This document shows, piece by piece, positions 1-64,000 of a stretch of 64,000 nucleotides of DNA (position 1 is its first letter; each line of letters starts with the position of its first letter). A program made the position numbers and the translations under genes. The notes under the pieces were generated by a model. It was not told where the DNA came from. It made no database searches and saw only the letters and a program-made list of their open reading frames with translations. Source of the DNA: Haloplanus natans DSM 17983. GTDB lineage: Archaea > Halobacteriota > Halobacteria > Halobacteriales > Haloferacaceae. The stretch covers positions 2,092,938 to 2,156,937 of the forward strand of contig NZ_KE386573.1 in the NCBI RefSeq assembly GCF_000427685.1. The letters run 5' to 3'.

Positions 1-299
1 AAGCCGTACTGGGCGTCGCTGGTCCGAAGGTAGTCTTCGAGCCACGCGTTGACATCCACTTCAGTGATCTCCGACCCGCCGTCGGCCTCGGATTCGTCGA
101 CCGCCGGTTCCGACTCGCGGGCGCGGCGCTCGTCGGCACGGGCCTCGGTCGCCCCGTCGCTGGTCGGCCCGCTCCCGGTCGAGACGACGTAGCGGCCGTC
201 GTCGAGTTCGTCCACGTTGTCGTGTCTGGTGAGGTCTAACTCCTCCTCGGTGAGCACCTTGCCGCGTTCCGAGACGGAATCGTCTGAATCCGATGGCAT
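1..299 (-). CDS. DUF7500-like haloarchaeal protein (3' end outside window)
   Basis: The gene starts at ATG 299 and runs off the left edge, so about 99 residues are seen. The N-terminal part reads GKVLTEEELDLTRHDN followed by DGRYVVST, which I recognise as the pattern of the haloarchaeal DUF7500 family. The middle is a low-complexity acidic linker, then a helical stretch around DVNAWLEDYLR. No function is known to me. It sits next to archaellin on the same strand, and both have an ACATAAAGAT (+ strand) promoter element upstream. Family call is by eye only. Confidence 0.6.
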   Translation of the reverse strand, partial: MPSDSDDSVSERGKVLTEEELDLTRHDNVDELDDGRYVVSTGSGPTSDGATEARADERRARESEPAVDESEADGGSEITEVDVNAWLEDYLRTSDAQYG

Positions 300-333
300 A
301 CACTGGGCAGTGTTACCACTTTCTGGAGTGAAA

Positions 334-343
334 ACATAAAGAT
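334..343 (-). promoter_or_regulatory. TATA-type promoter element of the DUF7500-like gene
   Basis: The + strand ACATAAAGAT reads ATCTTTATGT on the coding strand, about 35-44 nt before ATG 299. This is the usual distance for a haloarchaeal TATA box of a leaderless or near-leaderless transcript. The same ten bases occur upstream of archaellin at 1146-1155. Confidence 0.5.
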
Positions 344-374
344 TCGGTGCGGCCCGAAGGGGAGCAGGTCGGCC

Positions 375-1082
375 TTAGAGTGCGACGGATTCCTCGCCTG
401 CGAGCGACTGGGGCACCCGGATGCGGATGATGCTCGTCGCGCCGGATTCGGTGTTGACACGGAGCGTGACCGTGTCGCCGGGCTCCAGCGGTTCGTTGAC
501 GAACGCGCCGTTGGTCGCCATCTCGGTCATGTTGAGCGTGACCACCAGACGGTCCGTGCGGCTGTTCAGGATGAGGCCGCTGTTGCCGTCGGACGCGTTG
601 AGCGAGGTGTCGTCGTCCTGAAGCGCGCGGGTTCGGTCGTTTGGTCCGGCCGCACCGGTCCGATTGACCACCGATTCGTTGGTGAACGCGAACCGATCGG
701 TGCCCTCCGGACCGACCAGTTCGAACGTCGTCGCGCTCATGTTGATGTCGCTTGCCCCCGGTGCTTTCTGAACCACCAAGGACACTTCGTTGACCCGCAA
801 GGAGACGTTAGTATTGTTCCCGTCACTGTACGGAGTGGTCGACGACACGATCGTCTGGTTGAAGGAGTCGTACGCCGACACGTTCCCCGTCTTCGAAACC
901 GGTTCGAGCCGGTCGGTGACCTGCGCACTGCTCTGTTGACCCGTCTGTTCTGACTGCGTCTGGAGGAAGCCGGCGGTGTTGATGAGGACGCCAGCCGCGA
1001 TCGCCGCGACCAGGACCATCGCGATGAACACGATGAGCGTCCCAATACCGACCTGACCCCTGTCAGTTCGTTCTTCGAACAT
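375..1082 (-). CDS. archaellin (archaellum filament protein)
   Basis: Structural subunit of the archaellum. The 235-residue protein starts at ATG 1082 ([10 protein letters not shown]). An upstream in-frame start adds 30 residues with no archaellin character. The class III signal peptide is clear: charged DRG, then [20 protein letters not shown], the hydrophobic polymerisation helix. Prepilin-type peptidase cleavage is expected after the RG. The C-terminal beta domain contains several NxS/T sequons (for example NVS, NMS, NES), consistent with N-glycosylation known for haloarchaeal archaellins. CheW lies 3 kb away. Only one archaellin copy is seen here; other arl genes must be elsewhere. Confidence 0.93.
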
Positions 1083-1145
1083 CGTTTGTTGTGTAACCCG
1101 GGGTCGTGGTGCCCACGGGCTCTGTTCTACCGTTCTCGAAATCAC

Positions 1146-1155
1146 ACATAAAGAT
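1146..1155 (-). promoter_or_regulatory. TATA-type promoter element of archaellin
   Basis: Coding-strand ATCTTTATGT lies about 64-73 nt before ATG 1082, which predicts a short 5' leader of about 40 nt. The motif is identical to that in front of the DUF7500-like gene. Confidence 0.5.
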
Positions 1156-1230
1156 ACGCTCCCGAATATCACTCGTGAAAACGAGGGTATGAGGCGGTTT
1201 TACAGCCGGAAATACCGAATCGATCGAGTA

Positions 1231-1512
1231 TCAGTCGTAGATGACGAGACTGTAGACGACGAAGATGAAGCCGAGCGACGAGAGGCCACTGTTGACCAGC
1301 AACAGGGAGCGAACGCCCTGGAAGTCGGTGACGAACGCGCTGATTGCAGTCGCGATGGCGGCGGCGGCGATGAGGCCGAAGCCGAGCGAGACGTGGATCA
1401 TCGCCCGTCGGGTTGTCTGGAGGTACGCTCTGATCGCCATGCCGACCATCGTCAATCCGGAGATGACTAGGATGGCCGTCGCGGCGAGATACAGGTATTC
1501 GACGAGGAGCAT
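1231..1512 (-). CDS. DUF7521-like small membrane protein
   Basis: A 93-residue protein with three hydrophobic helices (about residues 4-28, 38-63 and 68-92) and few soluble residues. The pattern matches haloarchaeal proteins classed as DUF7521, usually encoded beside a winged-helix regulator. Here such a regulator is divergent at 1660. The role is unknown. A TTTATAC-like TATA element for this gene lies around 1541-1549. Confidence 0.6.
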   Translation of the reverse strand: MLLVEYLYLAATAILVISGLTMVGMAIRAYLQTTRRAMIHVSLGFGLIAAAAIATAISAFVTDFQGVRSLLLVNSGLSSLGFIFVVYSLVIYD

Positions 1513-1659
1513 GTGGGTTCGTCAATGAGCTTGCCACACCGAAGTATAAATCTGGTCGTGATATTCTCATCGCTGATACCCCCCGTCGACGGAGCGGCCG
1601 TCTTGCGTGCGTCCGACAGTACGTTTTATTGTGTTCCCCCGTATCTAAACTGATAACGA

Positions 1660-1995
1660 ATGGACGGGATCGAGATGTTGCGGGTTCTGGGCAACGAGTA
1701 CAACCCGCAAATACTGAGTTTCGCTCACGAACCGCGTTCGGCCCAGGAACTCAGCGACGAACTCGACGTACCGATCGCGACCTGCTATCGCCGGATCGAG
1801 GAACTGCAGGAAGCGGACTTGCTCGAACACCACGACCGCGTGTTGTCCGACGAGCGACGCCGGGTCAACGTCTATCGCCGAAACATCGAGGAGGTCGTCG
1901 TGAACTTCAGCGAAGGGGACGTCTCGGTGGAGGTCGAGGAGCGCCGGCGGGTCAAAAACCAGATCGACGAGGTCTGGCGGACGCTGTCGGAGTAG
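1660..1995 (+). CDS. winged-helix DNA-binding regulator (ArsR/MarR-like)
   Basis: A 111-residue protein with a winged helix-turn-helix: PRSAQELSDELDVPIATCYRRIEEL, about residues 24-50, then a wing rich in basic residues (SDERRRVNVYRR). The C-terminal third is a charged helix, likely for dimerisation. It is divergent from the DUF7521-like gene and probably controls it or itself, though no operator is obvious. A TTTTATTG promoter lies about 31 nt before the start. It ends 4 bp from the convergent KaiC-like gene. Confidence 0.75.
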   Translation: MDGIEMLRVLGNEYNPQILSFAHEPRSAQELSDELDVPIATCYRRIEELQEADLLEHHDRVLSDERRRVNVYRRNIEEVVVNFSEGDVSVEVEERRRVKNQIDEVWRTLSE

Positions 1996-1999
1996 GCAC

Positions 2000-2734
2000 C
2001 TACTCGCCCGGGAACGGACCGTCACGCTGCCCCATCATCGAGAATCCAGCGGCGCGTTCGTGGACGGTGATGCCGCCCTCGCTGATGTCCATGGGGAAGA
2101 TATCCGTCTCGATATCCTGTTTGCGCATCTTGGCCACCCAAATATACCGGTTGACGCCCGACTCGGTCGGCGTCTGAATCAGGTAGATGTTCCCGTCGGT
2201 GAGGAAGTTCTCCAGACCGATGTCCTGTTCCGGGAAGACCGCGGACTGCTCGGCGATGAGCAGCGACGTCAGCCCGTTCGCCTTCAGGATGTCCGAGAAT
2301 TTGAGGAGGTAGGTCCGCTTCTCCGTTTCGTCCGCAAAGAACAGTTCGAACATGGTCAGGGAGTCGAGGACGAGTCGTTCGTACGCCATCTCCTCGAACT
2401 CGTCGAGCAACAGTTCGAGCGTGTCGTTGAAGTCGTTGTGCCGGAGCAGTTCCTGTTTGTCGTAAATGAGGATTTCGTCTTCCTCGACCAGTTCGCGCCA
2501 GTCGTCGAATCCGATGGATTCGGCGGCCTGCGCGATGTCCTCCCGGTTCTCCTCGAAGGAGAGATAGATCCCCTTCTCGTCGAACTCCCGAACGCCGTTG
2601 TAGATGTACTGGAGGCCGAGGATACTCTTCCCGGTTCCCGGATTGCCGCTGATCAGGACGGTCGCATTGTCGACGATACCCCCACCGAGGATCGAATCGA
2701 GACCCTCGATTCCGGTCCGCGTCAGCTCGGTCAT
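2000..2734 (-). CDS. KaiC/RadA-family single-domain ATPase
   Basis: A 244-residue RecA-fold ATPase of the KaiC-like signalling class. The Walker A GNPGTGKS is at about residues 30-37, preceded by the family signature TGIEGLDSILGGGI. The Walker B strand RLVLDSLTMFE is at about residues 118-128. The C-terminal part keeps the KaiC-type strand VAKMRKQD. Such proteins act as ATP-dependent switches in archaeal signalling; the partner is unknown. It is divergent from a second, distant KaiC-like gene at 2885, and CheW and archaellin are nearby, so a link to taxis is possible but inferred. Confidence 0.85.
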   Translation of the reverse strand: MTELTRTGIEGLDSILGGGIVDNATVLISGNPGTGKSILGLQYIYNGVREFDEKGIYLSFEENREDIAQAAESIGFDDWRELVEEDEILIYDKQELLRHNDFNDTLELLLDEFEEMAYERLVLDSLTMFELFFADETEKRTYLLKFSDILKANGLTSLLIAEQSAVFPEQDIGLENFLTDGNIYLIQTPTESGVNRYIWVAKMRKQDIETDIFPMDISEGGITVHERAAGFSMMGQRDGPFPGE

Positions 2735-2884
2735 TACGACACACAGTTACGTGGACTGACTGAAATAAATTCGCAACGCGGAGACGGAGCGCTCACACCA
2801 GTAGAACGGACGCTACTGGCTCCGATTTTCACACGTGAGAACACGGGCGCAACCTATTTGCTTCGGACCGGCGATGTCCGCTCA

Positions 2885-3589
2885 ATGAGGCTTTCCACCG
2901 GCGTGGACGGTTTCGACGAACTCGTCGACGGGGGACTCCTCCGGAATCGGTTGTACATTCTCAGCGGGCCACCGGGAAGTGGGAAGACGACGTTCTCCTC
3001 GCATTTCGTCACGGAAGGGGCCCGGATGGGGGAGAAATGTCTCTTTCTGAGCATGCACGAAACGGAGGCGGAACTGACCCACGACATGAGCGCCTACGAC
3101 TTCGGGTTCGAAAAGGCGGCACAGTCGGGGAACTTTCAGTTCCGGAACGTCTTCGATTCGAACGCGAAACGGCTGTTGAAAGGTTCCGGCGGCAACGACT
3201 TCTCCTCCGGCGTCCAGAACATGACCAACCGGCTAGTCGGGTTCATCAACTCCCGCGAAATCGACCGTCTGGTCATCGACTCGACGATGATACTGCAGTA
3301 TTTCTACCCCGACAACCACGAGGCGTTCGTCCAGTTTCTCACCTCGCTCAAGCGCGTCGACGCGACGACCCTCCTGATCTCGGAGATGACCGACCCGACG
3401 TCTTACGCCGACGAACATTACCTCGCCCACGGCGTCGTCTTCATGCACAACTACATGGAGGGGGACGGAATGTGCCGCGGCGTCCAGATCATCAAGATGC
3501 GCGGGACGGACATCGACGGCGACATCCACCCCATCGAGTTCGACGACGACGGCCTGCACGTCAGGGCCACACGGAAACTCGAGGCCTGA
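2885..3589 (+). CDS. KaiC-family ATPase, second paralogue
   Basis: The 234-residue product starts at ATG 2885 (MRLSTGVDGFDELVDGG). The reading frame is open further upstream, but that part lacks family similarity and overlaps the divergent promoter. Walker A is GPPGSGKTT and Walker B is RLVIDSTMILQYF. It ends with the KaiC-like basic strand IIKMRGTDIDGDIHPIEF. It is only distantly related to the divergent copy at 2000-2734. The next gene starts 2 nt after its stop, indicating one operon. Confidence 0.83.
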   Translation: MRLSTGVDGFDELVDGGLLRNRLYILSGPPGSGKTTFSSHFVTEGARMGEKCLFLSMHETEAELTHDMSAYDFGFEKAAQSGNFQFRNVFDSNAKRLLKGSGGNDFSSGVQNMTNRLVGFINSREIDRLVIDSTMILQYFYPDNHEAFVQFLTSLKRVDATTLLISEMTDPTSYADEHYLAHGVVFMHNYMEGDGMCRGVQIIKMRGTDIDGDIHPIEFDDDGLHVRATRKLEA

Positions 3590-3590
3590 G

Positions 3591-3992
3591 ATGTACGACG
3601 CCGAGTTCGACACCGACTGGGACGACTTGGACAAGGAAGGAGCGCTCGAACGGGCGTTCGCTCTGGGCGTCGCTCGGAGTCTCGGGAATCCGAACTGCGA
3701 GGAGTACGAACGGGTCCTCGACGCCACCGAGACGACCTACGAACGGAGCCTGATCGAACTCTCCTACGAGGAGGGACGGCGGAAAGCGTCGGGACGGCAC
3801 GGGGAGAAGTCGATGGCGGTGTGGGAGGACCTCGTCGTCGAGGCGGACGGCGACGCCGGCGGATCGACGCCCGGCCCGCGGCGTCGGTCGCGGGACGGAC
3901 CACCGAGCATGACCGACCGTCCGGAACCGACGGTCGTTCCCGAAGACGGGCTAGATCGGATTCGACTCCCCGAGTTCCTCCGGCGCCGGTAG
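3591..3992 (+). CDS. hypothetical protein in operon with KaiC-like ATPase
   Basis: A 133-residue protein not recognised as a named family. Residues 1-70 are predicted helical and acidic (MYDAEFDTDWDDLDKEGALE), with a conserved-looking core around GVARSLGNPN and YERSLIELSYEEGRRKA. The C-terminal half is a disordered, Arg/Pro-rich linker. It begins 2 nt after the KaiC-like gene stop, so it is probably co-translated and may be a partner of that ATPase. That is inference from spacing only. Confidence 0.6.
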   Translation: MYDAEFDTDWDDLDKEGALERAFALGVARSLGNPNCEEYERVLDATETTYERSLIELSYEEGRRKASGRHGEKSMAVWEDLVVEADGDAGGSTPGPRRRSRDGPPSMTDRPEPTVVPEDGLDRIRLPEFLRRR

Positions 3993-3998
3993 GCCGTA

Positions 3999-4625
3999 TT
4001 ACGCCGCGTCGGCGCCGTCGGTGCGCATCAGTTCGCCCGGCTCCGTCCAGATGACGAACTCGCCGTCGTCGCGGTTGACCACGCCGTTGATCCACGGTTC
4101 GTCGACCGGGGATTCCTTGACCGTCGAAAGCGAGACGGTCGACACCCGCCGGACGCCGTCGACGGCCCACCCGACGCTCCACTCGTCGTCCATCCGCGTC
4201 GAGTCGAAGACGACGATCAGGTCGCCGTCGTCCTCCGACTCGGCCGCCAGCGTCTCCATCGGGTCGATGACGGTCGTGATGTCGCCACGGAGGTCGATGA
4301 CGCCCTCGACGAAGTCGGGCGCGTTCGGAATCCGCGTGACCGTCCCGCGTTCGACGATCTGTTCGATAAAAGTGATGTCCAGACAGTAGCGCTCGTCGCC
4401 AAGGACGAACTCGAGGACCGAAATCGTCTCGTCGTCGGTCGAGTCCTCGTCGTCCGTCACGTCCCCGTCAGCCTCGGGCGACACGTCGTCCGCGTCGACG
4501 ACGGCCGCGACGGACGACGCCGCGTCGGACGTGTCGATGTCCGCGAGGGCCGCGGCCATCTCTTCGTCGAGTTCCGCCGCGGCGTCGTCGGCGTCCGGGT
4601 CGGGCTGTGTGGTCGGCTCCGTCAT
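3999..4625 (-). CDS. cheW: chemotaxis adaptor CheW
   Basis: CheW couples transducers to the CheA kinase. The 208-residue protein has an unusually long acidic N-terminal extension (residues 1 to about 67, Ala/Asp-rich). The CheW domain then begins at SVLEFVLGDERYCLDITFIEQIVE and includes the hallmark PNAPDFVEGVIDLRGDIT. The extension roughly doubles the distance to the domain compared with bacterial CheW and may be a halophilic linker. It is convergent with the KaiC operon, 6 bp apart. No other che gene is in the window. Confidence 0.9.
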   Translation of the reverse strand: MTEPTTQPDPDADDAAAELDEEMAAALADIDTSDAASSVAAVVDADDVSPEADGDVTDDEDSTDDETISVLEFVLGDERYCLDITFIEQIVERGTVTRIPNAPDFVEGVIDLRGDITTVIDPMETLAAESEDDGDLIVVFDSTRMDDEWSVGWAVDGVRRVSTVSLSTVKESPVDEPWINGVVNRDDGEFVIWTEPGELMRTDGADAA

Positions 4626-4759
4626 TGCGGCGGCGTTCGTACCACCTCATAATAAACCCGGCCACCGGGTTCTCAACCGTGATACTCGGTCGTGCGGGTC
4701 GTTGTACGTCAGCACCGGTGGGTCGCCGGGACGGGCCGACGAACCACCCGGGATCCGTA

Positions 4760-7294
4760 TCAGTCGAGCGGCGACGGGTCGGCGTCCGCTCCCCCGAGTG
4801 CGAGCGCACTCCCGGCGCCCGCGGCGACGTATCGGTCCCAAAGGACGAGCGTCGTCGGGAGAACGAGGATCGAGGCGAGATAGGAGTAGAGCACGCTCAG
4901 AGCGATCAGCAGGCCGAACTGTCCGAGAATGGGGGAGATAGCGAGCCAGAGCACGCCGAGGCCGGAGACGGTCGTCAGCATGCTGCCGGTGAGGGCACCG
5001 CCCGTCCCGCGCACCGTCGCGAGCAACGCCACGTCGGCGTCCGTCGCGCTATCGTACTCCTCGACGAACCGATGGAGGAGATGCGCCGAGTAGTCGATGC
5101 CGAGGCCGATGGCGATGGAGAGACTCGTCCCCGTCAGGACGTTGAACGGGATGTCGAGAAAGCGCATCGTCGACGCCAGCGCCGCGACGGTGAGGGCGAT
5201 TGGCAGGACGTTGACGAGGCCGAGCGACGGGCGCCCCTCCAGGAGGCCGTAGACGACGACCAGAAAGCCCGCGGCGGCGACGAGGGCGATGACGAGGCTC
5301 CGGAACGCGGACGCGCCGATCACGTCGGAGACGGCTTTCAGGACGATGACGCCGCCGGTCGCCGTCGCCTCGAACCGCATCCGGTCGGCCACGGCGCGGG
5401 TGTCGTCGGTGACGGCTTCCTGTGACGCGTCCGCCTCGACGGCGTACTCGATCCGGGCGCTGGAGTAGTCGTCCGTGATGTAGCCGAGCGCCCGGTCACG
5501 GGCCGGCGAGTCGAGGAGAGCGGCGTAGACGGTCCGGAGGTTGTCGTCCGGAATCCCGTTGTCGTTGCGATCGTTGCGGGCGACCAGCGTCGCGAACTCC
5601 GGGTCCTGAGCCGCGTAGGCGCGGATGACGGTGACGATGCTCGTCTCGCGGGCGTGCCCGCCGTCCGCGACGAAACTCGGTGGGGGGTCCTCGCCGGCCC
5701 GCCACATGGATTCGAGGGCGTCGTCGCGGTGGAGCGGTCCCTCGACGTACACCTGGGTGGTGTCCTCCTCGCCCGTCTGGAAGTTGCGTTCGAGGAAGTT
5801 CGTCGTCTCGGTGACCGTGTAGTCGCCGGGCCGGAAGGGTTCGGGGACGTAGTCGAGATACGCCGGCGGCTCCTCTGGCGGGAGGAAGTCGTCCTGTGTG
5901 AACCGGCTGTCGACGCCGGCGCCGTACTGGCCGAGGACGGCCGTCGAGACGAGGACGACGACGAGGAAGGCACGCGGGGCGGCGCGGGCGACGTAGACGC
6001 CGACCGGGAGCACCCGGCCGAGCAGCGACTCCTCGGAGCCGAGCGCCGCCGTCCCGAATTCGGGGACGCCGAGGCGCTCGCGCCAGCGGTCGGCGAGCAC
6101 CTTCGCCGCCGGGAGGAAGATACCGAAGACGAGGGCGGTGAAGACGATGCCCACCGCGGCGACGATGCCGAGTTCGCGGATCGAACTCAGCCCGCTGCTG
6201 AGGTTGGCCGCGAAGCCAAGCACCGTCGTCCCGGTGACGATGAAGAACGCGATCAGTAGCTGGTCGGTGGCGACGCGCATCGCTGCCCGGACGTCCACGT
6301 CACCGACGTGTTCCTCGCGGTATCGGTTGATGGCGTGGATACCGAAGTCGATGCCCACCGCGAGCAAGAGCGGGGGGATGGCGACGAGCAGTTGGGAGAA
6401 GGCGATGCCAGCGAGACCCATGAAGCCGAACGTCCAGAGCATCGTCATCGCGAGGGCGACGAGGCCGAGCAACAGGTCGAGCGGGTCGCGATACGCGACG
6501 ATCAGGAAAAGCAGGATGAGCACGACAGCCGCGGGAATCACGAGGCCGAGCGAGTCGTTGATGACGTTGCCCAACTCCTCGCTCGTGATGCCGCTCCCGA
6601 AGACGGTGATGTCGCCGCCGACGGCGTCGACGGTGTACGCGGCCTGAAGCTGGATGGCGGTGAGCGGGTTGGAGTCGCTCGTTCCCGGGCCGTCGCTCCC
6701 GCCTCCGGGGAGGCGGTGGGTGACCGTGCCGATGGTGGCCGACGCCGACGCCGATCGGGCGTTGAAATCCTCGCTGAGCAGGGCGCGAAGCCCCGGATTC
6801 CGCTCGACGGTCGTCCGCACGGCGCGGTCGATTTCGGCCGGCGTCGCCCGCTCGACGGCGCGAATCTCGTCATCGATGGAGTCGGCGGAAGGGTCGAGGG
6901 TCCGGGCGACCGAGCGCGCAACACTCGACGTGCTCGACACCTGAAGGTCGGGGTCGTCGGCGAGACGTTGTTGGGCCTCCAGCATCCGCAACAGTTCGGG
7001 TTTCGAGAGGACGTTCGTCCCCTCGTGGATCAACTGCGTCGTGCCGGCGTCGTCGCCGAACGTGATCCGCTCGAAGTTGTCGTTGATCTCCGTCAGTGCC
7101 TGCTCGGCGGGCACGTCCTCGGTGAACTGGTCGGTGCCGGAGTCGGTGCCGCCGCCGCCGAGGCCGGCGACGAAGAGGCCGGAGACGACGAGAAAGACGA
7201 GGATCACCCGACCGGGCCGGTCGACGATCCACGAATCGAGGGCGTCGACGATCCGCCGGGGGTCGACGGCGGGCACGCGTCGGTCAGTCGCCAC
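4760..7294 (-). CDS. RND superfamily exporter (MMPL / HAE3 type)
   Basis: An 844-residue membrane protein with the two-fold RND layout. One TM helix (about residues 28-48) is followed by a large extracellular loop, then five helices including GIDFGIHAINRYREE. The second half repeats this, with GIDYSAHLLHRFVEEY. Archaeal members of this group are thought to export hydrophobic compounds or envelope lipids; the substrate is unknown. Its start overlaps the end of the upstream S-layer-like gene by 11 nt, so the two are translationally coupled. The divergent TetR at 9030 likely controls the pair. Confidence 0.88.
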   Translation of the reverse strand: MATDRRVPAVDPRRIVDALDSWIVDRPGRVILVFLVVSGLFVAGLGGGGTDSGTDQFTEDVPAEQALTEINDNFERITFGDDAGTTQLIHEGTNVLSKPELLRMLEAQQRLADDPDLQVSSTSSVARSVARTLDPSADSIDDEIRAVERATPAEIDRAVRTTVERNPGLRALLSEDFNARSASASATIGTVTHRLPGGGSDGPGTSDSNPLTAIQLQAAYTVDAVGGDITVFGSGITSEELGNVINDSLGLVIPAAVVLILLFLIVAYRDPLDLLLGLVALAMTMLWTFGFMGLAGIAFSQLLVAIPPLLLAVGIDFGIHAINRYREEHVGDVDVRAAMRVATDQLLIAFFIVTGTTVLGFAANLSSGLSSIRELGIVAAVGIVFTALVFGIFLPAAKVLADRWRERLGVPEFGTAALGSEESLLGRVLPVGVYVARAAPRAFLVVVLVSTAVLGQYGAGVDSRFTQDDFLPPEEPPAYLDYVPEPFRPGDYTVTETTNFLERNFQTGEEDTTQVYVEGPLHRDDALESMWRAGEDPPPSFVADGGHARETSIVTVIRAYAAQDPEFATLVARNDRNDNGIPDDNLRTVYAALLDSPARDRALGYITDDYSSARIEYAVEADASQEAVTDDTRAVADRMRFEATATGGVIVLKAVSDVIGASAFRSLVIALVAAAGFLVVVYGLLEGRPSLGLVNVLPIALTVAALASTMRFLDIPFNVLTGTSLSIAIGLGIDYSAHLLHRFVEEYDSATDADVALLATVRGTGGALTGSMLTTVSGLGVLWLAISPILGQFGLLIALSVLYSYLASILVLPTTLVLWDRYVAAGAGSALALGGADADPSPLD

Positions 7295-8921
7295 CGGTCG
7301 ACCCGTTCCGACGGTACCGGACGAGCAAGCCGAGTCCCGTTACCGCGAGCGCGCCGACGGTGATCGGCAGGAAGGGGAGCCCACCGCCCTCCTGCCGTTC
7401 GACCGAGACCGGCACGCGGTACGTCTCCGACACTTCCGTGTCGCCATCGGGGAGTTCGTACTGGAAGTCGATGGAGACAGGGTACTCTTTCTCCAGCGCC
7501 GATCCGCTCGCGCTCAGGCCGATGACGAACGTCGCGGACTCGCCGGGGTCGAGCGTCGAGACCAGCCCTTCGTCGTCGTCGCTGCTGAGCGGGGACTGGA
7601 CGAACGCCTTGGCCTCCACGTCCCGGAGGGGGTCGTCACCCTCGTTGGTCACGCGGAGTTCGAGCGTCGTCGTCCCGCCGGCGACGACGGTGCGGTTGAT
7701 CGCCTCGACGCTGAACCGGTCGCGCTGGGGTTCGATCGTCACCCGCTCGTTGAGCGGGTCGCTCCGGCGCACGTCGCCGCGCTCGTTACGGTAGCGGACG
7801 GAGACGTTGAACTGCTGGGTGGTGGCGCTCGCGGCGTCGCTGATCGCCACGTCGAAGTCGTACTCGCCCGACTCCCCGGGTTCGAGCGTTTCGAGGGCGT
7901 ACTCGTTCGACTCGACGTTGACGTTCGGGTTCGATGACTCGAAGACGACCACCGGTTGGCGGGCGGTGTCGGGACCACGGTTGACGACGGTGCCGGCGAA
8001 GTGGCCCTCCTCACCGACCCGGAGGGTCGACTCGGTGTCGCGGAGCTCGAAGGTCTGTTCCGGAGCGGGTCGGACGCCCACCGCGAGCGGTTCGGAGGTG
8101 CGCGCGATGCCGTCGGTGTCCTCGTACTCGACGGTCGCCGAGAGGCTGTAGTTGCGCAGGGTCGCGCCGTCGTCGAACTCGACGGTGTACTCGACCGTTG
8201 CGTTCGTGCCCGGCTTCCACTCCCCGACGTAGCCGGTCGAACTCGTCGAGCCGCTGCCGAAGGTGAGTTCGTCCGTCGCCGAGGAGAGGACGACGCTCGC
8301 GTCGCGGGCGGTCCGCGTGCCGTCGTTTTCGAGCGTCACGGTGACGCTTCCGGTGTCGCCGATCTGGGCCGTCGTGGACGTATCGACCACGTCGAACTGC
8401 GCCTGATCGGGGACCCGGAGGGTGACGTACTGCGTCTCCTCGCGCGTGAGGTCGTTGTACTCGGGCGAGCCGACGGCGTCGTACTCGACGCTGACGGTGT
8501 AGCTGTACGAGACGGTGATCGGAACCCGGTAGCGGCCGGGGTCGACGTTCTCCGGGACGGTGATCGAGATGGGGTCGATAGCCGTCGTCCCGCGCGGTAC
8601 CTCGCCGACGGCGACGCGGCCGGTGTTGATCTCGAAGGGCGTATCACCCGCCTCGACGTCGACGGAGACGCCGCGGGCGGTGGTGACGCGTTGCTCGTAC
8701 TGTGACGGTCCACCGCGGCGCAACTGGCCGTCGTTCGAGACGACGAGGTCGAGATCGGTCCGGGTGCCGGGCTCGACTTCGGTCGTCGAGGTGTACACCT
8801 CGATGTCCGGCCGGCCGATGACGGTGCCCGACGAGGACTGACCGGCGGCAATGCCGGTCGCCGCGACGGTAGCGAGGACGACGAGTGCAACGAGGAGGAG
8901 CGATCGGTGTGTAGAGTGCAT
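7284..8921 (-). CDS. COG1361/S-layer-domain exported protein, partner of the RND exporter
   Basis: The start is ATG 8921 (MHSTHRSLLLVALVVL), giving 545 residues and a clean signal peptide ending near AAGQSSSG. The longer frame from 9041 runs through the promoter and is rejected. The exported part is a series of Ig/NEW3-like beta domains (repeated patterns such as GDTGSVTVTLENDGTRTARD and VGEEGHFAGTVVNRGPDTAR). A C-terminal TM helix (LPITVGALAVTGLGLLVRY) is followed by a basic tail. This TetR-COG1361-RND grouping is common in haloarchaea. The protein may act as the extracellular adaptor of the exporter. Confidence 0.87.
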   Translation of the reverse strand: MHSTHRSLLLVALVVLATVAATGIAAGQSSSGTVIGRPDIEVYTSTTEVEPGTRTDLDLVVSNDGQLRRGGPSQYEQRVTTARGVSVDVEAGDTPFEINTGRVAVGEVPRGTTAIDPISITVPENVDPGRYRVPITVSYSYTVSVEYDAVGSPEYNDLTREETQYVTLRVPDQAQFDVVDTSTTAQIGDTGSVTVTLENDGTRTARDASVVLSSATDELTFGSGSTSSTGYVGEWKPGTNATVEYTVEFDDGATLRNYSLSATVEYEDTDGIARTSEPLAVGVRPAPEQTFELRDTESTLRVGEEGHFAGTVVNRGPDTARQPVVVFESSNPNVNVESNEYALETLEPGESGEYDFDVAISDAASATTQQFNVSVRYRNERGDVRRSDPLNERVTIEPQRDRFSVEAINRTVVAGGTTTLELRVTNEGDDPLRDVEAKAFVQSPLSSDDDEGLVSTLDPGESATFVIGLSASGSALEKEYPVSIDFQYELPDGDTEVSETYRVPVSVERQEGGGLPFLPITVGALAVTGLGLLVRYRRNGSTGGD

Positions 8922-9029
8922 GGATGCGTGCTGTGCGCGCCGGAATCGCTCGCGGAGGGCGCGAGGAGCGACGGGGGCGTCCGACCCGGGCGGGTACGAG
9001 AATGATGGGTAGAACGAAGTAAATAAGTT

Positions 9030-9671
9030 GTGAATGAACATTCAGTCACCGTGGCCTTCGACGACCCCTTCGGGCGCGACACCGACGACACCCGGACGAC
9101 GATCATGCACGCGACCTACGAGGCGCTGATCGAACACGGGTACGAGAACCTCACCATCCAGCGGATCGGCGACGAGTTTCCCAAGAGCAAGTCGCTCATC
9201 TACCAGCATTACGGGGGGAAAGACGAGGTGCTGGTGGCGCTGCTCGAGTTCCTCCTCGAACACTTCGAGACGCAGGTGCCGGAGCCGACCGGAGGCGACG
9301 CCCACGACTGCCTGTGGACCGTCATCGAGTACGTCCTCGCACCGGACCCGGACGCCGACCGGGCCGAACTGACGAAGGTGATGGTGGAGCTCCGGGGGCA
9401 GGCGCCACACAACGAGACGTTCGAGGAGTGTTTCGCGGCCAACGACCGCCGGTTCCGACGGAACCTCGCGGACATCGTCGAACGCGGTATCGCGGAGGGT
9501 GTCTACCGACCGGCCGACGCCGACGCCGTCGCCGAGTTCCTGTTGACAGTGATGAACGGTGGGACGCTCAGGCGGGCAACGGCAGCCGACGCCGTGGATG
9601 TCGCGGCCATCAGGGACGAAGTCGAAGCCTACCTTCGGTGTCGACTGCTACGAGAAGACAAAAAGGGGTGA
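9030..9671 (+). CDS. TetR/AcrR family repressor of the envelope-exporter locus
   Basis: A 213-residue regulator with an N-terminal TetR helix-turn-helix (IMHATYEALIEHGYENLTIQRIGDEFPKSKSLIYQHYGGKDEVLVALLEFLL) and a divergent ligand-binding C-terminal domain. Possible starts are GTG 9030 and GTG 9051. The palindrome at 9031-9044 lies directly on the first, so the true start may be 9051, with the operator in the leader. It is divergent from the S-layer/RND pair, the typical arrangement of an autoregulated efflux repressor. The ligand is unknown. Confidence 0.85.
   Translation: MNEHSVTVAFDDPFGRDTDDTRTTIMHATYEALIEHGYENLTIQRIGDEFPKSKSLIYQHYGGKDEVLVALLEFLLEHFETQVPEPTGGDAHDCLWTVIEYVLAPDPDADRAELTKVMVELRGQAPHNETFEECFAANDRRFRRNLADIVERGIAEGVYRPADADAVAEFLLTVMNGGTLRRATAADAVDVAAIRDEVEAYLRCRLLREDKKG
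9031..9044. promoter_or_regulatory. palindromic TetR operator candidate
   Basis: TGAATGAACATTCA has 6-bp arms TGAATG and CATTCA around a central AA. It lies at the TetR gene start and next to the AT-rich core GTAAATAAGTTG (9019-9030), which can serve as TATA for the divergent S-layer/RND operon. Position and symmetry fit a TetR dimer site controlling both directions. Confidence 0.6.
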
Positions 9672-9833
9672 CCGGCGTCGTCCGGCACGGTACGTCGATA
9701 CCGGCGAGTCGTCGAACGGGTGACCGACGCTCGTAGGGATTATCGGAGTTGTTCATCGGTTCGGTTTCGTCCGAATCGGAGACCACAGCCAGCCGATGAT
9801 CGCTGGCCCTCCGGTTGGCTACGATACTCCCTA

Positions 9834-10121
9834 TCAGTTGATGCGGACGTGTCCGGTGCCGTCGACGTGGACGGTGTAGCCTTCGTACTCGAAGGAGAGG
9901 CTCCGGGTCGCCACTTCGGCCGCCGAGCCGCTGAAGAAGGCTTCGAGCGCGTCGGGGTCCACGTAATCCGCGAGCGGGTCCAGTTCCACTGCCGAGCATC
10001 CCTCGACGTCGCCGAGGGCCGCCTGCACCGTGAAGCTGACCGGTTCGCGTCGGTCCCAGTCGATTTCGAGTCGGTGAGGGGCCGCCATCGTCGTCGTACT
10101 CTCGTCGCCGGTCGCTGACAT
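9834..10121 (-). CDS. HalOD1 output-domain protein
   Basis: A 95-residue protein from ATG 10121 (MSATGDESTTTMAAP). The core PVSFTVQAALGDVEG...LDPLADYVDPDALEAFF...SLSFEYEGYTVHVDGTGHVRI fits the HalOD1 output domain, which is found alone or at the end of haloarchaeal response regulators. Here it stands alone with no receiver domain. Its molecular role is not established. A weak ATAATTT-type promoter lies between it and the divergent AIM24 gene. Confidence 0.82.
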   Translation of the reverse strand: MSATGDESTTTMAAPHRLEIDWDRREPVSFTVQAALGDVEGCSAVELDPLADYVDPDALEAFFSGSAAEVATRSLSFEYEGYTVHVDGTGHVRIN

Positions 10122-10226
10122 ACCCGAGAGTTCGTCTCCCCACATATAACGCTACTGGCCAAATTATCTATTGTGATACCTGACGGATCGCCATCGATTT
10201 GACCGACGCGTGGGACGTAAACACGC

Positions 10227-10886
10227 ATGTCACTCGAGGGATTCGCCGGCGCGAACGCACCGACCGAGGGAGGGGACACCTTCCAGCTACAGAATCGCAA
10301 GCTGCTCGCCGTTGATCTCGACGGCGCCGTGACGGCACTCGCGGGATCGATGGTCGCGTACAGCGGCGACGTGACGTTCTCGGGGAAGGCTTCCGCCGAG
10401 GGTGGCGTGACGGGCTTCATCAAGAGCAAGGCGACCAGCGAGGGGACACCCGTGATGGAGGCCGAAGGGACGGGACGGCTCTACCTCGCCGACGGGGGCA
10501 AGGAGGTGGGTCTCGTCACCCTCGACGAGGGTGAGTCCATCTCGGTCAACGGCAACGACGTGCTCGCCTTCGCCGACACCGTCGACTACGAAATCGGGAC
10601 CATCGACAGCCTCGCCGGCTCTTCGGCCGGCGGGCTGACCAACGTCTACCTCACCGGACCGGGCGACGTGGCGATCACGACCCACGGCGATCCGGTCGTG
10701 CTTGAGCCGCCGGTGCGGACCGATCCAAGCGCGACCGTCGCGTGGAGCGGGTCGCTCTCGCCGAGCGCGGACGTGAACCGGAGTCTGAGCGATCTGGTCG
10801 GCCAGTCCTCCGACGAAACCTACCAGCTATCCTTCGAGGGTGAGGGGGGCTTCGTCGTCGTCCAGCCGTTCGAGGAGGGTGCGTAA
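10227..10886 (+). CDS. AIM24 family protein
   Basis: A 219-residue beta-rich protein of the AIM24/TIGR00266 family (double-psi/trefoil-like barrel). Typical segments are NRKLLAVDLDGAVTALAGSMVAYSGDVTF and GTGRLYLADGGKEVGLVTLDEGESISVNGNDVLAF. The family is widespread and its biochemical role is unsettled; yeast Aim24 supports mitochondrial membrane organisation. No signal peptide is seen. panE follows after 6 nt, so they are probably co-transcribed, though no functional link is known. Confidence 0.9.
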   Translation: MSLEGFAGANAPTEGGDTFQLQNRKLLAVDLDGAVTALAGSMVAYSGDVTFSGKASAEGGVTGFIKSKATSEGTPVMEAEGTGRLYLADGGKEVGLVTLDEGESISVNGNDVLAFADTVDYEIGTIDSLAGSSAGGLTNVYLTGPGDVAITTHGDPVVLEPPVRTDPSATVAWSGSLSPSADVNRSLSDLVGQSSDETYQLSFEGEGGFVVVQPFEEGA

Positions 10887-10892
10887 GCCGGG

Positions 10893-11810
10893 ATGGAGAT
10901 CCTCGTCTTCGGCGCCGGGAGCCTCGGCAGCCTCGTCGGTGGCCTCCTCGCCCGCGAGCACGACGTGAGCCTCGTCGGGCGCGACCCCCACGCCACGGCG
11001 GTGAACGACGACGGCCTGCGGATCACGGGCGTCGAATCGGTCGACGTTCGGCCGGCGGCGACGACGGACGCGACGGGCACGAGCGCCGACCTCGCGCTCG
11101 TGACGGTGAAAACCTACGACACCGAGGCCGCGGCGCGGACGCTCGCGACCGGCGACTACGACGCCGTCTGCTCGCTCCAGAACGGGATGGGAAACGAGGA
11201 CGTACTCGCCGACACCGTCGACGCATCCGTCCTCGCCGGGACGGCGACGTACGGGGCGCGACTTGTCGACCCGGGGCACGTCGAGTGGACCGGCCGCGGA
11301 ACGATCACGGTCGGCGCGTGGCGGCCGGTAGACGACGCGACGACGGCGGATCGAGTCGCCGCGGCGTTTCGCGCGGCCGGTCTCGACGCCGCGGCCACGG
11401 CCGACATCCGGACCCGGCTCTGGGAGAAGCTGGCGGTCAACGCGGCGATCAACCCCGTGACGGCGCTTTCACGGGTCGAAAACGGCGCGCTGACGGAGCG
11501 GCCACTCGCGGCGCTCGCCCGGCCGGCGGCCGTCGAGACGGCGGCCGTCGCCCGCGCCGCGGGTACCGACCTCGACGACGGGACGGCGCGGGACGCGGCC
11601 GAGACGGTCGCGCGCGAGACGGCACGGAACCGATCGTCGATGCTTCAGGACGTGACTCGTGGACGGCGCACGGAAATCGACGCGATCAACGGCTACGTGG
11701 TGGATCGCGCGGCGGCGACCGGTACGTCGGCGCCGGTCAACCGGACGCTCGCCGACCTGATCCGGGGGTGGGAGGCGGGCGTCGGCGTCCGTCCACCCGG
11801 ACACGAATAG
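10893..11810 (+). CDS. panE: 2-dehydropantoate 2-reductase (ketopantoate reductase)
   Basis: Reduces ketopantoate to pantoate in coenzyme A synthesis. The 305-residue protein has the N-terminal Rossmann motif VFGAGSLGSLVGGLLA, the LVTVKTYDTEAA segment, SLQNGMGNEDVLA, and the catalytic helix LWEKLAVNAAINPVTAL with the conserved Lys/Asn. The C-terminal ApbA domain contains SSMLQDVTRGRRTEIDAINGYVV. panB follows 125 bp downstream on the same strand, giving both steps from ketoisovalerate to pantoate. Length is normal for the family. Confidence 0.93.
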   Translation: MEILVFGAGSLGSLVGGLLAREHDVSLVGRDPHATAVNDDGLRITGVESVDVRPAATTDATGTSADLALVTVKTYDTEAAARTLATGDYDAVCSLQNGMGNEDVLADTVDASVLAGTATYGARLVDPGHVEWTGRGTITVGAWRPVDDATTADRVAAAFRAAGLDAAATADIRTRLWEKLAVNAAINPVTALSRVENGALTERPLAALARPAAVETAAVARAAGTDLDDGTARDAAETVARETARNRSSMLQDVTRGRRTEIDAINGYVVDRAAATGTSAPVNRTLADLIRGWEAGVGVRPPGHE

Positions 11811-11935
11811 CTCGACGTGCCGCACACGACGATCCTGGAGATGGAAACGCTCCCCGGCAGTCACGAAACGGCCGAACGGGTCGTGTCCGGGTGGAAGGGA
11901 GTAGGGTTAATTCCCCGGCGGGCGATCCACCGACC

Positions 11936-12706
11936 ATGCCAACGGTCCAGGAGATACAGCGGGCGTCGGCGGACGGCGAGCCGCTGACGATGCTGACGGC
12001 GTACGACGCGCCGACGGCGGCCATCGTCGACGCGGCCGGGATCGACGTGATCCTCGTCGGCGACAGCATGGGCAACGCGGTGCTGGGGTACGACTCGACG
12101 CTCCCGGTCACGATGGACGAGGTGGCGAGTCACACCGGCGCGGTGGCGCGCGCGGCCGACGGGGCCCTCGTCGTCGCGGACATGCCATTCATGAGCTACG
12201 GGGCGAGCGAAGCCGATGGCGTCGAGAACGCGGGACGACTGCTCAAGGAGGCGGGCGCCAACGCGGTCAAAATCGAATCCGGGCCGCACACGGTTGCCCT
12301 GACCGAACGGCTCGTCGACCTGGGGATACCGGTGATGGCCCACCTCGGCCTGACGCCGCAACGTCGCAACCAGATCGGCGGCTACGCGCGGCAGGGAACG
12401 ACCGAGGAAGCCGCCGCGGAGATCCGTGACCTCGCCGCGAAACACGAGGCTGCGGGCGCGTTCTCGCTGGTGCTGGAACACGTCCCCGACGAGTTGGCGG
12501 CCGAGGTGACCGCGGACCTCGACATCCCGGTCATCGGTATCGGCGCCGGCCCCGAGACGGACGGACAGGTGCTCGTGTTGACGGACGTGATCGGCCTCTC
12601 GGAGTCGGTCCCCCCCTTCGCCGAGGAGTTCGGAGACGTGCGAGGGGAGATCGAATCAGCGGTGGCGGCCTATCGGGACGCGGTGGAGGACGGCTCGTTT
12701 CCCTGA
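11936..12706 (+). CDS. panB: 3-methyl-2-oxobutanoate hydroxymethyltransferase
   Basis: First committed step to pantoate: transfer of a hydroxymethyl group to ketoisovalerate. The 256-residue TIM-barrel protein starts at ATG 11936 (MPTVQEIQ). The frame is open into panE upstream but that part is only panE read out of frame. Hallmarks: LTAYDAPTAAIVDAAGIDVILVGDSMGN (metal-binding DS), ADMPFMSY, AVKIESG, VMAHLGLTPQ and VIGIGAGPETDGQVLV. Its 3' end overlaps the convergent TrmB-type gene by 37 bp. Confidence 0.94.
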   Translation: MPTVQEIQRASADGEPLTMLTAYDAPTAAIVDAAGIDVILVGDSMGNAVLGYDSTLPVTMDEVASHTGAVARAADGALVVADMPFMSYGASEADGVENAGRLLKEAGANAVKIESGPHTVALTERLVDLGIPVMAHLGLTPQRRNQIGGYARQGTTEEAAAEIRDLAAKHEAAGAFSLVLEHVPDELAAEVTADLDIPVIGIGAGPETDGQVLVLTDVIGLSESVPPFAEEFGDVRGEIESAVAAYRDAVEDGSFP

Positions 12707-13512
12707 CCGCTGATCGCGGTGGCGAGCAGGGGGCGCATCAGGCCGACGACGGGGGCGTCGGCGCTGTCGGTCCAGATCGCCCGGTGTTTGCGGACGCCGG
12801 GAAGTTCGGTTTCGGCGTCGGCGCTGACGAGGAGGGCGTTGCCGTCGACCATGCAGACGCTCGTGACGGCGCCGGCCTCGATGGGGTGAGCCTCCCACCA
12901 CGTCCACGTCTCGACCACGTCGGCGTCGGGGACCGCCTTCTGCAGGCGTTCGCGGATCGGTTCGCCGGGTGACCCGATCACGATGTCGACGCTGCGGTCG
13001 ACCGCGGCGGCCAGCGCGTCGATCAGGTCGTCGTTGAGCAGGTCGTCGACGGCGATGGCGAGCAACACCTCCGAGTCGGCGTCGGCGACGAGCGTCGCGA
13101 GTCGTTCGGCGACGGCCGCCTCGCCTTCCATCGTCCACACCTCGCCGGCGCCCGTGGTTCGGTTCGGCGATCCCAGTCGGGGGAGGGCGGTGCCGAGACG
13201 CTCCAGTCGGCTCCGACACTCCCGTTCGAGGAGATCGACGGCTTCGCGGGGGGAGACGGCCCGGAATCGTCGGGGTTTCGACTCCTGGACGCTCACCAAC
13301 CCGCGGTCCTGAAGCGCGTCCATACTGTCGTAGATGCGCGCGCGCGGCACGTCCGCGACATCGCTCACCTCCTTTGCCGTGCCCTCGCGCAGGCGCGTCA
13401 GGGCCACGAAACATTTCGCCTCGTACTCGGTGAGTTCGAAGGTCCGGAGCGTCCCCACGACCTCCTCGACGAGCGTGTCCGTTTCTGCGTTCGTTGGTGT
13501 ATTGTTCGTCAC
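12670..13512 (-). CDS. TrmB family transcriptional regulator
   Basis: The likely start is GTG 13512 (VTNNTPTNAETDTLV), giving 280 residues. The frame is open further upstream but lacks similarity. The N-terminal winged helix (LTEYEAKCFVALTRLREGTAKEVSDVADVPRARIYDSMDAL) is typical of TrmB. The C-terminal part resembles the PLD-like effector domain (VWTMEGEAAVAERLATLVADADSEVLLAI; IVIGSPGEPIRERL). Archaeal TrmB proteins sense sugars or metabolites. Its last 37 bp overlap the end of panB on the other strand. Confidence 0.86.
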   Translation of the reverse strand: MTNNTPTNAETDTLVEEVVGTLRTFELTEYEAKCFVALTRLREGTAKEVSDVADVPRARIYDSMDALQDRGLVSVQESKPRRFRAVSPREAVDLLERECRSRLERLGTALPRLGSPNRTTGAGEVWTMEGEAAVAERLATLVADADSEVLLAIAVDDLLNDDLIDALAAAVDRSVDIVIGSPGEPIRERLQKAVPDADVVETWTWWEAHPIEAGAVTSVCMVDGNALLVSADAETELPGVRKHRAIWTDSADAPVVGLMRPLLATAISGQGNEPSSTASR

Positions 13513-13610
13513 GACGACTCTCCCGGTTCGATCCCCGGTAAGGATGACACCACCAAAAAGAGTCGGGTCGCCGAGCGGGTAGTGTTCGGATAAGCAGGTG
13601 AAACCGGGAC

Positions 13611-13770
13611 CACCTCGAAAGCCCCGACTCGGCAAGCCCGGACGACGCAAGCACCGCAACGCAGTGAGGAGCGCAGCGAGTCCCGGGAGCCGAGACGATC
13701 ACGAGAGCGAAGCTCTCGTGAGCACACCAGAAGCCGAAGGCTTCCGGGGACGCCGGGGGCTTTCGAGGTG
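13611..13770. repeat. hairpin-rich structured intergenic element
   Basis: A 160-bp block bounded by perfect 15-bp inverted arms CACCTCGAAAGCCCC (13611-13625) and GGGGCTTTCGAGGTG (13756-13770). Inside are a 10-bp perfect hairpin with GAA loop (13699-13721), a 6-bp hairpin with GAA loop (13730-13744) and an outer CTCGGC/GCCGAG pair (13628-13633 with 13689-13694). It fills most of the 428-bp gap between the TrmB-type gene and tfb. It has no coding capacity I believe. It could be a structured RNA or a repeated palindromic element; I cannot tell which. Confidence 0.65.
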
Positions 13771-13940
13771 TCTTCAGCGCACTCTCTCTAATCTGAACAG
13801 TATCGCCAAGCGTGTGCCGTGATATCCCGGCACGCAAGCTGTTTCGATTGGAGTAAAAACACAGTGGAAACTATTAAGATACTACCAGTCGTAGGAGTGG
13901 TTGTGAAGCGAACCGCAGCCACACGCCGCCTCCAACAATC

Positions 13941-14915
13941 ATGAGCCAGCAGTCCGAAACCCTCCGAGAGACCGGCGGGGAACAGCGTGCGACGACCACC
14001 GACGAGGGCGTCTGTCCGGAGTGCGATGCGGCGCTCGTCGTCGACGAGTCCCACGGCGAGACGACCTGCAGCGAGTGTGGTCTCGTCGTCGAGGAAGACG
14101 GGATCGACCACGGCCCCGAGTGGCGCGCCTTCGACTCCAGCGAACGCGCCGAGAAGAGCCGGGTCGGGGCGCCGACGACCAAACTCCTCCACGACGACGG
14201 CCTCTCCTCGGTCATCGACTGGCAGGACCGCGACGCCAAGGGTCGGACCATCGACGGGAGCAAGCGTCGGAAGCTCCAGCGTCTGCGCACCTGGGACGAG
14301 CGCTTCCGCTCGAAGAACGCCCAAGAGCGCAATCTGAAGCAGGCACTCGGCGAAATCGATCGGATGTCCTCCGCGCTCGGCCTGCCCGAGACCGTCCGCG
14401 AGACGGCGAGTGTCGTCTACCGCCGGGCGCTGGAGGACGACCTCCTGCGCGGGCGCTCCATCGAGGCGATGGCCACGGCGTCGCTGTACGCCGCCGCCCG
14501 ACAGGCCTCCGTCCCCCGGAGTCTCGACGAGTTCGAACCCGTCAGCCGCGTCGAGCGCAAGGAGTTCTCGCGGGCCTACCGCTACATCGTCCGCGAACTC
14601 GAACTCGCAATCGAACCCGCCAACCCCCTCGAATATCTACCCCGGTTCGCCTCGGATCTCGACCTCGACGGCGATACGACGACTCGCGCCCGTTCCCTCC
14701 TCGAGGAGGGCATGGAGAGTGGCGTCCACAGCGGGAAAAGCCCCGTCGGCCTCGCGGCCGCGGCGCTCTACGCCGCCTCGATCCTCGAGGGCGAGAAGGT
14801 GACCCAGAAGGAGGTCTGCTCCGTCAGCGACGTGTCCGAAGTGACCGTCCGCAACCGCTACACCGAACTCCTCGAAGCCGGAACCGATCCCGACGCGGCT
14901 CGCGGCGCCGCGTAG
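13941..14915 (+). CDS. tfb: transcription initiation factor IIB
   Basis: Recruits RNA polymerase to TBP-bound promoters. The 324-residue protein has a zinc ribbon (C25, C28, C43, C46), the B-finger/linker with EWRAFDSSERAEKSRVG, and two cyclin folds. The first cyclin fold contains SIEAMATASLYAAARQASVPRSLDEF. The second contains GKSPVGLAAAALYAASILEGEKVTQKEVCSVSDVSEVTVRNRY. Haloarchaea carry several TFBs, so its number is not assigned. The gene is preceded by the hairpin-rich element and an AT-rich promoter (AAACTATTAAGATAC near 13869-13883). Confidence 0.96.
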   Translation: MSQQSETLRETGGEQRATTTDEGVCPECDAALVVDESHGETTCSECGLVVEEDGIDHGPEWRAFDSSERAEKSRVGAPTTKLLHDDGLSSVIDWQDRDAKGRTIDGSKRRKLQRLRTWDERFRSKNAQERNLKQALGEIDRMSSALGLPETVRETASVVYRRALEDDLLRGRSIEAMATASLYAAARQASVPRSLDEFEPVSRVERKEFSRAYRYIVRELELAIEPANPLEYLPRFASDLDLDGDTTTRARSLLEEGMESGVHSGKSPVGLAAAALYAASILEGEKVTQKEVCSVSDVSEVTVRNRYTELLEAGTDPDAARGAA

Positions 14916-14921
14916 AGCACC

Positions 14922-15821
14922 TTACAGCGGTCCGATAGCCGTCTCCAAATCCGCACCCGTCAGTGCCGCCTCCAACCGTTCGGCGGCCGGCCCTGCCTCC
15001 GCGACGTTCTCCATCAACACCGTCTCGCTCGGGAACAGATCGTCACCGACGACGAGGCCGTGATCCCGTGCCGTCGACCCCGTCATCGTCAGATAGACGC
15101 CCAGCCCCACCTCGGCGATGGCGGCCTCCTCCTCCACCGACGGATCGGGGTACGTGAACGTCACGTCGTCGAGAGCGCGCGTCCCGAGGACGGCTCGGAC
15201 GAGGCGCTCGTATCGCGGCGAGATACAGAGCGCTCCCTCGTAGTCGGCGACGAACGAGCGGTCGAGGTCGGCGCCCGGCGGCAGGGCCTCCGGCGTCGCC
15301 AGCAAGGTGTGATACACCGTATCGCCGAGGCCGCTCACGACCCGCACGTCCGTATCCCGTGGGTCGATTCGGGCGTTCACGTCGGCGATGGATTCGACGC
15401 CCGTCTCCCCCAGCGTGACCACTTCCTCGAGGACGAGGTCGGCGCTGTCGAAGCCGAGGCCGAACTCGTGGGTTCGGAGCGCGCGGAACGGCTCCTCGCG
15501 GCCGATCAGTTCGACGGTCACGCCGTCGACGGAAACAGCGACGCTGTCGAAGACGATCCGTCGGGGTTTCCCCTCGCGGTCGTCACGCAGGAGCGTATAC
15601 TCCGGGCGATGCGGGTTCGAGAGGTCGCTGTAGGCCGCCAGTCGCTCGTATACGTCGCGCTCGGCCGTCGCCGTTCCCTTGGTTATCGCCTTCTCGTAGC
15701 GAAGCGTCGAAGATACGTCGTCGGCGAGGCCGGCGACCCCGGCGACGGCCGCGAAGCGTTCGAGGACCGCCTCCAGCGGGCGTCCCTTCCGCGGGACGGC
15801 GACCCGAACCGTCTCAGGCAT
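14922..15821 (-). CDS. uncharacterised protein with a HisG-like N terminus
   Basis: A 299-residue protein. Its start MPETVRVAVPRKGRPLEAVLERFA recalls the first strand and loop of HisG-type ATP phosphoribosyltransferases and other periplasmic-binding-like folds. The rest (GLGFDSADLVLEEVVTLGETGVESIADV, GLGDTVYHTLLATPEALPPG, FVADYEGALCISPRYERLVR) has the alternating strand-helix pattern of that fold. I do not see the HisG pyrophosphate-binding signature, so I would not call it HisG. It is convergent with tfb, 6 bp apart. Function unknown. Confidence 0.6.
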   Translation of the reverse strand: MPETVRVAVPRKGRPLEAVLERFAAVAGVAGLADDVSSTLRYEKAITKGTATAERDVYERLAAYSDLSNPHRPEYTLLRDDREGKPRRIVFDSVAVSVDGVTVELIGREEPFRALRTHEFGLGFDSADLVLEEVVTLGETGVESIADVNARIDPRDTDVRVVSGLGDTVYHTLLATPEALPPGADLDRSFVADYEGALCISPRYERLVRAVLGTRALDDVTFTYPDPSVEEEAAIAEVGLGVYLTMTGSTARDHGLVVGDDLFPSETVLMENVAEAGPAAERLEAALTGADLETAIGPL

Positions 15822-15948
15822 TGTCGGAGGGACGGAGGCACGGGCTTTACCGATTGCGTTTTCGGCCGCTCATACGGATTATCGTAACTGTTTGTCGGTC
15901 GCCGGACCGTCTCGGCGACCTACCGGCAATGACTCCCAATAAACCGTA

Positions 15949-17190
15949 TCACTCCTCGGTGCCGAAGGCGCTGTTCAGGCGGTCACGGAAGGAGCGGAGG
16001 TCGTCCAGTTCGGCCTCGATGTCCTCGATGTCGGATTCGAGGTCCTCGACGGCGTCGAGACGCTCCTGAACCGTCTCGACGGTCGAGGACAGGTCGTCGA
16101 GGTCGTCCGCGACGGCGTCGACCCGGTCGGCAACCGCCTCCACCGCCGCGTCGAGACTCTCCCGTTCGGCGTCGGCGTCCGCGGCCGTATCTTCGAGCGA
16201 CGCGACCCGCTCGGACAGGTCGTTCAGGTCCTCGCTCACCTCGCCCACGACTTCCTCGGCGGTCCCGTTCTCATCGAGGAAGTCGGCGAGGGCGTCGCGG
16301 TAGGCGAGCAGATCCTCGATCCGTGACTGGAGGCGGCCGATGCGCACGTCGACGCTCGTGGGCACGTCCTCGTCCTCGGCGGCCTCGAACGCCTCACACA
16401 GGACGGTCAGATCCTCGTCGTCGACCGTGCCGTCGCGAATCTCGGCGGCGAGGGCGGCCGCGACCGATCCCGGGACGGCGGCCCCGGCCGGAGCGGATTC
16501 GGCGTCGGTTTCCGGTTCCGCCTCCACCGCCGCGTCCCCGGAACGCGGGTCGAGCGCTTCGGCGGCGTCCGCGGACGGGACGGCGTCGGTCTCCTCGTTG
16601 TCCGCTTCGTCCCCTTCGACTGCGACGGTCGTCACGCTCTCGTCCCGGTCGCCGCTCACGGTGATCGGGTCCTCCGCTCGCTCGCGCGGGGCGGGCGGGG
16701 CGTCGTCGAGCAACGGATCGCCCCCGAGTCCCGACAGGTCCCGCGACTCCTCTCCCGAGAGCGCGTCGCGGACGACCTGTGTCGTCTCCCGGCCGAGTAC
16801 GTCGCCAGTCGCCGCGGCGTCACCGTGTTCGATCAGTTCGACCGTCGGGTCGCCGAGGAAATCCTCGGCCTCTTCGGGGTCGTCGATTCGGATGCCGTAC
16901 ACCGTGAGGACGGACTCGTCGGGATCGAGCGTCCGCTCGTAGGCGACCCGGTTGTCGCGGTACGCGGTCCAGTTGTCACCCTCGTAGTCGGGATGGAAGC
17001 CCACGCCTTCCATCGGGAACGACTCCGGAATATCGTCGACGAGCCGGATCCGAATCGGCTCGTCGGCCACCGATTCGATCTCGAAGGCGATGGCCGGGAC
17101 CGGGAACCGGTCGGCCTCGAACGCCTTTCCCACGCGCACCTCCCCCGTCGTCACTGACACCGGGATGTCGGGGTCTGGGTCGTTCGCCAT
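15949..17190 (-). CDS. haloarchaeal coiled-coil protein, N-terminal beta domain
   Basis: The start is ATG 17190 (MANDPDPDIPVSVTTGEV), giving 413 residues. Residues 1 to about 125 are a beta-rich domain (FEIESVADEPIRIRLVDDIPESFP) with a conserved-looking HPDYEGDNWTAYRDNRVAYE. A long acidic linker follows. Residues about 300-410 form a heptad-rich coiled coil (VEEVVGEVSEDLNDLSERVASL onward). No enzymatic motif is present. The layout suggests a structural or scaffold protein; the role is unknown. Confidence 0.65.
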   Translation of the reverse strand: MANDPDPDIPVSVTTGEVRVGKAFEADRFPVPAIAFEIESVADEPIRIRLVDDIPESFPMEGVGFHPDYEGDNWTAYRDNRVAYERTLDPDESVLTVYGIRIDDPEEAEDFLGDPTVELIEHGDAAATGDVLGRETTQVVRDALSGEESRDLSGLGGDPLLDDAPPAPRERAEDPITVSGDRDESVTTVAVEGDEADNEETDAVPSADAAEALDPRSGDAAVEAEPETDAESAPAGAAVPGSVAAALAAEIRDGTVDDEDLTVLCEAFEAAEDEDVPTSVDVRIGRLQSRIEDLLAYRDALADFLDENGTAEEVVGEVSEDLNDLSERVASLEDTAADADAERESLDAAVEAVADRVDAVADDLDDLSSTVETVQERLDAVEDLESDIEDIEAELDDLRSFRDRLNSAFGTEE

Positions 17191-17268
17191 GCGCCTTACT
17201 GTTTCCAGTGGGAGCATAAAACAACCGGCAGGCCGAACGCGGCCGTACAGCGGATCGTTCGACTGGGA

Positions 17269-18111
17269 TTACAGATCGACGCGATCCCCGATTTCGACGA
17301 CCTCCAGGCGCTCCGGGTAGTCGAAACTCGCCGCGTGGTGATGGAGTGCGGTCGGATCGGCCGTCAGCCCCTTCCAGACATCCCAGTGACTCGGCAACAG
17401 GCGATCGAGTTCGAGGGCGTTCGCCGCGCGGATCACGGCGTTCTCGTCGGGGTACCACTGTGTCCGGGTCGGTTTCCGGGTTTCCTTATCAGGGATGCGG
17501 CCGGCCGATCCGAACGCGAGGACGCCGATGTCGATGTCGAATCGGTCGGCCACGTCGGTAAAGGAGTCGGCGGGCCGGCTGTCGCCGCCGTGGAAGACCG
17601 TACCCGCCTCGTGTTCGATCACGTAGCCGACGGGGTGGTCGGCGTCGGGGTCGTTCACGGCGACGACGTGGACCGTGAACTCGCCGACCTCGAACGACTC
17701 GCCCTCGGTGACGGTGACGAACTGCTCGGCGGTGATGCTCCAGTCGTCGATCCACCCACCCCGCTCGACGACCGCCATGCTGGCGTCGGGGGCGTGATAC
17801 GCCGCGCCGGTCGCCGCGAGGATCGGCGCCTGCGTCGGGCCGTGGACGTGATCGGAGTGTTCGTGCGTCGCGAGGATGGCGTCGGCGTCGGTCACGTCCG
17901 TCGGATCGAAGGGCACGGGGATCATCCGCACCGTCCGCGGCGGGTCGCCGAGACCGCAGTAGGGGTCGATCAGGATCGTCGTTCCCTCGCTACCTTTCAG
18001 GACGAAGCCGTTACAGCCCAGATACCAGATCGCGACGCCGTCGGGGTCGGCGTCGGCCACGGCGGTCGGGAGCCAGTCCCCCCAGTCGCTCTCGCCGAGT
18101 TCGTGTGCCAT
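17269..18111 (-). CDS. metallo-beta-lactamase-fold hydrolase (UlaG-like)
   Basis: A 280-residue protein from ATG 18111 (MAHELGESDWGDWLP). Metal ligands are visible in ATHEHSDHVHGPTQAP (HxHxDH), in FHGGDSRPADSF and in the late LLPSHWDVWKG. It begins VAIWYLGCNGFVLKGSEGTTILIDPYCG, typical of the UlaG/RomA-like branch that includes lactonase-type hydrolases. The natural substrate cannot be assigned. It is a single gene with unrelated neighbours. Confidence 0.85.
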   Translation of the reverse strand: MAHELGESDWGDWLPTAVADADPDGVAIWYLGCNGFVLKGSEGTTILIDPYCGLGDPPRTVRMIPVPFDPTDVTDADAILATHEHSDHVHGPTQAPILAATGAAYHAPDASMAVVERGGWIDDWSITAEQFVTVTEGESFEVGEFTVHVVAVNDPDADHPVGYVIEHEAGTVFHGGDSRPADSFTDVADRFDIDIGVLAFGSAGRIPDKETRKPTRTQWYPDENAVIRAANALELDRLLPSHWDVWKGLTADPTALHHHAASFDYPERLEVVEIGDRVDL

Positions 18112-18145
18112 GCTCGTTCGTGCGGCCGGTCGGATGCTAAGGGTT

Positions 18146-18189
18146 GCGCTCGGCGGGCACACGCGACGCGCTCGGCGGGCACACGCGAC
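18146..18189. repeat. perfect 22-bp tandem duplication
   Basis: Two identical 22-bp units abut exactly: 18146-18167 and 18168-18189, each beginning GCGCTCGGCGGGCAC. They lie between the start of the MBL hydrolase gene and the 3' end of the histidine kinase gene, ending 7 bp before the kinase stop region. Perfect identity suggests a recent slippage or duplication. Confidence 0.85.
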
Positions 18190-18196
18190 GAACGCA

Positions 18197-20467
18197 TCAG
18201 TCGACGATCACGTCGAAGCGCGCGCCCCCGTCCGCGGCGTCGTCGACGGTGATCTCCCAGCCGTGTGCCCCCACGATGCCGTCGACGATCGCCAATCCGA
18301 GGCCGGTGCCGTCGTCGGTGGAGGAGTGGCCGTACTCGAAGACGCTCGAACGCTCGGATTCGGGGATGCCGGGACCGTCGTCAGCGACGTAGAAGCCGTG
18401 GGCGTCGTCGAGCGATCCGACCCGGACGGTGACGGGCGAGTCGGCGTCGTCGAAGCTGTATTCGACGCTGTCGACGGCTTCGCCGTCTGCCCGAGGGATT
18501 TTTGATCCCTCGCTGTCGTCGGTCTCCGACCGACTGCTCGTGGAGCCGTGCTCCACACAGTTCCGAAACAGGTTCTCGAACAGTTCCTGCAGCCGACCGC
18601 GGTCCGCGCGAATCCGGCCAAGGTCGTCGACGCGGCGCAGTTCCGCCGCACCGGTGTCGACGGTCGCCCACGCGTCGGCGACGCAGGCCGACAGGTCGAC
18701 CGGTTCGACCTCCCCGACGGCGTCGCCACGGCGAGCGAGTGTGAGCAGGTCAGTGATGATCGACTCCATCCGGTCGAGCGCCGTCCCCAGCGGTTCGACG
18801 TGGTCGTCCGGCACGTCGTCGTCGTCCGCGAGGAGTTCGTGTCGCCCGCTGGCGATGGTCAGTGGGTTCCGAAGGTCGTGGGCGACGACGCTGGCGAACT
18901 TCTCGAATCGATCACGTTCGTCGCGGACATCGGACTCCGCCTCGGCGCGGTCGACGGCCGTCGCGACGTGCGACGAAAAAAGGGAGACCAGTTCATGGTC
19001 GTCCTCGTCGAAGTCGCCGGGCTCCGTCGACAGCAGTTGCACGACGGCGCGATCACCGATCGGGGCGCTCAACAGCGATCGATACGTGGGGTCGGCGTCG
19101 GCGGCGACGAGCCGCGACGAGCCGCCCCGAACGTCGGTCAGATCGTCGACCTCGATGGGTTCCCCGGTCCGATACGTCGACCCCGCGAACCCGGCGTCGA
19201 TCGGCTGTGACGGCAGGTTCTCGGCGGCGCCATCGACGGAACTAGCGACCGGAACGAACCGGTCGCCGTCGACGACGGCGATCCGGCAGACATCGGCGCC
19301 GAACACCTCGTGGCCGCCGTCGGCAGCACGTCGAAAAACTGCCTCGGCGGGGCGGGCCGCGGCGAGGTCGTTGGCGACCCGGAGAAGGCGTTCGATCCGG
19401 CGGCTTCGGCGGTCGGCACGGTTCTCGGCGGCCTTCCGGGCCGTGATGTCGTGGAGGATGAGCGCGTAGCCGGTCCGGCCGCCGGTCGACGGGGTCACCG
19501 ACGAGAGCCGAAGGTCGAACACCCGCTGACCGTCTGACGTATCGACGGTCACCTCGGACTGTGTGCGTTCGCCGACGGCGTCGAGTGCCGGCGCGAGCGC
19601 CGGCGCCAGATCGGAGAGCTGCCGGCCGACGGCGTCCGCGGCCGCGTCGCCGACGACCCGCTCGGCTCGCCGATTGAGGTCGACGATCCGGCCGTCGGCG
19701 TCGACCACGATGACGGCGTCGGCCATCGAGTGAAACACCTGATCCCGGGCGATAGGCGTCAGATCCAGCCACTCGAATCGGACGACGCTGAACGCGCCAG
19801 CGACGGCCATCACCGCGGCGGACACCGGTCCGAGGTCGAGTCCCGGAACCGGGGCGTATCCGGCCAGGTCGACGAGAACGGCCGTTCCGGGGATGCTCGC
19901 GAACGACAGCAGGAGGGCGATCTGCCAGCGAAAGCGACCACGCGTCTGTATCGCCGCGCCCGCAAGCAACAGGAACGAGACGCCGAGTACCGCGTAGCCG
20001 ACGGCCGGATAGGCGAAGAAGGCCGGCGCGTACGTGGCGTCGAGCGTCACGAACGAGCCGACCCGGACCAGTTCGGCGTCGGCGAACAGCAGGTGGCGCG
20101 CATCCGGCACCGCCGCGACGGCCACTAGGCTCACGGGAACGAGCAACAGGGCGGCGAACACCCGACGCGAGAGCCACTCGTATCGCCCGGTGTACCAGCA
20201 GACGTACGCCAACCAGACGATAACAAGCGACAGGATGGCGGCGTTCGTGAGCACGCGCCAGAACACCTTCGCCGCGAGCGCCGTGCTCGATAGCTGCGCG
20301 GTGAAGAGAAACACCCACGCCCCGCCGAAGAGCGCCAGGAGGCCACCCAGCCGCATCCCCCCGGTTTCGTCCTCGCGGCCGAGATACCAGAGGGCAACGG
20401 CGAACAGCGACAGCAGTCCGCCGAGGAACAACAGGAACGGGGTGTGTGGGGTCCGTTGCAGGGCCAT
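18197..20467 (-). CDS. membrane sensor histidine kinase (7TM-PAS-GAF-HisKA-HATPase)
   Basis: A 756-residue kinase. Seven N-terminal TM helices span residues 10-230, a histidine-kinase N7TM sensor. A PAS domain lies at about 240-345 (VFHSMADAVIVVDADGRIVDLNR) and a GAF domain at about 355-510. HisKA has the phospho-acceptor H530 in FASVVAHDLRNPL. The HATPase has N-box ELFENLFRNCVEHG (628-641), G1 ADDGPGIPES and G2 DDGTGLGLAIV. Between N-box and G1 is an acidic insert (about 642-677) whose DNA is a row of hairpins. No response regulator is adjacent. Confidence 0.92.
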   Translation of the reverse strand: MALQRTPHTPFLLFLGGLLSLFAVALWYLGREDETGGMRLGGLLALFGGAWVFLFTAQLSSTALAAKVFWRVLTNAAILSLVIVWLAYVCWYTGRYEWLSRRVFAALLLVPVSLVAVAAVPDARHLLFADAELVRVGSFVTLDATYAPAFFAYPAVGYAVLGVSFLLLAGAAIQTRGRFRWQIALLLSFASIPGTAVLVDLAGYAPVPGLDLGPVSAAVMAVAGAFSVVRFEWLDLTPIARDQVFHSMADAVIVVDADGRIVDLNRRAERVVGDAAADAVGRQLSDLAPALAPALDAVGERTQSEVTVDTSDGQRVFDLRLSSVTPSTGGRTGYALILHDITARKAAENRADRRSRRIERLLRVANDLAAARPAEAVFRRAADGGHEVFGADVCRIAVVDGDRFVPVASSVDGAAENLPSQPIDAGFAGSTYRTGEPIEVDDLTDVRGGSSRLVAADADPTYRSLLSAPIGDRAVVQLLSTEPGDFDEDDHELVSLFSSHVATAVDRAEAESDVRDERDRFEKFASVVAHDLRNPLTIASGRHELLADDDDVPDDHVEPLGTALDRMESIITDLLTLARRGDAVGEVEPVDLSACVADAWATVDTGAAELRRVDDLGRIRADRGRLQELFENLFRNCVEHGSTSSRSETDDSEGSKIPRADGEAVDSVEYSFDDADSPVTVRVGSLDDAHGFYVADDGPGIPESERSSVFEYGHSSTDDGTGLGLAIVDGIVGAHGWEITVDDAADGGARFDVIVD
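18473..18556. repeat. four consecutive perfect hairpins inside the kinase ATPase domain
   Basis: Within 84 bp of coding DNA there are four short palindromes: 18473-18487 (GACGGC/GCCGTC, 3-nt loop), 18492-18512 (CGAGGGAT/ATCCCTCG, 5-nt loop), 18518-18534 (GTCGGTC/GACCGAC, 3-nt loop) and 18540-18556 (GTGGAGC/GCTCCAC, 3-nt loop). They encode the N-box end VEHG and the acidic insert that follows. The reading frame is kept throughout. Confidence 0.8.
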
Positions 20468-20653
20468 TGGCTGTCGAGTCCGGTGGACTCGGTTCAGGGG
20501 GAGGCGACACCGAATCCGCTCTGTACAACGTATTTTGCTAGCCCGTATGTAAAGTCACGGGTGGACGAGCCGTGGGACGGCGTCGACCCGACCGACGGGC
20601 GCGCACGCAGGCAGCCGGGAAGGCTTTTCACCGTCGCCCCGCGACGGACGGAC

Positions 20654-21130
20654 ATGAATGGGACCGACGACGAACTCGCCCGGTTGCGGACGGTCGCCGA
20701 CTACCAGTTCGGCGCGGGCGCGGGGGCGGCCCTCTTTCCCCACGACGACACCCTCGACGTGAGCCACTCGACCGGCGGTCGACCGCGGCAGGTTCGGGCG
20801 GGGGCGGGACGGATCGTCTCCTACGGGGTCGACGGCCGGTTCACGCTGGGTCTGGAGGGTGGCCGACGGCTCGTCGCGGCGCTCCCCGCACCCGCGGCCC
20901 GCGTCGTCGTCGGCTCCGAGAGTGAGCCCTTCGTCCGCGACGGCAAGAACGTCTTCGCGAAGTTCGTTCGCGACGTGGACGACGACGTACGACCACACGA
21001 CGAGGTGACCGTCGTCCACGCGGACGGCGACCTGCTAGCGGTCGGGCGAGCAGAACTCGCCGCCGACGCGATGGCCGATTTCGAGACGGGGATGGCAGTG
21101 AAGGTGCGAGCGGGCGCGGGATCGGCGTAG
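20654..21130 (+). CDS. PUA-domain protein
   Basis: A 158-residue protein from ATG 20654 (MNGTDDELARLRTVADYQFG). The C-terminal 80 residues form a PUA-type RNA-binding fold: VVVGSESEPFVRDGKNVFAKFVRDVDDDVRPHDEVTVVHADGDLLAVGRAEL is the classic pattern. The N-terminal half resembles the pre-PUA region of archaeal tRNA-guanine transglycosylase-associated proteins. It probably binds tRNA or rRNA; the precise target is unknown. It ends 1 bp from the convergent presenilin-type gene. Confidence 0.82.
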   Translation: MNGTDDELARLRTVADYQFGAGAGAALFPHDDTLDVSHSTGGRPRQVRAGAGRIVSYGVDGRFTLGLEGGRRLVAALPAPAARVVVGSESEPFVRDGKNVFAKFVRDVDDDVRPHDEVTVVHADGDLLAVGRAELAADAMADFETGMAVKVRAGAGSA

Positions 21131-21131
21131 A

Positions 21132-22133
21132 TCAGAGGTACGGTGCCAATCCGACGGCCCGAACGAGCGGCACGCCCGCGACGACGGAGCCGAGGAGGTA
21201 GCCCCCGATTGCGCCGCCGTTCAGGAGCGGGAGGCCGGCGTGGGCACGACCCTTCATCACCGCCCGGAGGAGGATACCGAGGCCGAGGAAGGTTCCGATC
21301 ATCGCACAGAGCGCGGGGAGGTTGAGCGCGGGGAGGGCGGCGACGCCGAGCGAGGAGGCGGGCGAGAAGAAGGCGCCGCTTGCGACCATGACCGTCGGCA
21401 TGACGGCGTCGCCGAGGCCGATGAAGAAGGCGTCTCGGCCGGGGCCCTCGTCCGCATCGTCCATCCCCTCGCCGTCCGTCGCCGTGGGCGGCGACGCCTC
21501 GTCCTCGCCCACCTCGTTCGCGCCGGAGAAGTCGTCGGCGAGGAGGGAGTAGGAGAGCGAGAGCGGGATGACGAGAATGACGGGGACGCGCAGTTCCATC
21601 ACACCCTCGGCGAGGCTGAGCATGTGGCGGGTGCCGTAGACGCTAATGGCGTCGTAGACGGCGAGCACCGAGAGGAGGAGGATGGCGGGAAGGAGGCCGA
21701 AGCTGATGCCGAACAGGGCGCCGGCGCCGATGCCCATTACGACGCCGGCGGCGTCGATGACGTACCACTCGGGGTAGACGAGGAGGGCAACGGCGACGCC
21801 GATGGAGAGCGCGATGGCGACGAGGTTGACCGAGCCGAGCGTGACCAGCGGCGGGGCGACGACGCCGAAGACGTACCACGAGACGAGGGCGCTGGAGAAG
21901 ACGACGACGGCCTTGACTGCTCGCTCGAAGGCGTATTTGAAGGCCGCGAGCATCAAGCCCGTGGCGACGAGGATGGCAACGATGTAGACGAGGCTGTTCG
22001 TCGGGTCGGAGGGGTCCTCGACGGCCTGATACCCTGCCGTCTCGAAGGGGCCGACCATCGCGAGCGCCCCGACCTGGACGAGGAGAAACAGGGCCGCGGC
22101 GACGGCGACGCCACGGGCCTCACGCGCGTTCAT
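21132..22133 (-). CDS. presenilin-type intramembrane aspartyl protease (PSH)
   Basis: A 333-residue membrane protein with about nine TM helices. Both catalytic motifs are present: YD at Y160-D161 (AVYDAISVYGTRHM) and GLGD at 239-242 (FFIGLGDAVMP). A PAL-like LPLL follows at 301-304. A cytosolic acidic loop (about 200-232) separates helices 6 and 7, as in archaeal PSH proteases. It is expected to cut TM helices of membrane substrates, which are unknown here. It is not obviously in an operon. Confidence 0.92.
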   Translation of the reverse strand: MNAREARGVAVAAALFLLVQVGALAMVGPFETAGYQAVEDPSDPTNSLVYIVAILVATGLMLAAFKYAFERAVKAVVVFSSALVSWYVFGVVAPPLVTLGSVNLVAIALSIGVAVALLVYPEWYVIDAAGVVMGIGAGALFGISFGLLPAILLLSVLAVYDAISVYGTRHMLSLAEGVMELRVPVILVIPLSLSYSLLADDFSGANEVGEDEASPPTATDGEGMDDADEGPGRDAFFIGLGDAVMPTVMVASGAFFSPASSLGVAALPALNLPALCAMIGTFLGLGILLRAVMKGRAHAGLPLLNGGAIGGYLLGSVVAGVPLVRAVGLAPYL

Positions 22134-22208
22134 GAGCGTCAGTTGGGGCGGCGGTGGCTTGGGGATTGTGATACTGCCGGCCGAAATCGAGCGACCGATG
22201 TCCGGTCG

Positions 22209-22439
22209 TCATCGGGCGTACAGCGTCGTCCCGAGGAGGTCCGGGAGACGGACGTGGTTGGCGGGCGAGACGGCGAGATACGGCCGGGAGACGGGACCGA
22301 ACACGTCGACGACTCGACCCACGTCGGAGAGCGAGTCGTCGACGGCTGTCGTGCCGATGTCCGGAGCGTCCGATCCCTCGTCACAGCGGACGACGGCCAA
22401 CCCCTGTGCGGTCCGGGTGACGGTGCCGAGACGACGCAT
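22209..22439 (-). CDS. gar1: H/ACA RNP protein Gar1
   Basis: A component of the H/ACA guide RNP that makes pseudouridines in rRNA. The 76-residue protein starts at ATG 22439 (MRRLGTVTRTAQGLAVV). It has the small beta-barrel pattern with ALTVRC-like strand, IGTTAVDDSLSDVGRVVDVFGPVSRPYLAVSP, where the GxVxDVFGPVxxPY segment is diagnostic. The frame is open upstream but overlaps the srp19 region. It follows srp19 in the same direction; the srp19-gar1 pairing is common in archaea. Confidence 0.9.
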   Translation of the reverse strand: MRRLGTVTRTAQGLAVVRCDEGSDAPDIGTTAVDDSLSDVGRVVDVFGPVSRPYLAVSPANHVRLPDLLGTTLYAR

Positions 22440-22515
22440 CACGACCGCCACCGGAAGTGGGTCCCGGTCGGTCGTATCCGCCCGGCGAGCCGTCGACACT
22501 GAGGGGCGGCGATCA

Positions 22516-22794
22516 TCAGTTCCGGAGGATGCCCACGTAGGCCGCGATGGCCTGCACGAGATCGTTTTTCGTCGCGTCGTCGGCCCCTTTGACGAGGACC
22601 CGTCCACGGGGTTCGTACTCGCGGGGGTAGGTCGTGTCGCGTTCGATCACCGCGTCGTAGCCGACCTGCTGGACGGCCTCGGCGATCTCGTCGACCGTCG
22701 GGTCGTCGACCGCCTCGTCGCGGGGGACGCGCCGCCCCTCGGCGCGCGTCTTGGTCGCGTCGAGATAGGCGGGCCAGATGACGTTCTCCACCAT
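22516..22794 (-). CDS. srp19: signal recognition particle 19 kDa protein
   Basis: Binds 7S RNA and helps SRP54 assemble. The 92-residue protein has the family start [25 protein letters not shown] and the RNA-binding loop segment [13 protein letters not shown]. It is the expected size for archaeal SRP19. It is first in a srp19-gar1 operon, with 76 bp to gar1, and divergent from the ABC permease. Confidence 0.95.
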
Positions 22795-22895
22795 ACGCCT
22801 ACGCGGCGGGCCGACCGTAATACGGTTTTGGATGGTCGCCAGGGGCCGCTCATATGCAACAAATACTTATCTACTGCAAGCACGGCTGTAAAACG

Positions 22896-23906
22896 ATGAA
22901 CACGCGTGTCCGGACGGGCGCGTGGGTCGTCGGACTACTCTGTGCGCTCGTCGCCGTGGCACTAGTCAGCGCCACGATCGGACCGGTGGCGATCGGCGTC
23001 GGAAGCGTCGCCGATATCGCGCTCGCGGCGCTCCTCGACGGCACGACCGACGCGCCGGCGGGTCACCGAACCATCGTCATGTCGATCCGCTTCCCTCGCA
23101 TCGTCCTCGGGGCACTGGTGGGGTTCGCCCTCGCGTCGGCGGGGACGGTTATGCAGGGCTTCTTCCGAAACCCGATGGCCGACCCCTCGATCGTCGGCGT
23201 CTCCGCGGGCGCGGCGACGGGGGCGGTCGCGGCCATCCTCGCACCGATCGCCCTCCCGGTCGCGCTCCCCGTTGCCGCCTTCGTCGGCGCGCTCCTCGCC
23301 GGGTTCGGCGTCTACGTTCTCGCATCGGAGGGCGGACGGACGCCGGTCGGAACGCTCCTGCTCGCCGGCGTCGCGATCCAGACCTTCCTCGGCGCCGTCG
23401 TCTCGTTCATGCTCGTCCAGGCCGGGCGCGACCTGCGCGAAGCGATCTACTGGCTGATGGGCCACCTCCAGCACAGCACGTGGACTGAAGCGGGCGTCGT
23501 CGCCGCCGTCGTCGTCCCCGGCTTCTTCGGGCTTCTCGTCTACGCGCGCGATCTGAACGTCCTCCTCCTCGGCGAGGAGGACGCCCACTCGCTGGGGATC
23601 GAAGTCGAGCGGACCAAACGCCTTCTGCTGGCCGTGTCGAGTCTCCTGACCGCCGCCGCGGTGGCCGTCGCGGGCGTCATCGGCTTCGTCGGCCTCGTCG
23701 TCCCGCACGTCATGCGCTTGCTCGTCGGCCCGGACCACCGCATCCTCCTCCCGACCAGCGCGCTCGCCGGCGCCGCCTTCCTCGTGGCGACCGACACCGT
23801 CGCGCGGGCGGGCACCGCGGAACTCCCCGTCGGCATCGTCACCGCCGCGGTCGGCGCCCCCTTCTTTCTCTACTTGCTCCGCAACCGGGAGGTGCGGACA
23901 CCGTGA
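22896..23906 (+). CDS. btuC: ABC transporter permease, FecCD/BtuC family
   Basis: The membrane subunit of a cobalamin/siderophore-type importer. The 336-residue protein starts at ATG 22896 ([13 protein letters not shown]). An in-frame start 14 codons upstream lies within the promoter. Diagnostic segments: [48 protein letters not shown] and the coupling-helix region [18 protein letters not shown]. About ten TM helices. Its stop overlaps the GTG of the ATPase gene by 4 nt. No binding-protein gene is adjacent, so it must be elsewhere or lost. The gene symbol is by family; cobalamin versus iron chelate is not decidable. Confidence 0.88.
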
Positions 23907-25198
23907 CGCCCGCCATCGACGTCTCGGATATCTCGGTTACCCTCGGCGGCGTGTCCGTCCTCGATTCGGTGTCGACGAGCGTCGACGAGGGGCGGTTCGT
24001 CGGCCTCGTCGGCCCGAACGGCGCCGGCAAGACGACGCTCCTCCGGGCGATCAACGGCGCACTCACGCCGGATCGAGGGACGGTCCGGGTCGCCGGGCAG
24101 GACATCGCCGGTCTCGGGTCGCGGGCGACGAGTCGGCTCGTGGCGACCGTCCCGCAGTCGACCGCCTCGGCGTTCGACTTCCCCGTCCGGCACGTCGTCG
24201 CGATGGGTCGAACGCCCCACGTCGGCCGGTTGGGTACCCGGACGGCGGCGGACCGCGCGGCCGTCGACGAGGCGATGGCGCGCGCGGCCGTCTCGGATCT
24301 CGCCGACCGCCCGGTGACGGACGTGAGCGGCGGTGAACGTCAGCGCGTCGTCCTCGCGCGGGCGCTTGCCCAGGACACGCCCGTCCTCCTGCTCGACGAA
24401 CCGACCTCCGACCTCGACGTGAACCACCAGGTCCGAACGCTGGAACTGGTCGCCGATCTGGTCGACGAGGGGCGGACAGTCGTCGCGGCCATCCACGACC
24501 TCGATCTCGCGGCGCGGTACTGCGACGAACTCAGGCTGCTCCACGGGGGGGAGATCCGGGCGGCCGGCCCGCCCGAGTCGGTGCTCACGGACGCGACCGT
24601 CGAGGCGGCGTTCGGCGTCCGGGCGACGGTGACCGAGCATCCGATCACGGGGTCGGCGTCCGTGACCGCCTTCGGCACCGACGAGGCGGACGAGGAGGAC
24701 GGCCGGGTCCATGTCGTCGGTGGCGGCGGGGCCGCCACGCCGCTGCTCTACCGTCTCGACGCCGCGGGGTTCGAGCCCTCCGTCGGCGCCGTGAGCGCGG
24801 ACGACCGCGACGCCGAGACGGCCCGAACGATCGACGCCGACCTCGTGACAGTCCCGCCGTACGCTCCCGTAGACGACGGGGCACGCGCGGCCGTCGCCGA
24901 TCGGGTCCGGCACGCGGACGCCGTCGTCGTCGCCGACGTGACTATCGCGCCGGGCAACCGACCGGTCCTCGACGCCGTTCTCGACGCCAGTCGGCCGGTC
25001 GTCGTCGTCGACGGCCGGCCGATCGAGGAACGCAACGTCGCCGGCGCGCCGGGGCGACGCCTCGACGACCGACTCCGGGATCGGGGCGTCGTCGTCGCGG
25101 ACGAGCCCCGGGTCGTCGTCGACGCGGTTCGGCGGGTCGTCGCGGCGGGGTCGGATGTCACCCCGCGCCGGGACGTCGAAACCGATCCGCGGCCGTAG
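23903..25198 (+). CDS. btuD: ABC transporter ATPase with C-terminal extra domain (BtuD-like)
   Basis: A 431-residue protein. Residues 1-255 are the ATPase: Walker [10 protein letters not shown], signature VSGGERQR, Walker [13 protein letters not shown]. The remaining 170 residues are an additional domain ([38 protein letters not shown], then [23 protein letters not shown]) with a Rossmann-like GGGG turn. The extension is seen in haloarchaeal cobalamin-type ATPases and may be regulatory; its ligand is unknown. It starts with GTG overlapping the permease stop by 4 nt. Confidence 0.88.
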
Positions 25199-25237
25199 GT
25201 CGATAGCCTTACTCCCGCGGACGGCGAGGCGTCGGGT

Positions 25238-26239
25238 ATGGAACGGTCGTGCGTGCGCGTGCCCCGCGAGGCGGGCGAGGACACCCGACAGGAACTCGCC
25301 GCGGCGGGCCTCCTCGACGACGAGTACGAAATCGTCGGCGACGACGGGCGCCTCTACCTCCCCGTGACCGACGCCGAGGCGGCGAGGGAGGCGTATACGG
25401 TCGTCACCCGCGACGTGCCCGCCCACGATGGACAGGAGACACCGGCCGACCGCCTCGGCTTCGACCCCTCGTACGAACGCCTCGGCGACGTCGCGATCAT
25501 CGACGAGGACGACCCCGAACGGGCGCGCGAAATCGCCGACGCAATCGTCGACTCCGACCTACCCGTCCGGGCCGTGATCGACCGCGCCTCGAAGGTGAAA
25601 GGCGACCTGCGGGTGCGCGACTGGACGGTCGTCGCGGGCGGGGATGGGGACGACCGCCCCGTCACCGAAACCGTCCACCGCGAGTACGGCTTCGAGTACC
25701 GACTCGACCTCTCGCGGGTCTACTTCTCGCCCCGTCTCGCGACCGAGCGCCACCGCGTCACCGAGGGGGTCGAAGCGGGCGAGCAGGCGGTCGATATGTT
25801 CGCGGGTGTCGGGCCCTTCGTCGTCCCGATAGCCGCCCGGGGCGCGACGGTCGTCGGCGTCGACCTCAACCCCGCCGCGATAGAATATCTCCGCGAGAAC
25901 GCCCGCCATAACGGCGTCGCGGACCGCGTGACCGCCATCGAGGGCGACGTGCGCGACGTAGCCGCCGACTACGCCGGGTGGGCCGATCGGATCGTCATGA
26001 ACCTCCCCCACAGCGCCGACGAGTTTCTCGATAGCGCGGTCACCCTTGCCGGCGACGACTGCGTCGTCCACTACTACGACATCCAACACGAGGACGACCC
26101 GTTCGGCCCGGGCGAGCGGGCGATCCGCGAAGCGGCGGCGGCCGAGGGGTACGCGATCGAGGTGCTCACCCGGCACGTCGTCCGGTCGTACGCCCCCCAC
26201 GAGTTGAACGTCTGTCTCGACGTGCGCCTGTCGCGGTAG
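25238..26239 (+). CDS. trm5: tRNA (guanine37-N1)-methyltransferase Trm5
   Basis: Methylates G37 next to the anticodon. The 333-residue protein has an N-terminal D1/D2 region, the motif EYRLDLSRVYFSPRLATERHRV, the SAM site AVDMFAGVGPFVVPIAARGATVVGVDLNPAAIEYL and the catalytic-loop MNLPHSADEFLD. This is the class I archaeal Trm5 order. It lies just upstream of tRNA-Thr. It begins 39 bp after the ABC ATPase stop. Confidence 0.94.
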   Translation: MERSCVRVPREAGEDTRQELAAAGLLDDEYEIVGDDGRLYLPVTDAEAAREAYTVVTRDVPAHDGQETPADRLGFDPSYERLGDVAIIDEDDPERAREIADAIVDSDLPVRAVIDRASKVKGDLRVRDWTVVAGGDGDDRPVTETVHREYGFEYRLDLSRVYFSPRLATERHRVTEGVEAGEQAVDMFAGVGPFVVPIAARGATVVGVDLNPAAIEYLRENARHNGVADRVTAIEGDVRDVAADYAGWADRIVMNLPHSADEFLDSAVTLAGDDCVVHYYDIQHEDDPFGPGERAIREAAAAEGYAIEVLTRHVVRSYAPHELNVCLDVRLSR

Positions 26240-26254
26240 GGGCGTTTCGGAACC

Positions 26255-26263
26255 CTTATTTGA
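26255..26263 (+). promoter_or_regulatory. TATA-type promoter element of tRNA-Thr
   Basis: CTTATTTGA lies about 25-33 nt upstream of the mature tRNA 5' end at 26288, where an archaeal tRNA TATA box is expected. It sits in the short AT-rich gap after the trm5 stop. Confidence 0.5.
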
Positions 26264-26287
26264 ACGATGGCAGTACGACTGTGTAGC

Positions 26288-26360
26288 GCCGGAGTAGCTC
26301 AGCTGGCAGAGCGATTCCTTCGTAAGGAATAGGCCGAGGGTTCAAATCCCTCCTCCGGCT
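26288..26360 (+). tRNA. tRNA-Thr (anticodon CGU), integration site
   Basis: A 73-nt cloverleaf: acceptor GCCGGAG/CTCCGGC with U73, D-arm GCTC/GAGC, anticodon stem ATTCC/GGAAT with loop TTCGTAA (anticodon CGT in DNA), T-stem GAGGG/CCCTC with loop TTCAAAT. No intron and no encoded CCA. A 27-nt near-copy of its 3' part lies at 36193-36219 and marks the other end of an integrated element. Confidence 0.97.
26334..26360 (+). repeat. left attachment repeat (attL, within tRNA-Thr)
   Basis: This covers the T-arm and 3' acceptor strand: CCGAGGG, a 7-nt loop, then CCCTCCTCCGGCT. The same outer 20 bases recur at 36193-36219, with only the T-loop differing at three of seven positions. The tRNA gene is intact, as is usual when the incoming element restores its 3' end. 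Confidence 0.85.
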
Positions 26361-26375
26361 TCCCGCTACGCGGGA
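26361..26375 (+). terminator. hairpin directly after tRNA-Thr
   Basis: TCCCGC TAC GCGGGA is a 6-bp perfect stem with 3-nt loop beginning at the base after the discriminator. It could help end tRNA transcription or 3' processing. There is no long T-run, so the call is weak. The following 190 bp up to the rhomboid gene stop hold no gene I can see. Confidence 0.35.
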
Positions 26376-26567
26376 GGAACTAATTCATAGACAGCGGCGC
26401 TCTTACTTATAGATTCGCCCGATTAGCGAAGACATTTGTTGCTGTCTCGCGGCCTACTTTGCCGGTAGTTGACCCTCTCAATTTGAACCCGTGACGGGCA
26501 CCGCGCTTCGCAGTCGTGCGATTTGAGAAAATGAACTGGCAGACCACCGACGAGTCATCGATTTAAA

Positions 26568-27434
26568 CTACTTATCCGCCGATGAAGTTTGAGTTGATAA
26601 CCGGTTACGGGCTTCTCGATAGCCTTCTACTCCGACAATTCCCGCGATTGGTAGCAAATACCCCCACACATAACCAGCCATATGTCCGTAGATTCCTGCC
26701 GGGGCAGATGGGGGGAACAGTAATTGAAGACCGTATAGATACAGGATAGCCGAACCGAGAAGGAATACTATCGGTGGACTGCCGAGGGCATCAACCGATT
26801 CTTTCAGACGATATGCCATATAGAGCAGAGTAATGATTCCGACGCCAGCGAGGAGACGTATGGAATTATTCAATACTCCGAGATTGTAGAAGGCGACAAA
26901 GAACCCGAGAGAGAACAATCCGAGGGAGATCGGTAATTGTTTGTTTCCGTTGACTATTTCGGCGTGATAGTACGCAATTGCTATCGCTAAGAATCCTGTA
27001 ACGGCGCCAACTGTCTGAGAGAAGCCTACACTTTCAAATCGGGAAATTACCTCGGGGCGGTCAGCGAATATCTCTAAAATGGTCCAACTGGCGAAAAAGG
27101 GCAGTACCAAGAGATACGCAATGAAAGTATATCGATAGATGTGGGCCGATTTGGACTGTCTCATTAGTAGGTAGCCCGCCCCACCGAGAATCCAATATCC
27201 CACGATGTTATTTGAGATATGCGACACACTCCGATGTGCGAGATTCGATCCTACGATACCGAGGACTGTCGGACTACGGGCCTTGTACTCCAATATCTGT
27301 TCACTCTGAGGAAACAAGAATATGAGTACCAGAGCGATTGAGGGAGTAACGAAGAACAATAACACATCCCTACGAATATCGGGATCATTGAGATTTCGAA
27401 TCATCTCACCGGGACTCTGCTCGCTTTCCATCAC
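26568..27434 (-). CDS. rhomboid-family intramembrane serine protease
   Basis: A 288-residue protein with about seven or eight TM helices. The rhomboid signature residues are present in order. HxxxxHxxxN is at H67, H72 and N76 (LAHRSVSHISNNIVG). The serine is in a GxS context at G137-F138-S139 (GFSQTVGAVTG). The second catalytic His is H251 in YGHMAGYVWGYL. It would cleave TM segments of unknown substrates. It is the first gene inside the element, at lower GC than flanking genes. The frame is intact. Confidence 0.78.
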   Translation of the reverse strand: MMESEQSPGEMIRNLNDPDIRRDVLLFFVTPSIALVLIFLFPQSEQILEYKARSPTVLGIVGSNLAHRSVSHISNNIVGYWILGGAGYLLMRQSKSAHIYRYTFIAYLLVLPFFASWTILEIFADRPEVISRFESVGFSQTVGAVTGFLAIAIAYYHAEIVNGNKQLPISLGLFSLGFFVAFYNLGVLNNSIRLLAGVGIITLLYMAYRLKESVDALGSPPIVFLLGSAILYLYGLQLLFPPSAPAGIYGHMAGYVWGYLLPIAGIVGVEGYREARNRLSTQTSSADK

Positions 27435-27935
27435 CTAACATAAGGTCGACACATCACTAATATTTGTGCCAGTTGGCGAGTTCGTAATTGATCTTAAGGT
27501 ATCCCTGCTATCTTGGTGCTTTTCACAGCGAGTCATCAACGAACCTGTGCCGATCAGTCTCGAAGGCTCCCCCACCGAATTCCGATAGGAGGCTCGGCCT
27601 TATTCCTCCTTATAAATGGATACGACTCAAGTTTCGCGGAGGAAAGCGGCGCGGTACTATCAGAGGTCCCCGGCTCGCGGAAGAGTAGCGAGGTGTGCAA
27701 CAGCGTTGTCAGAGTAGAGTTATATACAATTTCTGCGTCTATAAGATGAGGAGAAATGTAGTCGGTTTCTTTGAGGTTCGAATCAGGAGAATTAGCGGGG
27801 TAGAACGACCGATAAGGATATATCTTACTTCTGCGTTGAAGGGAAGGGAGAGAGGTTAGTTCTGCGTTGAAATTCGCGTCTTGAGCCGATAGTATCTCTC
27901 CTCATGTGGTGAAAATGAACAACAGTAGACACTCT
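27435..27935. other. AT-richer intergenic region with repeated TTCTGCGT
   Basis: About 500 bp between divergent rhomboid and helicase-like genes; no convincing gene. The 12-mer TTCTGCGTTGAA occurs at 27829-27840 and 27860-27871, and its first eight bases also at 27731-27738. These could be operator or iteron-like sites. Several AT-rich stretches (for example TTATATAC near 27719-27726 and GGATATATC near 27817-27825) may be promoters. Confidence 0.5.
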
Positions 27936-29761
27936 ATGCGGAAACTCGAAGCGCGCTGAAAACTGCAATTGAGACGGAAGGCCGAACTCTGGTGCCGACA
28001 CTTCCCGCCCTTGGAAAGAGTAAGGGCACGATTGAGGTTCTTGCTGAGATCGGGCAGAAAGCAGTCATCTTCACGGACACGCACAAATTGTACGATCAAA
28101 TCAAGGACAAATGCAAAGAGGAAGGCCTTCGCTACCACGTGCTACCCTCATTCCACAACCATTGTTCAACAGGCGGGAAAGAGGGAGTTAGAGAACACGG
28201 AAGCGAGTGGGCACGCAAGTTCCGCGCTGAGTACAAGAAGGGCCGTGGCGGACGGGAACTGCACGAGAACGCCAAGCGGATCTTCGGAAAGGAACTCCCC
28301 TGCCATTCAACTGATCAATGCGACTATGTGCGCCGTCTTGACTCCAACCTTGATGACTACGACGTTCTCATTGGGAATTACCGGCATATGTTCAAGCCGG
28401 AATACAGCGAATCTCGTATCGTCATTATCGACGAGTTCCCCGGTGATGGTGTTCTAACGACTCTCTCAAGCGACGACGCCAACAATTCTATCCTGCGCTA
28501 CTTGGCGGGTGAAAATTCTCTCCCCTTCATGAGCGCAGAGGACATTCTGATTTACCGGCACAATCTCATCGGACAGACAGACCACGATCCGACTGTCCGC
28601 GAATGGTTGTCGGGAGCAGAGGGAACAACGTTTGAATCAGTGAGTTGGCATCGTGAAGGTCGGAATCCAAACGTTACGGCATATGGGTCGCTACTGGTGC
28701 GTGCGGCTCTTGAAGACACGAAACTCGCTGATGGGTGGAGTCAGGCCGTGTTGTTGGATGAAACGGTCATCGTTCGAAGTCCGGCAGGCAGGGTGCATAT
28801 TCTCCCACCGCTTCCCTTCGGTGAAGACACTAACATTGTTGCTCTTGATGGGACGCCGTCGTTCGAAATGTGGCGTGCCGTACTCGGAGATGAGTTAGAA
28901 TACCTTCCCGTTCTCAGCGAGGAAGAACAACGAGAATGGCTCGATCATCTCGGATTGCGGATCATTCAATTATCCGAGACCACAATTCCGGTTTTCGGGG
29001 ATCGGAATGAGCCGCAAACGGACTATGCTCTCATCGAGGAAATCACTCGGCGTGAGGGAATTACCCCCTTCGTAGTCACTTCTACGAATGGGTTTGGAAA
29101 CCTCCGCCCGTTCGAGTCGGACGAATTAGTGTGGGAAGGAGAACATTACGGGAATCTCAAGGGTAGAAACGATTTAGACGGTCGTAATCCTGTCCTGATT
29201 ATTGGGAGTCCACAGCAGAGCGACCTTGTGATTCAGAAATGGGCAGCACTCAGGGGACACTCAGCGGCCCGAAGGAAGGACGAACGCGGGAACATCCTCA
29301 GAGGAACAAACTTGGACTTCGGACCAGTTGGGAACGAAATCCTACGCAGCACTCGTGAAAGTGAAGTTCTGCAAGCGGCCATGCGTTTCAGCCGGGAGGT
29401 CAGGGACGAAGAGATTCGCGTGTACGTCTTCTCGTGTGCTATCCCTGAATGGGTCGATCCCGAAGTTTGGCACACAGAGATCAAACGATGGGACGACGGA
29501 AAAGGAATGAGTCAGGTAGTCAATGCGTTGACGCACGGCGCTGAGTGGAAAACTGCGAAAAGAGCAGCGAAACAGATCGAAGGTGTAGTTGAGGAGTTAT
29601 ATGGTGACGATGGAATCGGTTATGATCAGATTCTAAAGCATCTTAAGAGACTTCACGAGGAGTACAATCTAATTCGGTGCGAGGGTAATCGGCCCCTTGT
29701 CTGGTCCAACCTTCGACTTGAAGAGCGTGGGAAGCACAGTATTGTCTCTCTTCGAGAATAG
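27936..29761 (+). pseudogene. SF2-helicase-like protein with a start-proximal frameshift
   Basis: The long frame opens at 27929 and runs to 29761. From GTG 27992 it gives 589 residues. Motifs numbered from that GTG: Walker A-like LPALGKSKG (GKS 8-10), DEFP box 147-150, TATP-like ALDGTPS (284-290), motif VI-like QAAMRFSR (461-468) and a C-terminal winged-helix-like end. Starting at 27992 leaves nothing before the Walker A. ATG 27936 gives MRKLEAR then TGA, but removing one GC from the GCGCGC at 27951-27956 joins it in frame to LKTAIETEGRTLVPTLPALGKS. So the gene is probably frameshifted by dinucleotide slippage, or the sequence has an error. Substrate and role unknown; replication or defence are possible. 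Confidence 0.65.
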
Positions 29762-30255
29762 ACTAATTTGACTACGTCCTATACTACATATAGGGAAATA
29801 TCAAATTACGATATTCATTACTCCAAACGTTACTCACAGATGTTTGAAAGAGGAAAGGCGGCTCGACACAGGTAAACCGGGATACAAACTGGTCGTGTAG
29901 CAGCGGTAAATACCAGTTTTGTGTGAAGCCAGTAATCACCGTCAGGGCAACAGTAGTGAGCGACTTTCTTGCCCCTCTCGGAGCGTCCACGCTACCGGTT
30001 CCCGAGACTTCTCCTGTCGGAGTGCAACACGCCGGTATGCGAGTTATCGAGCCGTTACAGAGCAGGAGCGGCGTTCCTCGTTCGTTCTGACCCCCCTCCT
30101 CCGAAATCCCATTGGGACCAGCCGAAAATCAGGTCAAATTCTGAGCGGGTTACTTCGCTATGCAGACGGGCGAGACTGACCGTGTCGCAACTACCCACCG
30201 TGCCGCCCGCCTTTCCTCCTCAAAGCATGTATGCGCGCCCCGAACGTAGTCACCG
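29762..30255. other. intergenic region, no gene recognised
   Basis: About 490 bp between the helicase-like gene and the winged-helix gene. Short open frames exist on both strands, but none shows a domain, a plausible start signal or haloarchaeal composition. The first 150 bp are AT-rich and likely hold the 3' end of the helicase transcript. I see no repeats of note. Confidence 0.5.
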
Positions 30256-30501
30256 TCACTCGTCAGGTGGGTCAGGCCGCCACCATACGACTGCTCGACC
30301 ACCCACCTTCTTACGCTTGAGATCGCCGCGCTCCTCTAAAGCGGTCAATTTGTTGTACGCAGTCCGACGCACAATCCCCAACTCCTCGGCTACTTCCGAC
30401 GCCGTCCGTGGTTCGTGATCGATGAACACAGCAAGCGCGTCGTCGGGCGTCACCTCCTCGGTGTACGTGCCTTTGTCACTCCGCCTTCTCTCTTCGCCCA
30501 T
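30256..30501 (-). CDS. small winged-helix transcriptional regulator
   Basis: An 81-residue protein that is essentially one winged helix: DDALAVFIDHEPRTASEVAEELGIVRRTAYNKLTALEERGDLKRKKVGGRAVVWW. The recognition helix (VRRTAYNKLTAL) is basic. Such single-domain regulators are frequent on haloarchaeal plasmids and proviruses. It is divergent from the SWIM-domain gene. A 9-bp inverted repeat in the gap (30544-30552 with 30585-30593) is a candidate operator. Confidence 0.8.
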   Translation of the reverse strand: MGEERRRSDKGTYTEEVTPDDALAVFIDHEPRTASEVAEELGIVRRTAYNKLTALEERGDLKRKKVGGRAVVWWRPDPPDE

Positions 30502-30543
30502 TAGTACGGGATACTCCGGCGACTACGATGAGTGTTCTGCCTA

Positions 30544-30593
30544 TTCCTACGAACACCACCGGAACGCTTATCTCCTATTCCGTCGTAGGAATT
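30544..30593. promoter_or_regulatory. inverted repeat between winged-helix and SWIM genes
   Basis: ATTCCTACG (30544-30552) and CGTAGGAAT (30585-30593) form perfect 9-bp arms 32 nt apart, with a TTATCTCCTATT promoter-like stretch between. The location in the divergent gap fits a two-site operator for the adjacent winged-helix protein. Confidence 0.55.
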
Positions 30594-30680
30594 GGTGAGA
30601 AGAACGGTTCCCTCGGGGCGAGTGAAAGCGTCCGGGTGGTGCAACACCCGGAGCCGGCTTCTCATAGGAGCAAGAAGCCA

Positions 30681-31145
30681 ATGGCAACCAACGAAACCAG
30701 TCGGCAAAAGACTGCTGTTGAGTATCTGAATTTCGGCGCGAAGACGGCCAAGCGCGTGACGTGGGAAGCGTGGTCTTTCCGGTTGGTCGGCCCGCTCCAA
30801 GTCTTAGTGACGAACGAATCCTACGGGGTCGAGAAGGACGCACACGCCTACGTGGTGGCCGTCGAGGACATGGGCGGAGTGATTGTACCCCGAGAGTGTG
30901 AATGCCCTGCTGACCGATTCAGGGACGACTACGACTGCAAGCATAAAGTCAGTCTGGCGACGGTTGGCGGGCGGGTAGTGATGGAAGCGGCGGCGGCCTT
31001 CCCTGAGAAATCACTCGAATCCTCGAACCCTGTTGAGCGCATCCCGGTAGCTGATGGTGGCCGTCCGGAAAATCAAAAGTGCGAGTGCGAAGAGTTGGGT
31101 GGACTACCATGCTGGTCGTGCTATTCATCTGAGAACATCATCTAA
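30681..31145 (+). CDS. SWIM zinc-finger protein
   Basis: A 154-residue protein from ATG 30681 (MATNETSRQKTAVEYL). An upstream in-frame ATG at 30528 would read through the inverted repeat and is less likely. The SWIM motif CxC...CxH is at C73, C75, C86 and H88 (ECECPADRF...DCKH). A second Cys-rich cluster closes the protein (CECEELGGLPCWSC). SWIM domains bind DNA or protein; haloarchaeal elements often carry such genes. The function here is unknown. Confidence 0.78.
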   Translation: MATNETSRQKTAVEYLNFGAKTAKRVTWEAWSFRLVGPLQVLVTNESYGVEKDAHAYVVAVEDMGGVIVPRECECPADRFRDDYDCKHKVSLATVGGRVVMEAAAAFPEKSLESSNPVERIPVADGGRPENQKCECEELGGLPCWSCYSSENII

Positions 31146-31194
31146 CTCAAACAAGACCCCTGCAAAATATTTGCATCCGGTCTAATCACGGACT

Positions 31195-32121
31195 ATGGCG
31201 TCTGACTCATCTACGATCACATTTTTTCTCCCTGTAATGGTATTAGTAGTGATCGAAATATCACGTATTGCCAGAGATATTGATTTAAAAAGGGTCGCTA
31301 ATGAGGGCCACAGGCTTCTGTTGATATCTGGTATATTTCTTCTGCCTGCAAAAATTTTCAAAGTTGTTCTGAATATAATATTCCAATTTGTGAGATATCA
31401 AACATCAAATGTGATGGGTGCGATCATCAGTCCATTTTCATTTATTAGACGTATCATTAATATTGAGATCAAAATACTTGAGAGAATTGCCAATATCGGA
31501 GGAGAACGGGTGAATTCGGAGGTTGGCACAGAAAATCTTGTCCAATCTTATGAGCAGGGCGCAGAGATTGTAGAGCAGTATCAATTACGCATAAATAAGG
31601 CTCATGAATTGATTATAGCCAATATAGACGAGTTAGAGCGACAAATTTTGGACAAAGTTACTCAATTTGAACAGGTTCTTGCTCCGCCTATGGGACGATT
31701 CGGGTTTCTGCATACGACGAATTATATCATTCTCGCGTATCTATTTCTCCTTTCATTCAATAATCGATCAAGTCAGATACGGATAATTTCGTTATCTATC
31801 GTTTCGTTGATTTGGTTAGTTTTACCGACATTAGAAGTCCGACAGTATGATTTTCTTCTTAAAGAAGACAAGCCAGTAGACTCGCTATTTTACCATATTT
31901 TAATAACAGGCATTCTATTAGTCACGCTATGGGTTACGATCCCGGAGGGACTTCAACAGCCAATCCCTGACTACCAGATAGTTATTGGATCATTCAGTTA
32001 TCAGCCTCCGTACCTGACGATACCATTAAGCGCAGGAATCATCGCTGTTTGGTCCTTTCTGAGAACATTATATAACGAAATGAGAGATAATGGAGTTATG
32101 GAGCCGGTGACTGCGTCATAG
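31195..32121 (+). CDS. AT-rich multi-pass membrane protein of unknown function
   Basis: A 308-residue protein not recognised. Two N-terminal hydrophobic segments (about 8-25 and 40-66) are followed by a charged, heptad-like stretch (about 80-165, with RINKAHELIIANIDELERQILDKVTQFEQ). Four more TM helices follow (about 172-190, 196-213, 232-250 and 273-292). Its GC is far below that of the chromosome and its codon use is unlike its neighbours, so it was probably acquired from a non-haloarchaeal or viral source. A long cytosolic coil between membrane segments resembles toxin or sensor effectors only in outline. Confidence 0.65.
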   Translation: MASDSSTITFFLPVMVLVVIEISRIARDIDLKRVANEGHRLLLISGIFLLPAKIFKVVLNIIFQFVRYQTSNVMGAIISPFSFIRRIINIEIKILERIANIGGERVNSEVGTENLVQSYEQGAEIVEQYQLRINKAHELIIANIDELERQILDKVTQFEQVLAPPMGRFGFLHTTNYIILAYLFLLSFNNRSSQIRIISLSIVSLIWLVLPTLEVRQYDFLLKEDKPVDSLFYHILITGILLVTLWVTIPEGLQQPIPDYQIVIGSFSYQPPYLTIPLSAGIIAVWSFLRTLYNEMRDNGVMEPVTAS

Positions 32122-32134
32122 CCAAAGTATTCTG

Positions 32135-32142
32135 GTTCAAAC
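32135..32142. repeat. target-site duplication, left copy (8 bp)
   Basis: GTTCAAAC directly abuts the left terminal inverted repeat of the insertion sequence, and the identical 8 bp follows its right end at 33083-33090. Confidence 0.9.
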
Positions 32143-33082
32143 GGCTGTGTTGAATCGCTATATGGCGGTGGAATTCACTGTTTCACAGCTCGCTTGATGT
32201 TATAGACGACACACATCAGCGCGATTTCTCGGAACTCACGGAACCAGGAACGCGCTCGCACGGCGAAGCCGAGCGAGCGCTTCACAGCCGAGTTCACGGT
32301 CTCGGTCATCGAGCGCTGATTGTAGCGCTGTTCGTCGATTCTGGCGTTGTGCGCGTGATCATACGGTGCGAAGATGCGATGTTTGATGAGCGGGCGAATC
32401 CCGAGGTCACGAAGGGATTCGCGGAGCGACTGCTTGTCATAGCCTTTATCGGCGGCAAGAGACCGCAGATCGCCCGCGTTTCGGCGGGCGATCTGCTCGG
32501 CGAGATCTGCGTCGCTTCCGTCCCGAGTCGTCGAGCAGTGAACGTCAAGGATGGCTTGAGACTCTGTATCGACGAGTTTCGTGACCTTCAGCTTCTGGAC
32601 GCGGTAGCTTATTCGCTGGCAGTAGTGGCGGCTCGCAGCTGAGCGTTCGTAGAATGTCGCGTCGATCGCGCCGTGTTTCGAGGGGTCATGCAGCTGCGCC
32701 GATTGGCGCAGCAGCACTCGGCAGACGCTCATACTGATCCGGTCGAACGCTTTACACAACGTGGATGGTGAGGGGAGATCGGCCGCGCTGAGGCCGATCT
32801 CCCCGGTTATTTGTGGCATCTCTTTGAGCAGGTCAATCGTCATTCGGTAAGACGTGTCAAGGTAAATCCGCAGACAGTGGAGAGAAACGAGGGCATAGTC
32901 GGCGAATCCGCCGCCACCTTCCGGGGCGGCGGATTCGTCTCCATCACCGGTAACAACTTGGGCAATCGGCACAATCTCACCAGTGAAGCGGGAGATTTGT
33001 GTCATAGGCAACCGAATCTCTCCGCTTCAACTCCTTTGATTTAGCGACCCATCCCGACGCCGTCTAGTGATTCAACACAGCC
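32143..33082 (-). mobile_element. IS5-family insertion sequence (ISH1-like), 940 bp
   Basis: The ends are 18-bp inverted repeats with one mismatch: GGCTGTGTTGAATCGCTA at 32143-32160 and TAGTGATTCAACACAGCC at 33065-33082. The element is flanked by 8-bp duplications GTTCAAAC. It holds a single intact DDE transposase gene. An 8-bp duplication and one ORF fit the ISH1/IS1031-type branch of IS5. It landed between genes and breaks none. It looks recent and potentially active. Confidence 0.92.
32175..33011 (-). CDS. IS5-family transposase
   Basis: A 278-residue DDE transposase. Catalytic residues are visible in GAIDATFYERS (first D), SLAADKGYDKQSLRESL (second D) and RYNQRSMTETVNSAVKRSLG (E in the conserved Y-(2)-R-(3)-E-like helix). 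The N-terminal part has a helix-turn-helix-like LPSPSTLCKAFDRISM. The protein fills the insertion sequence and has no frameshift. GC is higher than in the flanking element DNA, suggesting a separate arrival. Confidence 0.93.
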   Translation of the reverse strand: MPMTQISRFTGEIVPIAQVVTGDGDESAAPEGGGGFADYALVSLHCLRIYLDTSYRMTIDLLKEMPQITGEIGLSAADLPSPSTLCKAFDRISMSVCRVLLRQSAQLHDPSKHGAIDATFYERSAASRHYCQRISYRVQKLKVTKLVDTESQAILDVHCSTTRDGSDADLAEQIARRNAGDLRSLAADKGYDKQSLRESLRDLGIRPLIKHRIFAPYDHAHNARIDEQRYNQRSMTETVNSAVKRSLGFAVRARSWFREFREIALMCVVYNIKRAVKQ

Positions 33083-33090
33083 GTTCAAAC
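33083..33090. repeat. target-site duplication, right copy (8 bp)
   Basis: GTTCAAAC immediately after the right inverted repeat, identical to 32135-32142. Confidence 0.9.
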
Positions 33091-33175
33091 ACATTATGTA
33101 GAGAGTGATAGCCTTTGGTGAAATCCATGAGAGTCCATGCCGTTCACGGATGTTCTCCCGAAAACTGCTAATCCT

Positions 33176-33445
33176 TCACCAACGTCGTTCAGATACGAAC
33201 CACTCACCATCTTCCCAAATCAACCGCCATCGAAATTTGGGCTTAGTGGATACAATAAGATAGGTTGCGACCAATTCACTACCTCGCTTCTCGGAGTTCA
33301 GTACGCCAACCCCATTCACGCCATCCTGCTCACGCAGAGCCACAACCTGATCTTCGTTCGGTGGCTGTTCGGGTAACTCAACCTCAAAATCATCCGGCCG
33401 CTTTCCGAGAGCGTAGGTTACCATTTCCGAGGGATATACGGTCAA
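33176..33445 (-). CDS. hypothetical small protein in operon with a nuclease-like gene
   Basis: An 89-residue protein, unrecognised. It is acidic, with a predicted beta-rich end (ELVATYLIVSTKPKFRWRLIWEDGEWFVSERRW). Its ATG is 4 nt after the stop of the upstream nuclease-like gene on the same strand, so the two are probably co-transcribed and could form a pair (for example nuclease and partner). That relation is inferred from spacing only. Confidence 0.5.
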   Translation of the reverse strand: MTVYPSEMVTYALGKRPDDFEVELPEQPPNEDQVVALREQDGVNGVGVLNSEKRGSELVATYLIVSTKPKFRWRLIWEDGEWFVSERRW

Positions 33446-33449
33446 ATGT

Positions 33450-34106
33450 TTATCTGGCTAACTCGTCTACTGTACGGTAGTGATTCACCATACTCATAGT
33501 AAGCACTCGTCCATCAATTACTACTAACTGAGCGTCGTCTTCGGGTAAATCATACGTGGACGAGTCAGTACCAGATGTGTTCTCTTTCTGCACTATGACC
33601 GAGTCTTCATCCTGTACTTTGATATTGTCTATAGTTCGGATGATCGCCTCGCGTATTTCTTGCTCTGCCTCTTCTTTGTTCTCTAAGTCAGTTTCATCCA
33701 ACCAGAGAACATCCCAACCTCTACTGTTTAATTCAGCCTCTTTTTGCTCTTCTCGTCCATCATTCACTCCCCATAGATAACTCGCGTGCGGTTCAATTGC
33801 TAACCTGATCGGTGGGAAGGCAAAGTCAATCCGGTATTTCGTACCACTTGGTATGTACTGTTTTTCGAATTGACCTGTTTCAAATCCGATTTCGTTGAGT
33901 ATTGATTCAGTCGTCTGTTCGAGCGAGGTATCTTCAAGCCGCATTGTATATTGTTTGTCGCTGAAAGAAGCCTGCTCCAAGATCAGTTTCGTCCCTCTAC
34001 TGTTAGTCCATACGTCCCCTACACTCACACCCATTGCTTGGAATATATGCGGAGGAAAAGAGCATCCGGGTCGCAGTTGTTCCTTGGTAGGATTAGCCTT
34101 CACCAT
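33450..34106 (-). CDS. DUF559/Vsr-like restriction-fold protein
   Basis: A 218-residue protein. Residues about 90-150 have the order expected of the PD-(D/E)xK (DUF559/Vsr) fold. There is YRIDFAFPPIRLAIEPHASYLWG (D, then E with a following His), then a Lys-rich helix REEQKEAELNSRGWDVLWLDETDL. The last segment is the typical 'R-G-W-V-L' strand. The N-terminal 80 residues are a separate beta-rich part that may recognise DNA or a modified base. It might act in defence or in element maintenance. Confidence 0.6.
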   Translation of the reverse strand: MVKANPTKEQLRPGCSFPPHIFQAMGVSVGDVWTNSRGTKLILEQASFSDKQYTMRLEDTSLEQTTESILNEIGFETGQFEKQYIPSGTKYRIDFAFPPIRLAIEPHASYLWGVNDGREEQKEAELNSRGWDVLWLDETDLENKEEAEQEIREAIIRTIDNIKVQDEDSVIVQKENTSGTDSSTYDLPEDDAQLVVIDGRVLTMSMVNHYRTVDELAR

Positions 34107-34198
34107 CTTGAGCGTGTGAATGGCCCTCTTGCCAATATACTAAAAAATTAGCAGAGATGAGGACTGAGGGAAAATCAGAGTGGTGTGTACCCCGCTTC

Positions 34199-34378
34199 CT
34201 ATACGTCCTGCAAGAACCGCCTCCGAACTTCCCGCTTCTCACTCTCGGTACGAGCATCGTAGTTCTTGTCAAGCACCTCTCGACTCACGTTCGTCCGCTC
34301 GGCAGTCACATCAACCGGCTGGCCCGCATTCAGAGCCGCCGTGATGTACCCCCGCCGAAGTGTATGCGGGCTTTTCGA
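34199..34378 (-). pseudogene. C-terminal remnant of a second tyrosine recombinase
   Basis: The segment encodes SKSPHTLRRGYITAALNAGQPVDVTAERTNVSREVLDKNYD, clearly the HxxR and Tyr-containing end of a tyrosine recombinase. It closely parallels the intact integrase (SPHALRRGYVTAARNAGQPKDVTGERANMS...LDKHYD). The catalytic core upstream is missing; the frame continues to 34480, but that part is not similar. It is a leftover of an earlier or second integration event. Confidence 0.8.
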
Positions 34379-34410
34379 AAACAGTTTGATCAACTCCCAC
34401 AGAGGTTCGG

Positions 34411-34536
34411 CGCGCTTTCCTGCTCGACACATCCGAGGATAAGCGCCAAACCGCCTACTATGCCAGCGCGAAATTCTCACAACAAGTGGAGCGACTTACT
34501 CTGTATCTCGATCAGCGGCGGCTGACGGTGTCATAG
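34411..34536 (+). pseudogene. possible gene remnant on the opposite strand
   Basis: Reading + strand from 34411 gives RAFLLDTSEDKRQTAYYASA, then KFSQQVERLTLYLDQRRLTV and TAG at 34534-34536. The sequence is protein-like but has no start and no family I recognise. It abuts the recombinase remnant, so the junction looks like fused gene ends. Low confidence. Confidence 0.3.
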
Positions 34537-34615
34537 CCTTGGGGGAGCAAATGTAGTCCATTAGTTTCCCGTTGGCTGACTCTGTTACCGAAGAAACTCG
34601 GCCACTTTCGGAAGG

Positions 34616-35068
34616 CTACTGCGAGACGTTATACAGATCAATCCTCGCCTCATCACGGAGAATATCGCTGTTAACGTCCTCAATGAACTGCCTATAGTGC
34701 GATTTCGCCGCTCTACAACAGATAGCGCAATGTGTTTGAAAAGAATCAGGAAGGGAGATTGTATCACCGCTGACCTTGATTTCTGATGCGTTTCTCAGCG
34801 CCCACTCATAGACCAACGCTTGCCCAATTGCTTTTTTATTGAACTTATCCTTAACCTCAATAACACTAATAATCGGTTGCTGATTGGTTCTCTGTGACAC
34901 ACATAGGAGATCGACACGCTCATGCACGAATGCGGGTGGCACTTCGACAGAACGACTGGCAGCCTGTATTGAGGCTTCTTCGTACCATTGGACGACTCGC
35001 AAGCCCTCTGACTCCATCACTTGTTCAACCCGATCTTTACAGAGAGGTTTCAGGTCTGATTCCTTCAT
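34616..35068 (-). CDS. PD-(D/E)xK nuclease-fold protein
   Basis: A 150-residue protein with a recognisable nuclease core: VHERVDLLCV (D), then PIISVIEVKDKFNKKAIGQALVYEWAL, where E-V-K matches the (E)xK and the helix with Q/Y follows. The conserved pattern D-x(~18)-ExK plus a QALxYExA helix is shared with Holliday-junction-like and restriction-type folds. The C-terminal part is helical. It probably cuts or binds DNA; the biological role is unknown. It lies just downstream of the integrase within the element, same strand. Confidence 0.65.
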   Translation of the reverse strand: MKESDLKPLCKDRVEQVMESEGLRVVQWYEEASIQAASRSVEVPPAFVHERVDLLCVSQRTNQQPIISVIEVKDKFNKKAIGQALVYEWALRNASEIKVSGDTISLPDSFQTHCAICCRAAKSHYRQFIEDVNSDILRDEARIDLYNVSQ

Positions 35069-35136
35069 GAGAAGTTCCTCTCTTCACAGACGAAAAATAG
35101 GTACCCGATAAAAAGGGTTAGATGAACTGAAATCCA

Positions 35137-36141
35137 CTAAATATCTCGTAGATAGTCCTTCCTCCGCTCCGCCTTCTCCGCTGCTGAACCCTTGTCGTAG
35201 TGCTTATCCAATATCCGACCACTCATATTCGCTCGCTCACCCGTCACGTCCTTGGGCTGACCCGCGTTCCTTGCGGCAGTCACGTATCCTCGACGTAGTG
35301 CGTGGGGCGACACGGAAGCGGGACAACCATACGCGGCGTTCCACTCGTTGTGTTCGCACGTCTCAGGGTCTTTCTCAACCGGACAACTGCCACCGTAGAA
35401 GCAGGGGCGAGTCGCCGTGTAGACCATCCGCTGAATGCTCGTGCGTGCCCTGCGTCCGTGGCGCGTCGTCAGAAGCGGTCGCCTGCCGTGGTCGTCGGTC
35501 ACGTCGATCCGAGTCTCTGCAATGTAGTCAGCAATCACCTCCGCCGTCTCGGGCGTGATCAGCACGTCGCGCTCGCCGCGTTCTTTCTTTTTTAACGGAG
35601 TACCGGACTCGGGACGGTGTCGAATCTCAAGCGCCGGGCGTCCCTCATCGAAGTCTTCAACGTCGAGTGCCCGAAGCCCGCTTAGACGCATCCCTGTCTT
35701 CCACAGAATCAGGATGATAATGTGGCGGTCGCTCGCGTAGGAGAACTTCGAGAGGTGATCGAGGATTGCCACGGCTTCCTCTCGGGTGAGTAGATCGTCG
35801 CAAATCTCGTCCGAGGGATCGGTCTTCGGGATACGAACGAGTTCGCCAAGCCCCGTAGGGACGGCCTGTATCGTCTCACAGAACTCCACGAACTGCTTGA
35901 TGGTCCGTAGGTCGTTCCGGGCCGTGATCCGCGCCACCTTCCCTGTTCGAAACTCTCTGTACCGCTGAATGGTATCTGAGTCGAGTTCGCGCAGGTCGTT
36001 GGTGCCGTAGTCGGTGAGCCAGTCGCAGAACTGCCGGAGTGTCGTCCCGTAGTTGTAGATCGTCTTGTCGGAGACTTCGGCTTTCTTGTCTTTCAGATAT
36101 CGGTTCATCGCTTCGTGGGGAGGGGTTTGTTTCAGTCTCAT
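35137..36141 (-). CDS. tyrosine recombinase (integrase) of the tRNA-Thr element
   Basis: A 334-residue XerC/D-type recombinase. The N-terminal SAM-like core-binding domain (YLKDKKAEVSDKTIYNYGTTLRQFCDWL) is followed by the catalytic domain with R in LILWKTGMRLSGLRALDVEDF, HxxR in SPHALRRGYVT and the nucleophile Tyr in ILDKHYDKG. A Cys-containing insert (CFYGGSCPVEKDPETCEHNEW) precedes the HxxR. It starts 51 bp from the right att repeat and reads inward. It most likely drives integration at tRNA-Thr. All catalytic residues are present. Confidence 0.93.
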   Translation of the reverse strand: MRLKQTPPHEAMNRYLKDKKAEVSDKTIYNYGTTLRQFCDWLTDYGTNDLRELDSDTIQRYREFRTGKVARITARNDLRTIKQFVEFCETIQAVPTGLGELVRIPKTDPSDEICDDLLTREEAVAILDHLSKFSYASDRHIIILILWKTGMRLSGLRALDVEDFDEGRPALEIRHRPESGTPLKKKERGERDVLITPETAEVIADYIAETRIDVTDDHGRRPLLTTRHGRRARTSIQRMVYTATRPCFYGGSCPVEKDPETCEHNEWNAAYGCPASVSPHALRRGYVTAARNAGQPKDVTGERANMSGRILDKHYDKGSAAEKAERRKDYLRDI

Positions 36142-36192
36142 AGCGCGCCTTCTGTGTCAGCCCCTCCTGCGGATTCGCCGGGTGATAGGGTC

Positions 36193-36219
36193 CCGAGGGA
36201 GCAATTCCCTCCTCCGGCT
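36193..36219 (+). repeat. right attachment repeat (attR), tRNA-Thr 3' copy
   Basis: CCGAGGG, loop AGCAATT, CCCTCCTCCGGCT: a near copy of the tRNA T-arm and 3' acceptor strand at 26334-26360. Three of 27 positions differ, all in the T-loop. Its T-stem still pairs. It marks the distal junction of the element. Confidence 0.85.
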
Positions 36220-36598
36220 CTTCTGGCGGAACGGAGTGGAGCCGAAGAGCCACAGGAGGGTTGAATCAGGGAGTGGAGCGAAGCGCAACGACCGTGGGTC
36301 ACGTCCTCTCTTCCGGCTGTCTGCTGGGCACGAATCAAGGGGCGGGCCTCCGTCCGCCGAACGGAAGGGAGTCCCGCGTATATTTCGTAGTAGCGAGGAT
36401 TCGAGAGTTCGAAAAGACGAGAACCCCACGTGGAAGTTCCACACGAGGCGTCGCCCGTGGCATGTCGTACTGCTCGGATGCGTGGAAACGAGGTGACCCC
36501 GTACGTCGGTACTCCGTTCCGCTATCGCTCCCGAGCAAGGCCCCGAATAATGTCAGAGAAATTAAATTATTCTGTCGAACAGTCGCCGTAAAAAAGCG
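36220..36598. other. intergenic region beside attR, no gene recognised
   Basis: The 380 bp between the right att repeat and the end of the DMT transporter gene. Just at the junction, GGCTCTTC (36216-36223) pairs with a GAAGAGCC about 20 nt further on, making a hairpin that includes the last bases of attR. The rest has no gene, and the end is AT-rich (GAAATTAAATTATTC near 36559-36573). Confidence 0.5.
36591..36595 (-). terminator. T-tract after the DMT transporter gene
   Basis: On the coding strand the gene stop is followed at once by GCTTTTTTACGG. A T5-6 run just after a stop is the usual haloarchaeal transcription-end signal. Confidence 0.4.
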
Positions 36599-37510
36599 TC
36601 ACGAAGATAGCCGAGCCAGTTCGGCGGCGACGACGCGGCGTTCGAGGAGGGCAACGCCGGCGACGACGACGCAGAAGCCGACGGCCGTCGCGAGCGTCAC
36701 CGGTTCGTCGAGGAGTAGCCAGCCGGTGACGGCGGCGACGACGGGGACGACGTAGGCCACGAGGTTCGTCCGGACCGGGCCGATGCGACGAATGAGCGTG
36801 AAGTAGATCGGGTAGGCGGCCGCCGTCGAAGGGATAGCGACGACGAGGACCGCGAGCACGAGCGTCGTCGTGGGGGTCGTGCCGGCCGCCGACTCGCCGA
36901 GGGCGAGACTCCAGATGTGGAGGAGGAGGGCACCGAGTGCCATCGCCCACCCGGTCAAGGGGATGCTCTCGACCGTCGCGTCGAGGCGTCGCATGAACAC
37001 GCTCCCGAGGGCGATGACCGCCGCAGCGGCGAGGACGTACAGTTGGCCGACCGTCGACACCGAGGTGATCGTCTCGGGGGACGGCTGGACGATGATGACG
37101 ACGCCGACCAGGCCGAGGCAGATGCCGACGATGCCACGGAGGTCGAGTCGCTGGCCGAGGAGGAGAAATGCAAAGGCCGGCGAGAGGATGGGGTTGAGGC
37201 CGTACATCACGGACGCGGCCGCGGGCGTGATGGTCCGCTGACCGAGAAAGAGGAGGCCGTTGTTCGCGGCGACGATGGTGGCCGCACCGACGACGAGGCT
37301 CGCGAAATCGGCACGGGTCCGCGGAATCCAGTCGTCGTAGCGCCACGCGGCGTAGGCGACGAGCAGCGGCGCCGCCACGTCGAACCGGAGGGCGGCGAAA
37401 AAGACCGGGGGGAGAGCGTCGAGGCCGGCCTTGATCGCCACGAAGGAACTGCCGAAGAGCACCCCGAGGAGGACGAACAGCCCGGCGTTTCGGTATCGAC
37501 CGAGAGACAC
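36599..37510 (-). CDS. DMT superfamily exporter (EamA)
   Basis: A 303-residue transporter from GTG 37510 (VSLGRYRNAGLFVLLG). Ten TM helices are arranged as two EamA repeats. The first begins FVLLGVLFGSSFVAIKAGLDALPPVFFAALRF and ends ASVMYGLNPILSPAFAFLLLGQRL. The second ends AYVVPVVAAVTGWLLLDEPVTLATAVGFCVVVAGV. These are typical of amino acid or metabolite exporters. The long frame to 37921 adds a sequence that overlaps the divergent methyltransferase and is rejected. The substrate is unknown. Confidence 0.9.
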   Translation of the reverse strand: MSLGRYRNAGLFVLLGVLFGSSFVAIKAGLDALPPVFFAALRFDVAAPLLVAYAAWRYDDWIPRTRADFASLVVGAATIVAANNGLLFLGQRTITPAAASVMYGLNPILSPAFAFLLLGQRLDLRGIVGICLGLVGVVIIVQPSPETITSVSTVGQLYVLAAAAVIALGSVFMRRLDATVESIPLTGWAMALGALLLHIWSLALGESAAGTTPTTTLVLAVLVVAIPSTAAAYPIYFTLIRRIGPVRTNLVAYVVPVVAAVTGWLLLDEPVTLATAVGFCVVVAGVALLERRVVAAELARLSS

Positions 37511-37604
37511 ATCGGCCTTTCGCCGTCGGGGGGAATGGGTGTGTCGATCCGGCGACGTGGGCGGCGGGCGCAGGAGCCTTACCCCGGCCGACCCACCACC
37601 GACT

Positions 37605-38216
37605 GTGACCGACGACCGCGAGCGCTGGAACGAGAAGTACAGCACGGACGAGGAGTTCGAGTTACCCGACGATCCGATCCCCGAACTGGCACGGCGGATC
37701 GAGACGCTCCCGTCGGGGCGGGCGCTCGACGTGGCGACCGGAACGGGACGAAACGCCCGCTTTCTGGCCGCCGAAGGGTACGAGGTGGACGCGGTGGACG
37801 TCTCCGACGAGGCGCTCGACCGCGCCGCGAACGCGGCCGCGGACGACGGGGTCGCGGTGAACTGGATTCGCGCCGACATCGACGACTTCGAGTTCGAGGC
37901 GGGTGCGTACGACGTGGTCACTGTGAGTTTCTTCGCCGCCCTGGATCGACTGCCCGACCTGAAGGAGGCGCTGGCGCCGGGGGGTATGCTCGTCTACGAG
38001 CACCACCTCCGGTCGAGCGACGATATCGACATCGGGCCGTCGGACGACCGCTACAAGTTCCGGGCGAACGACCTGCTCCGGGCCTGTCTCGATCTGACGA
38101 TCCTGGGCTACGAGGAGCGGACGCGCCCCGACGAGAAGGGGCGGACGCAGGCGGTAGCGACGCTCGTCGGGCGCAAGTCGACCGGCGGGGCGCAGTCGTA
38201 TCCGCGGCTGTCTTAA
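37605..38216 (+). CDS. class I SAM-dependent methyltransferase
   Basis: A 203-residue protein from GTG 37605 (VTDDRERWNEKYSTDEEF). Motif I ALDVATGTGRNARFLAAEGYEVDAVDVSDEAL and motif post-I are clear, as is GAYDVVTVSFFAALDRL. It is of the tellurite-resistance TehB/UbiE-like group that starts WNEKY. The substrate cannot be inferred. It ends by a 4-bp overlap with the convergent DUF2237 gene. Confidence 0.88.
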   Translation: MTDDRERWNEKYSTDEEFELPDDPIPELARRIETLPSGRALDVATGTGRNARFLAAEGYEVDAVDVSDEALDRAANAAADDGVAVNWIRADIDDFEFEAGAYDVVTVSFFAALDRLPDLKEALAPGGMLVYEHHLRSSDDIDIGPSDDRYKFRANDLLRACLDLTILGYEERTRPDEKGRTQAVATLVGRKSTGGAQSYPRLS

Positions 38217-38584
38217 CCCTCGTACTCGTGCTCCAGCAGCGTCGAGAACGGAACCTCCTCCAGCACCGCCTCGTGTGTCGCTTCGAGGACGACCGGCGGG
38301 GCGACGCCGTCCCGTTCCGCTTCGATCCAGCGCCCGAGACAGAGACACCAGCGGTCGCCGGGGTCGAGCCCAGGGAAGTCGAGCCGTGGGCGGGGCGTGA
38401 TCAGGTCGTTGCCGCGGGCGCGGGAAAATTCGAGGAACTCCTCGGTCACCACGGCACAGATTTCGTGACGGCCGCGGTCGGATTCGACGTGGCGACAGCA
38501 GCCGTCGCGGAGGTAGCCGGTCTCGGGGTCGGTGCTACACGGTTCGAGGTCGGTCCCGAGGGCGTTGGTGTCGGCGTCGCTCAT
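38213..38584 (-). CDS. DUF2237 family protein
   Basis: A 123-residue protein from ATG 38584 (MSDADTNALGTDLEPC). The family pattern is strong: NALGTDLEPCSTDPETGYLRDGCC, ICAVVTEEFLEFSRARGNDL, GDRWCLCLGRWIEAE and VVLEATHEAVLEEV. Conserved Cys residues (C16, C29, C30, C80, C82) may bind a metal. The function of DUF2237 is unknown. Convergent with the methyltransferase. Confidence 0.92.
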   Translation of the reverse strand: MSDADTNALGTDLEPCSTDPETGYLRDGCCRHVESDRGRHEICAVVTEEFLEFSRARGNDLITPRPRLDFPGLDPGDRWCLCLGRWIEAERDGVAPPVVLEATHEAVLEEVPFSTLLEHEYEG

Positions 38585-38622
38585 GGCCGTAAAAAGAGCG
38601 CGACGAGGGAGAGCGTTTGGGT

Positions 38623-39864
38623 CTACGCCGTCGGTTCGACCGACAGCGCGTCGGCGGCTTGGGACGCCTCGTGCTGGACGAGGTAGGCCCGGTCGTCGGC
38701 GTAGTCGGCGGCCGCCGAGAGGGCGCGTTCGGTGCCGATCTGTCGGAGCGCCCACGCGGCTGCGGCACGGGTCTCGTCGGTGTCGGCGTCGGCCAGCGTA
38801 TCCGAAAGCGGGTCGATGGCGCGCGTGTCGCCGATGAGGCCGAGGGCGCGGGCGGCGTAGGGTCGGATCTGTTCGTTCTCGGCGTCGAGCTTGTTGGCGA
38901 GCGGGCCGGTCGCCTCCTCGCTTCCGAGTTCGCCGAGCGCCTTGAACGTCACCTTCTGGAGACCGGGGTCGGAGTCGGCGTCGACGTACTCCAGTAGCGT
39001 TTCGACGGCGTCCTCGGCAGCCATCTTTCCGATGGCTTTGATGCCGGGCTTGTCGCGCTTGCCCGCGCGCTGGTGCATGGCCTCGAAGGCCGCGTCGTCG
39101 TTCATCCGGGTGAGGGCTTCGAGGCAGTGACGCTCCATGAACTCCGACTGGAAGCTGTCGAGCGCGAGCAACACCATCTCGACGTTGCCGCGTTTCTCCC
39201 ACTCCTTGAGCGCGGCCCACTCCGGAGGGAAGTCCTTGTAGTGGCCGAGCACGTCGTAGTAGCCCTGCGCCTGCAGTTTCTCGTGTGTCTCCAGGTCGTC
39301 CCACTCCTCGGCGTCCTCCAGGCCGGCTTCGAGGGCGTCGGTCGCCTCCAGCAGGGCAGCGATGGTTTCGGCGTCGTCGTCGGGGTCGAGACCCGCCTCG
39401 TCGACGGCGGCGGTCGTCGCATCGAGGGCGTCGAGCGACGCTTCGACGGATTCGGCCTCGTCAGCGAGGTCCGTCCCGAGCGTCTCGTTCACGTCGGCGA
39501 CGACGCTCTCGACGGCGACGACGGCCTCGCGTTCACCCGTTTCAGTCCAGCGAGTGTCGTCGAGCGTCGCCTTCGCGTCCTCGATGGCGTCGATCACGTC
39601 CGAGGCGTAGGGGCCGCGGGCGGCTGCCAGATCCTCGCGGAGGGAGTCGAGGCGGTCGGACAGTTCCGCCGCGGGGTCCTCGTCGTCCTCGTCGGGAGCC
39701 GGAAACTCGGCGGCGTCGAGGTCGGCGGCGATCCCGTCCAGCCGTTCCTCGACGGCGTCGAGGTCGGTCTCGGTCTCGGCGTCGTCGAGCGCCTCGGCCG
39801 CGTCGTCGAGGCGGGAGTCGAGGGTCTCGGCTGGGAGGTCGGTCTCGTCGTCCCCGTCAGTCAT
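38623..39864 (-). CDS. HEAT-repeat protein
   Basis: A 413-residue protein from ATG 39864 (MTDGDDETDLPAETLDS). The N-terminal 170 residues are acidic and helical, coiled-coil-like. The C-terminal half is a run of HEAT/PBS-lyase-type repeats (QKVTFKALGELGSEEATGPLANKLDAENEQIRPYAARALGLIGDTRAIDPLSDTL, and so on). These give a scaffold for protein binding. In the middle is a conserved GYYDVLGHYKDFPPEWAALKEWEKRG segment. No enzymatic residues are seen; a partner is not known. Confidence 0.85.
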   Translation of the reverse strand: MTDGDDETDLPAETLDSRLDDAAEALDDAETETDLDAVEERLDGIAADLDAAEFPAPDEDDEDPAAELSDRLDSLREDLAAARGPYASDVIDAIEDAKATLDDTRWTETGEREAVVAVESVVADVNETLGTDLADEAESVEASLDALDATTAAVDEAGLDPDDDAETIAALLEATDALEAGLEDAEEWDDLETHEKLQAQGYYDVLGHYKDFPPEWAALKEWEKRGNVEMVLLALDSFQSEFMERHCLEALTRMNDDAAFEAMHQRAGKRDKPGIKAIGKMAAEDAVETLLEYVDADSDPGLQKVTFKALGELGSEEATGPLANKLDAENEQIRPYAARALGLIGDTRAIDPLSDTLADADTDETRAAAAWALRQIGTERALSAAADYADDRAYLVQHEASQAADALSVEPTA

Positions 39865-39970
39865 ACGCGCACACTCGGTGTGACTGTCAAAAGAGCGTTT
39901 CCATTCGGGGGCACGGTCGAGTGGCCCCGACGGGAAAGGGACATATCGCCGGAGCCCTACTATCGATGAT

Positions 39971-40846
39971 ATGTCCTCCACAGCTCGCCCGATGGTGATC
40001 CTCGTAGTCTGTCTCGCCGTCCTCGCCGCCGCGACGGGTGCGGTCGTCGCCGTCGACGAACCGCGCGACGAACCGGCGGACACCAGCCCCCCGGTCCGCG
40101 TCTACGTCAGCGAGACGCTCGACATCTCGGACGCGGAACTCACCGGCGGCGGAACGATCGGTACCGAGTCGACGACGTTCCTCCCGGTCGGCGATCAGGG
40201 AGTGTTCAGCGTCGACCCCGAGAACGCCGACTTCGACGGCGTCGAACCGGGATCGTACTACGCCGAGCGCGACAGCGACGACGAGGCCGACATCGTCGTC
40301 GTGCGGCCCCGCATCACCGACTTCGACGTCCGCAACGAACGCGGCGTCGACATCGCGGGCGACACCGTCGACAGCGACGACTTCGAGGAGGTGACCATCA
40401 CGGTCGAGTACAACTTCGCCGAGGCCGACCGGCTAGACGTGACCGTCGAGAACCCCGACGGCGTCGACCTCGCGGGGAACAGCCGGATCACCGAGAACGG
40501 GGGGAGCGTCACTGTCGACACGAGCGAGGCGGAATCGGGGACCTATCGGATCAGCCTCGAAGGGAGCAACATCGAGGACGGCGCGGCATCGACGACCGTG
40601 ACGGTCGCGGGCGGCGCCACGGAGCCGACGGCCACCGCGACACCGACCCCGACGGCGACACCGACGGCCACGCCGACCCCGACGGCGACACCGACCCCAA
40701 CGGAGTCGTCGACGCCCCAGCCGCCCGACACGCCCGAACCGACCACGTCGCCGACCGTAACCGAGGGCGGCGGCGCCGGCTTCGGGCCGGTCGTCGCACT
40801 GCTCGCGTTGCTGGCTCTCGCGCCCGTCGCTCGTCGGCGCGGCTGA
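39971..40846 (+). CDS. surface glycoprotein-like protein with PGF-CTERM-like tail
   Basis: A 291-residue protein. A Sec signal peptide (MSSTARPMVILVVCLAVLAA) leads to an extracellular part with an Ig-like domain (FEEVTITVEYNFAEADRLDVTVENPDGVDL). A Thr/Pro-rich tandem stretch (repeats of TATPTP, encoded near 40617-40720) follows, likely O-glycosylated. The C-terminus GGGAGFGPVVALLALLALAP plus VARRRG has the archaeosortase (PGF-CTERM) layout. It reads AGF instead of PGF, so processing by ArtA is uncertain. It ends with the usual Arg cluster. Confidence 0.82.
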   Translation: MSSTARPMVILVVCLAVLAAATGAVVAVDEPRDEPADTSPPVRVYVSETLDISDAELTGGGTIGTESTTFLPVGDQGVFSVDPENADFDGVEPGSYYAERDSDDEADIVVVRPRITDFDVRNERGVDIAGDTVDSDDFEEVTITVEYNFAEADRLDVTVENPDGVDLAGNSRITENGGSVTVDTSEAESGTYRISLEGSNIEDGAASTTVTVAGGATEPTATATPTPTATPTATPTPTATPTPTESSTPQPPDTPEPTTSPTVTEGGGAGFGPVVALLALLALAPVARRRG

Positions 40847-40885
40847 CGGCAACGATATATCCGCGTCCGGCCCCAACCCTCGGCC

Positions 40886-41494
40886 ATGTCGAGCCGAGAC
40901 GACGAGGAACTGGCGGTGCTGCTGGCCGACTTGGAGCGGACGCTGACGGACCTCCGCGAGGCGGTCGACGAGGACGTCCGGCGGGAATTCCGCGACGAGC
41001 GCCCCCGCCGCCGCCCGCCGACGCCGGGGGAGATCCTTCGGTTCACCGAGGAGTACACGCTCCCGACGGCCATCGCCCTGCTCGAAGCGACGGTGCAGTC
41101 ACTGGAACTGCTCCGGGCGGTACTCCGGCTGGTGGGGCCGGGGTCGACTGCCGACGAGGTCCGCGACCGGCTGACGGCACGTCGCGGACCGGAGACGGAC
41201 GCCTTCCGCGACGCGCTCGCCGACCTGCGGGGCGCGCTGACCGGCGCGGAACTGCCCGAGGACTCGGCGGCCGGATCGATTCTGGTCGACGCGCGGGAGT
41301 TGACCGCGGAGATCGATTCACGGCTCGACGAGGCGGCGGCCGACCGGCGTCGGGATGACAAGCGGCGGGAGCGAGAGCCGACACGACGCGGCGTCGCTAT
41401 CGACGTCGAGGAGGAGAACGACGACGCCGTCGACGTGGAGTCGGAACTGGCGTCGATCAAGGAGTCAGTAGAGGACGAAGACGGGGAGGAGTGA
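40886..41494 (+). CDS. DUF7547-like haloarchaeal protein
   Basis: A 202-residue protein. Residues 5-90 are helical, with ELAVLLADLERTLTDLREAVDEDVR and the conserved PTPGEILRFTEEYTLPTAIALLEATVQSLELLRAVLRLV. I take these as the DUF7547 pattern seen in haloarchaea. The C-terminal half is charged and probably disordered. No function is known. It starts 39 nt after the surface-protein stop, possibly in one transcript. Confidence 0.6.
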   Translation: MSSRDDEELAVLLADLERTLTDLREAVDEDVRREFRDERPRRRPPTPGEILRFTEEYTLPTAIALLEATVQSLELLRAVLRLVGPGSTADEVRDRLTARRGPETDAFRDALADLRGALTGAELPEDSAAGSILVDARELTAEIDSRLDEAAADRRRDDKRREREPTRRGVAIDVEEENDDAVDVESELASIKESVEDEDGEE

Positions 41495-41506
41495 GAGAGC
41501 AGCGGT

Positions 41507-41749
41507 TTACGACGCCGAGGCGGTGACGTACTGCTCCTCGACGCGCTCGATGAGGCCGCGTTTCGAGAGCGTGTCGAGAACCGGGAACAGCGAGATTTTC
41601 TTTATGTCCAGCGCAGTCTGCAGGTCGTCGACCGTCGCGCCGTCGGAGACGGCGACGAACAGGTAGACGAGCTTCGAATCGGCGGCGGTGAGATCGTCGG
41701 GCAGGTCGGGGGCGCTCGTTGATCGGCTGATCATCTGCGTCGCGCTCAT
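41507..41749 (-). CDS. small winged-helix regulator near the PHA cluster
   Basis: An 80-residue protein with a single winged helix: LTAADSKLVYLFVAVSDGATVDDLQTALDIKKISLFPVLDTLSKRGLIERVEEQYV. It resembles TrmB/MarR-type N-terminal domains without an effector domain. It lies downstream of phaC on the same strand, with an AT-rich gap of 175 bp containing an inverted repeat, so it likely has its own promoter. Regulation of PHA genes is possible but inferred. Confidence 0.75.
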   Translation of the reverse strand: MSATQMISRSTSAPDLPDDLTAADSKLVYLFVAVSDGATVDDLQTALDIKKISLFPVLDTLSKRGLIERVEEQYVTASAS

Positions 41750-41802
41750 GGTTCAACTGAAGTGTCCACTTGCTAAGTAATAAACCCTTCCAATATATGC
41801 AC

Positions 41803-41836
41803 CATATTATCAAAATCCCTAATATGACATAATATG
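41803..41836. promoter_or_regulatory. AT-rich inverted repeat upstream of the small winged-helix gene
   Basis: CATATTAT (41803-41810) and ATAATATG (41829-41836) are perfect 8-bp arms 18 nt apart, within an unusually AT-rich stretch (about 41760-41860). It may be an operator for the winged-helix protein or a strong promoter region. A TTTATTA TATA element on the coding strand lies at about 41779-41785. Confidence 0.45.
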
Positions 41837-41924
41837 CCAAGATATAGTTCACGTTTGTAAATGTGGGAACTGGTGACACAGCTTGTGGGGTGAAACCCCA
41901 ATCGGAGGACCCCCGTCGGGTCGT

Positions 41925-43295
41925 CTACGCCGTCCGCTCGGCCGCGGCGTCGATCCAGCGGCGGAGGCGACCCTCGTCGATATCGGTGTCGGCGGCGACG
42001 ATGGCCGGTTCGGCGCCAGCGAGCGTCTCGATGGAGTCGATACCGGCGGCTTCGAGGCGTGACGCGTAGGCGGGTCCGATGCCGTCGAGTTCCTGTAAGT
42101 CGGTGCCGACCGCGTCGGCGTCGACATCCTCGGCCGGCGCGTCCGTATCTTCGCCGGCCTCCTCGTCACCCGTCTCCTCGATGGGAACCTCGACGGCCTC
42201 ACTCTCGACGACCGACCGCTCGGCGAACCAGTCGGCCACCGCAGGCCAGAGGTGTTCGTGGGTGGAACTCGACACGGAGAGACCGATGTGGCCCGTCGAG
42301 TACTCCATAAGTTCGGTGTCGTCGCTGCCGACCACGTCGTTGAACGGTCGACTCGCCTCCGGCGGGATGAGGTGGTCGTACTCGCCGATCACCTGGATCA
42401 CGGGCATCGTAATCTCCCCGAGATCGACCCGCTCGCCGTTCAGTTCGAGTTCGTTCCGGTAGAGCTTGTTTTTCTGGTAGACATCTTCCAAGAACTCCCG
42501 GTAGGCGACCCCGGCGACGTCGATTGGGTCGTTGAGCCACTTCTCCATCCGCGCGAAGTTCTCGACGAACCCCTCGTCGTCGATGTTGTCGTAGAGGGTG
42601 CCGTACTTGGTGACGTAGTTCGTCACGGGGTCCATCAGCGCGAACCCGACATCGAGGAACTCCGCGGGGACGTTGCCGAAGGTGTCGGTGATGGCGCCGG
42701 GGCTGAAGAACTCCTCGTCGCCCCACATCTCGAGGATACCACCGGTGCCGTCGAAGCAGAGACCGGCGGCCATGAGTCCAAGGTTGCGGACCTTCTCCGG
42801 GTGGAGCGCGGCGTACATGACGCTCATGGTTCCGCCCATGCAGTAGCCCATGAGGTTGATCGAATCCTGGCCGGAGCGCTCGCGGACCACGTCGACGCAG
42901 TTGTCGATGTAGCGGTTGACGTAGTCGTGAAGCGAGAGCGACGTATCGAGGTCGGAGGGTTCGCCCCAGTCGATCATGTACACGTCGAAGCCGGCTTCGA
43001 GCATCCGGCGGATCACGCTTCGGTCCGGCTGGAGGTCGAGGATGTACGGTCGGTTGATGAGGGCGTAGACGAACAGGAGCGGCACGTCGTGGCGCTCCTC
43101 TTCGGGCACCAGCGGCTCGTAGTGGTGAAGTTCGAGTTTGTTCTCCTCGTACACCACGTCGCTCGGCGTCGCCCCCACCTCGACCTCGGCCATCGTCTCC
43201 AGGCCGTCCGGGATGGCGCCGACCGAGGCCGTGTCGTCGGCCGCGCGCTCCCAGAGGTCGCGCTGGGCGTCCAGCGGGAAGGTGAAGGGGTTCAT
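41925..43295 (-). CDS. phaC: class III PHA synthase catalytic subunit PhaC, with C-terminal helix-hairpin-helix
   Basis: Polymerises 3-hydroxyacyl-CoA into PHA granules together with PhaE. The 456-residue protein has the lipase-like box GYCMGG with C152 as nucleophile, the catalytic Asp in GEYDHLIPP (D307) and His in STGHIGL (H336). Haloarchaeal PhaC enzymes have a longer C-terminus than bacterial ones. Here residues 362-398 are an acidic linker and 399-455 ([30 protein letters not shown]) form a helix-hairpin-helix. Its ATG overlaps the phaE stop by 4 nt, so it is the last gene of the phaR-phaP-phaE-phaC operon. Confidence 0.95.
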
Positions 43296-43843
43296 AGCTG
43301 TTCGAGCACCTGATCGAGCTTCTGCTCGATCGAATGTTGCCGGCGTTCGAGTTCGACGAGCCGTTCACCAACCTCGCGCACGTCGCCGACAGTGGCGAAG
43401 TTGAGCGCGTGGAGCGTCTCCTCGGAGGCCTCGTCGATGTTCTGGCGCATATTCATCGCCTCCTCGACGGTCTGGCCGGTCGCCGCCGCGAACGCGGTGG
43501 TGGTCATCATCTCCTTGAACGCCTCGTTGGCCGAGGAGAGCCAGATGTCCCGGAACTCCTCGGGCTCGACATCCTCGCCCTGGAACGCACTCCCCATGCG
43601 CTCGAAGGAGGTTTCGGCGGCGTCCATCCACGCCTCGTAGGCGCGCATCGAGCCCTCGTAGCCCTCCTGGATGCGCTCCTCGGAGAGGTTGTCCTCCATC
43701 GACTCCATCCAGGCGTCCATGAAGGCCGACTGCGCGTCGAGATTCCGGTCGAGCGCGTTCATATACGTCTCTGTCATGCGTTCCAGGAACGCGTCCATCT
43801 GTCCATCGAACGTACCGCTGGCTTCGTTGGTCATCGTATGCAA
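43292..43843 (-). CDS. phaE: class III PHA synthase subunit PhaE
   Basis: The non-catalytic partner needed for PhaC activity. The 183-residue protein is acidic and helical, with [35 protein letters not shown] and ...[27 protein letters not shown] at the end, a coiled coil expected to bind PhaC. It is the haloarchaeal short form. The start may be ATG 43843 or ATG 43834. Gene order and the 4-nt overlap with phaC fit haloarchaeal PHA operons. Confidence 0.9.
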
Positions 43844-43874
43844 ATAAGGGGGGGCGAGGGTGAAAACGCTCCGG

Positions 43875-44345
43875 TTAGGCCGACTCCGCCAGTTCCTCGG
43901 CGGACGCGACGACCTCTTCGGTCGTCTCCGCGGCGTCGGACTGCAGCTGTTCGAAGGCGTCGAAGCCCTCGGCGAGCATCTCGAGCTGCATCTCCGTCAT
44001 CTCGTCGTAGGTCGTCTCGGCCTCGTCGAGACCCTCGAGGAAGGACTGCCACGCGTCCTCGTGGATCTCGTCGGCGGCTTCGAACTGCTCGTCGACAGCC
44101 GCTTCGAGTTCAGCGACGGACTCCTCGGGGAACACCGTCTTCATCCCGTCGAGGTAGGCGTGAACGGCCGACTTCGAGAGCGTGACACCGCTTTTCTGGA
44201 CGGACTTGGCCGACTCGAAGGAGTCGAACCAGGTCTCCATGGCGGCGCGCTGGGCGTCGATGCCCGTCTCCATCGCACGGCGGCTCTGGTCGATCATGGT
44301 ACGCTGCAACTCGAACGCTGAACTGAAGGGGTTGGTAGCACTCAT
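43875..44345 (-). CDS. phaP: phasin PhaP (granule coat protein)
   Basis: The main structural protein of PHA granules. The 156-residue protein starts at ATG 44345 (MSATNPFSSAFELQRTMIDQ). The frame is open upstream into phaR but reads out of frame. It is all-helical and acidic with phasin-like features (QSRRAMETGIDAQRAAMETWFDSFESAKSVQKSGVTL; MTEMQLEMLAEGFDAFEQLQ). It starts 4 nt after the phaR stop. In Haloferax mediterranei phaP is likewise controlled by PhaR. Confidence 0.88.
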   Translation of the reverse strand: MSATNPFSSAFELQRTMIDQSRRAMETGIDAQRAAMETWFDSFESAKSVQKSGVTLSKSAVHAYLDGMKTVFPEESVAELEAAVDEQFEAADEIHEDAWQSFLEGLDEAETTYDEMTEMQLEMLAEGFDAFEQLQSDAAETTEEVVASAEELAESA

Positions 44346-44349
44346 TGTA

Positions 44350-44664
44350 TTACTCCGAATTTCGTTTGACGGGGATGACGATCGTCTGGACGATGTCGCC
44401 GTCCTCGATGTCGAGCGTCTCACGCTCGGCATCGGGGATGCTGATGCGGCCCCCGCTCTGCACGCGGGTCTTGAACATCGCCGTACCCATACTCATCGCG
44501 CCGAGTTGCGAGAACCCGTCGAATCCGCCCCCGGCGCCCGCCGACATAAACTGTTTGAACAGCTTCATCTGCTGTTCGACGGCGCCTTCGCTCGCGTCCT
44601 GAAACTGCTGGGCAAACGGCATCTGCGGCCACATCGGCGATGCACCGTCTTCGTCTTGCGTCAT
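44350..44664 (-). CDS. phaR: AbrB/SpoVT-domain PHA regulator PhaR
   Basis: A 104-residue protein with a C-terminal AbrB-type swapped-hairpin DNA-binding domain: TRVQSGGRISIPDAERETLDIEDGDIVQTIVIPV. The N-terminal part (MWPQMPFAQQFQDASEGAVEQQMKLFKQFM) is amphipathic and may bind granules, as shown for haloarchaeal PhaR regulators of phaRP. It is first in the operon, with a TATA element about 29-36 nt upstream (44693-44700), so the mRNA is nearly leaderless. Divergent from phaJ. Confidence 0.87.
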   Translation of the reverse strand: MTQDEDGASPMWPQMPFAQQFQDASEGAVEQQMKLFKQFMSAGAGGGFDGFSQLGAMSMGTAMFKTRVQSGGRISIPDAERETLDIEDGDIVQTIVIPVKRNSE

Positions 44665-44692
44665 CCTTGCTCCTACAGATGGGTGCCAGAGG

Positions 44693-44700
44693 CATAAACT
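44693..44700 (-). promoter_or_regulatory. TATA element of the phaR-phaP-phaE-phaC operon
   Basis: AGTTTATG on the coding strand lies about 29-36 nt before ATG 44664. Its distance predicts a leaderless transcript. PhaR autoregulation would act here, but the operator is not resolved. Confidence 0.55.
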
Positions 44701-44746
44701 TTACCTTTGTTACCATCCTATACCATTCAAAGACACTCAATGGTTT

Positions 44747-44765
44747 CGTCGGGGCAGACCCGACG
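44747..44765. promoter_or_regulatory. inverted repeat in the phaR/phaJ divergent gap
   Basis: CGTCGGG (44747-44753) and CCCGACG (44759-44765) form 7-bp arms with a 5-nt spacer. It sits between the two TATA elements (44693-44700 and 44781-44790). It could be an operator shared by both directions. Confidence 0.4.
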
Positions 44766-44780
44766 ACGAAAGCGACCAGT

Positions 44781-44790
44781 CTTTAACTAT
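44781..44790 (+). promoter_or_regulatory. TATA element of phaJ
   Basis: CTTTAACTAT lies 24-33 nt before ATG 44814, the spacing of a leaderless haloarchaeal promoter. Confidence 0.5.
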
Positions 44791-44813
44791 CCACCACCAA
44801 ACGGAACTCAACA

Positions 44814-45473
44814 ATGTCAGAGCGAACCACTACGCCGATGAGCGAAGTCACGGATACGTGGCTTCAGTCGCAGAAACACTTCTCGAACAGCGTCGAGCAT
44901 TTCTACAACAGTATGATGGCCGCCAATCGGGCGATGTTCCCGACGCTCTCGAACGGGGACGACGAGACCGACGCGGTCGGGGACCGCCAGCCCGCGATAG
45001 CACCGGAGCTCACCTACTCGAAATCCGAGTGGACCTTCGACCACGCCGACGACGGCGACGGCGTAGTCAGCGTCGGCGACAGCATCCGATTCTCGAAACG
45101 CCTCACCGAGGAGGAGATTCAGGTGTTCGCGGACGCCAGCGGCGACACGAACCGGCTCCACCTCGATTCCGACTTCGCCGAGGAGACCCGCTTCGGCCGT
45201 CAGATCGTCCACGGGACGCTCGTCTCGGGCGTCATCAGCGCCGCGCTCGCGCGCCTGCCCGGCCTGACGATCTATCTCTCGCAGGACCTCCAGTTCCTCG
45301 GCCCCGTCGACATCGGTGAGCGGGTCACCGCCGTCTGTGAGGTCGTCGAAGACCTCGGCGACGGCCGCTACCGACTGACGACCGTCGTCGAGGACGAGGA
45401 CGGCGAGACGGTGATCGACGGCGAGGCCATCGTCCTCATCGACGAGGTTCCCGAGGACGCGCTCGACGACTAG
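44814..45473 (+). CDS. phaJ: (R)-specific enoyl-CoA hydratase PhaJ with N-terminal extension
   Basis: Makes (R)-3-hydroxyacyl-CoA from enoyl-CoA for PHA synthesis. Residues about 88-219 form a MaoC hot-dog domain with the hydratase motif FADASGDTNRLHLDSDFAEETRFGRQIVHGTLVSG; catalytic D111 and H116. Residue 114 is Arg where many PhaJ have Pro. The first 60 residues are an extra helical segment (EVTDTWLQSQKHFSNSVEHF, YNSMMAANRAMFP) that resembles phasin helices and may tether the enzyme to granules. Divergent from phaR. Confidence 0.88.
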   Translation: MSERTTTPMSEVTDTWLQSQKHFSNSVEHFYNSMMAANRAMFPTLSNGDDETDAVGDRQPAIAPELTYSKSEWTFDHADDGDGVVSVGDSIRFSKRLTEEEIQVFADASGDTNRLHLDSDFAEETRFGRQIVHGTLVSGVISAALARLPGLTIYLSQDLQFLGPVDIGERVTAVCEVVEDLGDGRYRLTTVVEDEDGETVIDGEAIVLIDEVPEDALDD

Positions 45474-45474
45474 C

Positions 45475-45960
45475 TCACTCGACTGCGATCCCGGCGTCCC
45501 GAAACGCCGCTTTCGCGCGCCGAAACTCGTCTGCCCCGTACGAGAGCCACAGCGACGGCATCATCACGTACCGGCGTTTCGTCTCTCCGCTCACCTCGTA
45601 CGTGACGACGAACCGCGGGCGGGTGAGCCCTTTCGTCCCCTGCTTCGCCGTCACGTGACTGATCGCGTCGACCGGAATCTCCTCGGCCGCCGTGAACCCG
45701 CGTACGTAGTTGCTCAGGCGAGCGACGGCGACGAGGGCCACGACGACACCGGCCATCAACAGGAGCCGTCGAACGTCGCCGGTCAACAGCGCCTCGACGA
45801 GGATGACGACGACGCCGAAGACGGTTCCGGCCATCAACAGCGCGGGGAGTCGCCCACCTTCGCGGTAGCGACGCCACTGCCCCCGCAGACTCGACTCCAG
45901 ACGGAGCCAGTCGCCGTCGAGGTGACAGCGACCGCGTTTGGTGCGAAACGTGGAGGGCAT
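45475..45960 (-). CDS. hypothetical membrane protein
   Basis: A 161-residue protein from ATG 45960 (MPSTFRTKRGRCHLDGDWLRLE). Two TM helices (about 44-63 and 68-87) sit between an N-terminal basic part and a C-terminal soluble domain (IPVDAISHVTAKQGTKGLTRPRFVVTYEVSGETKRRYVMMPS) with a PH-like beta pattern. I do not recognise a family. Convergent with phaJ, 1 bp apart. Its role in PHA metabolism, if any, is not indicated. Confidence 0.6.
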   Translation of the reverse strand: MPSTFRTKRGRCHLDGDWLRLESSLRGQWRRYREGGRLPALLMAGTVFGVVVILVEALLTGDVRRLLLMAGVVVALVAVARLSNYVRGFTAAEEIPVDAISHVTAKQGTKGLTRPRFVVTYEVSGETKRRYVMMPSLWLSYGADEFRRAKAAFRDAGIAVE

Positions 45961-45993
45961 CGTCGAAACCACGTGTCCGACGATCAAAAAACG

Positions 45994-46350
45994 TCAGACC
46001 GGCTCGAATCGGTAGCCGTCCCACTCCTGGCTGTCGGGTTCGCGGATGCCGGCGCCCGGTTCCCGGAGTTCGTCGACGTACACCGGCCGCACCGCGTCGC
46101 CGATTTCGATTTCGTCCGTCGTCACGCCGCCGATGGCGCGGACGGGTTCGCCGTCGACGTCGAACTCGACGATCGCCAGCGTGTTGGGTTCGCGGACGCC
46201 CGGCGGCGGTGCCGTGCTCGTCGTCCACGTGATGACCTCGGCGGTGTAGTCGCTGAGATCGACCGTGTCGACCGGTTCCTCGCCACCCGGACCGATTGGG
46301 TGGCCGGGGTAGGTGATGCTGCCGTCGGGGTACTGGTACGCTTCCATCAT
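45994..46350 (-). CDS. DUF35 OB-fold protein, beta subunit of a haloarchaeal beta-ketothiolase
   Basis: A 118-residue protein with an OB-fold of the DUF35 C-terminal type: EVITWTTSTAPPPGVREPNTLAIVEFDVDGEPVRAIGGV, then EIGDAVRPVYV. The Zn-ribbon cysteines present in many archaeal DUF35 proteins are absent. Its ATG overlaps the thiolase stop (TAATG), so the pair is tightly coupled. In Haloferax mediterranei, the PhaA and BktB beta-ketothiolases are reported as two-subunit enzymes of just this kind. Which of the two this is cannot be decided. Confidence 0.82.
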   Translation of the reverse strand: MMEAYQYPDGSITYPGHPIGPGGEEPVDTVDLSDYTAEVITWTTSTAPPPGVREPNTLAIVEFDVDGEPVRAIGGVTTDEIEIGDAVRPVYVDELREPGAGIREPDSQEWDGYRFEPV

Positions 46351-47504
46351 TAGTAGGCTTCCATGAGGGTGGTGATGACGCAGTTGCCGAAGCCGCCGAC
46401 GTTACACGCCAGACCGGTGTCGACGCCGTCGACCTGTCGTTTGCCGGCGTCACCCATCAGCTGCTGGTAGATTTCGTACACCTGTGCGACGCCGCTGGCG
46501 CCCAGCGGGTGCCCCTTCGATTTCAGGCCGCCCGAGGGGTTGATCGGCAGGTCGCCGTCCATCTCCGTCCGTCCCTCCTCGACCGCTTTCCACCCCTCGC
46601 CTTTCTCGAAGAAGCCGAGGTCCTCGCTCTGGAGGAACTCGAGGATGGTGAACATGTCGTGGAGTTCCGCCACGTCGACGTCGTCGGGACCCATATCCGC
46701 CATGTCGTAGGCGATGCGGCTGGATTCGACGACGCCGCGCATCGTCGTCGGGTCCGCACGCTCGTGGACGACGTGCGTGTCCGTCGCGCCACCGACGCCG
46801 GGCACGAGGACGTAGTCGTCGGTATACTCTTTGGCGACCGACTCCGGACAGAACATGAGCGCCGCGCTCCCGTCCGTGATCGGACAGAAGTCGTACAGAC
46901 GAAGCGGGTCGGCGACGATGGGAGAGTTCAGCACCGTCTCCAGATCCACTTCCTTCCGGAACTGCGCGTGCGGGTTGTGGACGCCCTGTCGGTGGTTCTT
47001 CACCGCCACTTTGCCGAGGCTCTCGCGCGGCGCGTCGTACGTCTCGAGGTAGAGCCGCGCCGTCAGCCCGGCGAAACTCGGGAGCGTCACGCCGTGTTTG
47101 TACTCCACGGGGTGGGTGATGGAGGCGATCACGTCCGTCGCCTCCGGGGTCGTCCGGTGGGTCATCTTCTCGCCGCCGACGAGAAGCGTCATGTCGCTGG
47201 CACCGGAGGCGACCGACTGCCAGGCGTGTTTGACGCCGGCTCCGCCGCTCGAACTCGTCTGGTCGATGCGGGCGGTGTACGCCGGCAGCGCCGCGAGGTC
47301 GTGGGCCACCGCGTTCATGATTCCCGTCTGCCCCTCGAACTCGCCGCTCGCCATGTTCGAGACGTAGAGGTGATCGACCGCGTCCGGGGAGACGCCGGCG
47401 TCCTCCAAGCACGCACTTCCGGCTTGTGAGAGCAGGTCGAGCACCCACTCGTCCCGTTGGCCGAACTGGGTCATCGACGCGCCGATGATCGCTACATTCT
47501 CCAT
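46350..47504 (-). CDS. haloarchaeal-type beta-ketothiolase catalytic subunit (Ser in place of Cys)
   Basis: A 384-residue thiolase of the SCP2-like branch. The usual nucleophile region xCASGG reads DQTSSSGGAGVKHAW, with S84 at the Cys position. The two His elements are present: ELHDMFT and KGHPLGASGVAQVYE. Haloferax mediterranei PhaA/BktB were reported to use a Ser-His-His triad, so this is probably the PHA-precursor thiolase and not a dead enzyme. It makes 3-ketoacyl-CoA. The gene is coupled to the DUF35 subunit and lies 2.5 kb from phaR. Confidence 0.87.
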   Translation of the reverse strand: MENVAIIGASMTQFGQRDEWVLDLLSQAGSACLEDAGVSPDAVDHLYVSNMASGEFEGQTGIMNAVAHDLAALPAYTARIDQTSSSGGAGVKHAWQSVASGASDMTLLVGGEKMTHRTTPEATDVIASITHPVEYKHGVTLPSFAGLTARLYLETYDAPRESLGKVAVKNHRQGVHNPHAQFRKEVDLETVLNSPIVADPLRLYDFCPITDGSAALMFCPESVAKEYTDDYVLVPGVGGATDTHVVHERADPTTMRGVVESSRIAYDMADMGPDDVDVAELHDMFTILEFLQSEDLGFFEKGEGWKAVEEGRTEMDGDLPINPSGGLKSKGHPLGASGVAQVYEIYQQLMGDAGKRQVDGVDTGLACNVGGFGNCVITTLMEAY

Positions 47505-47572
47505 ACCCCTTGCCCGTAAGCCACCGGCTTACCGTTTACGGGGAGCGGCCTCGACGGGCGACCGAACCGGGA

Positions 47573-49003
47573 TCAGATCGCCAGCGTGTCGACGACCACC
47601 GCGAGAAGCAGCGCCCCGAGATAGGCGTTCGAGGCGTGGAACGCGCGGAATGCGGCGGATTCGGTCCGATCCGTATGGAGGCGAACGACCGCCCACAGGA
47701 ACGCCGCGCCGAGGACGACGGTCGTGACGACGTAGAACCAGCCGAGCGCGCTCCAAGTCGCCAACACGCCCGCACCCACGAGCGTCGCGCCCAGCCACCA
47801 GAGGATATGCTTTCGCGTCTCCGTCTCGCCGCGCACGACGGGCATCATCGGAAAGCCGCCGCGGGCGTAGTCGTCCTTGTACGCCAGCGCGAGGTTGTAG
47901 AAGTGCGCGGGCGTCCAGAGGAAGATGACCGTCGCGAGGACGAGCCCACCGAGGCCGACCTCACCCGTCGCCGCCGCCCAGCCGATGAGCGCCGGCAGGG
48001 CGCCCGCCGCCCCACCGATGACCGTGTTCTGGACCGTGTTCGGCTTCAAAACGAGCGTGTAGATCACGCTGTAGAAGACGATGGCGACGAAGCCGAGGAC
48101 GGCGACCAGCCAGTTGACGGCCGCGAAGGCCGCGAGCGACGCCACGGTCAGCAGGCCGCCGAAGGCGAGGGCGTTGCGCACCGACACCACGTCGGTCGCG
48201 AGCGGCCGGTCGCTCGTGCGGTTCATGCGTCGATCCACGTCGCGTTCGAGGACATGGTTGAACGTACCGCTCGCGCCGATGGAGAGGACGCCGCCGAGGA
48301 GCGTCAGGACGACCGTTCGCGGCGCGAGTGAGGTACCCGCGGCCAGTGCCATCCCCGCCGAGGCGACGAGACAGAGCAACCACATCAGTCGCGGTTTCGT
48401 CAGTCGGACGTACGCCCCGGCGACTGCGCGGACCCGAGCGACCGGGTCGTCGGGGAGGGACGGTCGCTCGACCGACTCGGCCGGCGCCGGCGGGGAGAGC
48501 GCGTCGGGATCGGTGACCGGGCCGTCCGACGGATCGCCCGTCCGTTCTTCGAGCGTCCACGCGAGCGCGGCAACCAGACCGCCGAAGATGACCATGCCGA
48601 CGAACAGGTGGGCAGCGGGGAGGAGCCCCGCGGCACCGGTCGTGGCGACGACGGCACCCAGGGCGGCCTGGACGGGATAGCAGAGAAGCGAGACGCCGAG
48701 GGCGGCGCGGACGCGACGCCGGGGGTTGGCGCGCCACGCGGCGATGCCGACGGCGAGGACGAGGAAGCCGACGACGACGGCAGCGAGACGGTGGCCGACG
48801 ACCAGCGCACCGGCGGCGGTGGTCGGGAGCGTCAGCCCCGACCCGCAGGCCGGCCACGCGGCACACGTCTCGACCGCGTCGGTCACGGCGACGGTCGTGC
48901 CGACGAGCAAGAGCAGGTAGACGCCCATTGCGCTCGCCGCAAGGAGGCCGGGGAAGCGTTCGGTCACGTCTCGCACGAGTCGATCACTGTCGGCGCTTGG
49001 CAA
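47573..49003 (-). CDS. ctaB: heme o synthase with N-terminal CtaA-like domain (CtaA-CtaB fusion)
   Basis: A 476-residue membrane protein. Residues 1-160 resemble half of a heme A synthase (WPACGSGLTLPTTAAGALVVGHRLAAVVVG, with HR and later PAAHLFVGM). Residues 205-476 are protoheme IX farnesyltransferase: LTKPRLMWLLCLVASAG, FNHVLERDVDRRMNRTSDRPLATDVV (DxxxD) and DDYARGGFPMMPVVRG. It modifies heme B to heme O (and possibly A) for the terminal oxidase. Such fusions are known in haloarchaea. Divergent from coxB. Confidence 0.92.
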   Translation of the reverse strand: MPSADSDRLVRDVTERFPGLLAASAMGVYLLLLVGTTVAVTDAVETCAAWPACGSGLTLPTTAAGALVVGHRLAAVVVGFLVLAVGIAAWRANPRRRVRAALGVSLLCYPVQAALGAVVATTGAAGLLPAAHLFVGMVIFGGLVAALAWTLEERTGDPSDGPVTDPDALSPPAPAESVERPSLPDDPVARVRAVAGAYVRLTKPRLMWLLCLVASAGMALAAGTSLAPRTVVLTLLGGVLSIGASGTFNHVLERDVDRRMNRTSDRPLATDVVSVRNALAFGGLLTVASLAAFAAVNWLVAVLGFVAIVFYSVIYTLVLKPNTVQNTVIGGAAGALPALIGWAAATGEVGLGGLVLATVIFLWTPAHFYNLALAYKDDYARGGFPMMPVVRGETETRKHILWWLGATLVGAGVLATWSALGWFYVVTTVVLGAAFLWAVVRLHTDRTESAAFRAFHASNAYLGALLLAVVVDTLAI

Positions 49004-49113
49004 TCCGTCTATTTATGCGCCCCGCTTTTTCTCACTCGACGATCATGGATGGGTCGCCGATGCCGGGTCCATCAGTAGCTATTTACGGGGCAGATTCTAA
49101 CGCCCCATAGAGT

Positions 49114-49914
49114 ATGAAACGGTCGCGCCTCGTGCTGGCGTCGCTGCTCTCGACGGTGGTTCTCTCCCTCGTCGCCGACCCCGTGGCAGCCCAGCCGTCA
49201 GTGTCCGCAGAGCTGATCAATAGTCTGAACGAGAAGCTACTGATCGTCGCCATCCCGATCACCATCCTCGTCGAGGGTATCCTGATCTACACCGTCTACC
49301 GGTTCAAAGACGCCGACGAAGCCAAGCCGACCAAGGAGAACCGTCGACTCGAGATCACGTGGACGGTCGCGACGGCGATTGTCCTCCTGTTCGTCGGGGT
49401 CGCCTCCTACGGTGTGTTGGCGAACGAAAACATCTCGTTCGAACAGGATCAACAGGAGATCGCTCCCGATGACGACGACGTGGTGGTCCACATGGAGGCC
49501 TATCAGTGGGGTTGGCAGGCGAGCTACCCACAGCAGGATATGCAGCTATCCAGCACCGCGCCGACGGTGGTGATCCCGGCCGGACAGGACGTCTACTTCA
49601 ACATCACGTCGCGTGACGTATTACATGCCTTCCACGTTCCCGAACTCGGTCTGAAGCAAGACGCCATGCCCGGTCAGTCGAACGTCATCAAGACCGTGGC
49701 CATCGAAGAAGGGACGTACCAGGGTTACTGCGCCGAGTTCTGTGGCGTCGCCCACTCGCAGATGTACTTCGAGATTCAGGTCGTCTCACAGGACGAGTAC
49801 CAGCAGTTCCTCGAAGAACAGCAGGGTGGCGGCTCCTCCGGTGACCTCGAACCCGACGACGACGTGATCCGCGCCCACGACGAGACGCTCTCGCAGGCCC
49901 CGATTCGGGCCTGA
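49114..49914 (+). CDS. coxB: cytochrome c oxidase subunit II (CuA)
   Basis: A 266-residue protein: signal-like N-terminus, two TM helices (about 42-62 and 82-102), then a cupredoxin domain. CuA ligands are H171 in VLHAFHVPEL and C206, E208, C210, H214, M217 in GYCAEFCGVAHSQM, so a full binuclear CuA is expected. It accepts electrons from a halocyanin or cytochrome for the heme-copper oxidase. The other subunits are not in the window. Divergent from ctaB, sharing an AT-rich gap. Confidence 0.95.
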   Translation: MKRSRLVLASLLSTVVLSLVADPVAAQPSVSAELINSLNEKLLIVAIPITILVEGILIYTVYRFKDADEAKPTKENRRLEITWTVATAIVLLFVGVASYGVLANENISFEQDQQEIAPDDDDVVVHMEAYQWGWQASYPQQDMQLSSTAPTVVIPAGQDVYFNITSRDVLHAFHVPELGLKQDAMPGQSNVIKTVAIEEGTYQGYCAEFCGVAHSQMYFEIQVVSQDEYQQFLEEQQGGGSSGDLEPDDDVIRAHDETLSQAPIRA

Positions 49915-49931
49915 CACGACGCGTTCGGCCG

Positions 49932-49937
49932 TTTTTT
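49932..49937 (+). terminator. T6 tract downstream of coxB
   Basis: GGCCGTTTTTTCTCGG lies about 18 nt after the coxB stop. A short T-run after a GC-rich sequence is the typical haloarchaeal terminator. Confidence 0.5.
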
Positions 49938-50092
49938 CTCGGTACCGGACTCCTGGCTGTAAGGAAACGAGGATAGCTGCCCGGGTGGCGGCTCTCTCGA
50001 GACGGATTGACGGTCGTCGATCACGCGGTAGCGACCGCCGGAACTGACGGACGACGAAACAGTTACCGCCGGGAGTGTCGGGCGACGCTCCG

Positions 50093-50518
50093 TCAGCAGC
50101 GGCGTTCGACGATGCGGTCGATGATCCGACCCGTCGAACAGAGTTCGTCGTCGCCCGCCTCGCGGGGAGAGGCGCGTCGGACCTCGCAGTCGATGTCGCG
50201 GTCGCGAAGCGCCCGTTCGAGGCCCGCCTCGTCGTGGTGTTGATCGTATCCCAGAGCGATGACGTCGGGGTCGATCCGTTCGATGGGGACGAAGATGTCC
50301 TCGGGGTGACCGAGGTGGGCCTCGTCGACGACGGCGAGGGCGTCGACCATCGCCCGACGCTGTCGGCCCGAGAGGATCGGCTCGGGTTTGTGCGTCACGT
50401 TCTCGCTACGGGCGACGATGACGTGGAGGGAGTCGCCCATCGACGCCGCGTCGGCGAGGTAGTGGACGTGGCCGGGATGGAGGATGTCGAAGGTTCCCTG
50501 CGCGACGACCGTCGTCAT
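50093..50518 (-). CDS. ribL: FAD synthase RibL (nucleotidyltransferase)
   Basis: Adenylates FMN to FAD. The 141-residue protein has the cytidylyltransferase-like signature [22 protein letters not shown] (HxGH) and the nucleotide-binding end [12 protein letters not shown]... [16 protein letters not shown]. Archaeal RibL is of this size and uses redox-sensitive cysteines. Only late cysteines (about C113, C129 and C141) are seen here. The start is ATG 50518. Neighbours are unrelated. Confidence 0.85.
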
Positions 50519-50682
50519 GTGTCGGCCTCCCGACTTCGGCGGTCCGTCACGACGGGGGGTTCCGACCGCATATATCCGAGTCGGGGGCGTCTCCTTCTAA
50601 GAGTTCCGGATGCGTACCGCTCGCGGTGAAGCGAGCGCCGGATTCTGCAAGGCTTAACTTCTGGCACCGATCACACACGTGT

Positions 50683-52590
50683 ATGACTGCAGGGACTGCC
50701 GGAAATTCCGGCACTGATGCGGACGACGATTCCCGCCCCATCGTCTACGATCTCGCACCCGGCTGTACGACCGACGACGTCGAGGTCGGCGACTACTACC
50801 ACGCCGTCGTCAACGGCGTCGTCGCCTACGGCGTCTTCGTCGACGTTTCGGACGACATCTCCGGACTCGTTCACGAGTCGAACCTGACCGACAGCTACGA
50901 CGTGGACGACCGGCTACTCGTCCGCCTCGACGAGATTCGCGAGAACGGCGATATCGCCTTCACCGAGGCCGACCTCGACGACTACCGCACGGTCGCTGTC
51001 GACCACCAGCCGACGGTGACGCCGATCGGCGCCCTCGAGACCGGGGCGACGGTCACGGTCGAGGCGACGGTCAGCCAGATCAAACAGACCGCCGGCCCGA
51101 CCGTCTTCCGGTGCTGTGACGACACCGGCATCGTCGCCTGTACGGCCTTCGAGGACGCGGGCGTCCGAGCCTACCCCGAGGTGGAACTCGACGACGCCGT
51201 CCGGGTCTCGGGCACGGTCGAGGAACACGAGGGGAGTCCCCAGATCGAGGTGGAGTCGCTCACGCGATTGACCGACGAGGACGCCGAGCGGGTTCGCGAA
51301 CGCGTCGACGCCGGGCTGGACACACGCGCCGAGCCACACGACGTGGACCCACTCGTCGAATGGGACGCCTTCGAAAAACTGCGACCCGACCTCCGCGCCG
51401 TGGCCAAACAGCTTCGGCGGACGGTCCTCGAAGGACGACCGATCCGCGTCCGCCACCACGCCGACGGCGACGGGATGTGTGCCTCCCTCCCCGTTCAGGT
51501 GGCGCTCGAACGCTTCATCCGGTCCGTTCACGACGACGACGGCGCCCCCCGACACCTCATCAAGCGCCTACCGAGCAAGGCGCCGTACTACGAGATGGAG
51601 GACGTGACCCGCGACCTCAACTTCGCACTCGAAGGCCAGGAACGCCACGGGCAGAAGCTTCCCCTCCTGCTCATGCTCGACAACGGGAGCACCGAGGAGG
51701 ACGTGCCCGCCTACAAGAACCTCGCTCACTACGACGTGCCCATCGTCGTCGTCGACCACCACCACCCCGACCCCGAGGCGGTCGACGACCTGCTTGACGC
51801 CCACGTCAATCCCTACCTCGTCGACGAGGACTACCGCATCACCACGGGCATGATGTGTGTCGAACTCGCGCGGATGATCGACTCCGACATAACCGACGAA
51901 CTCCGGCACGTCCCCGCAGTCGCGGGGCTGGCCGACCGCTCGAAGGCCGAAACGATGAGTGACTTCGTCGACCTGGCGGACGCGGAAGGCTACGGCCGCG
52001 AGGACCTGGTTCGGATCGGCGAGGCGCTCGACTACGCCGCCCACTGGCTCCGCTACAGCGAGGGCAAGACGCTCGTCAGCGACGTGCTCAACGTCGACTG
52101 TGACGAGGCGGGGCGCCACGAGGAACTGGTCGACTTCCTCGCCGACCGGGCGGAACGCGACATCGACCGCCAGCTCGCCGCGCTCGACCCCCACGTCGAA
52201 CACGAGCGACTCGATAACGACGCCCACCTCTATCACGTCGACCTCGACGACTTCGCCCACCGCTTCACCTACCCCGCACCGGGCAAGACGACCGGTAACC
52301 TCCACGACCGCAAGGTAGAGGAGACGGGCGATCCCGTCATCACCATCGGCTACGGCCCCGACTTCGCCGTTCTCCGCTCCGACGGCGTCCGCCTCGACAT
52401 CCCCGAGATGGTGGCGGAACTCGACGAGGAAGTCGTCGGCGGCGGCGTCTCCGGCGGCGGCCACCTCGTCGTCGGCTCCATCAAGTTCGTACAGGGAATG
52501 CGGAGCGAGGTGATCGACGCGCTGGTCGAGAAGATGGCCGACGCCGAACTCGACGAGGCGCTGTCGAGCGCGACGGCACTCGACACCTAA
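50683..52590 (+). CDS. DHH-family ssDNA nuclease with S1 and OB domains (GAN/RecJ-like)
   Basis: A 635-residue protein from ATG 50683 (MTAGTAGNSGTDADDDSRP). Domains: S1-like RNA/DNA binding (about 30-95, GDYYHAVVNGVVAYGVFVDVSDDISGLVHES), an OB-fold (about 115-205), then a DHH catalytic part with HHADGDGMCASLP, LLLMLDNGS, VVVDHHHPD and the DHHA1 GVSGGGHLVVG. Archaeal relatives include the GINS-associated nuclease. Haloarchaea have several paralogues, so the exact role is not assigned. It probably acts in replication or repair. Confidence 0.87.
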   Translation: MTAGTAGNSGTDADDDSRPIVYDLAPGCTTDDVEVGDYYHAVVNGVVAYGVFVDVSDDISGLVHESNLTDSYDVDDRLLVRLDEIRENGDIAFTEADLDDYRTVAVDHQPTVTPIGALETGATVTVEATVSQIKQTAGPTVFRCCDDTGIVACTAFEDAGVRAYPEVELDDAVRVSGTVEEHEGSPQIEVESLTRLTDEDAERVRERVDAGLDTRAEPHDVDPLVEWDAFEKLRPDLRAVAKQLRRTVLEGRPIRVRHHADGDGMCASLPVQVALERFIRSVHDDDGAPRHLIKRLPSKAPYYEMEDVTRDLNFALEGQERHGQKLPLLLMLDNGSTEEDVPAYKNLAHYDVPIVVVDHHHPDPEAVDDLLDAHVNPYLVDEDYRITTGMMCVELARMIDSDITDELRHVPAVAGLADRSKAETMSDFVDLADAEGYGREDLVRIGEALDYAAHWLRYSEGKTLVSDVLNVDCDEAGRHEELVDFLADRAERDIDRQLAALDPHVEHERLDNDAHLYHVDLDDFAHRFTYPAPGKTTGNLHDRKVEETGDPVITIGYGPDFAVLRSDGVRLDIPEMVAELDEEVVGGGVSGGGHLVVGSIKFVQGMRSEVIDALVEKMADAELDEALSSATALDT

Positions 52591-54191
52591 GCGAACCGGA
52601 TCGTTTTCCGCGCGACCACGACGGCGAGCACCAGCGCCGCGAGTGCGCCCGCGACGACAACCCACGTCGTCCGGCCGACGCGCCCCCTGCCCTGCCAGTC
52701 CGCCACGAACGTTTCCCGGAAGTACGCCGCGAGCGCATCGCTCCGGACGGCCAGTGCCACCTCGCGGTTCTCGGAGACGGCGTTCTCGTTCCAGTTGAGG
52801 CTCCCGACGACGACGACCCCGTCGGCGACGACGCCTTTCGCGTGAATCTTCTCGTAGCGTCCCGCCGGCTCCGCGACCCGCGCGGTGAGCGGGAGGTCAC
52901 GGCGCTCCGCAAGCCCGTTCAGCCACTCGACGAGCGCCGCGTTCTCCTCGGCCACGTACCACGCTCCGGAGACGAGGATACGTACCCGAACGCCACGCTC
53001 GGCGGCCCTGATCGTCGCGCGCAGGAGGGGACCGTCGCGGCGACCGACGGTCGGTTGAATCACGTCCACCCGGTCGTCGGCGCCGTCGATCACGCCGACG
53101 AGCGCCGACTCGGCGTTGCCTGGGGCGGTGAGCACCCGAACGCCGGCAGCCGTCGTCTCCGTCGGCTCGAATCGTGAGGGGTAGGAACCCTCGGCCGACG
53201 CTCCCGGCGCGAAGGTTTTCCCGCGGCGGAACCGCCGCCACGGCAACGCATCCCGCCACCCGGCGTCGGCGCGGAACAGGGCGGCGAGGTCGGCGGCCAC
53301 GGGCGCTGAATCGACGACGACGCCCCAGCCACGGCTACTCCGTCCGCCGACGCCGGCGGGTTTCCAGTTCTCCGTCAGCACGAGCGCCCGGTCGTCGACG
53401 ACTGCGTATTTGGGGTGGTGGTAGTCGAACCGAGCCCTGGGGCCGCCGAGGGCACGCACGTCGACGCCGGCGGCGGCGAGACGGTCGAGCGCCGCCGCGC
53501 CCCGTGCCGTCCGGCCGCCGACCGGTTCGGCGTCGACGAGGACGCGAACCGCGACGCCACGGCGGTGGGCGGCGATCAATGCGTCGACGACCCGGGAACT
53601 GGTGAGCGTGTAGCCGGCGAGGAGGAGTCGGCGGCGTGCGCTCCGGAGCGTCTCGACGGGGAGCGACGGGGAATCGGGGAGGACGAACCCGGTGACGGTC
53701 GCGGGACCGTACCGGTGTACGTCCCGGGGCTGGTAGCCGAGGGGCCGCCACGCGGTGCCGTCGTCGGTCCGGACGAGTCGGTCGCCCTCGGGGGCGTCGC
53801 GATAGGTGAGCGCCGCGGCGGCGGCGCCGTTGCGCCGGAGTCGAAGGCGTTCGCCGGCGTTCGACAGCGCGAGAGCGGGGACGGCGACGACGGGAACGTC
53901 CGTCAGCCGACGCGTCGCGTTCGGGGTGGCGGTGAGGGCGACACGGGCCGCGGGACGGTCCGTGGGCACGGCGACGACGCGTTCCCCGTCGTCGAGCGTC
54001 CAGTTGGCCGTCGACGCCGTCGGAACGCGAACGACGGCGTACTCGCCGGCGTCGCCGTCGGCGGTGGGGTTGGGGACGGCGGTGACGAGAGCGCCGTCTC
54101 CGGCGTTGGCGGTGACTGGAGCAGTCCCGACCGGAGCAGTCGCGGCGGTCAACAACAGGATGGCGAGCGCGAGACGGTGACCTCGGGACAC
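52587..54191 (-). CDS. exported phospholipase D-like protein
   Basis: The likely start is GTG 54191 (VSRGHRLALAILLLTAATAP), giving 534 residues and a good signal peptide. The frame is open to 54278 but that part overlaps the divergent gene. Two PLD half-domains carry HxK motifs: FDYHHPKYAVVDDRALVLTENW, and RYEKIHAKGVVADGVVVVGSLNWNENAVSENRE. A C-terminal TM helix (TTWVVVAGALAALVLAVVVA) anchors it. It is probably an extracellular hydrolase of lipids or nucleic acids; the substrate is unknown. Its stop overlaps the DHH gene end by 4 nt. Confidence 0.85.
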   Translation of the reverse strand: MSRGHRLALAILLLTAATAPVGTAPVTANAGDGALVTAVPNPTADGDAGEYAVVRVPTASTANWTLDDGERVVAVPTDRPAARVALTATPNATRRLTDVPVVAVPALALSNAGERLRLRRNGAAAAALTYRDAPEGDRLVRTDDGTAWRPLGYQPRDVHRYGPATVTGFVLPDSPSLPVETLRSARRRLLLAGYTLTSSRVVDALIAAHRRGVAVRVLVDAEPVGGRTARGAAALDRLAAAGVDVRALGGPRARFDYHHPKYAVVDDRALVLTENWKPAGVGGRSSRGWGVVVDSAPVAADLAALFRADAGWRDALPWRRFRRGKTFAPGASAEGSYPSRFEPTETTAAGVRVLTAPGNAESALVGVIDGADDRVDVIQPTVGRRDGPLLRATIRAAERGVRVRILVSGAWYVAEENAALVEWLNGLAERRDLPLTARVAEPAGRYEKIHAKGVVADGVVVVGSLNWNENAVSENREVALAVRSDALAAYFRETFVADWQGRGRVGRTTWVVVAGALAALVLAVVVARKTIRFA

Positions 54192-54258
54192 GGGACCGGT
54201 GGCCGCGGTATCGGTGATAAACGCGGGGATTTTTGTGTTCGTCACGCACCGTAGGGAC

Positions 54259-54498
54259 ATGGTCTCGGTGGCGAACATGCTCCGGTTGCTCGGATCGGCG
54301 CTCGGCGCACTCGGTGGGGCGCTGCTGTTCGTCGAGTTCTTCCAGATGCCGAACTACGTCGAGTACAACACGGAGTTCCAAGATTACCGCATCGAAACGA
54401 ACCAGTCGGAGGTTCGGGAACACACCTGGATCGGCCGCATCGGCGGCCTCTGTATTGCCCTCGGGTTCGCGCTCCTGTTCGTCGCGGTGTTTCTATGA
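54259..54498 (+). CDS. small two-TM membrane protein
   Basis: A 79-residue protein from ATG 54259 (MVSVANMLRLLGSALGALGG). Two TM helices (about 4-27 and 61-79) flank a short polar loop (EYNTEFQDYRIETNQSEVREHTW). This is a haloarchaeal conserved small protein by appearance; no function is known. It is divergent from the PLD-like gene by 67 bp. The next feature is a miniature element inserted after its stop. Confidence 0.65.
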   Translation: MVSVANMLRLLGSALGALGGALLFVEFFQMPNYVEYNTEFQDYRIETNQSEVREHTWIGRIGGLCIALGFALLFVAVFL

Positions 54499-54517
54499 CG
54501 GGCGGAGTCGCGGCGTG

Positions 54518-54602
54518 TATCGTAGCGGTTGGAACGGTTTGCCCATCCGATCGCAAGACAGCACGCGACCAGGTGTGCAACGACTTACACCGGCTACTAT
54601 AG
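54518..54602. mobile_element. miniature inverted-repeat element, copy A (85 bp incl. flanking TA)
   Basis: An 85-bp palindromic element, colinear and same length as copy B at 55389-55473 with roughly three quarters identity. The ends are TATCGTAGCGGTTGG and CACCGGCTACTATAG, imperfect inverted repeats. It is flanked by TA. It lies at the truncated 5' end of the PurD-like gene and has no coding capacity. Confidence 0.8.
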
Positions 54603-54610
54603 TTAGTCCG

Positions 54611-55859
54611 GTGAAGGACGACTGGCGCGCGGAAGTGGAGTGGGCTGATGTCGTCGTCTTCGACGACATCTGGGTCGGCTCGGACATCGGAACGGGCCAA
54701 CTGGCACGGGAACTCCGAGAACAGGGGAAGGCCGTCGTCGGGGGGACGCCGAACACGGACCACCTCGAAGCGGACCGTGGCTACGCGACGGAGATTCTGG
54801 AAGAACACGGTGTCGACACTATCGAACACCACATCTTCCACGACTTCGACGCCGGCATTCGGCACGTTGGGGAGAATCCCGCCCCGTACGTCATCAAACC
54901 GCTCGGAGAGGTTCAGAACGTCAAACGTCTCCTCTACGTCGGGAACGAGAACGACGGCAGTGACGTCGTCGACGTGCTGACGGCGTACAAGAAGGCGTGG
55001 GGGCACCGGATGAAGGGCTTCCAGCTCCAGCGGAAAGTCGAGGGCGTCGAAGTCGCTATCTGTGGGTTCTTCAATGACAACGAGTTCATCGACCGGGTCA
55101 ACGTCAATTTTGAGCATAAGAAATTGTTTCCAGGAAACATCGGTCCATCGACCGGTGAGATGGGAACGTCGATGTTTTGGGCCGGGCAGAACGAACTGTT
55201 CGAAGAGACCTTCGGCAAACTCGAAGGGTGGCTCGCCGAGGAGGGCTACGTGGGGAGTATCGATCTGAACTGCATCGTCAACGAGAACGGCATCTACCCA
55301 CTGGAGTTCACGCCGCGGTTCGGGTATCCGACTATCGCGCTTCAAGAGGAGTCCATCGAGTCGTCGACCGGCGAGTTCTTCTACGACCTATAGTAGCGTT
55401 TGGAACTGTTTGCACACCTGATCGCCAGACTGCGTGGGATCAGATGTGCGATGACTTACGAACGCTACTATAGCCTACGGAAACGACCCTGAACTAGAGG
55501 TACACAACGGCTATCAAGTCGCTGTGCGCGTTGTCCTCCCGCCGTTCCCGTTCGACGACGGCAAAACGTACGACGAGAACTCGCGGAACGCGGCCGTCGT
55601 CTTCCACACCGAGCGTCGGGAGGGCGTCCATCTCGAAGACACGAAGCAAGTCGATGGGCAGTGGCGTGTTGCGGGGAACAACGGAATGCCACTCGTCGTG
55701 ACGGGGATGGGCGAGACGATGCAGGCGGCCCGCGAACAGGCGTACGATCGGATCGACGACATCGTGATACCGAACATGTACTACCGCGACGACATCGGGG
55801 AGCGGTGGATCGACGGCGACGGCGACCGGCTGCTCGCGTGGGGCTACCTGGGACCCTGA
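54611..55859 (+). pseudogene. PurD-like ATP-grasp gene, 5'-truncated and split by a miniature element
   Basis: The first part (54611-55390) encodes an ATP-grasp body resembling phosphoribosylamine-glycine ligase (APYVIKPLGEVQNVKRLLYVG; IYPLEFTPRFGYPTI). The second part (55473-55859) is the C-terminal domain (NNGMPLVVTGMGETMQAARE; MYYRDDIGERW). They join in frame once the 82-nt element B insertion is removed: ...EFFYDL | AYGNDPE.... The N-terminal pre-ATP-grasp strand is missing; copy A sits at the break and its excision does not restore a start. So the gene is dead. It differs from housekeeping PurD, and its original role is unknown. Confidence 0.82.
55389..55473. mobile_element. miniature inverted-repeat element, copy B, inside the PurD-like gene
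   Basis: The core 55391-55470 has perfect 10-bp inverted ends TAGTAGCGTT and AACGCTACTA, and further pairing inside (GCACACCTGATC with GATCAGATGTGC), so the whole 85 bp can fold. It is flanked by TA on both sides, as for IS630/Tc1-type insertion. It introduces a TAG stop directly after CTA. No transposase is inside; a partner IS must lie elsewhere. Confidence 0.87.
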
Positions 55860-55897
55860 CGCGGGGATTTATGAGTCACGAGCCCGAAGCGTGTGGA

Positions 55898-56101
55898 ATG
55901 GCAACGAACAGCACATCCGGGAGCACGGCGCTCGACCGGCTTCGACGCCGGTACGAGACGACCGAGAAGAAATGCCCGGCGTGTGGCTACGTCGACCACG
56001 GCGCCAACTGGACGAGCCGAACGGATGGGAGGCGGGTCGTCTACCGGCACGTCTGTCCGTCCTGTGACGCGAGCCGCGAACACACGTTCCGGCTACGCTG
56101 A
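55898..56101 (+). CDS. zinc-ribbon protein, HVO_0649-type
   Basis: A 67-residue protein with CPACGYVDHGANWTSRTDGRRVVYRHVCPSCDASREHTFRLR: two CPxC knuckles form a zinc ribbon. It matches the small haloarchaeal HVO_0649-like zinc-finger family. ATG 55898 is preferred over 55871, because a TATA-like GGATTTATG (55864-55872) is about 26-34 nt upstream. The function is not known; many such proteins affect stress and biofilm traits. Confidence 0.8.
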   Translation: MATNSTSGSTALDRLRRRYETTEKKCPACGYVDHGANWTSRTDGRRVVYRHVCPSCDASREHTFRLR

Positions 56102-56153
56102 GACGGGTCGTGGCCCGGTGAGCCGCCGACTCGCCGGTACCGATGTGCGACGG

Positions 56154-56999
56154 TCAGACGGACAGCCGCGCCATCTCGTCGTCGGTGAGATCGATGGCGG
56201 CGGCGGCGACGTTCGATTCGAGGTGATCGACACTGGACGTGCCGGGGATGGGGAGGATCACCGGCGACCGGGCGAGGAGCCACGCGAGCGCCACCTGCTG
56301 TCGCGTGGCGTCGTGGGCGGCTGCCACGTCGTCTATGACCGTCGCCGTCCCGTCGAGGCTGCCACCGCCGAGCGGGAAGTACGGCACGAAGCCGATGTCC
56401 TCGTCCTCGCAGACGTCGAGGACGTCGTCGTGGGTGCGCTCGGCGACGTTGTACTCGTTTTGAACCGTGGCAATCTCCACGACATCGCGGGCCTGCTCCA
56501 GCTGCTCGACGGAGACGTTGCTCACGCCGACGTGGCGGACGAGGCCACGATCCTTCAGATCCGCGAGCGCCGCCATCGACTCCTCGATGGGCACGTCGGG
56601 GTCGGGTGCGTGATACTGATACAGGTCGATCGTATCGACGCCGAGACGGTCGAGACTGCAGAGGGCGGCGTTGCGCAGGTACTCCGGGTCGCCGTGGCGG
56701 AGCCAGTTCCCGTCGGGCGAGCGCAGGAGACCGCCCTTCGTGGCGACGACGGCGTCGTCCGGAACGTCGGCCTCGGCGAGGAGGCGTTCGCTGGTGCCGG
56801 GACCGTAGGCGTCGGCGGTATCGACGAAATCGACGCCGAGTTCGCGGGCGCGGGCGAGGACGCGATGGGCCGCCGCCGGATCGTCGGGGGCGCCGAGGAT
56901 TCCCGATCCGGTGATTCGCATGGCCCCGAACCCGAGGCGGTTGACGGGCAGGTCGCCGCCGATGTCGAACGTATCGCCGATGTCGTCGAGCGAGTCCAT
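56154..56999 (-). CDS. aldo/keto reductase
   Basis: A 281-residue TIM-barrel oxidoreductase from ATG 56999 (MDSLDDIGDTFDIGGDLPVN). AKR signatures: LGVDFVDTADAYGPGTSERLLAE (catalytic D and Y), VVATKGGLLR (catalytic K), LYQYHAPDPDVP (H), and the late LPIPGTSSVDHLESN cofactor segment. It reduces aldehydes or ketones with NADPH. The substrate is unknown. It sits between the zinc-ribbon gene and a histidine kinase. Confidence 0.92.
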   Translation of the reverse strand: MDSLDDIGDTFDIGGDLPVNRLGFGAMRITGSGILGAPDDPAAAHRVLARARELGVDFVDTADAYGPGTSERLLAEADVPDDAVVATKGGLLRSPDGNWLRHGDPEYLRNAALCSLDRLGVDTIDLYQYHAPDPDVPIEESMAALADLKDRGLVRHVGVSNVSVEQLEQARDVVEIATVQNEYNVAERTHDDVLDVCEDEDIGFVPYFPLGGGSLDGTATVIDDVAAAHDATRQQVALAWLLARSPVILPIPGTSSVDHLESNVAAAAIDLTDDEMARLSV

Positions 57000-57028
57000 A
57001 CTTGTCGTTGGCCGGCCAAGAAGTAGAA

Positions 57029-58108
57029 TCACTCGGGTGGCGGCCGTCGGAACTCGACGGTGACCTCCGTCCCCCGCGGATCGTTATCGCGCACCGAGAC
57101 GTCGCCGCCGTAGTGGTTCATAAGCGTCTTCACGAGGGCGATACCCCGACCCTCGCCGGATTCGATGGCCGACCCGAAGAGGTGCTCTTTCACGTCGTCT
57201 CGGATTCCGGGTCCGTCGTCGACGATGTGGACGGTGACCGTCCGTGGGTGGCGTTCGGCCGTGACGGTGACGGTCGGCTCCGGTCCGTCGTGGTGTTGAA
57301 CGGCGTTCTGGAGGAGGTTGGCGAAGACGGCCGAGGCGGCGCCGGTCGCCATCACGTACAGTTCGGACGGTACGTCCACCTCGAACGTCGCCGTCTCGTG
57401 GGTCGAGCGGGCGTCCTCGACTTCCCGGAGGAGCACCGTCGAGACGTCCGTGGGCACCGGCGCGTGCTCGCCGGAGAAGAGGTCGGCGAGTTGTTTCATG
57501 TCGTCGATGAGTGAGGCGATAGCGTCGCTTCGGCGTTCGATGGGAGCGAGGAACTCGTCCGGTTCGTCGCGTCGCTGGGCGAGCAACGTCGTATAGCCCT
57601 GGATGACCTGCGCCGCGTTCAACACGTTGTGTCGGAGGTGGCTGTTCAGAAAGACCAGCGCGTCGCGGCGGTGGTCGGCCTCGCGGGCCGTCCGGGTCGC
57701 CCGGGCGTAGTAAACGCCGGCGACGCCGCCGCCGATGCCACCGCCGGACCCCATGACGATGAGGGTGAAGGCCGCCTCGCCGACGACCCGCCCCTCCGCG
57801 AGACGGAGGCCGACCGTCAGCGCCGCCAGGGCGACGAATCCGATCATGCCGCCGAGACACCAGCGGACGACGGTCCACGTGCCGGCGACCGGAAGGTCGC
57901 TGTCGGCGAGCCAGTGGCTCAAGCCGAGCAATCCGACCGATAGCAGGAGGCAGACGCCGAGCGAGACGGCGGGGAAGAGCCTCATTCCGAGCGTCTCCAC
58001 GTCGCGAAAGAAGTTGGCGAGCGAGACGACGGCGACGGCACCGCCGAGTATCGCGATCAACGACGGGGCACGGCCAGCGAGCCGCCGTTCCCACGCCGGT
58101 ACGTCCAT
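57029..58108 (-). CDS. membrane histidine kinase
   Basis: A 359-residue kinase from ATG 58108 (MDVPAWERRLAGRAPSLIAI). Four TM helices (about 15-35, 45-64, 82-102 and 110-133) are followed by a dimerisation helix with phospho-acceptor H160 in NSHLRHNVLNAAQVIQGYTTLL. The HATPase has N-box AVFANLLQNAVQHHDG, G1 VDDGPGIRDDVKEHLFG and G2 SGEGRGIALVKTLMNHYGG. No PAS or GAF domain is present. The much longer frame to 59278 runs antisense through the DUF255 gene and is rejected. The signal is unknown. Confidence 0.9.
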   Translation of the reverse strand: MDVPAWERRLAGRAPSLIAILGGAVAVVSLANFFRDVETLGMRLFPAVSLGVCLLLSVGLLGLSHWLADSDLPVAGTWTVVRWCLGGMIGFVALAALTVGLRLAEGRVVGEAAFTLIVMGSGGGIGGGVAGVYYARATRTAREADHRRDALVFLNSHLRHNVLNAAQVIQGYTTLLAQRRDEPDEFLAPIERRSDAIASLIDDMKQLADLFSGEHAPVPTDVSTVLLREVEDARSTHETATFEVDVPSELYVMATGAASAVFANLLQNAVQHHDGPEPTVTVTAERHPRTVTVHIVDDGPGIRDDVKEHLFGSAIESGEGRGIALVKTLMNHYGGDVSVRDNDPRGTEVTVEFRRPPPE

Positions 58109-58330
58109 ATCCGACGATTGGCAAGCATATACAAAACGGTTGGCCACAACGTCCGACGGACGGCTGACAGCGTGGTGGTCGACAGAGGAGACGACTGTAG
58201 GGCGTCCGGTGTCCGTCGACGGCACCCGGCCGAATCGGCGAGGCCCGACGACGACTTCGGGACCCCCTCTCGGTCGACGACGGCGACGGCGAGCCGAGAG
58301 GTATACCCCTCTGGGTGCCGAATTCCGACC

Positions 58331-60496
58331 ATGCCCGTAACGCCGACGAGTCGGAACCGACTCGACGAGGAGGCCAGCCCGTATCTGGAACAGCACGCGG
58401 ACAACCCAGTCAACTGGCAGCCGTGGGACGAGACGGCGCTGTCGGCGGCGCGCGAACACGACGTGCCGATCTTCCTCTCGGTTGGCTACGCCGCCTGTCA
58501 CTGGTGTCACGTGATGGAGTCGGAGAGCTTCCAGGATGACGAGGTGGCGACGGTCCTCAACGAGCGGTTCGTCCCGATCAAGGTGGACCGCGAGGAGCGC
58601 CCGGACGTGGACAGCGTCTATCAGACCATCTGTCAACTCGTCTCCGGGGGCGGCGGGTGGCCGCTCTCGGTCTTTCTCACCCCCGAGGGCAAACCCTTCT
58701 ACGTCGGGACGTACTTCCCGCGGGAAGCGGGGCGCGGCCGGCCGGGGTTTCTGCAGCTCCTGAACGACGTGTCGCAGTCCTGGGAGACGGACCGCGACGA
58801 AATCGAGAACCGCGCCGATCAGTGGACGGCGGCGATCACCGACGAACTCGAATCGACGCCCGAGGACCCGAGCGACCCGCCCGAATCCGACGTGCTGGAG
58901 TCGGCGACGGCGGCGGCGGTTCGAAGCGCCGACCGGAGCCACGGCGGCTTCGGTTCCGGCGGCCCGAAGTTCCCCCAGCCACGCCGTCTCGATCTGTTGC
59001 TCCGGGCGTCGATTCTGGACGGCGACGAGGCGGCCGGCGAGGTGGCCGAGAGCGCCCTCGACGCGATGGCGGCGGGCGGCCTCTACGATCACGTGGGCGG
59101 CGGCTTCCACCGCTACGCCACCGACCGCGAGTGGACGATCCCCCACTTCGAGAAGATGCTGTACGACAACGCGGAACTGCCGCGGGTCTACTTCGAGGCC
59201 GCGGCGGCGACGGGGGCGGATCGCTACGCCCGCGCCGCGAGCGAGACGGTCGCCTTCCTCGAACGCGAACTGCAACACCCCGAGGGCGGCTTCTACAGCA
59301 CGCTCGACGCCCAGAGCGCCACCCCCCCGTCACGACTCGGCGAGAGCAGTGAGGCCGAAGACGAGGAGGGAGCCTTCTACGTCTGGACGCCCGGAGAGGT
59401 GCGGGCGGCGATGGGCGACGAGCCAATTGACGGCGTCGACCCCGAAACGGCGGCCGATCTCTTCCGTGACCGCTACGGTGTCACTGACGGCGGCAACTTC
59501 GAGGGCGGGACGACGGTTCTCACCGTCACGACGAGCTACGGGGCACTCGCCGACGAGTACGACCTGTCGGTCGAGACGGTCGAACGCGTCCTCGTGGCGG
59601 CCCGGACCCGCGCGTTCGACGCGCGGGCCGACCGGCCACGCCCCGCACGGGACGAGAAGGTGCTCGCGGGGTGGAACGGCCTCGCCATCTCGGGGATCGC
59701 CACCGGGGCGCGAACGCTCGATCCGGCGCTCGTGGGGACGGCGGCCGACGCACTCGAGTTCGTTCGTGAGCACCTCTGGAACGAGGAGTCGAAACGGCTC
59801 TCGCGGCGGTACAAGTCCGGCGACGTACAGGTCGACGGCTACCTCGACGACTACGCCTTCCTCGCGCGGGGGGCGTTCGACTGCTATCAGGTGACCGGCG
59901 AGGTGGACCAACTCGCCTTCGCCGTCGACCTGGCCCGGACCATCCGGGCGGAGTTCTGGGATGACGAGGCCGGGACGTGCTACTACACGCCGGCGAGCGG
60001 CGAGGGGCTGGTGACCCGGCCACAGGAGCTGAACGACCAGTCGACACCGTCGAGTCTCGGCGTCACGGCCGCGCTGTTCGACGAACTCGATCTCTTCGTT
60101 CCCCACGAGGAGTTCGGATCGATCACGGAGCGGCTACTCGCGACCCACGCCGACCGCATCCGGGCGAGCCCGCTCCAGCACGCGTCGCTCGTGCTCGCGG
60201 CGGACGCCCACGCCCGCGGCCCGGTGGAGTTGACACTCGCGGCCGACGAGGTGCCGGCGTCGTGGCGGGAGACACTCGCCGACCATCCGCTTCCGACGGC
60301 CGTGATCGCGCCGCGGCCGGCCGACGACGCGGCCCTGGAGCCGTGGCTCGACGCGCTCGGTATCGACGAGGTGCCGCCCATCTGGGTGAACCGAGCGGCG
60401 GAGGGTGGCGAGCCGACCGCCTACGCCTGCCGTGACTTCACCTGCTCGCCGCCGCAGACGGATCTGGACGCGGCGCTCGACTGGCTAGAGCGCTAG
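58331..60496 (+). CDS. DUF255/thioredoxin-like protein (YyaL/SSP411 family)
   Basis: A 721-residue protein from ATG 58331 (MPVTPTSRNRLDEEASPYLE). The N-terminal thioredoxin-like domain has LSVGYAACHWCHVMESESFQDDEVA (CxxC, about residues 57-60) and VNWQPWDETAL. The rest is an (alpha/alpha)6-type barrel: AMAAGGLYDHVGGGFHRYATDREWTIPHFEKMLYDNAEL, then KVLAGWNGLAISGIATGAR. The family is nearly universal and may be an epimerase-like or redox enzyme; its reaction is not known. A thioredoxin-like gene is convergent with a 4-nt overlap. Confidence 0.93.
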   Translation: MPVTPTSRNRLDEEASPYLEQHADNPVNWQPWDETALSAAREHDVPIFLSVGYAACHWCHVMESESFQDDEVATVLNERFVPIKVDREERPDVDSVYQTICQLVSGGGGWPLSVFLTPEGKPFYVGTYFPREAGRGRPGFLQLLNDVSQSWETDRDEIENRADQWTAAITDELESTPEDPSDPPESDVLESATAAAVRSADRSHGGFGSGGPKFPQPRRLDLLLRASILDGDEAAGEVAESALDAMAAGGLYDHVGGGFHRYATDREWTIPHFEKMLYDNAELPRVYFEAAAATGADRYARAASETVAFLERELQHPEGGFYSTLDAQSATPPSRLGESSEAEDEEGAFYVWTPGEVRAAMGDEPIDGVDPETAADLFRDRYGVTDGGNFEGGTTVLTVTTSYGALADEYDLSVETVERVLVAARTRAFDARADRPRPARDEKVLAGWNGLAISGIATGARTLDPALVGTAADALEFVREHLWNEESKRLSRRYKSGDVQVDGYLDDYAFLARGAFDCYQVTGEVDQLAFAVDLARTIRAEFWDDEAGTCYYTPASGEGLVTRPQELNDQSTPSSLGVTAALFDELDLFVPHEEFGSITERLLATHADRIRASPLQHASLVLAADAHARGPVELTLAADEVPASWRETLADHPLPTAVIAPRPADDAALEPWLDALGIDEVPPIWVNRAAEGGEPTAYACRDFTCSPPQTDLDAALDWLER

Positions 60497-60867
60497 TCGT
60501 CGGCGTTCGCGGACGCCACGGCGGCCGCGATGCGCTCGGCCAGATACGCGGCGATACCATCGGGCTCCGCCTCGACGAAGCGGGCAATCTCCTCGCCATC
60601 GCGCTCGACGACGACGGTCGGGATGAACTCGACGCCGTACTCGTCGACGCCCTCGCCCCGCTTGTCGTCGTCGACGGGAAACTGCTCGATTCGGTCGGCG
60701 GGGACGCCGGCGGCGTCGAGGGCGGCGGCGAATCCGGGGAGTTGCTCCCGACAGTCGCCACACCAGTCCGCACCCCAGACGAGGTACGTCAGGCCGTCAC
60801 GGCCGAGCGGTCCGAGCACGTCGTCGTCGCCGCTCCAGTCGGCCGGATCCATGGATTCCAAGGACAT
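60493..60867 (-). CDS. thioredoxin family protein
   Basis: A 124-residue protein from ATG 60867 (MSLESMDPADWSGDDDVLGP). The active site is WGADWCGDCREQLPGF (CGDC). The cis-Pro is in EFIPTVVVERDGEEIARFVE. It is a cytosolic disulfide reductase or thiol-exchange protein. It overlaps the DUF255 gene end by 4 nt, convergent. A functional link of the two thiol proteins is plausible but unproven. Confidence 0.9.
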   Translation of the reverse strand: MSLESMDPADWSGDDDVLGPLGRDGLTYLVWGADWCGDCREQLPGFAAALDAAGVPADRIEQFPVDDDKRGEGVDEYGVEFIPTVVVERDGEEIARFVEAEPDGIAAYLAERIAAAVASANADD

Positions 60868-60906
60868 GGCGGAGGATACCACGGCCGAGGATTTACGCGT
60901 TCCGCC

Positions 60907-63279
60907 CTACCGCCACCGGATCAGACGGCGCAGGCGGGAGGCGATACCCAGGTCGCGTTTGGCCATGATGACCTGACCGTCGGCTTCCCGGCCGACCGTC
61001 TCGGGGATGGCGCCGAAGACGAGTTGCTGGAGGACGCCCTCGCGGGTCGCGCCGATAATCGTCACGTCGTAGTCGGCGGAGGCGTCGACGATGGCGTCGG
61101 CCACGTCCCCGGCCTCGACCAGTCGGGTGTCGTAGTCGACGCCATCGAGGAGTCGGCCCGTCTCGTCAAGCGAGACTTCGGCGAGTTCGTGGCCCTTGCG
61201 GTCGTCGGGGTCGACGACCTGGAGGACGGTGATGGTCGCATCAGTCGTGTGGGCTATGGCGCGAGCGACTTCCGCGGCGTAACGGGCGTGCGGACCGCCG
61301 GCGGTCGGGAGCAGGATGGATTCGAAGTCGCCGTCGCCGTCACCGAAGCGCTCGACGAGTACGTCACAGTCGGCCTCCCGAACGACGGTGTCGACGGTCG
61401 TGCCGACGACCACGTCGCGCCGCCGCGTCTTGCCCTCGTGCCAGCCGAGCAGAACCGCGTCGGAGTCGTGCTGGGTGATCGTATGGAGGATGGCCCGGTC
61501 GACGTGGTGACCGACGCGGACGATGCCGTTGACGGGGACATCGGTGTCGCCACCGCCGGCCTCGACGGCCATCGCGCGTTCGAGCACCTCGCGGCGCTCG
61601 GTCGCCCGTTCGTGCCCCTCCGAGAGCGGCGTCTGTTCGGGGAGCGCGACGACCGAGAGGACGAGAATCTCGCCGCCCTCGTCGGCCGCGATGTCCCGCG
61701 CCGTGCGTATGAGCCGTTCGGCGTGGTCGGGATTGGCGATGGGGACGAGAAGCTGGTAGTCGCGGTCGGCCGGGTGTTTCTCGTGGACGACCGTCGGCGC
61801 CTCGCGCTCGAGGGCTTCCTCGGAGGTAGCGCCGATGAAGGCGAACCAGACGCCGATCCCGATCACTTCCGCGAGGAGGCCGAAGACGAACGCCCCGGGT
61901 TCGACGTTGACCAGCAAGACGAGATTGGCGAGGATGGCGACGACCGGGACGGCCGGGACGCCTGGCACCTCGAACCCGCGGTCGAGATCCGGGTATTTCC
62001 GTCGGGACCGGATGACGGCGAGGTTCACGACGACGAGGCCGGTCAGGAGCATGAAGTCGGCGAAGTGGGCGATAGCCTCGATCCCCATGTGGAACGCGAT
62101 GACGCCGGTGTGGATGGTCGTCGTCCCGAACAGCAGGCGCGGGACGACGGTGAAAAAGAAGATGAAGAAGGCGATCAGACAGCCGGTGAGGAGGACGGAC
62201 CAGTACGGCGTGTTGAAGGAGTCGTGGAGGCTCTCGAAGCGGTCGGGGAGATGGTCGCGTCGACTCATCGCGAGTTTGACGCGCGACCCCGCGAGGACGG
62301 TGGCGTTTGCCGCCGATAGCATCGAGAACAGCGCGCCGACGATGATGACGTAGAAGCCGACGTTGCCGAGATAAAAGGAGGCGGCGTATCCCATGGCGAG
62401 TTCGCCGTTGTTGGCGATGAACGACTGGGCACCGGCGGTGTCGGCGACGCCGTCGACGACCCGGACGAGCAAGTCGAGATACGCGGGGTTGTTGATCGCG
62501 AGCGTCACCACGACGACGACGAGGGCGTAGACGACGGTGACGAAGCCCATCGAGAAGAAGATGGCCCGCGGGACGTTCCGGCCCGGCTCCTCGATTTCCT
62601 CGGCGTTGGTCGCGATGGCCTCGAAGCCGAAGAAGGTGATGAACACGAGCGCGGAGGTGAGGCCGATATCGCGGTACTTGGTGAGGTTGTCGGTGACCGA
62701 CTGCTGGATAGTCGCCGCATCGAACGCCTGCAGGCCGCCGTAGAGGAAGACGATGATGAGGACGACTTTCAGGAGGGTCACGATGATCTGGAACTGTCCC
62801 GACTCCTCGGTCCCTTTGAGGTTCAGGCCGACCAGCAGGCCGAGGATGACGAGCCCCGAGATCCAAAACGGGAGCGCCTCACCCAGACCGCCCGCGACCA
62901 GCGGAACGATGAAGCGGTCGAACCAGTCGGAGAAGGAGGCGAGATAGAAGGCGGCGCTCGCGGGGTAGCCGAGGATCATCGACCACCCGACGACGTAGGT
63001 CAGATCGGAGTCGAAGGTGTTGGAGACGTATGCGTACCCCCCGCCAGATTCGGGGTAGATCGAGGCGAATTCGGCGTACGCGAAGGCGGTAAAGGAGGCG
63101 ACGATCGCCGCGATGACGAACGCGACGATGGCCATCGCCCCGACGTTGCTGACGGCGAGCCCCGACAGGACGAAGATGCCCGCCGCGATCATCGTCCCGA
63201 CGCCCAGCGCGATTGCACCGACGATACCGATGTCGCGGTCGAGTTCCGTCTCGACGCTTGTCCCCTCTTCGGCACCCAT
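60907..63279 (-). CDS. APC amino acid permease with C-terminal UspA domains
   Basis: A 790-residue protein from ATG 63279 (MGAEEGTSVETELDRDIGIV). Residues 1-470 are an APC-type permease with 12 TM helices (GIVGAIALGVGTMIAAGIFVLSG, YPESGGGYAYVSNTF, ITFFGFEAIATNAEEIEEPGRNVPRA). Residues about 490-640 and 645-780 are two UspA domains (DYQLLVPIANPDHAERLI; ESILLPTAGGPHARYAAEVARAI). The fusion is common in haloarchaea. The UspA tail probably senses nucleotides and gates transport. The substrate is unknown; amino acid or cation. Confidence 0.92.
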   Translation of the reverse strand: MGAEEGTSVETELDRDIGIVGAIALGVGTMIAAGIFVLSGLAVSNVGAMAIVAFVIAAIVASFTAFAYAEFASIYPESGGGYAYVSNTFDSDLTYVVGWSMILGYPASAAFYLASFSDWFDRFIVPLVAGGLGEALPFWISGLVILGLLVGLNLKGTEESGQFQIIVTLLKVVLIIVFLYGGLQAFDAATIQQSVTDNLTKYRDIGLTSALVFITFFGFEAIATNAEEIEEPGRNVPRAIFFSMGFVTVVYALVVVVVTLAINNPAYLDLLVRVVDGVADTAGAQSFIANNGELAMGYAASFYLGNVGFYVIIVGALFSMLSAANATVLAGSRVKLAMSRRDHLPDRFESLHDSFNTPYWSVLLTGCLIAFFIFFFTVVPRLLFGTTTIHTGVIAFHMGIEAIAHFADFMLLTGLVVVNLAVIRSRRKYPDLDRGFEVPGVPAVPVVAILANLVLLVNVEPGAFVFGLLAEVIGIGVWFAFIGATSEEALEREAPTVVHEKHPADRDYQLLVPIANPDHAERLIRTARDIAADEGGEILVLSVVALPEQTPLSEGHERATERREVLERAMAVEAGGGDTDVPVNGIVRVGHHVDRAILHTITQHDSDAVLLGWHEGKTRRRDVVVGTTVDTVVREADCDVLVERFGDGDGDFESILLPTAGGPHARYAAEVARAIAHTTDATITVLQVVDPDDRKGHELAEVSLDETGRLLDGVDYDTRLVEAGDVADAIVDASADYDVTIIGATREGVLQQLVFGAIPETVGREADGQVIMAKRDLGIASRLRRLIRWR

Positions 63280-63366
63280 GCGCACTGGCACTGGGCCGGA
63301 GAACCAAAAACCCCGCCGCCGAGTCGCTACCTATTCGTACACGGCGCGCCCTCACTCGACAGCGCG

Positions 63367-64000
63367 ATGGTCGAGGAACCCGACGCCAACCCGTACGTAC
63401 ACGATCCGGACACGTCGTTCGCGCCGGCCGACGAACTGAGCGAGGACGAGGCCCGCGACCAGGTGTCCGACCTGCGTGTGGCCGTCGAGTATCACGACTA
63501 CCGCTACTACGTCGAGAACGATCCGGTGATCGCCGACCGCACCTACGACGAACTGTTCGAGCGCCTGCAACGGCTGGAGGACGCGTTCGACCTGCACGAC
63601 GAGAACTCGCCGACCCAGCGGGTCGGCGGCGAACCCCTGGACGAACTGGAGACGGTCGGCCACGTCGCGCCCCTGTTGAGCCTGCAATCCTCCGGCGACA
63701 GCGAGGAGATTCGGGCGTTCGACCGCCGCATCCGCGACCGGGTCGGCGACGTCGACTACTCGGCCGAACCCAAGTTCGACGGCTTCTCGATCGAGGTGGT
63801 GTACGAGGACGGCGCCTTCGACCGCGCCGTCACCCGCGGCGACGGCCGCGAGGGCGAGGACGTGTCCGCGAACGTCCGAACGATCGGGAGCGTGCCCCTG
63901 CATCTCCCGGCCCCAGCCCCCGAATTCCTCGCCGTCCGCGGCGAAGTGTACATGCCTCGATCGGGGTTTCAGGCGCTGAACGAGCGACGGATCGAACGCG
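63367..64000 (+). CDS. ligA: NAD-dependent DNA ligase LigA (3' end outside window)
   Basis: The first 211 residues are seen. The Ia domain ELSEDEARDQVSDLRVAVEYHDYRYYVENDPVIADRTYDELFERLQ binds NAD. The adenylation site is SAEPKFDGFSIEVVYEDGAF with K136 as nucleophile. TRGDGREGEDVSANVRTIGSVPLHL and FLAVRGEVYMPRSGFQALN follow. Haloarchaea are the archaea that carry bacterial-type LigA, acquired by transfer. The APC permease is divergent, 87 bp apart. C-terminal Zn, HhH and BRCT domains lie beyond the window. Confidence 0.95.
   Translation, partial: MVEEPDANPYVHDPDTSFAPADELSEDEARDQVSDLRVAVEYHDYRYYVENDPVIADRTYDELFERLQRLEDAFDLHDENSPTQRVGGEPLDELETVGHVAPLLSLQSSGDSEEIRAFDRRIRDRVGDVDYSAEPKFDGFSIEVVYEDGAFDRAVTRGDGREGEDVSANVRTIGSVPLHLPAPAPEFLAVRGEVYMPRSGFQALNERRIER

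Follow-up and report, generated by a model that had tools for sequence, protein, structure and literature searches.

A palindromic DNA repeat with coding capacity dispersed in Halobacteria, and four adjacent hairpins in a histidine kinase gene

The Rickettsia palindromic elements (RPE) and the Wolbachia palindromic elements are short palindromic repeats that lie in frame within protein genes; in each case these genes belong to a single clade, are unrelated to one another and are presumably functional (PMC2229807, PMC3733652, PMC2996958). The RPEs are given as 105–146 bp long with long stem-loops (PMC2229807), and the short RPE-4 and RPE-6 repeats have also been described (PMC3733652). A palindromic repeat with coding potential that is fused into protein genes was reported for Methanocaldococcus jannaschii (Suyama, Lathe and Bork 2005, cited in PMC2996958 and PMC2229807). 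REPs are described as short hairpins, often paired and multicopy, some of them inside ORFs (PMC3733652). According to the same source, they are located mainly between or downstream of genes and carry GTAG or CGTC tags, and those with GTAG are tied to Y1 transposases (PMC3733652). Short acidic inserts have been described in haloarchaeal enzymes, for example in the CysRS of Halobacterium (PMC3787623).

The histidine kinase gene studied here contains four adjacent hairpins. These very probably represent one palindromic DNA repeat in two tandem copies, a repeat that codes for protein, is dispersed in Halobacteria and behaves comparably to the RPEs. The likeness is one of behaviour and lies in the in-frame dispersal in unrelated genes. 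Unlike the RPEs, the haloarchaeal unit is a 45-nt double hairpin that can be expanded in tandem, and it occurs in an archaeal class. The M. jannaschii repeat, as the citing papers describe it, is likewise archaeal and coding, but it comes from a different lineage and one species is named. The haloarchaeal units differ from REPs and REPINs in that they are mainly intragenic, have GACAG and GRCA linkers (in the hand-picked units) and do not correlate with Y1. Halophilic acidic insertions are treated at the protein level in the source cited above, whereas the haloarchaeal unit is defined at the DNA level. What is new compared with the RPE kind is the 45-nt double-hairpin unit, its tandem growth, its class-wide archaeal range and the maintenance of the palindrome at synonymous sites; in-frame dispersal was already known. 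No haloarchaeal report of an equivalent coding palindrome was found in the open-access literature, which omits most subscription journals.

The window is the whole 64-kb stretch of Haloplanus natans DNA that was analysed, and positions refer to it. The features of the kinase gene are as follows.

18197..20467, minus strand: histidine kinase gene (7TM, PAS, GAF, HisKA, HATPase_c), from Pfam and the ORF
18540..18556, minus strand: A hairpin of unit 1, GTGGAGC(acg)GCTCCAC, with the N-box residues VEH coded by its 5′ arm
18535..18539, minus strand: linker GAGCA (consensus GRCA)
18518..18534, minus strand: B hairpin of unit 1, GTCGGTC(gga)GACCGAC
18513..18517, minus strand: linker GACAG
18492..18512, minus strand: A hairpin of unit 2, CGAGGGAT(caaaa)ATCCCTCG
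18488..18491, minus strand: linker GGCA (consensus GRCA)
18473..18487, minus strand: B hairpin of unit 2, GACGGC(gaa)GCCGTC
18468..18472, minus strand: terminal linker GACAG
18512..18563, minus strand: unit 1 (type I), 52-nt span of the covariance model (63.7 bits, E 4.1e-15; contig positions 2111449–2111500)
18467..18518, minus strand: unit 2 (type II), 52-nt span of the covariance model (64.8 bits)

A preliminary description of this DNA had reported four perfect hairpins at 18473–18556, and all four were recovered with the same stems. The perfect inverted repeats are located at 18473–18487 (stem 6 bp, loop 3), 18492–18512 (8 bp, loop 5), 18518–18534 (7 bp, loop 3) and 18540–18556 (7 bp, loop 3), that is, with stems of 7, 7, 8 and 6 bp in the coding order of the minus-strand gene. 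Translation of the stretch gave VEHGSTSSRSETDDSEGSKIPRADGEAVDS, the end of the N-box plus an insert preceding G1, which agrees with the peptide described earlier. The two tandem units code VEHGSTSSRSETDDS (type I, unit 1) and EGSKIPRADGEAVDS (type II, unit 2), each with flanking residues. With 28 stem bp in 90 nt, this was the densest cluster of perfect hairpins in the window, and the next separate cluster had 20. None of 2000 synonymous-codon shuffles of the kinase gene (maximum 22) and none of 2000 codon-order shuffles (maximum 25) reached this value. Four hairpins in a row had been thought improbable by chance, and both codon-shuffle controls ruled out a chance origin. The folding z of the stretch was −4.3 as RNA and −4.7 as DNA, and 0 of 200 shuffles were equally stable in either case.

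The unit is 45 nt (15 codons) long and consists of an A hairpin of 19–21 nt, GRCA, a B hairpin of 15–17 nt and GACAG. This grammar was read from the hairpins in 57 matching loci and recurs in many of them, with a repeat step of 45 nt. Between copies, the stem letters differ and the linkers are constant. The covariance model was built from 18 hand-picked and hand-typed units, the flanks of which were partly idealised. The linker serines, at two positions, were encoded by AGC or AGT in 114 of 114 codons, compared with 34% of the serine codons in the surrounding genes; this bias is descriptive, the covariance model itself favouring AGC/AGT. Similar kinases of other haloarchaeal lineages (locus L277) have a 48-nt, 16-residue repeat, VEHGSTSPRSQARGDA, after the N-box.

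The pairing of the A hairpin was tested with a search defined by the peptide, which avoids selecting for hairpins. The motif N-x-V-E-H-G-S-T with free synonymous positions was searched in 97 genomes, and 150 matches were listed. The third bases of Val and Ser were complementary in 126 of these 150 listed matches versus 69 expected (OR 75), and those of Glu and Gly in 122 of 150 versus 72 expected (OR 44). Three non-partner control pairings showed no effect in the same 150 matches. The synonymous covariation persisted among 85 distinct sequences. In 86 distinct matches of the covariance model, 1182 Watson-Crick pairs were counted along with 18 G-T, 18 A-C and 38 other mismatches. The palindromes are kept at synonymous positions, and the palindrome is a property of the DNA level because these positions covary without a G-U preference. 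The preliminary description had also considered a role of mRNA structure. A hairpin element that regulates or stabilises the kinase mRNA would agree with the RNA folding z of −4.3, but G-T mismatches are not in excess over A-C mismatches (18 each), and like units occur in unrelated genes and are missing from most orthologues examined. We rejected an RNA element on the G-T/A-C symmetry, and give this explanation almost no weight.

The spacing between the N-box and G1 was compared in 80 chosen kinases (42 with a broken pair and 38 intact), of which 78 had a recognisable G1. At short spacing (12 of 78), the two pairs were found at about chance level (6/12 and 5/12). At longer spacing, they were found in 49/66 and 45/66 (Fisher p 0.027 versus short for both pairs). 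A second stem of at least 6 bp was present in 44 of the 66 long inserts, compared with 8.8 expected from synonymous resampling, and was missing in 22. The preliminary description had asked whether inserts always contain hairpins; the 22 long inserts without a second hairpin are exceptions, which we read as decayed copies. These data also bear on the idea that the arrays exist for their protein, as acidic, disordered linkers that halophilic adaptation or kinase regulation has favoured, and that the palindrome merely results from this. That idea would fit the use of a single hydrophilic acidic frame, and peptide insertions have been described as a known halophilic trait (PMC3787623). However, the peptides differ (VEHGSTSSRSETDDS, EGSKIPRADGEAVDS, EGRSPSGNRTQSGDS) yet the palindrome stays, and both the synonymous covariation and the excess of second stems (44/66 versus 8.8) speak against it. 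We consider selection on the peptide an unlikely source of the arrays. If the arrays are instead copies of the dispersed DNA repeat, the peptide they encode would most probably be an insertion that is tolerated at the protein surface and has hardly any specific function, if any.

The 91-nt stretch used as a DNA query matched 41 places in its own genome at E ≤ 10, of which 16 (own site included) had E of about 0.001 or better. It also matched in 12 of 12 genomes of the genus, with a best E of 2.4e-5 or better in each. These matches came as modules and not as the whole stretch. The covariance model gave at least 61 matches in the own genome at E ≤ 1 and at least 48 at E < 0.01, which are lower bounds with 150 of 8655 candidates scored. 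The genome samples comprised one genome per species. The class sample comprised 292 genomes from 77 genera, and 269 of these genomes and 73 of the genera had matches. Across the phylum, 294 genomes were sampled and 47 of them matched at E ≤ 0.001; 46 of the 47 were the own genome or belonged to the same family or order. One matching genome outside the class (G431), from another family of the phylum, had 13 weak matches (best E 4.9e-6), which are either chance or a related repeat. A degenerate exact pattern searched against the GTDB contig collection returned 17 stretches, all from Halobacteria (Haloplanus, Halorubrum, Natronomonas, Halobellus, Halolamina, Salinigranum, Halohasta and another member of the Halobacteriales). 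The element is a multicopy palindromic DNA repeat dispersed class-wide in Halobacteria.

A wide, multicopy distribution could also arise from REP/REPIN-like elements if a Y1 (RAYT-like) transposase of the IS200/IS605 type recognised their hairpins in single-stranded DNA and moved them in trans. The paired hairpins and their short, conserved linkers recall REP dimers, and Y1_Tnp is frequent in the class, with matches at E ≤ 1e-10 in 65 of 97 genomes. The number of Y1 genes did not follow that of the element, however, with a Spearman coefficient of 0.07 (p 0.50) over the 97 genomes, the elements being counted among at most 20 matches listed per genome. Y1 was not matched at E ≤ 1e-10 in four genomes (G017, G020, G022 and G026) with 16–19 element matches, whereas another (G025) had 7 Y1 and no element match. 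The unit has GACAG and GRCA linkers and not GTAG or CGTC tags, and most classified copies are intragenic. We rejected Y1/RAYT mobilisation for the lack of correlation over the 97 genomes, and rate it as quite improbable.

The genomic context was classified for 136 distinct places (48 from the own genome and 88 from the class, one duplicate dropped) with a simple codon-usage gene caller made by us. There were 110 intragenic sense copies, all in one reading frame, 3 antisense copies (one strong, L246, and two weak, 22–28 bits) and 23 intergenic copies. The hosts identified by Pfam include MsrB, iPGM, DapB, a Hel308-like helicase, CobD/CbiB, GcvT, a P-type ATPase, NUDIX, CBS, a tRNA synthetase and kinases. 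The repeat is present in unrelated genes in one frame of the sense strand. Of the six frames, five were free of stop codons in 60 or more of 66 units and the remaining one in 40. The used frame alone is acidic (mean net charge −1.7) and poor in hydrophobic residues; each of the others encodes a basic, neutral or hydrophobic peptide. Given this difference between the frames, selection on the peptide suffices to account for the use of a single sense frame. The intergenic share (23/136) is smaller than expected if one coding frame in six survives; this deficit may be related to a bias of the model toward coding units or to faster decay between genes.

The preliminary description had suggested an in-frame palindromic element tolerated in a surface loop. 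The in-frame element is supported by the common frame of 110/110 sense copies, the many unrelated host genes and the empty sites in orthologues, while the loop placement found no backing in the structural models, which are of low confidence. The AlphaFold model of MsrB had a mean pLDDT of 57, lowest in the insert region (about 33–42), and that of the kinase ATPase region a mean of 42, too weak to place the loop. One CBS-domain protein (L067 and L078) has unit-like inserts at a seemingly equivalent turn (VV...DDG..VGIV) of both CBS domains. In another protein family, the unit lies between similar flanking peptides in six genomes (L205, L209, L232, L244, L247 and L252, in G063, G043, G036, G045, G046 and G015), which is either an old insertion or a hotspot.

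Orthologues of the host genes showed filled and empty sites. The 15-residue insert of iPGM (phosphoglycerate mutase) was exactly absent in 9 of 11 orthologues of the genus; in the other two the site was occupied by diverged inserts, one of 15 and one of 14 residues. Of 10 Hel308 orthologues, 8 were without the insert; one close relative had 12 residues, its B hairpin being shortened, and another orthologue had a diverged 12-residue stretch. The MsrB insert directly follows the conserved GWPSFYD and was absent in 10 of 11 orthologues. In the eleventh (L144 of genome G008), the site at which the own genome has one unit is filled by three 15-residue units in tandem, DST/HGSTGNQTTSGDA. The B hairpins of these three units are identical, ACCAGAC(aac)GTCTGGT, versus ACCGGAC(ggg)GTCCGGT in the own copy, which is a compensatory difference. 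Tandem growth therefore extends beyond kinases. The DapB insert was found in 3 of 11 sequences (own genome, G006 and G007), G008 had a remnant resembling the A hairpin, and 7 of 11 were without it. In orthologues of the window kinase, the span from ENLFRN to DDGPG was 70, 76 or 109 aa; in the longest, one 15-residue repeat occurs four times in tandem. There are thus empty sites in orthologues, and copy number differs at one site in the kinase and in MsrB. Insertion at the filled sites is deduced from which species have the unit and which do not, and the other species may instead have lost it. The MsrB and DapB inserts, which recur at the same site across species, and the diverged iPGM inserts are either shared old insertions or signs of hotspots.

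Direct repeats at the junctions, read by eye, were GAC in Hel308, 10 nt in MsrB and about 25 nt in iPGM, the last covering host codons that were already unit-like. Comparison of these three junctions by eye gave no common rule and no clean target-site duplication. In comparison with MITEs, the 45-nt units showed no TIR beyond the hairpins and had the junction repeats of GAC to about 25 nt, and five copies lie inside a separate MITE-like repeat of about 360 bp. The latter repeats are intergenic and occur at five places on one contig (C7) of the own genome (L080–L084), with up to about 350 bp at 94–99% identity. They have long terminal inverted repeats, each holds one hairpin unit, and one of them (L082) has an additional nested insertion.

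The distance from the N-box to G1 ranged from 24 to 119 residues in the chosen kinase set, with a period near 15. The 15-aa period had p 0.0014, and p 0.012 when taken as the best of the periods 10–20. Variation in insert length, already suspected at the outset, was seen among species in 15-aa steps, in the orthologue spans, the kinase length period and the MsrB triple. Units of the same genome were more alike than units of different genomes (identity 0.784 versus 0.707 for 46 intragenic units; 0 of 2000 label permutations), and the same was seen inside one genus (0.826 versus 0.740, p 0.0005). Related paralogous kinases add to this likeness, which supports copying inside genomes but is no proof of it.

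Slippage is likely the mode of tandem growth. Whether purely local slippage at the kinase N-box, where the VEHG codons are self-complementary, could explain everything with no dispersal to other genes is another matter. Many of the strongest copies and of the 45-nt tandem arrays are indeed in kinases, but the same grammar occurs in many non-kinase genes, including the MsrB tandem triple, and the N-boxes of the short-spacing kinases pair at about chance level. Kinase-only slippage as the sole cause is contradicted by the non-kinase hosts, and we judge it very improbable.

For the dispersed repeat, we propose that new copies arise from existing arrays by short-homology copying. The hairpins would seed this copying, be it template switching or gene conversion, and its targets would be GAC-rich codon stretches. 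Hairpin-primed copying of this kind is favoured because Y1 does not track the element and the junction repeats vary in length. Arrays would then grow and shrink by slippage in 45-nt steps, often after the kinase N-box VEHG, the codons of which themselves form the A hairpin. The complementarity of the arms may be maintained by quasi-palindrome correction at the DNA level and not by selection on RNA, and purifying selection would spare the sole frame that codes a hydrophilic acidic peptide. A wider picture is offered tentatively, as one that may well prove wrong: a coding palindrome that is ancient, class-wide and still proliferating might, through copying primed by its hairpins and with no transposase of its own, furnish core enzymes and sensor kinases with acidic modules of 15 residues. 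Intrastrand correction would preserve the palindrome as the peptide drifts, and the element would so be a self-repairing source of in-frame protein loops.

These results suggest that a DNA repeat, with a structure that persists regardless of the peptide it encodes, supplies one archaeal class with short peptide insertions that are in frame and compatible in charge. Some of the haloarchaeal "insertion peptides" may derive from this repeat, and so may much of the variable stretch that separates the N-box from G1 in haloarchaeal histidine kinases. Questions on coding selfish DNA, such as the origin of copies, the single frame and the function of the peptide, become testable in genetically tractable haloarchaea. 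Annotation and alignment call for caution, as VEHGST... repeats can mimic conserved protein motifs but are shaped by DNA.

Two other regions of the window were recorded. The next densest hairpin cluster, at 63808–63877, has three perfect stems with 20 bp in total within an apparent gene, and gave no strong match to the 45-nt unit with the covariance model. The region 26001–36000 has a G+C of about 0.51, compared with about 0.66–0.73 on either side. Seven ORFs were scanned there, which comprised a DDE transposase (32175–33011), a phage-type integrase (35137–36141) and five ORFs without a Pfam match, and the region is probably an acquired integrated element.
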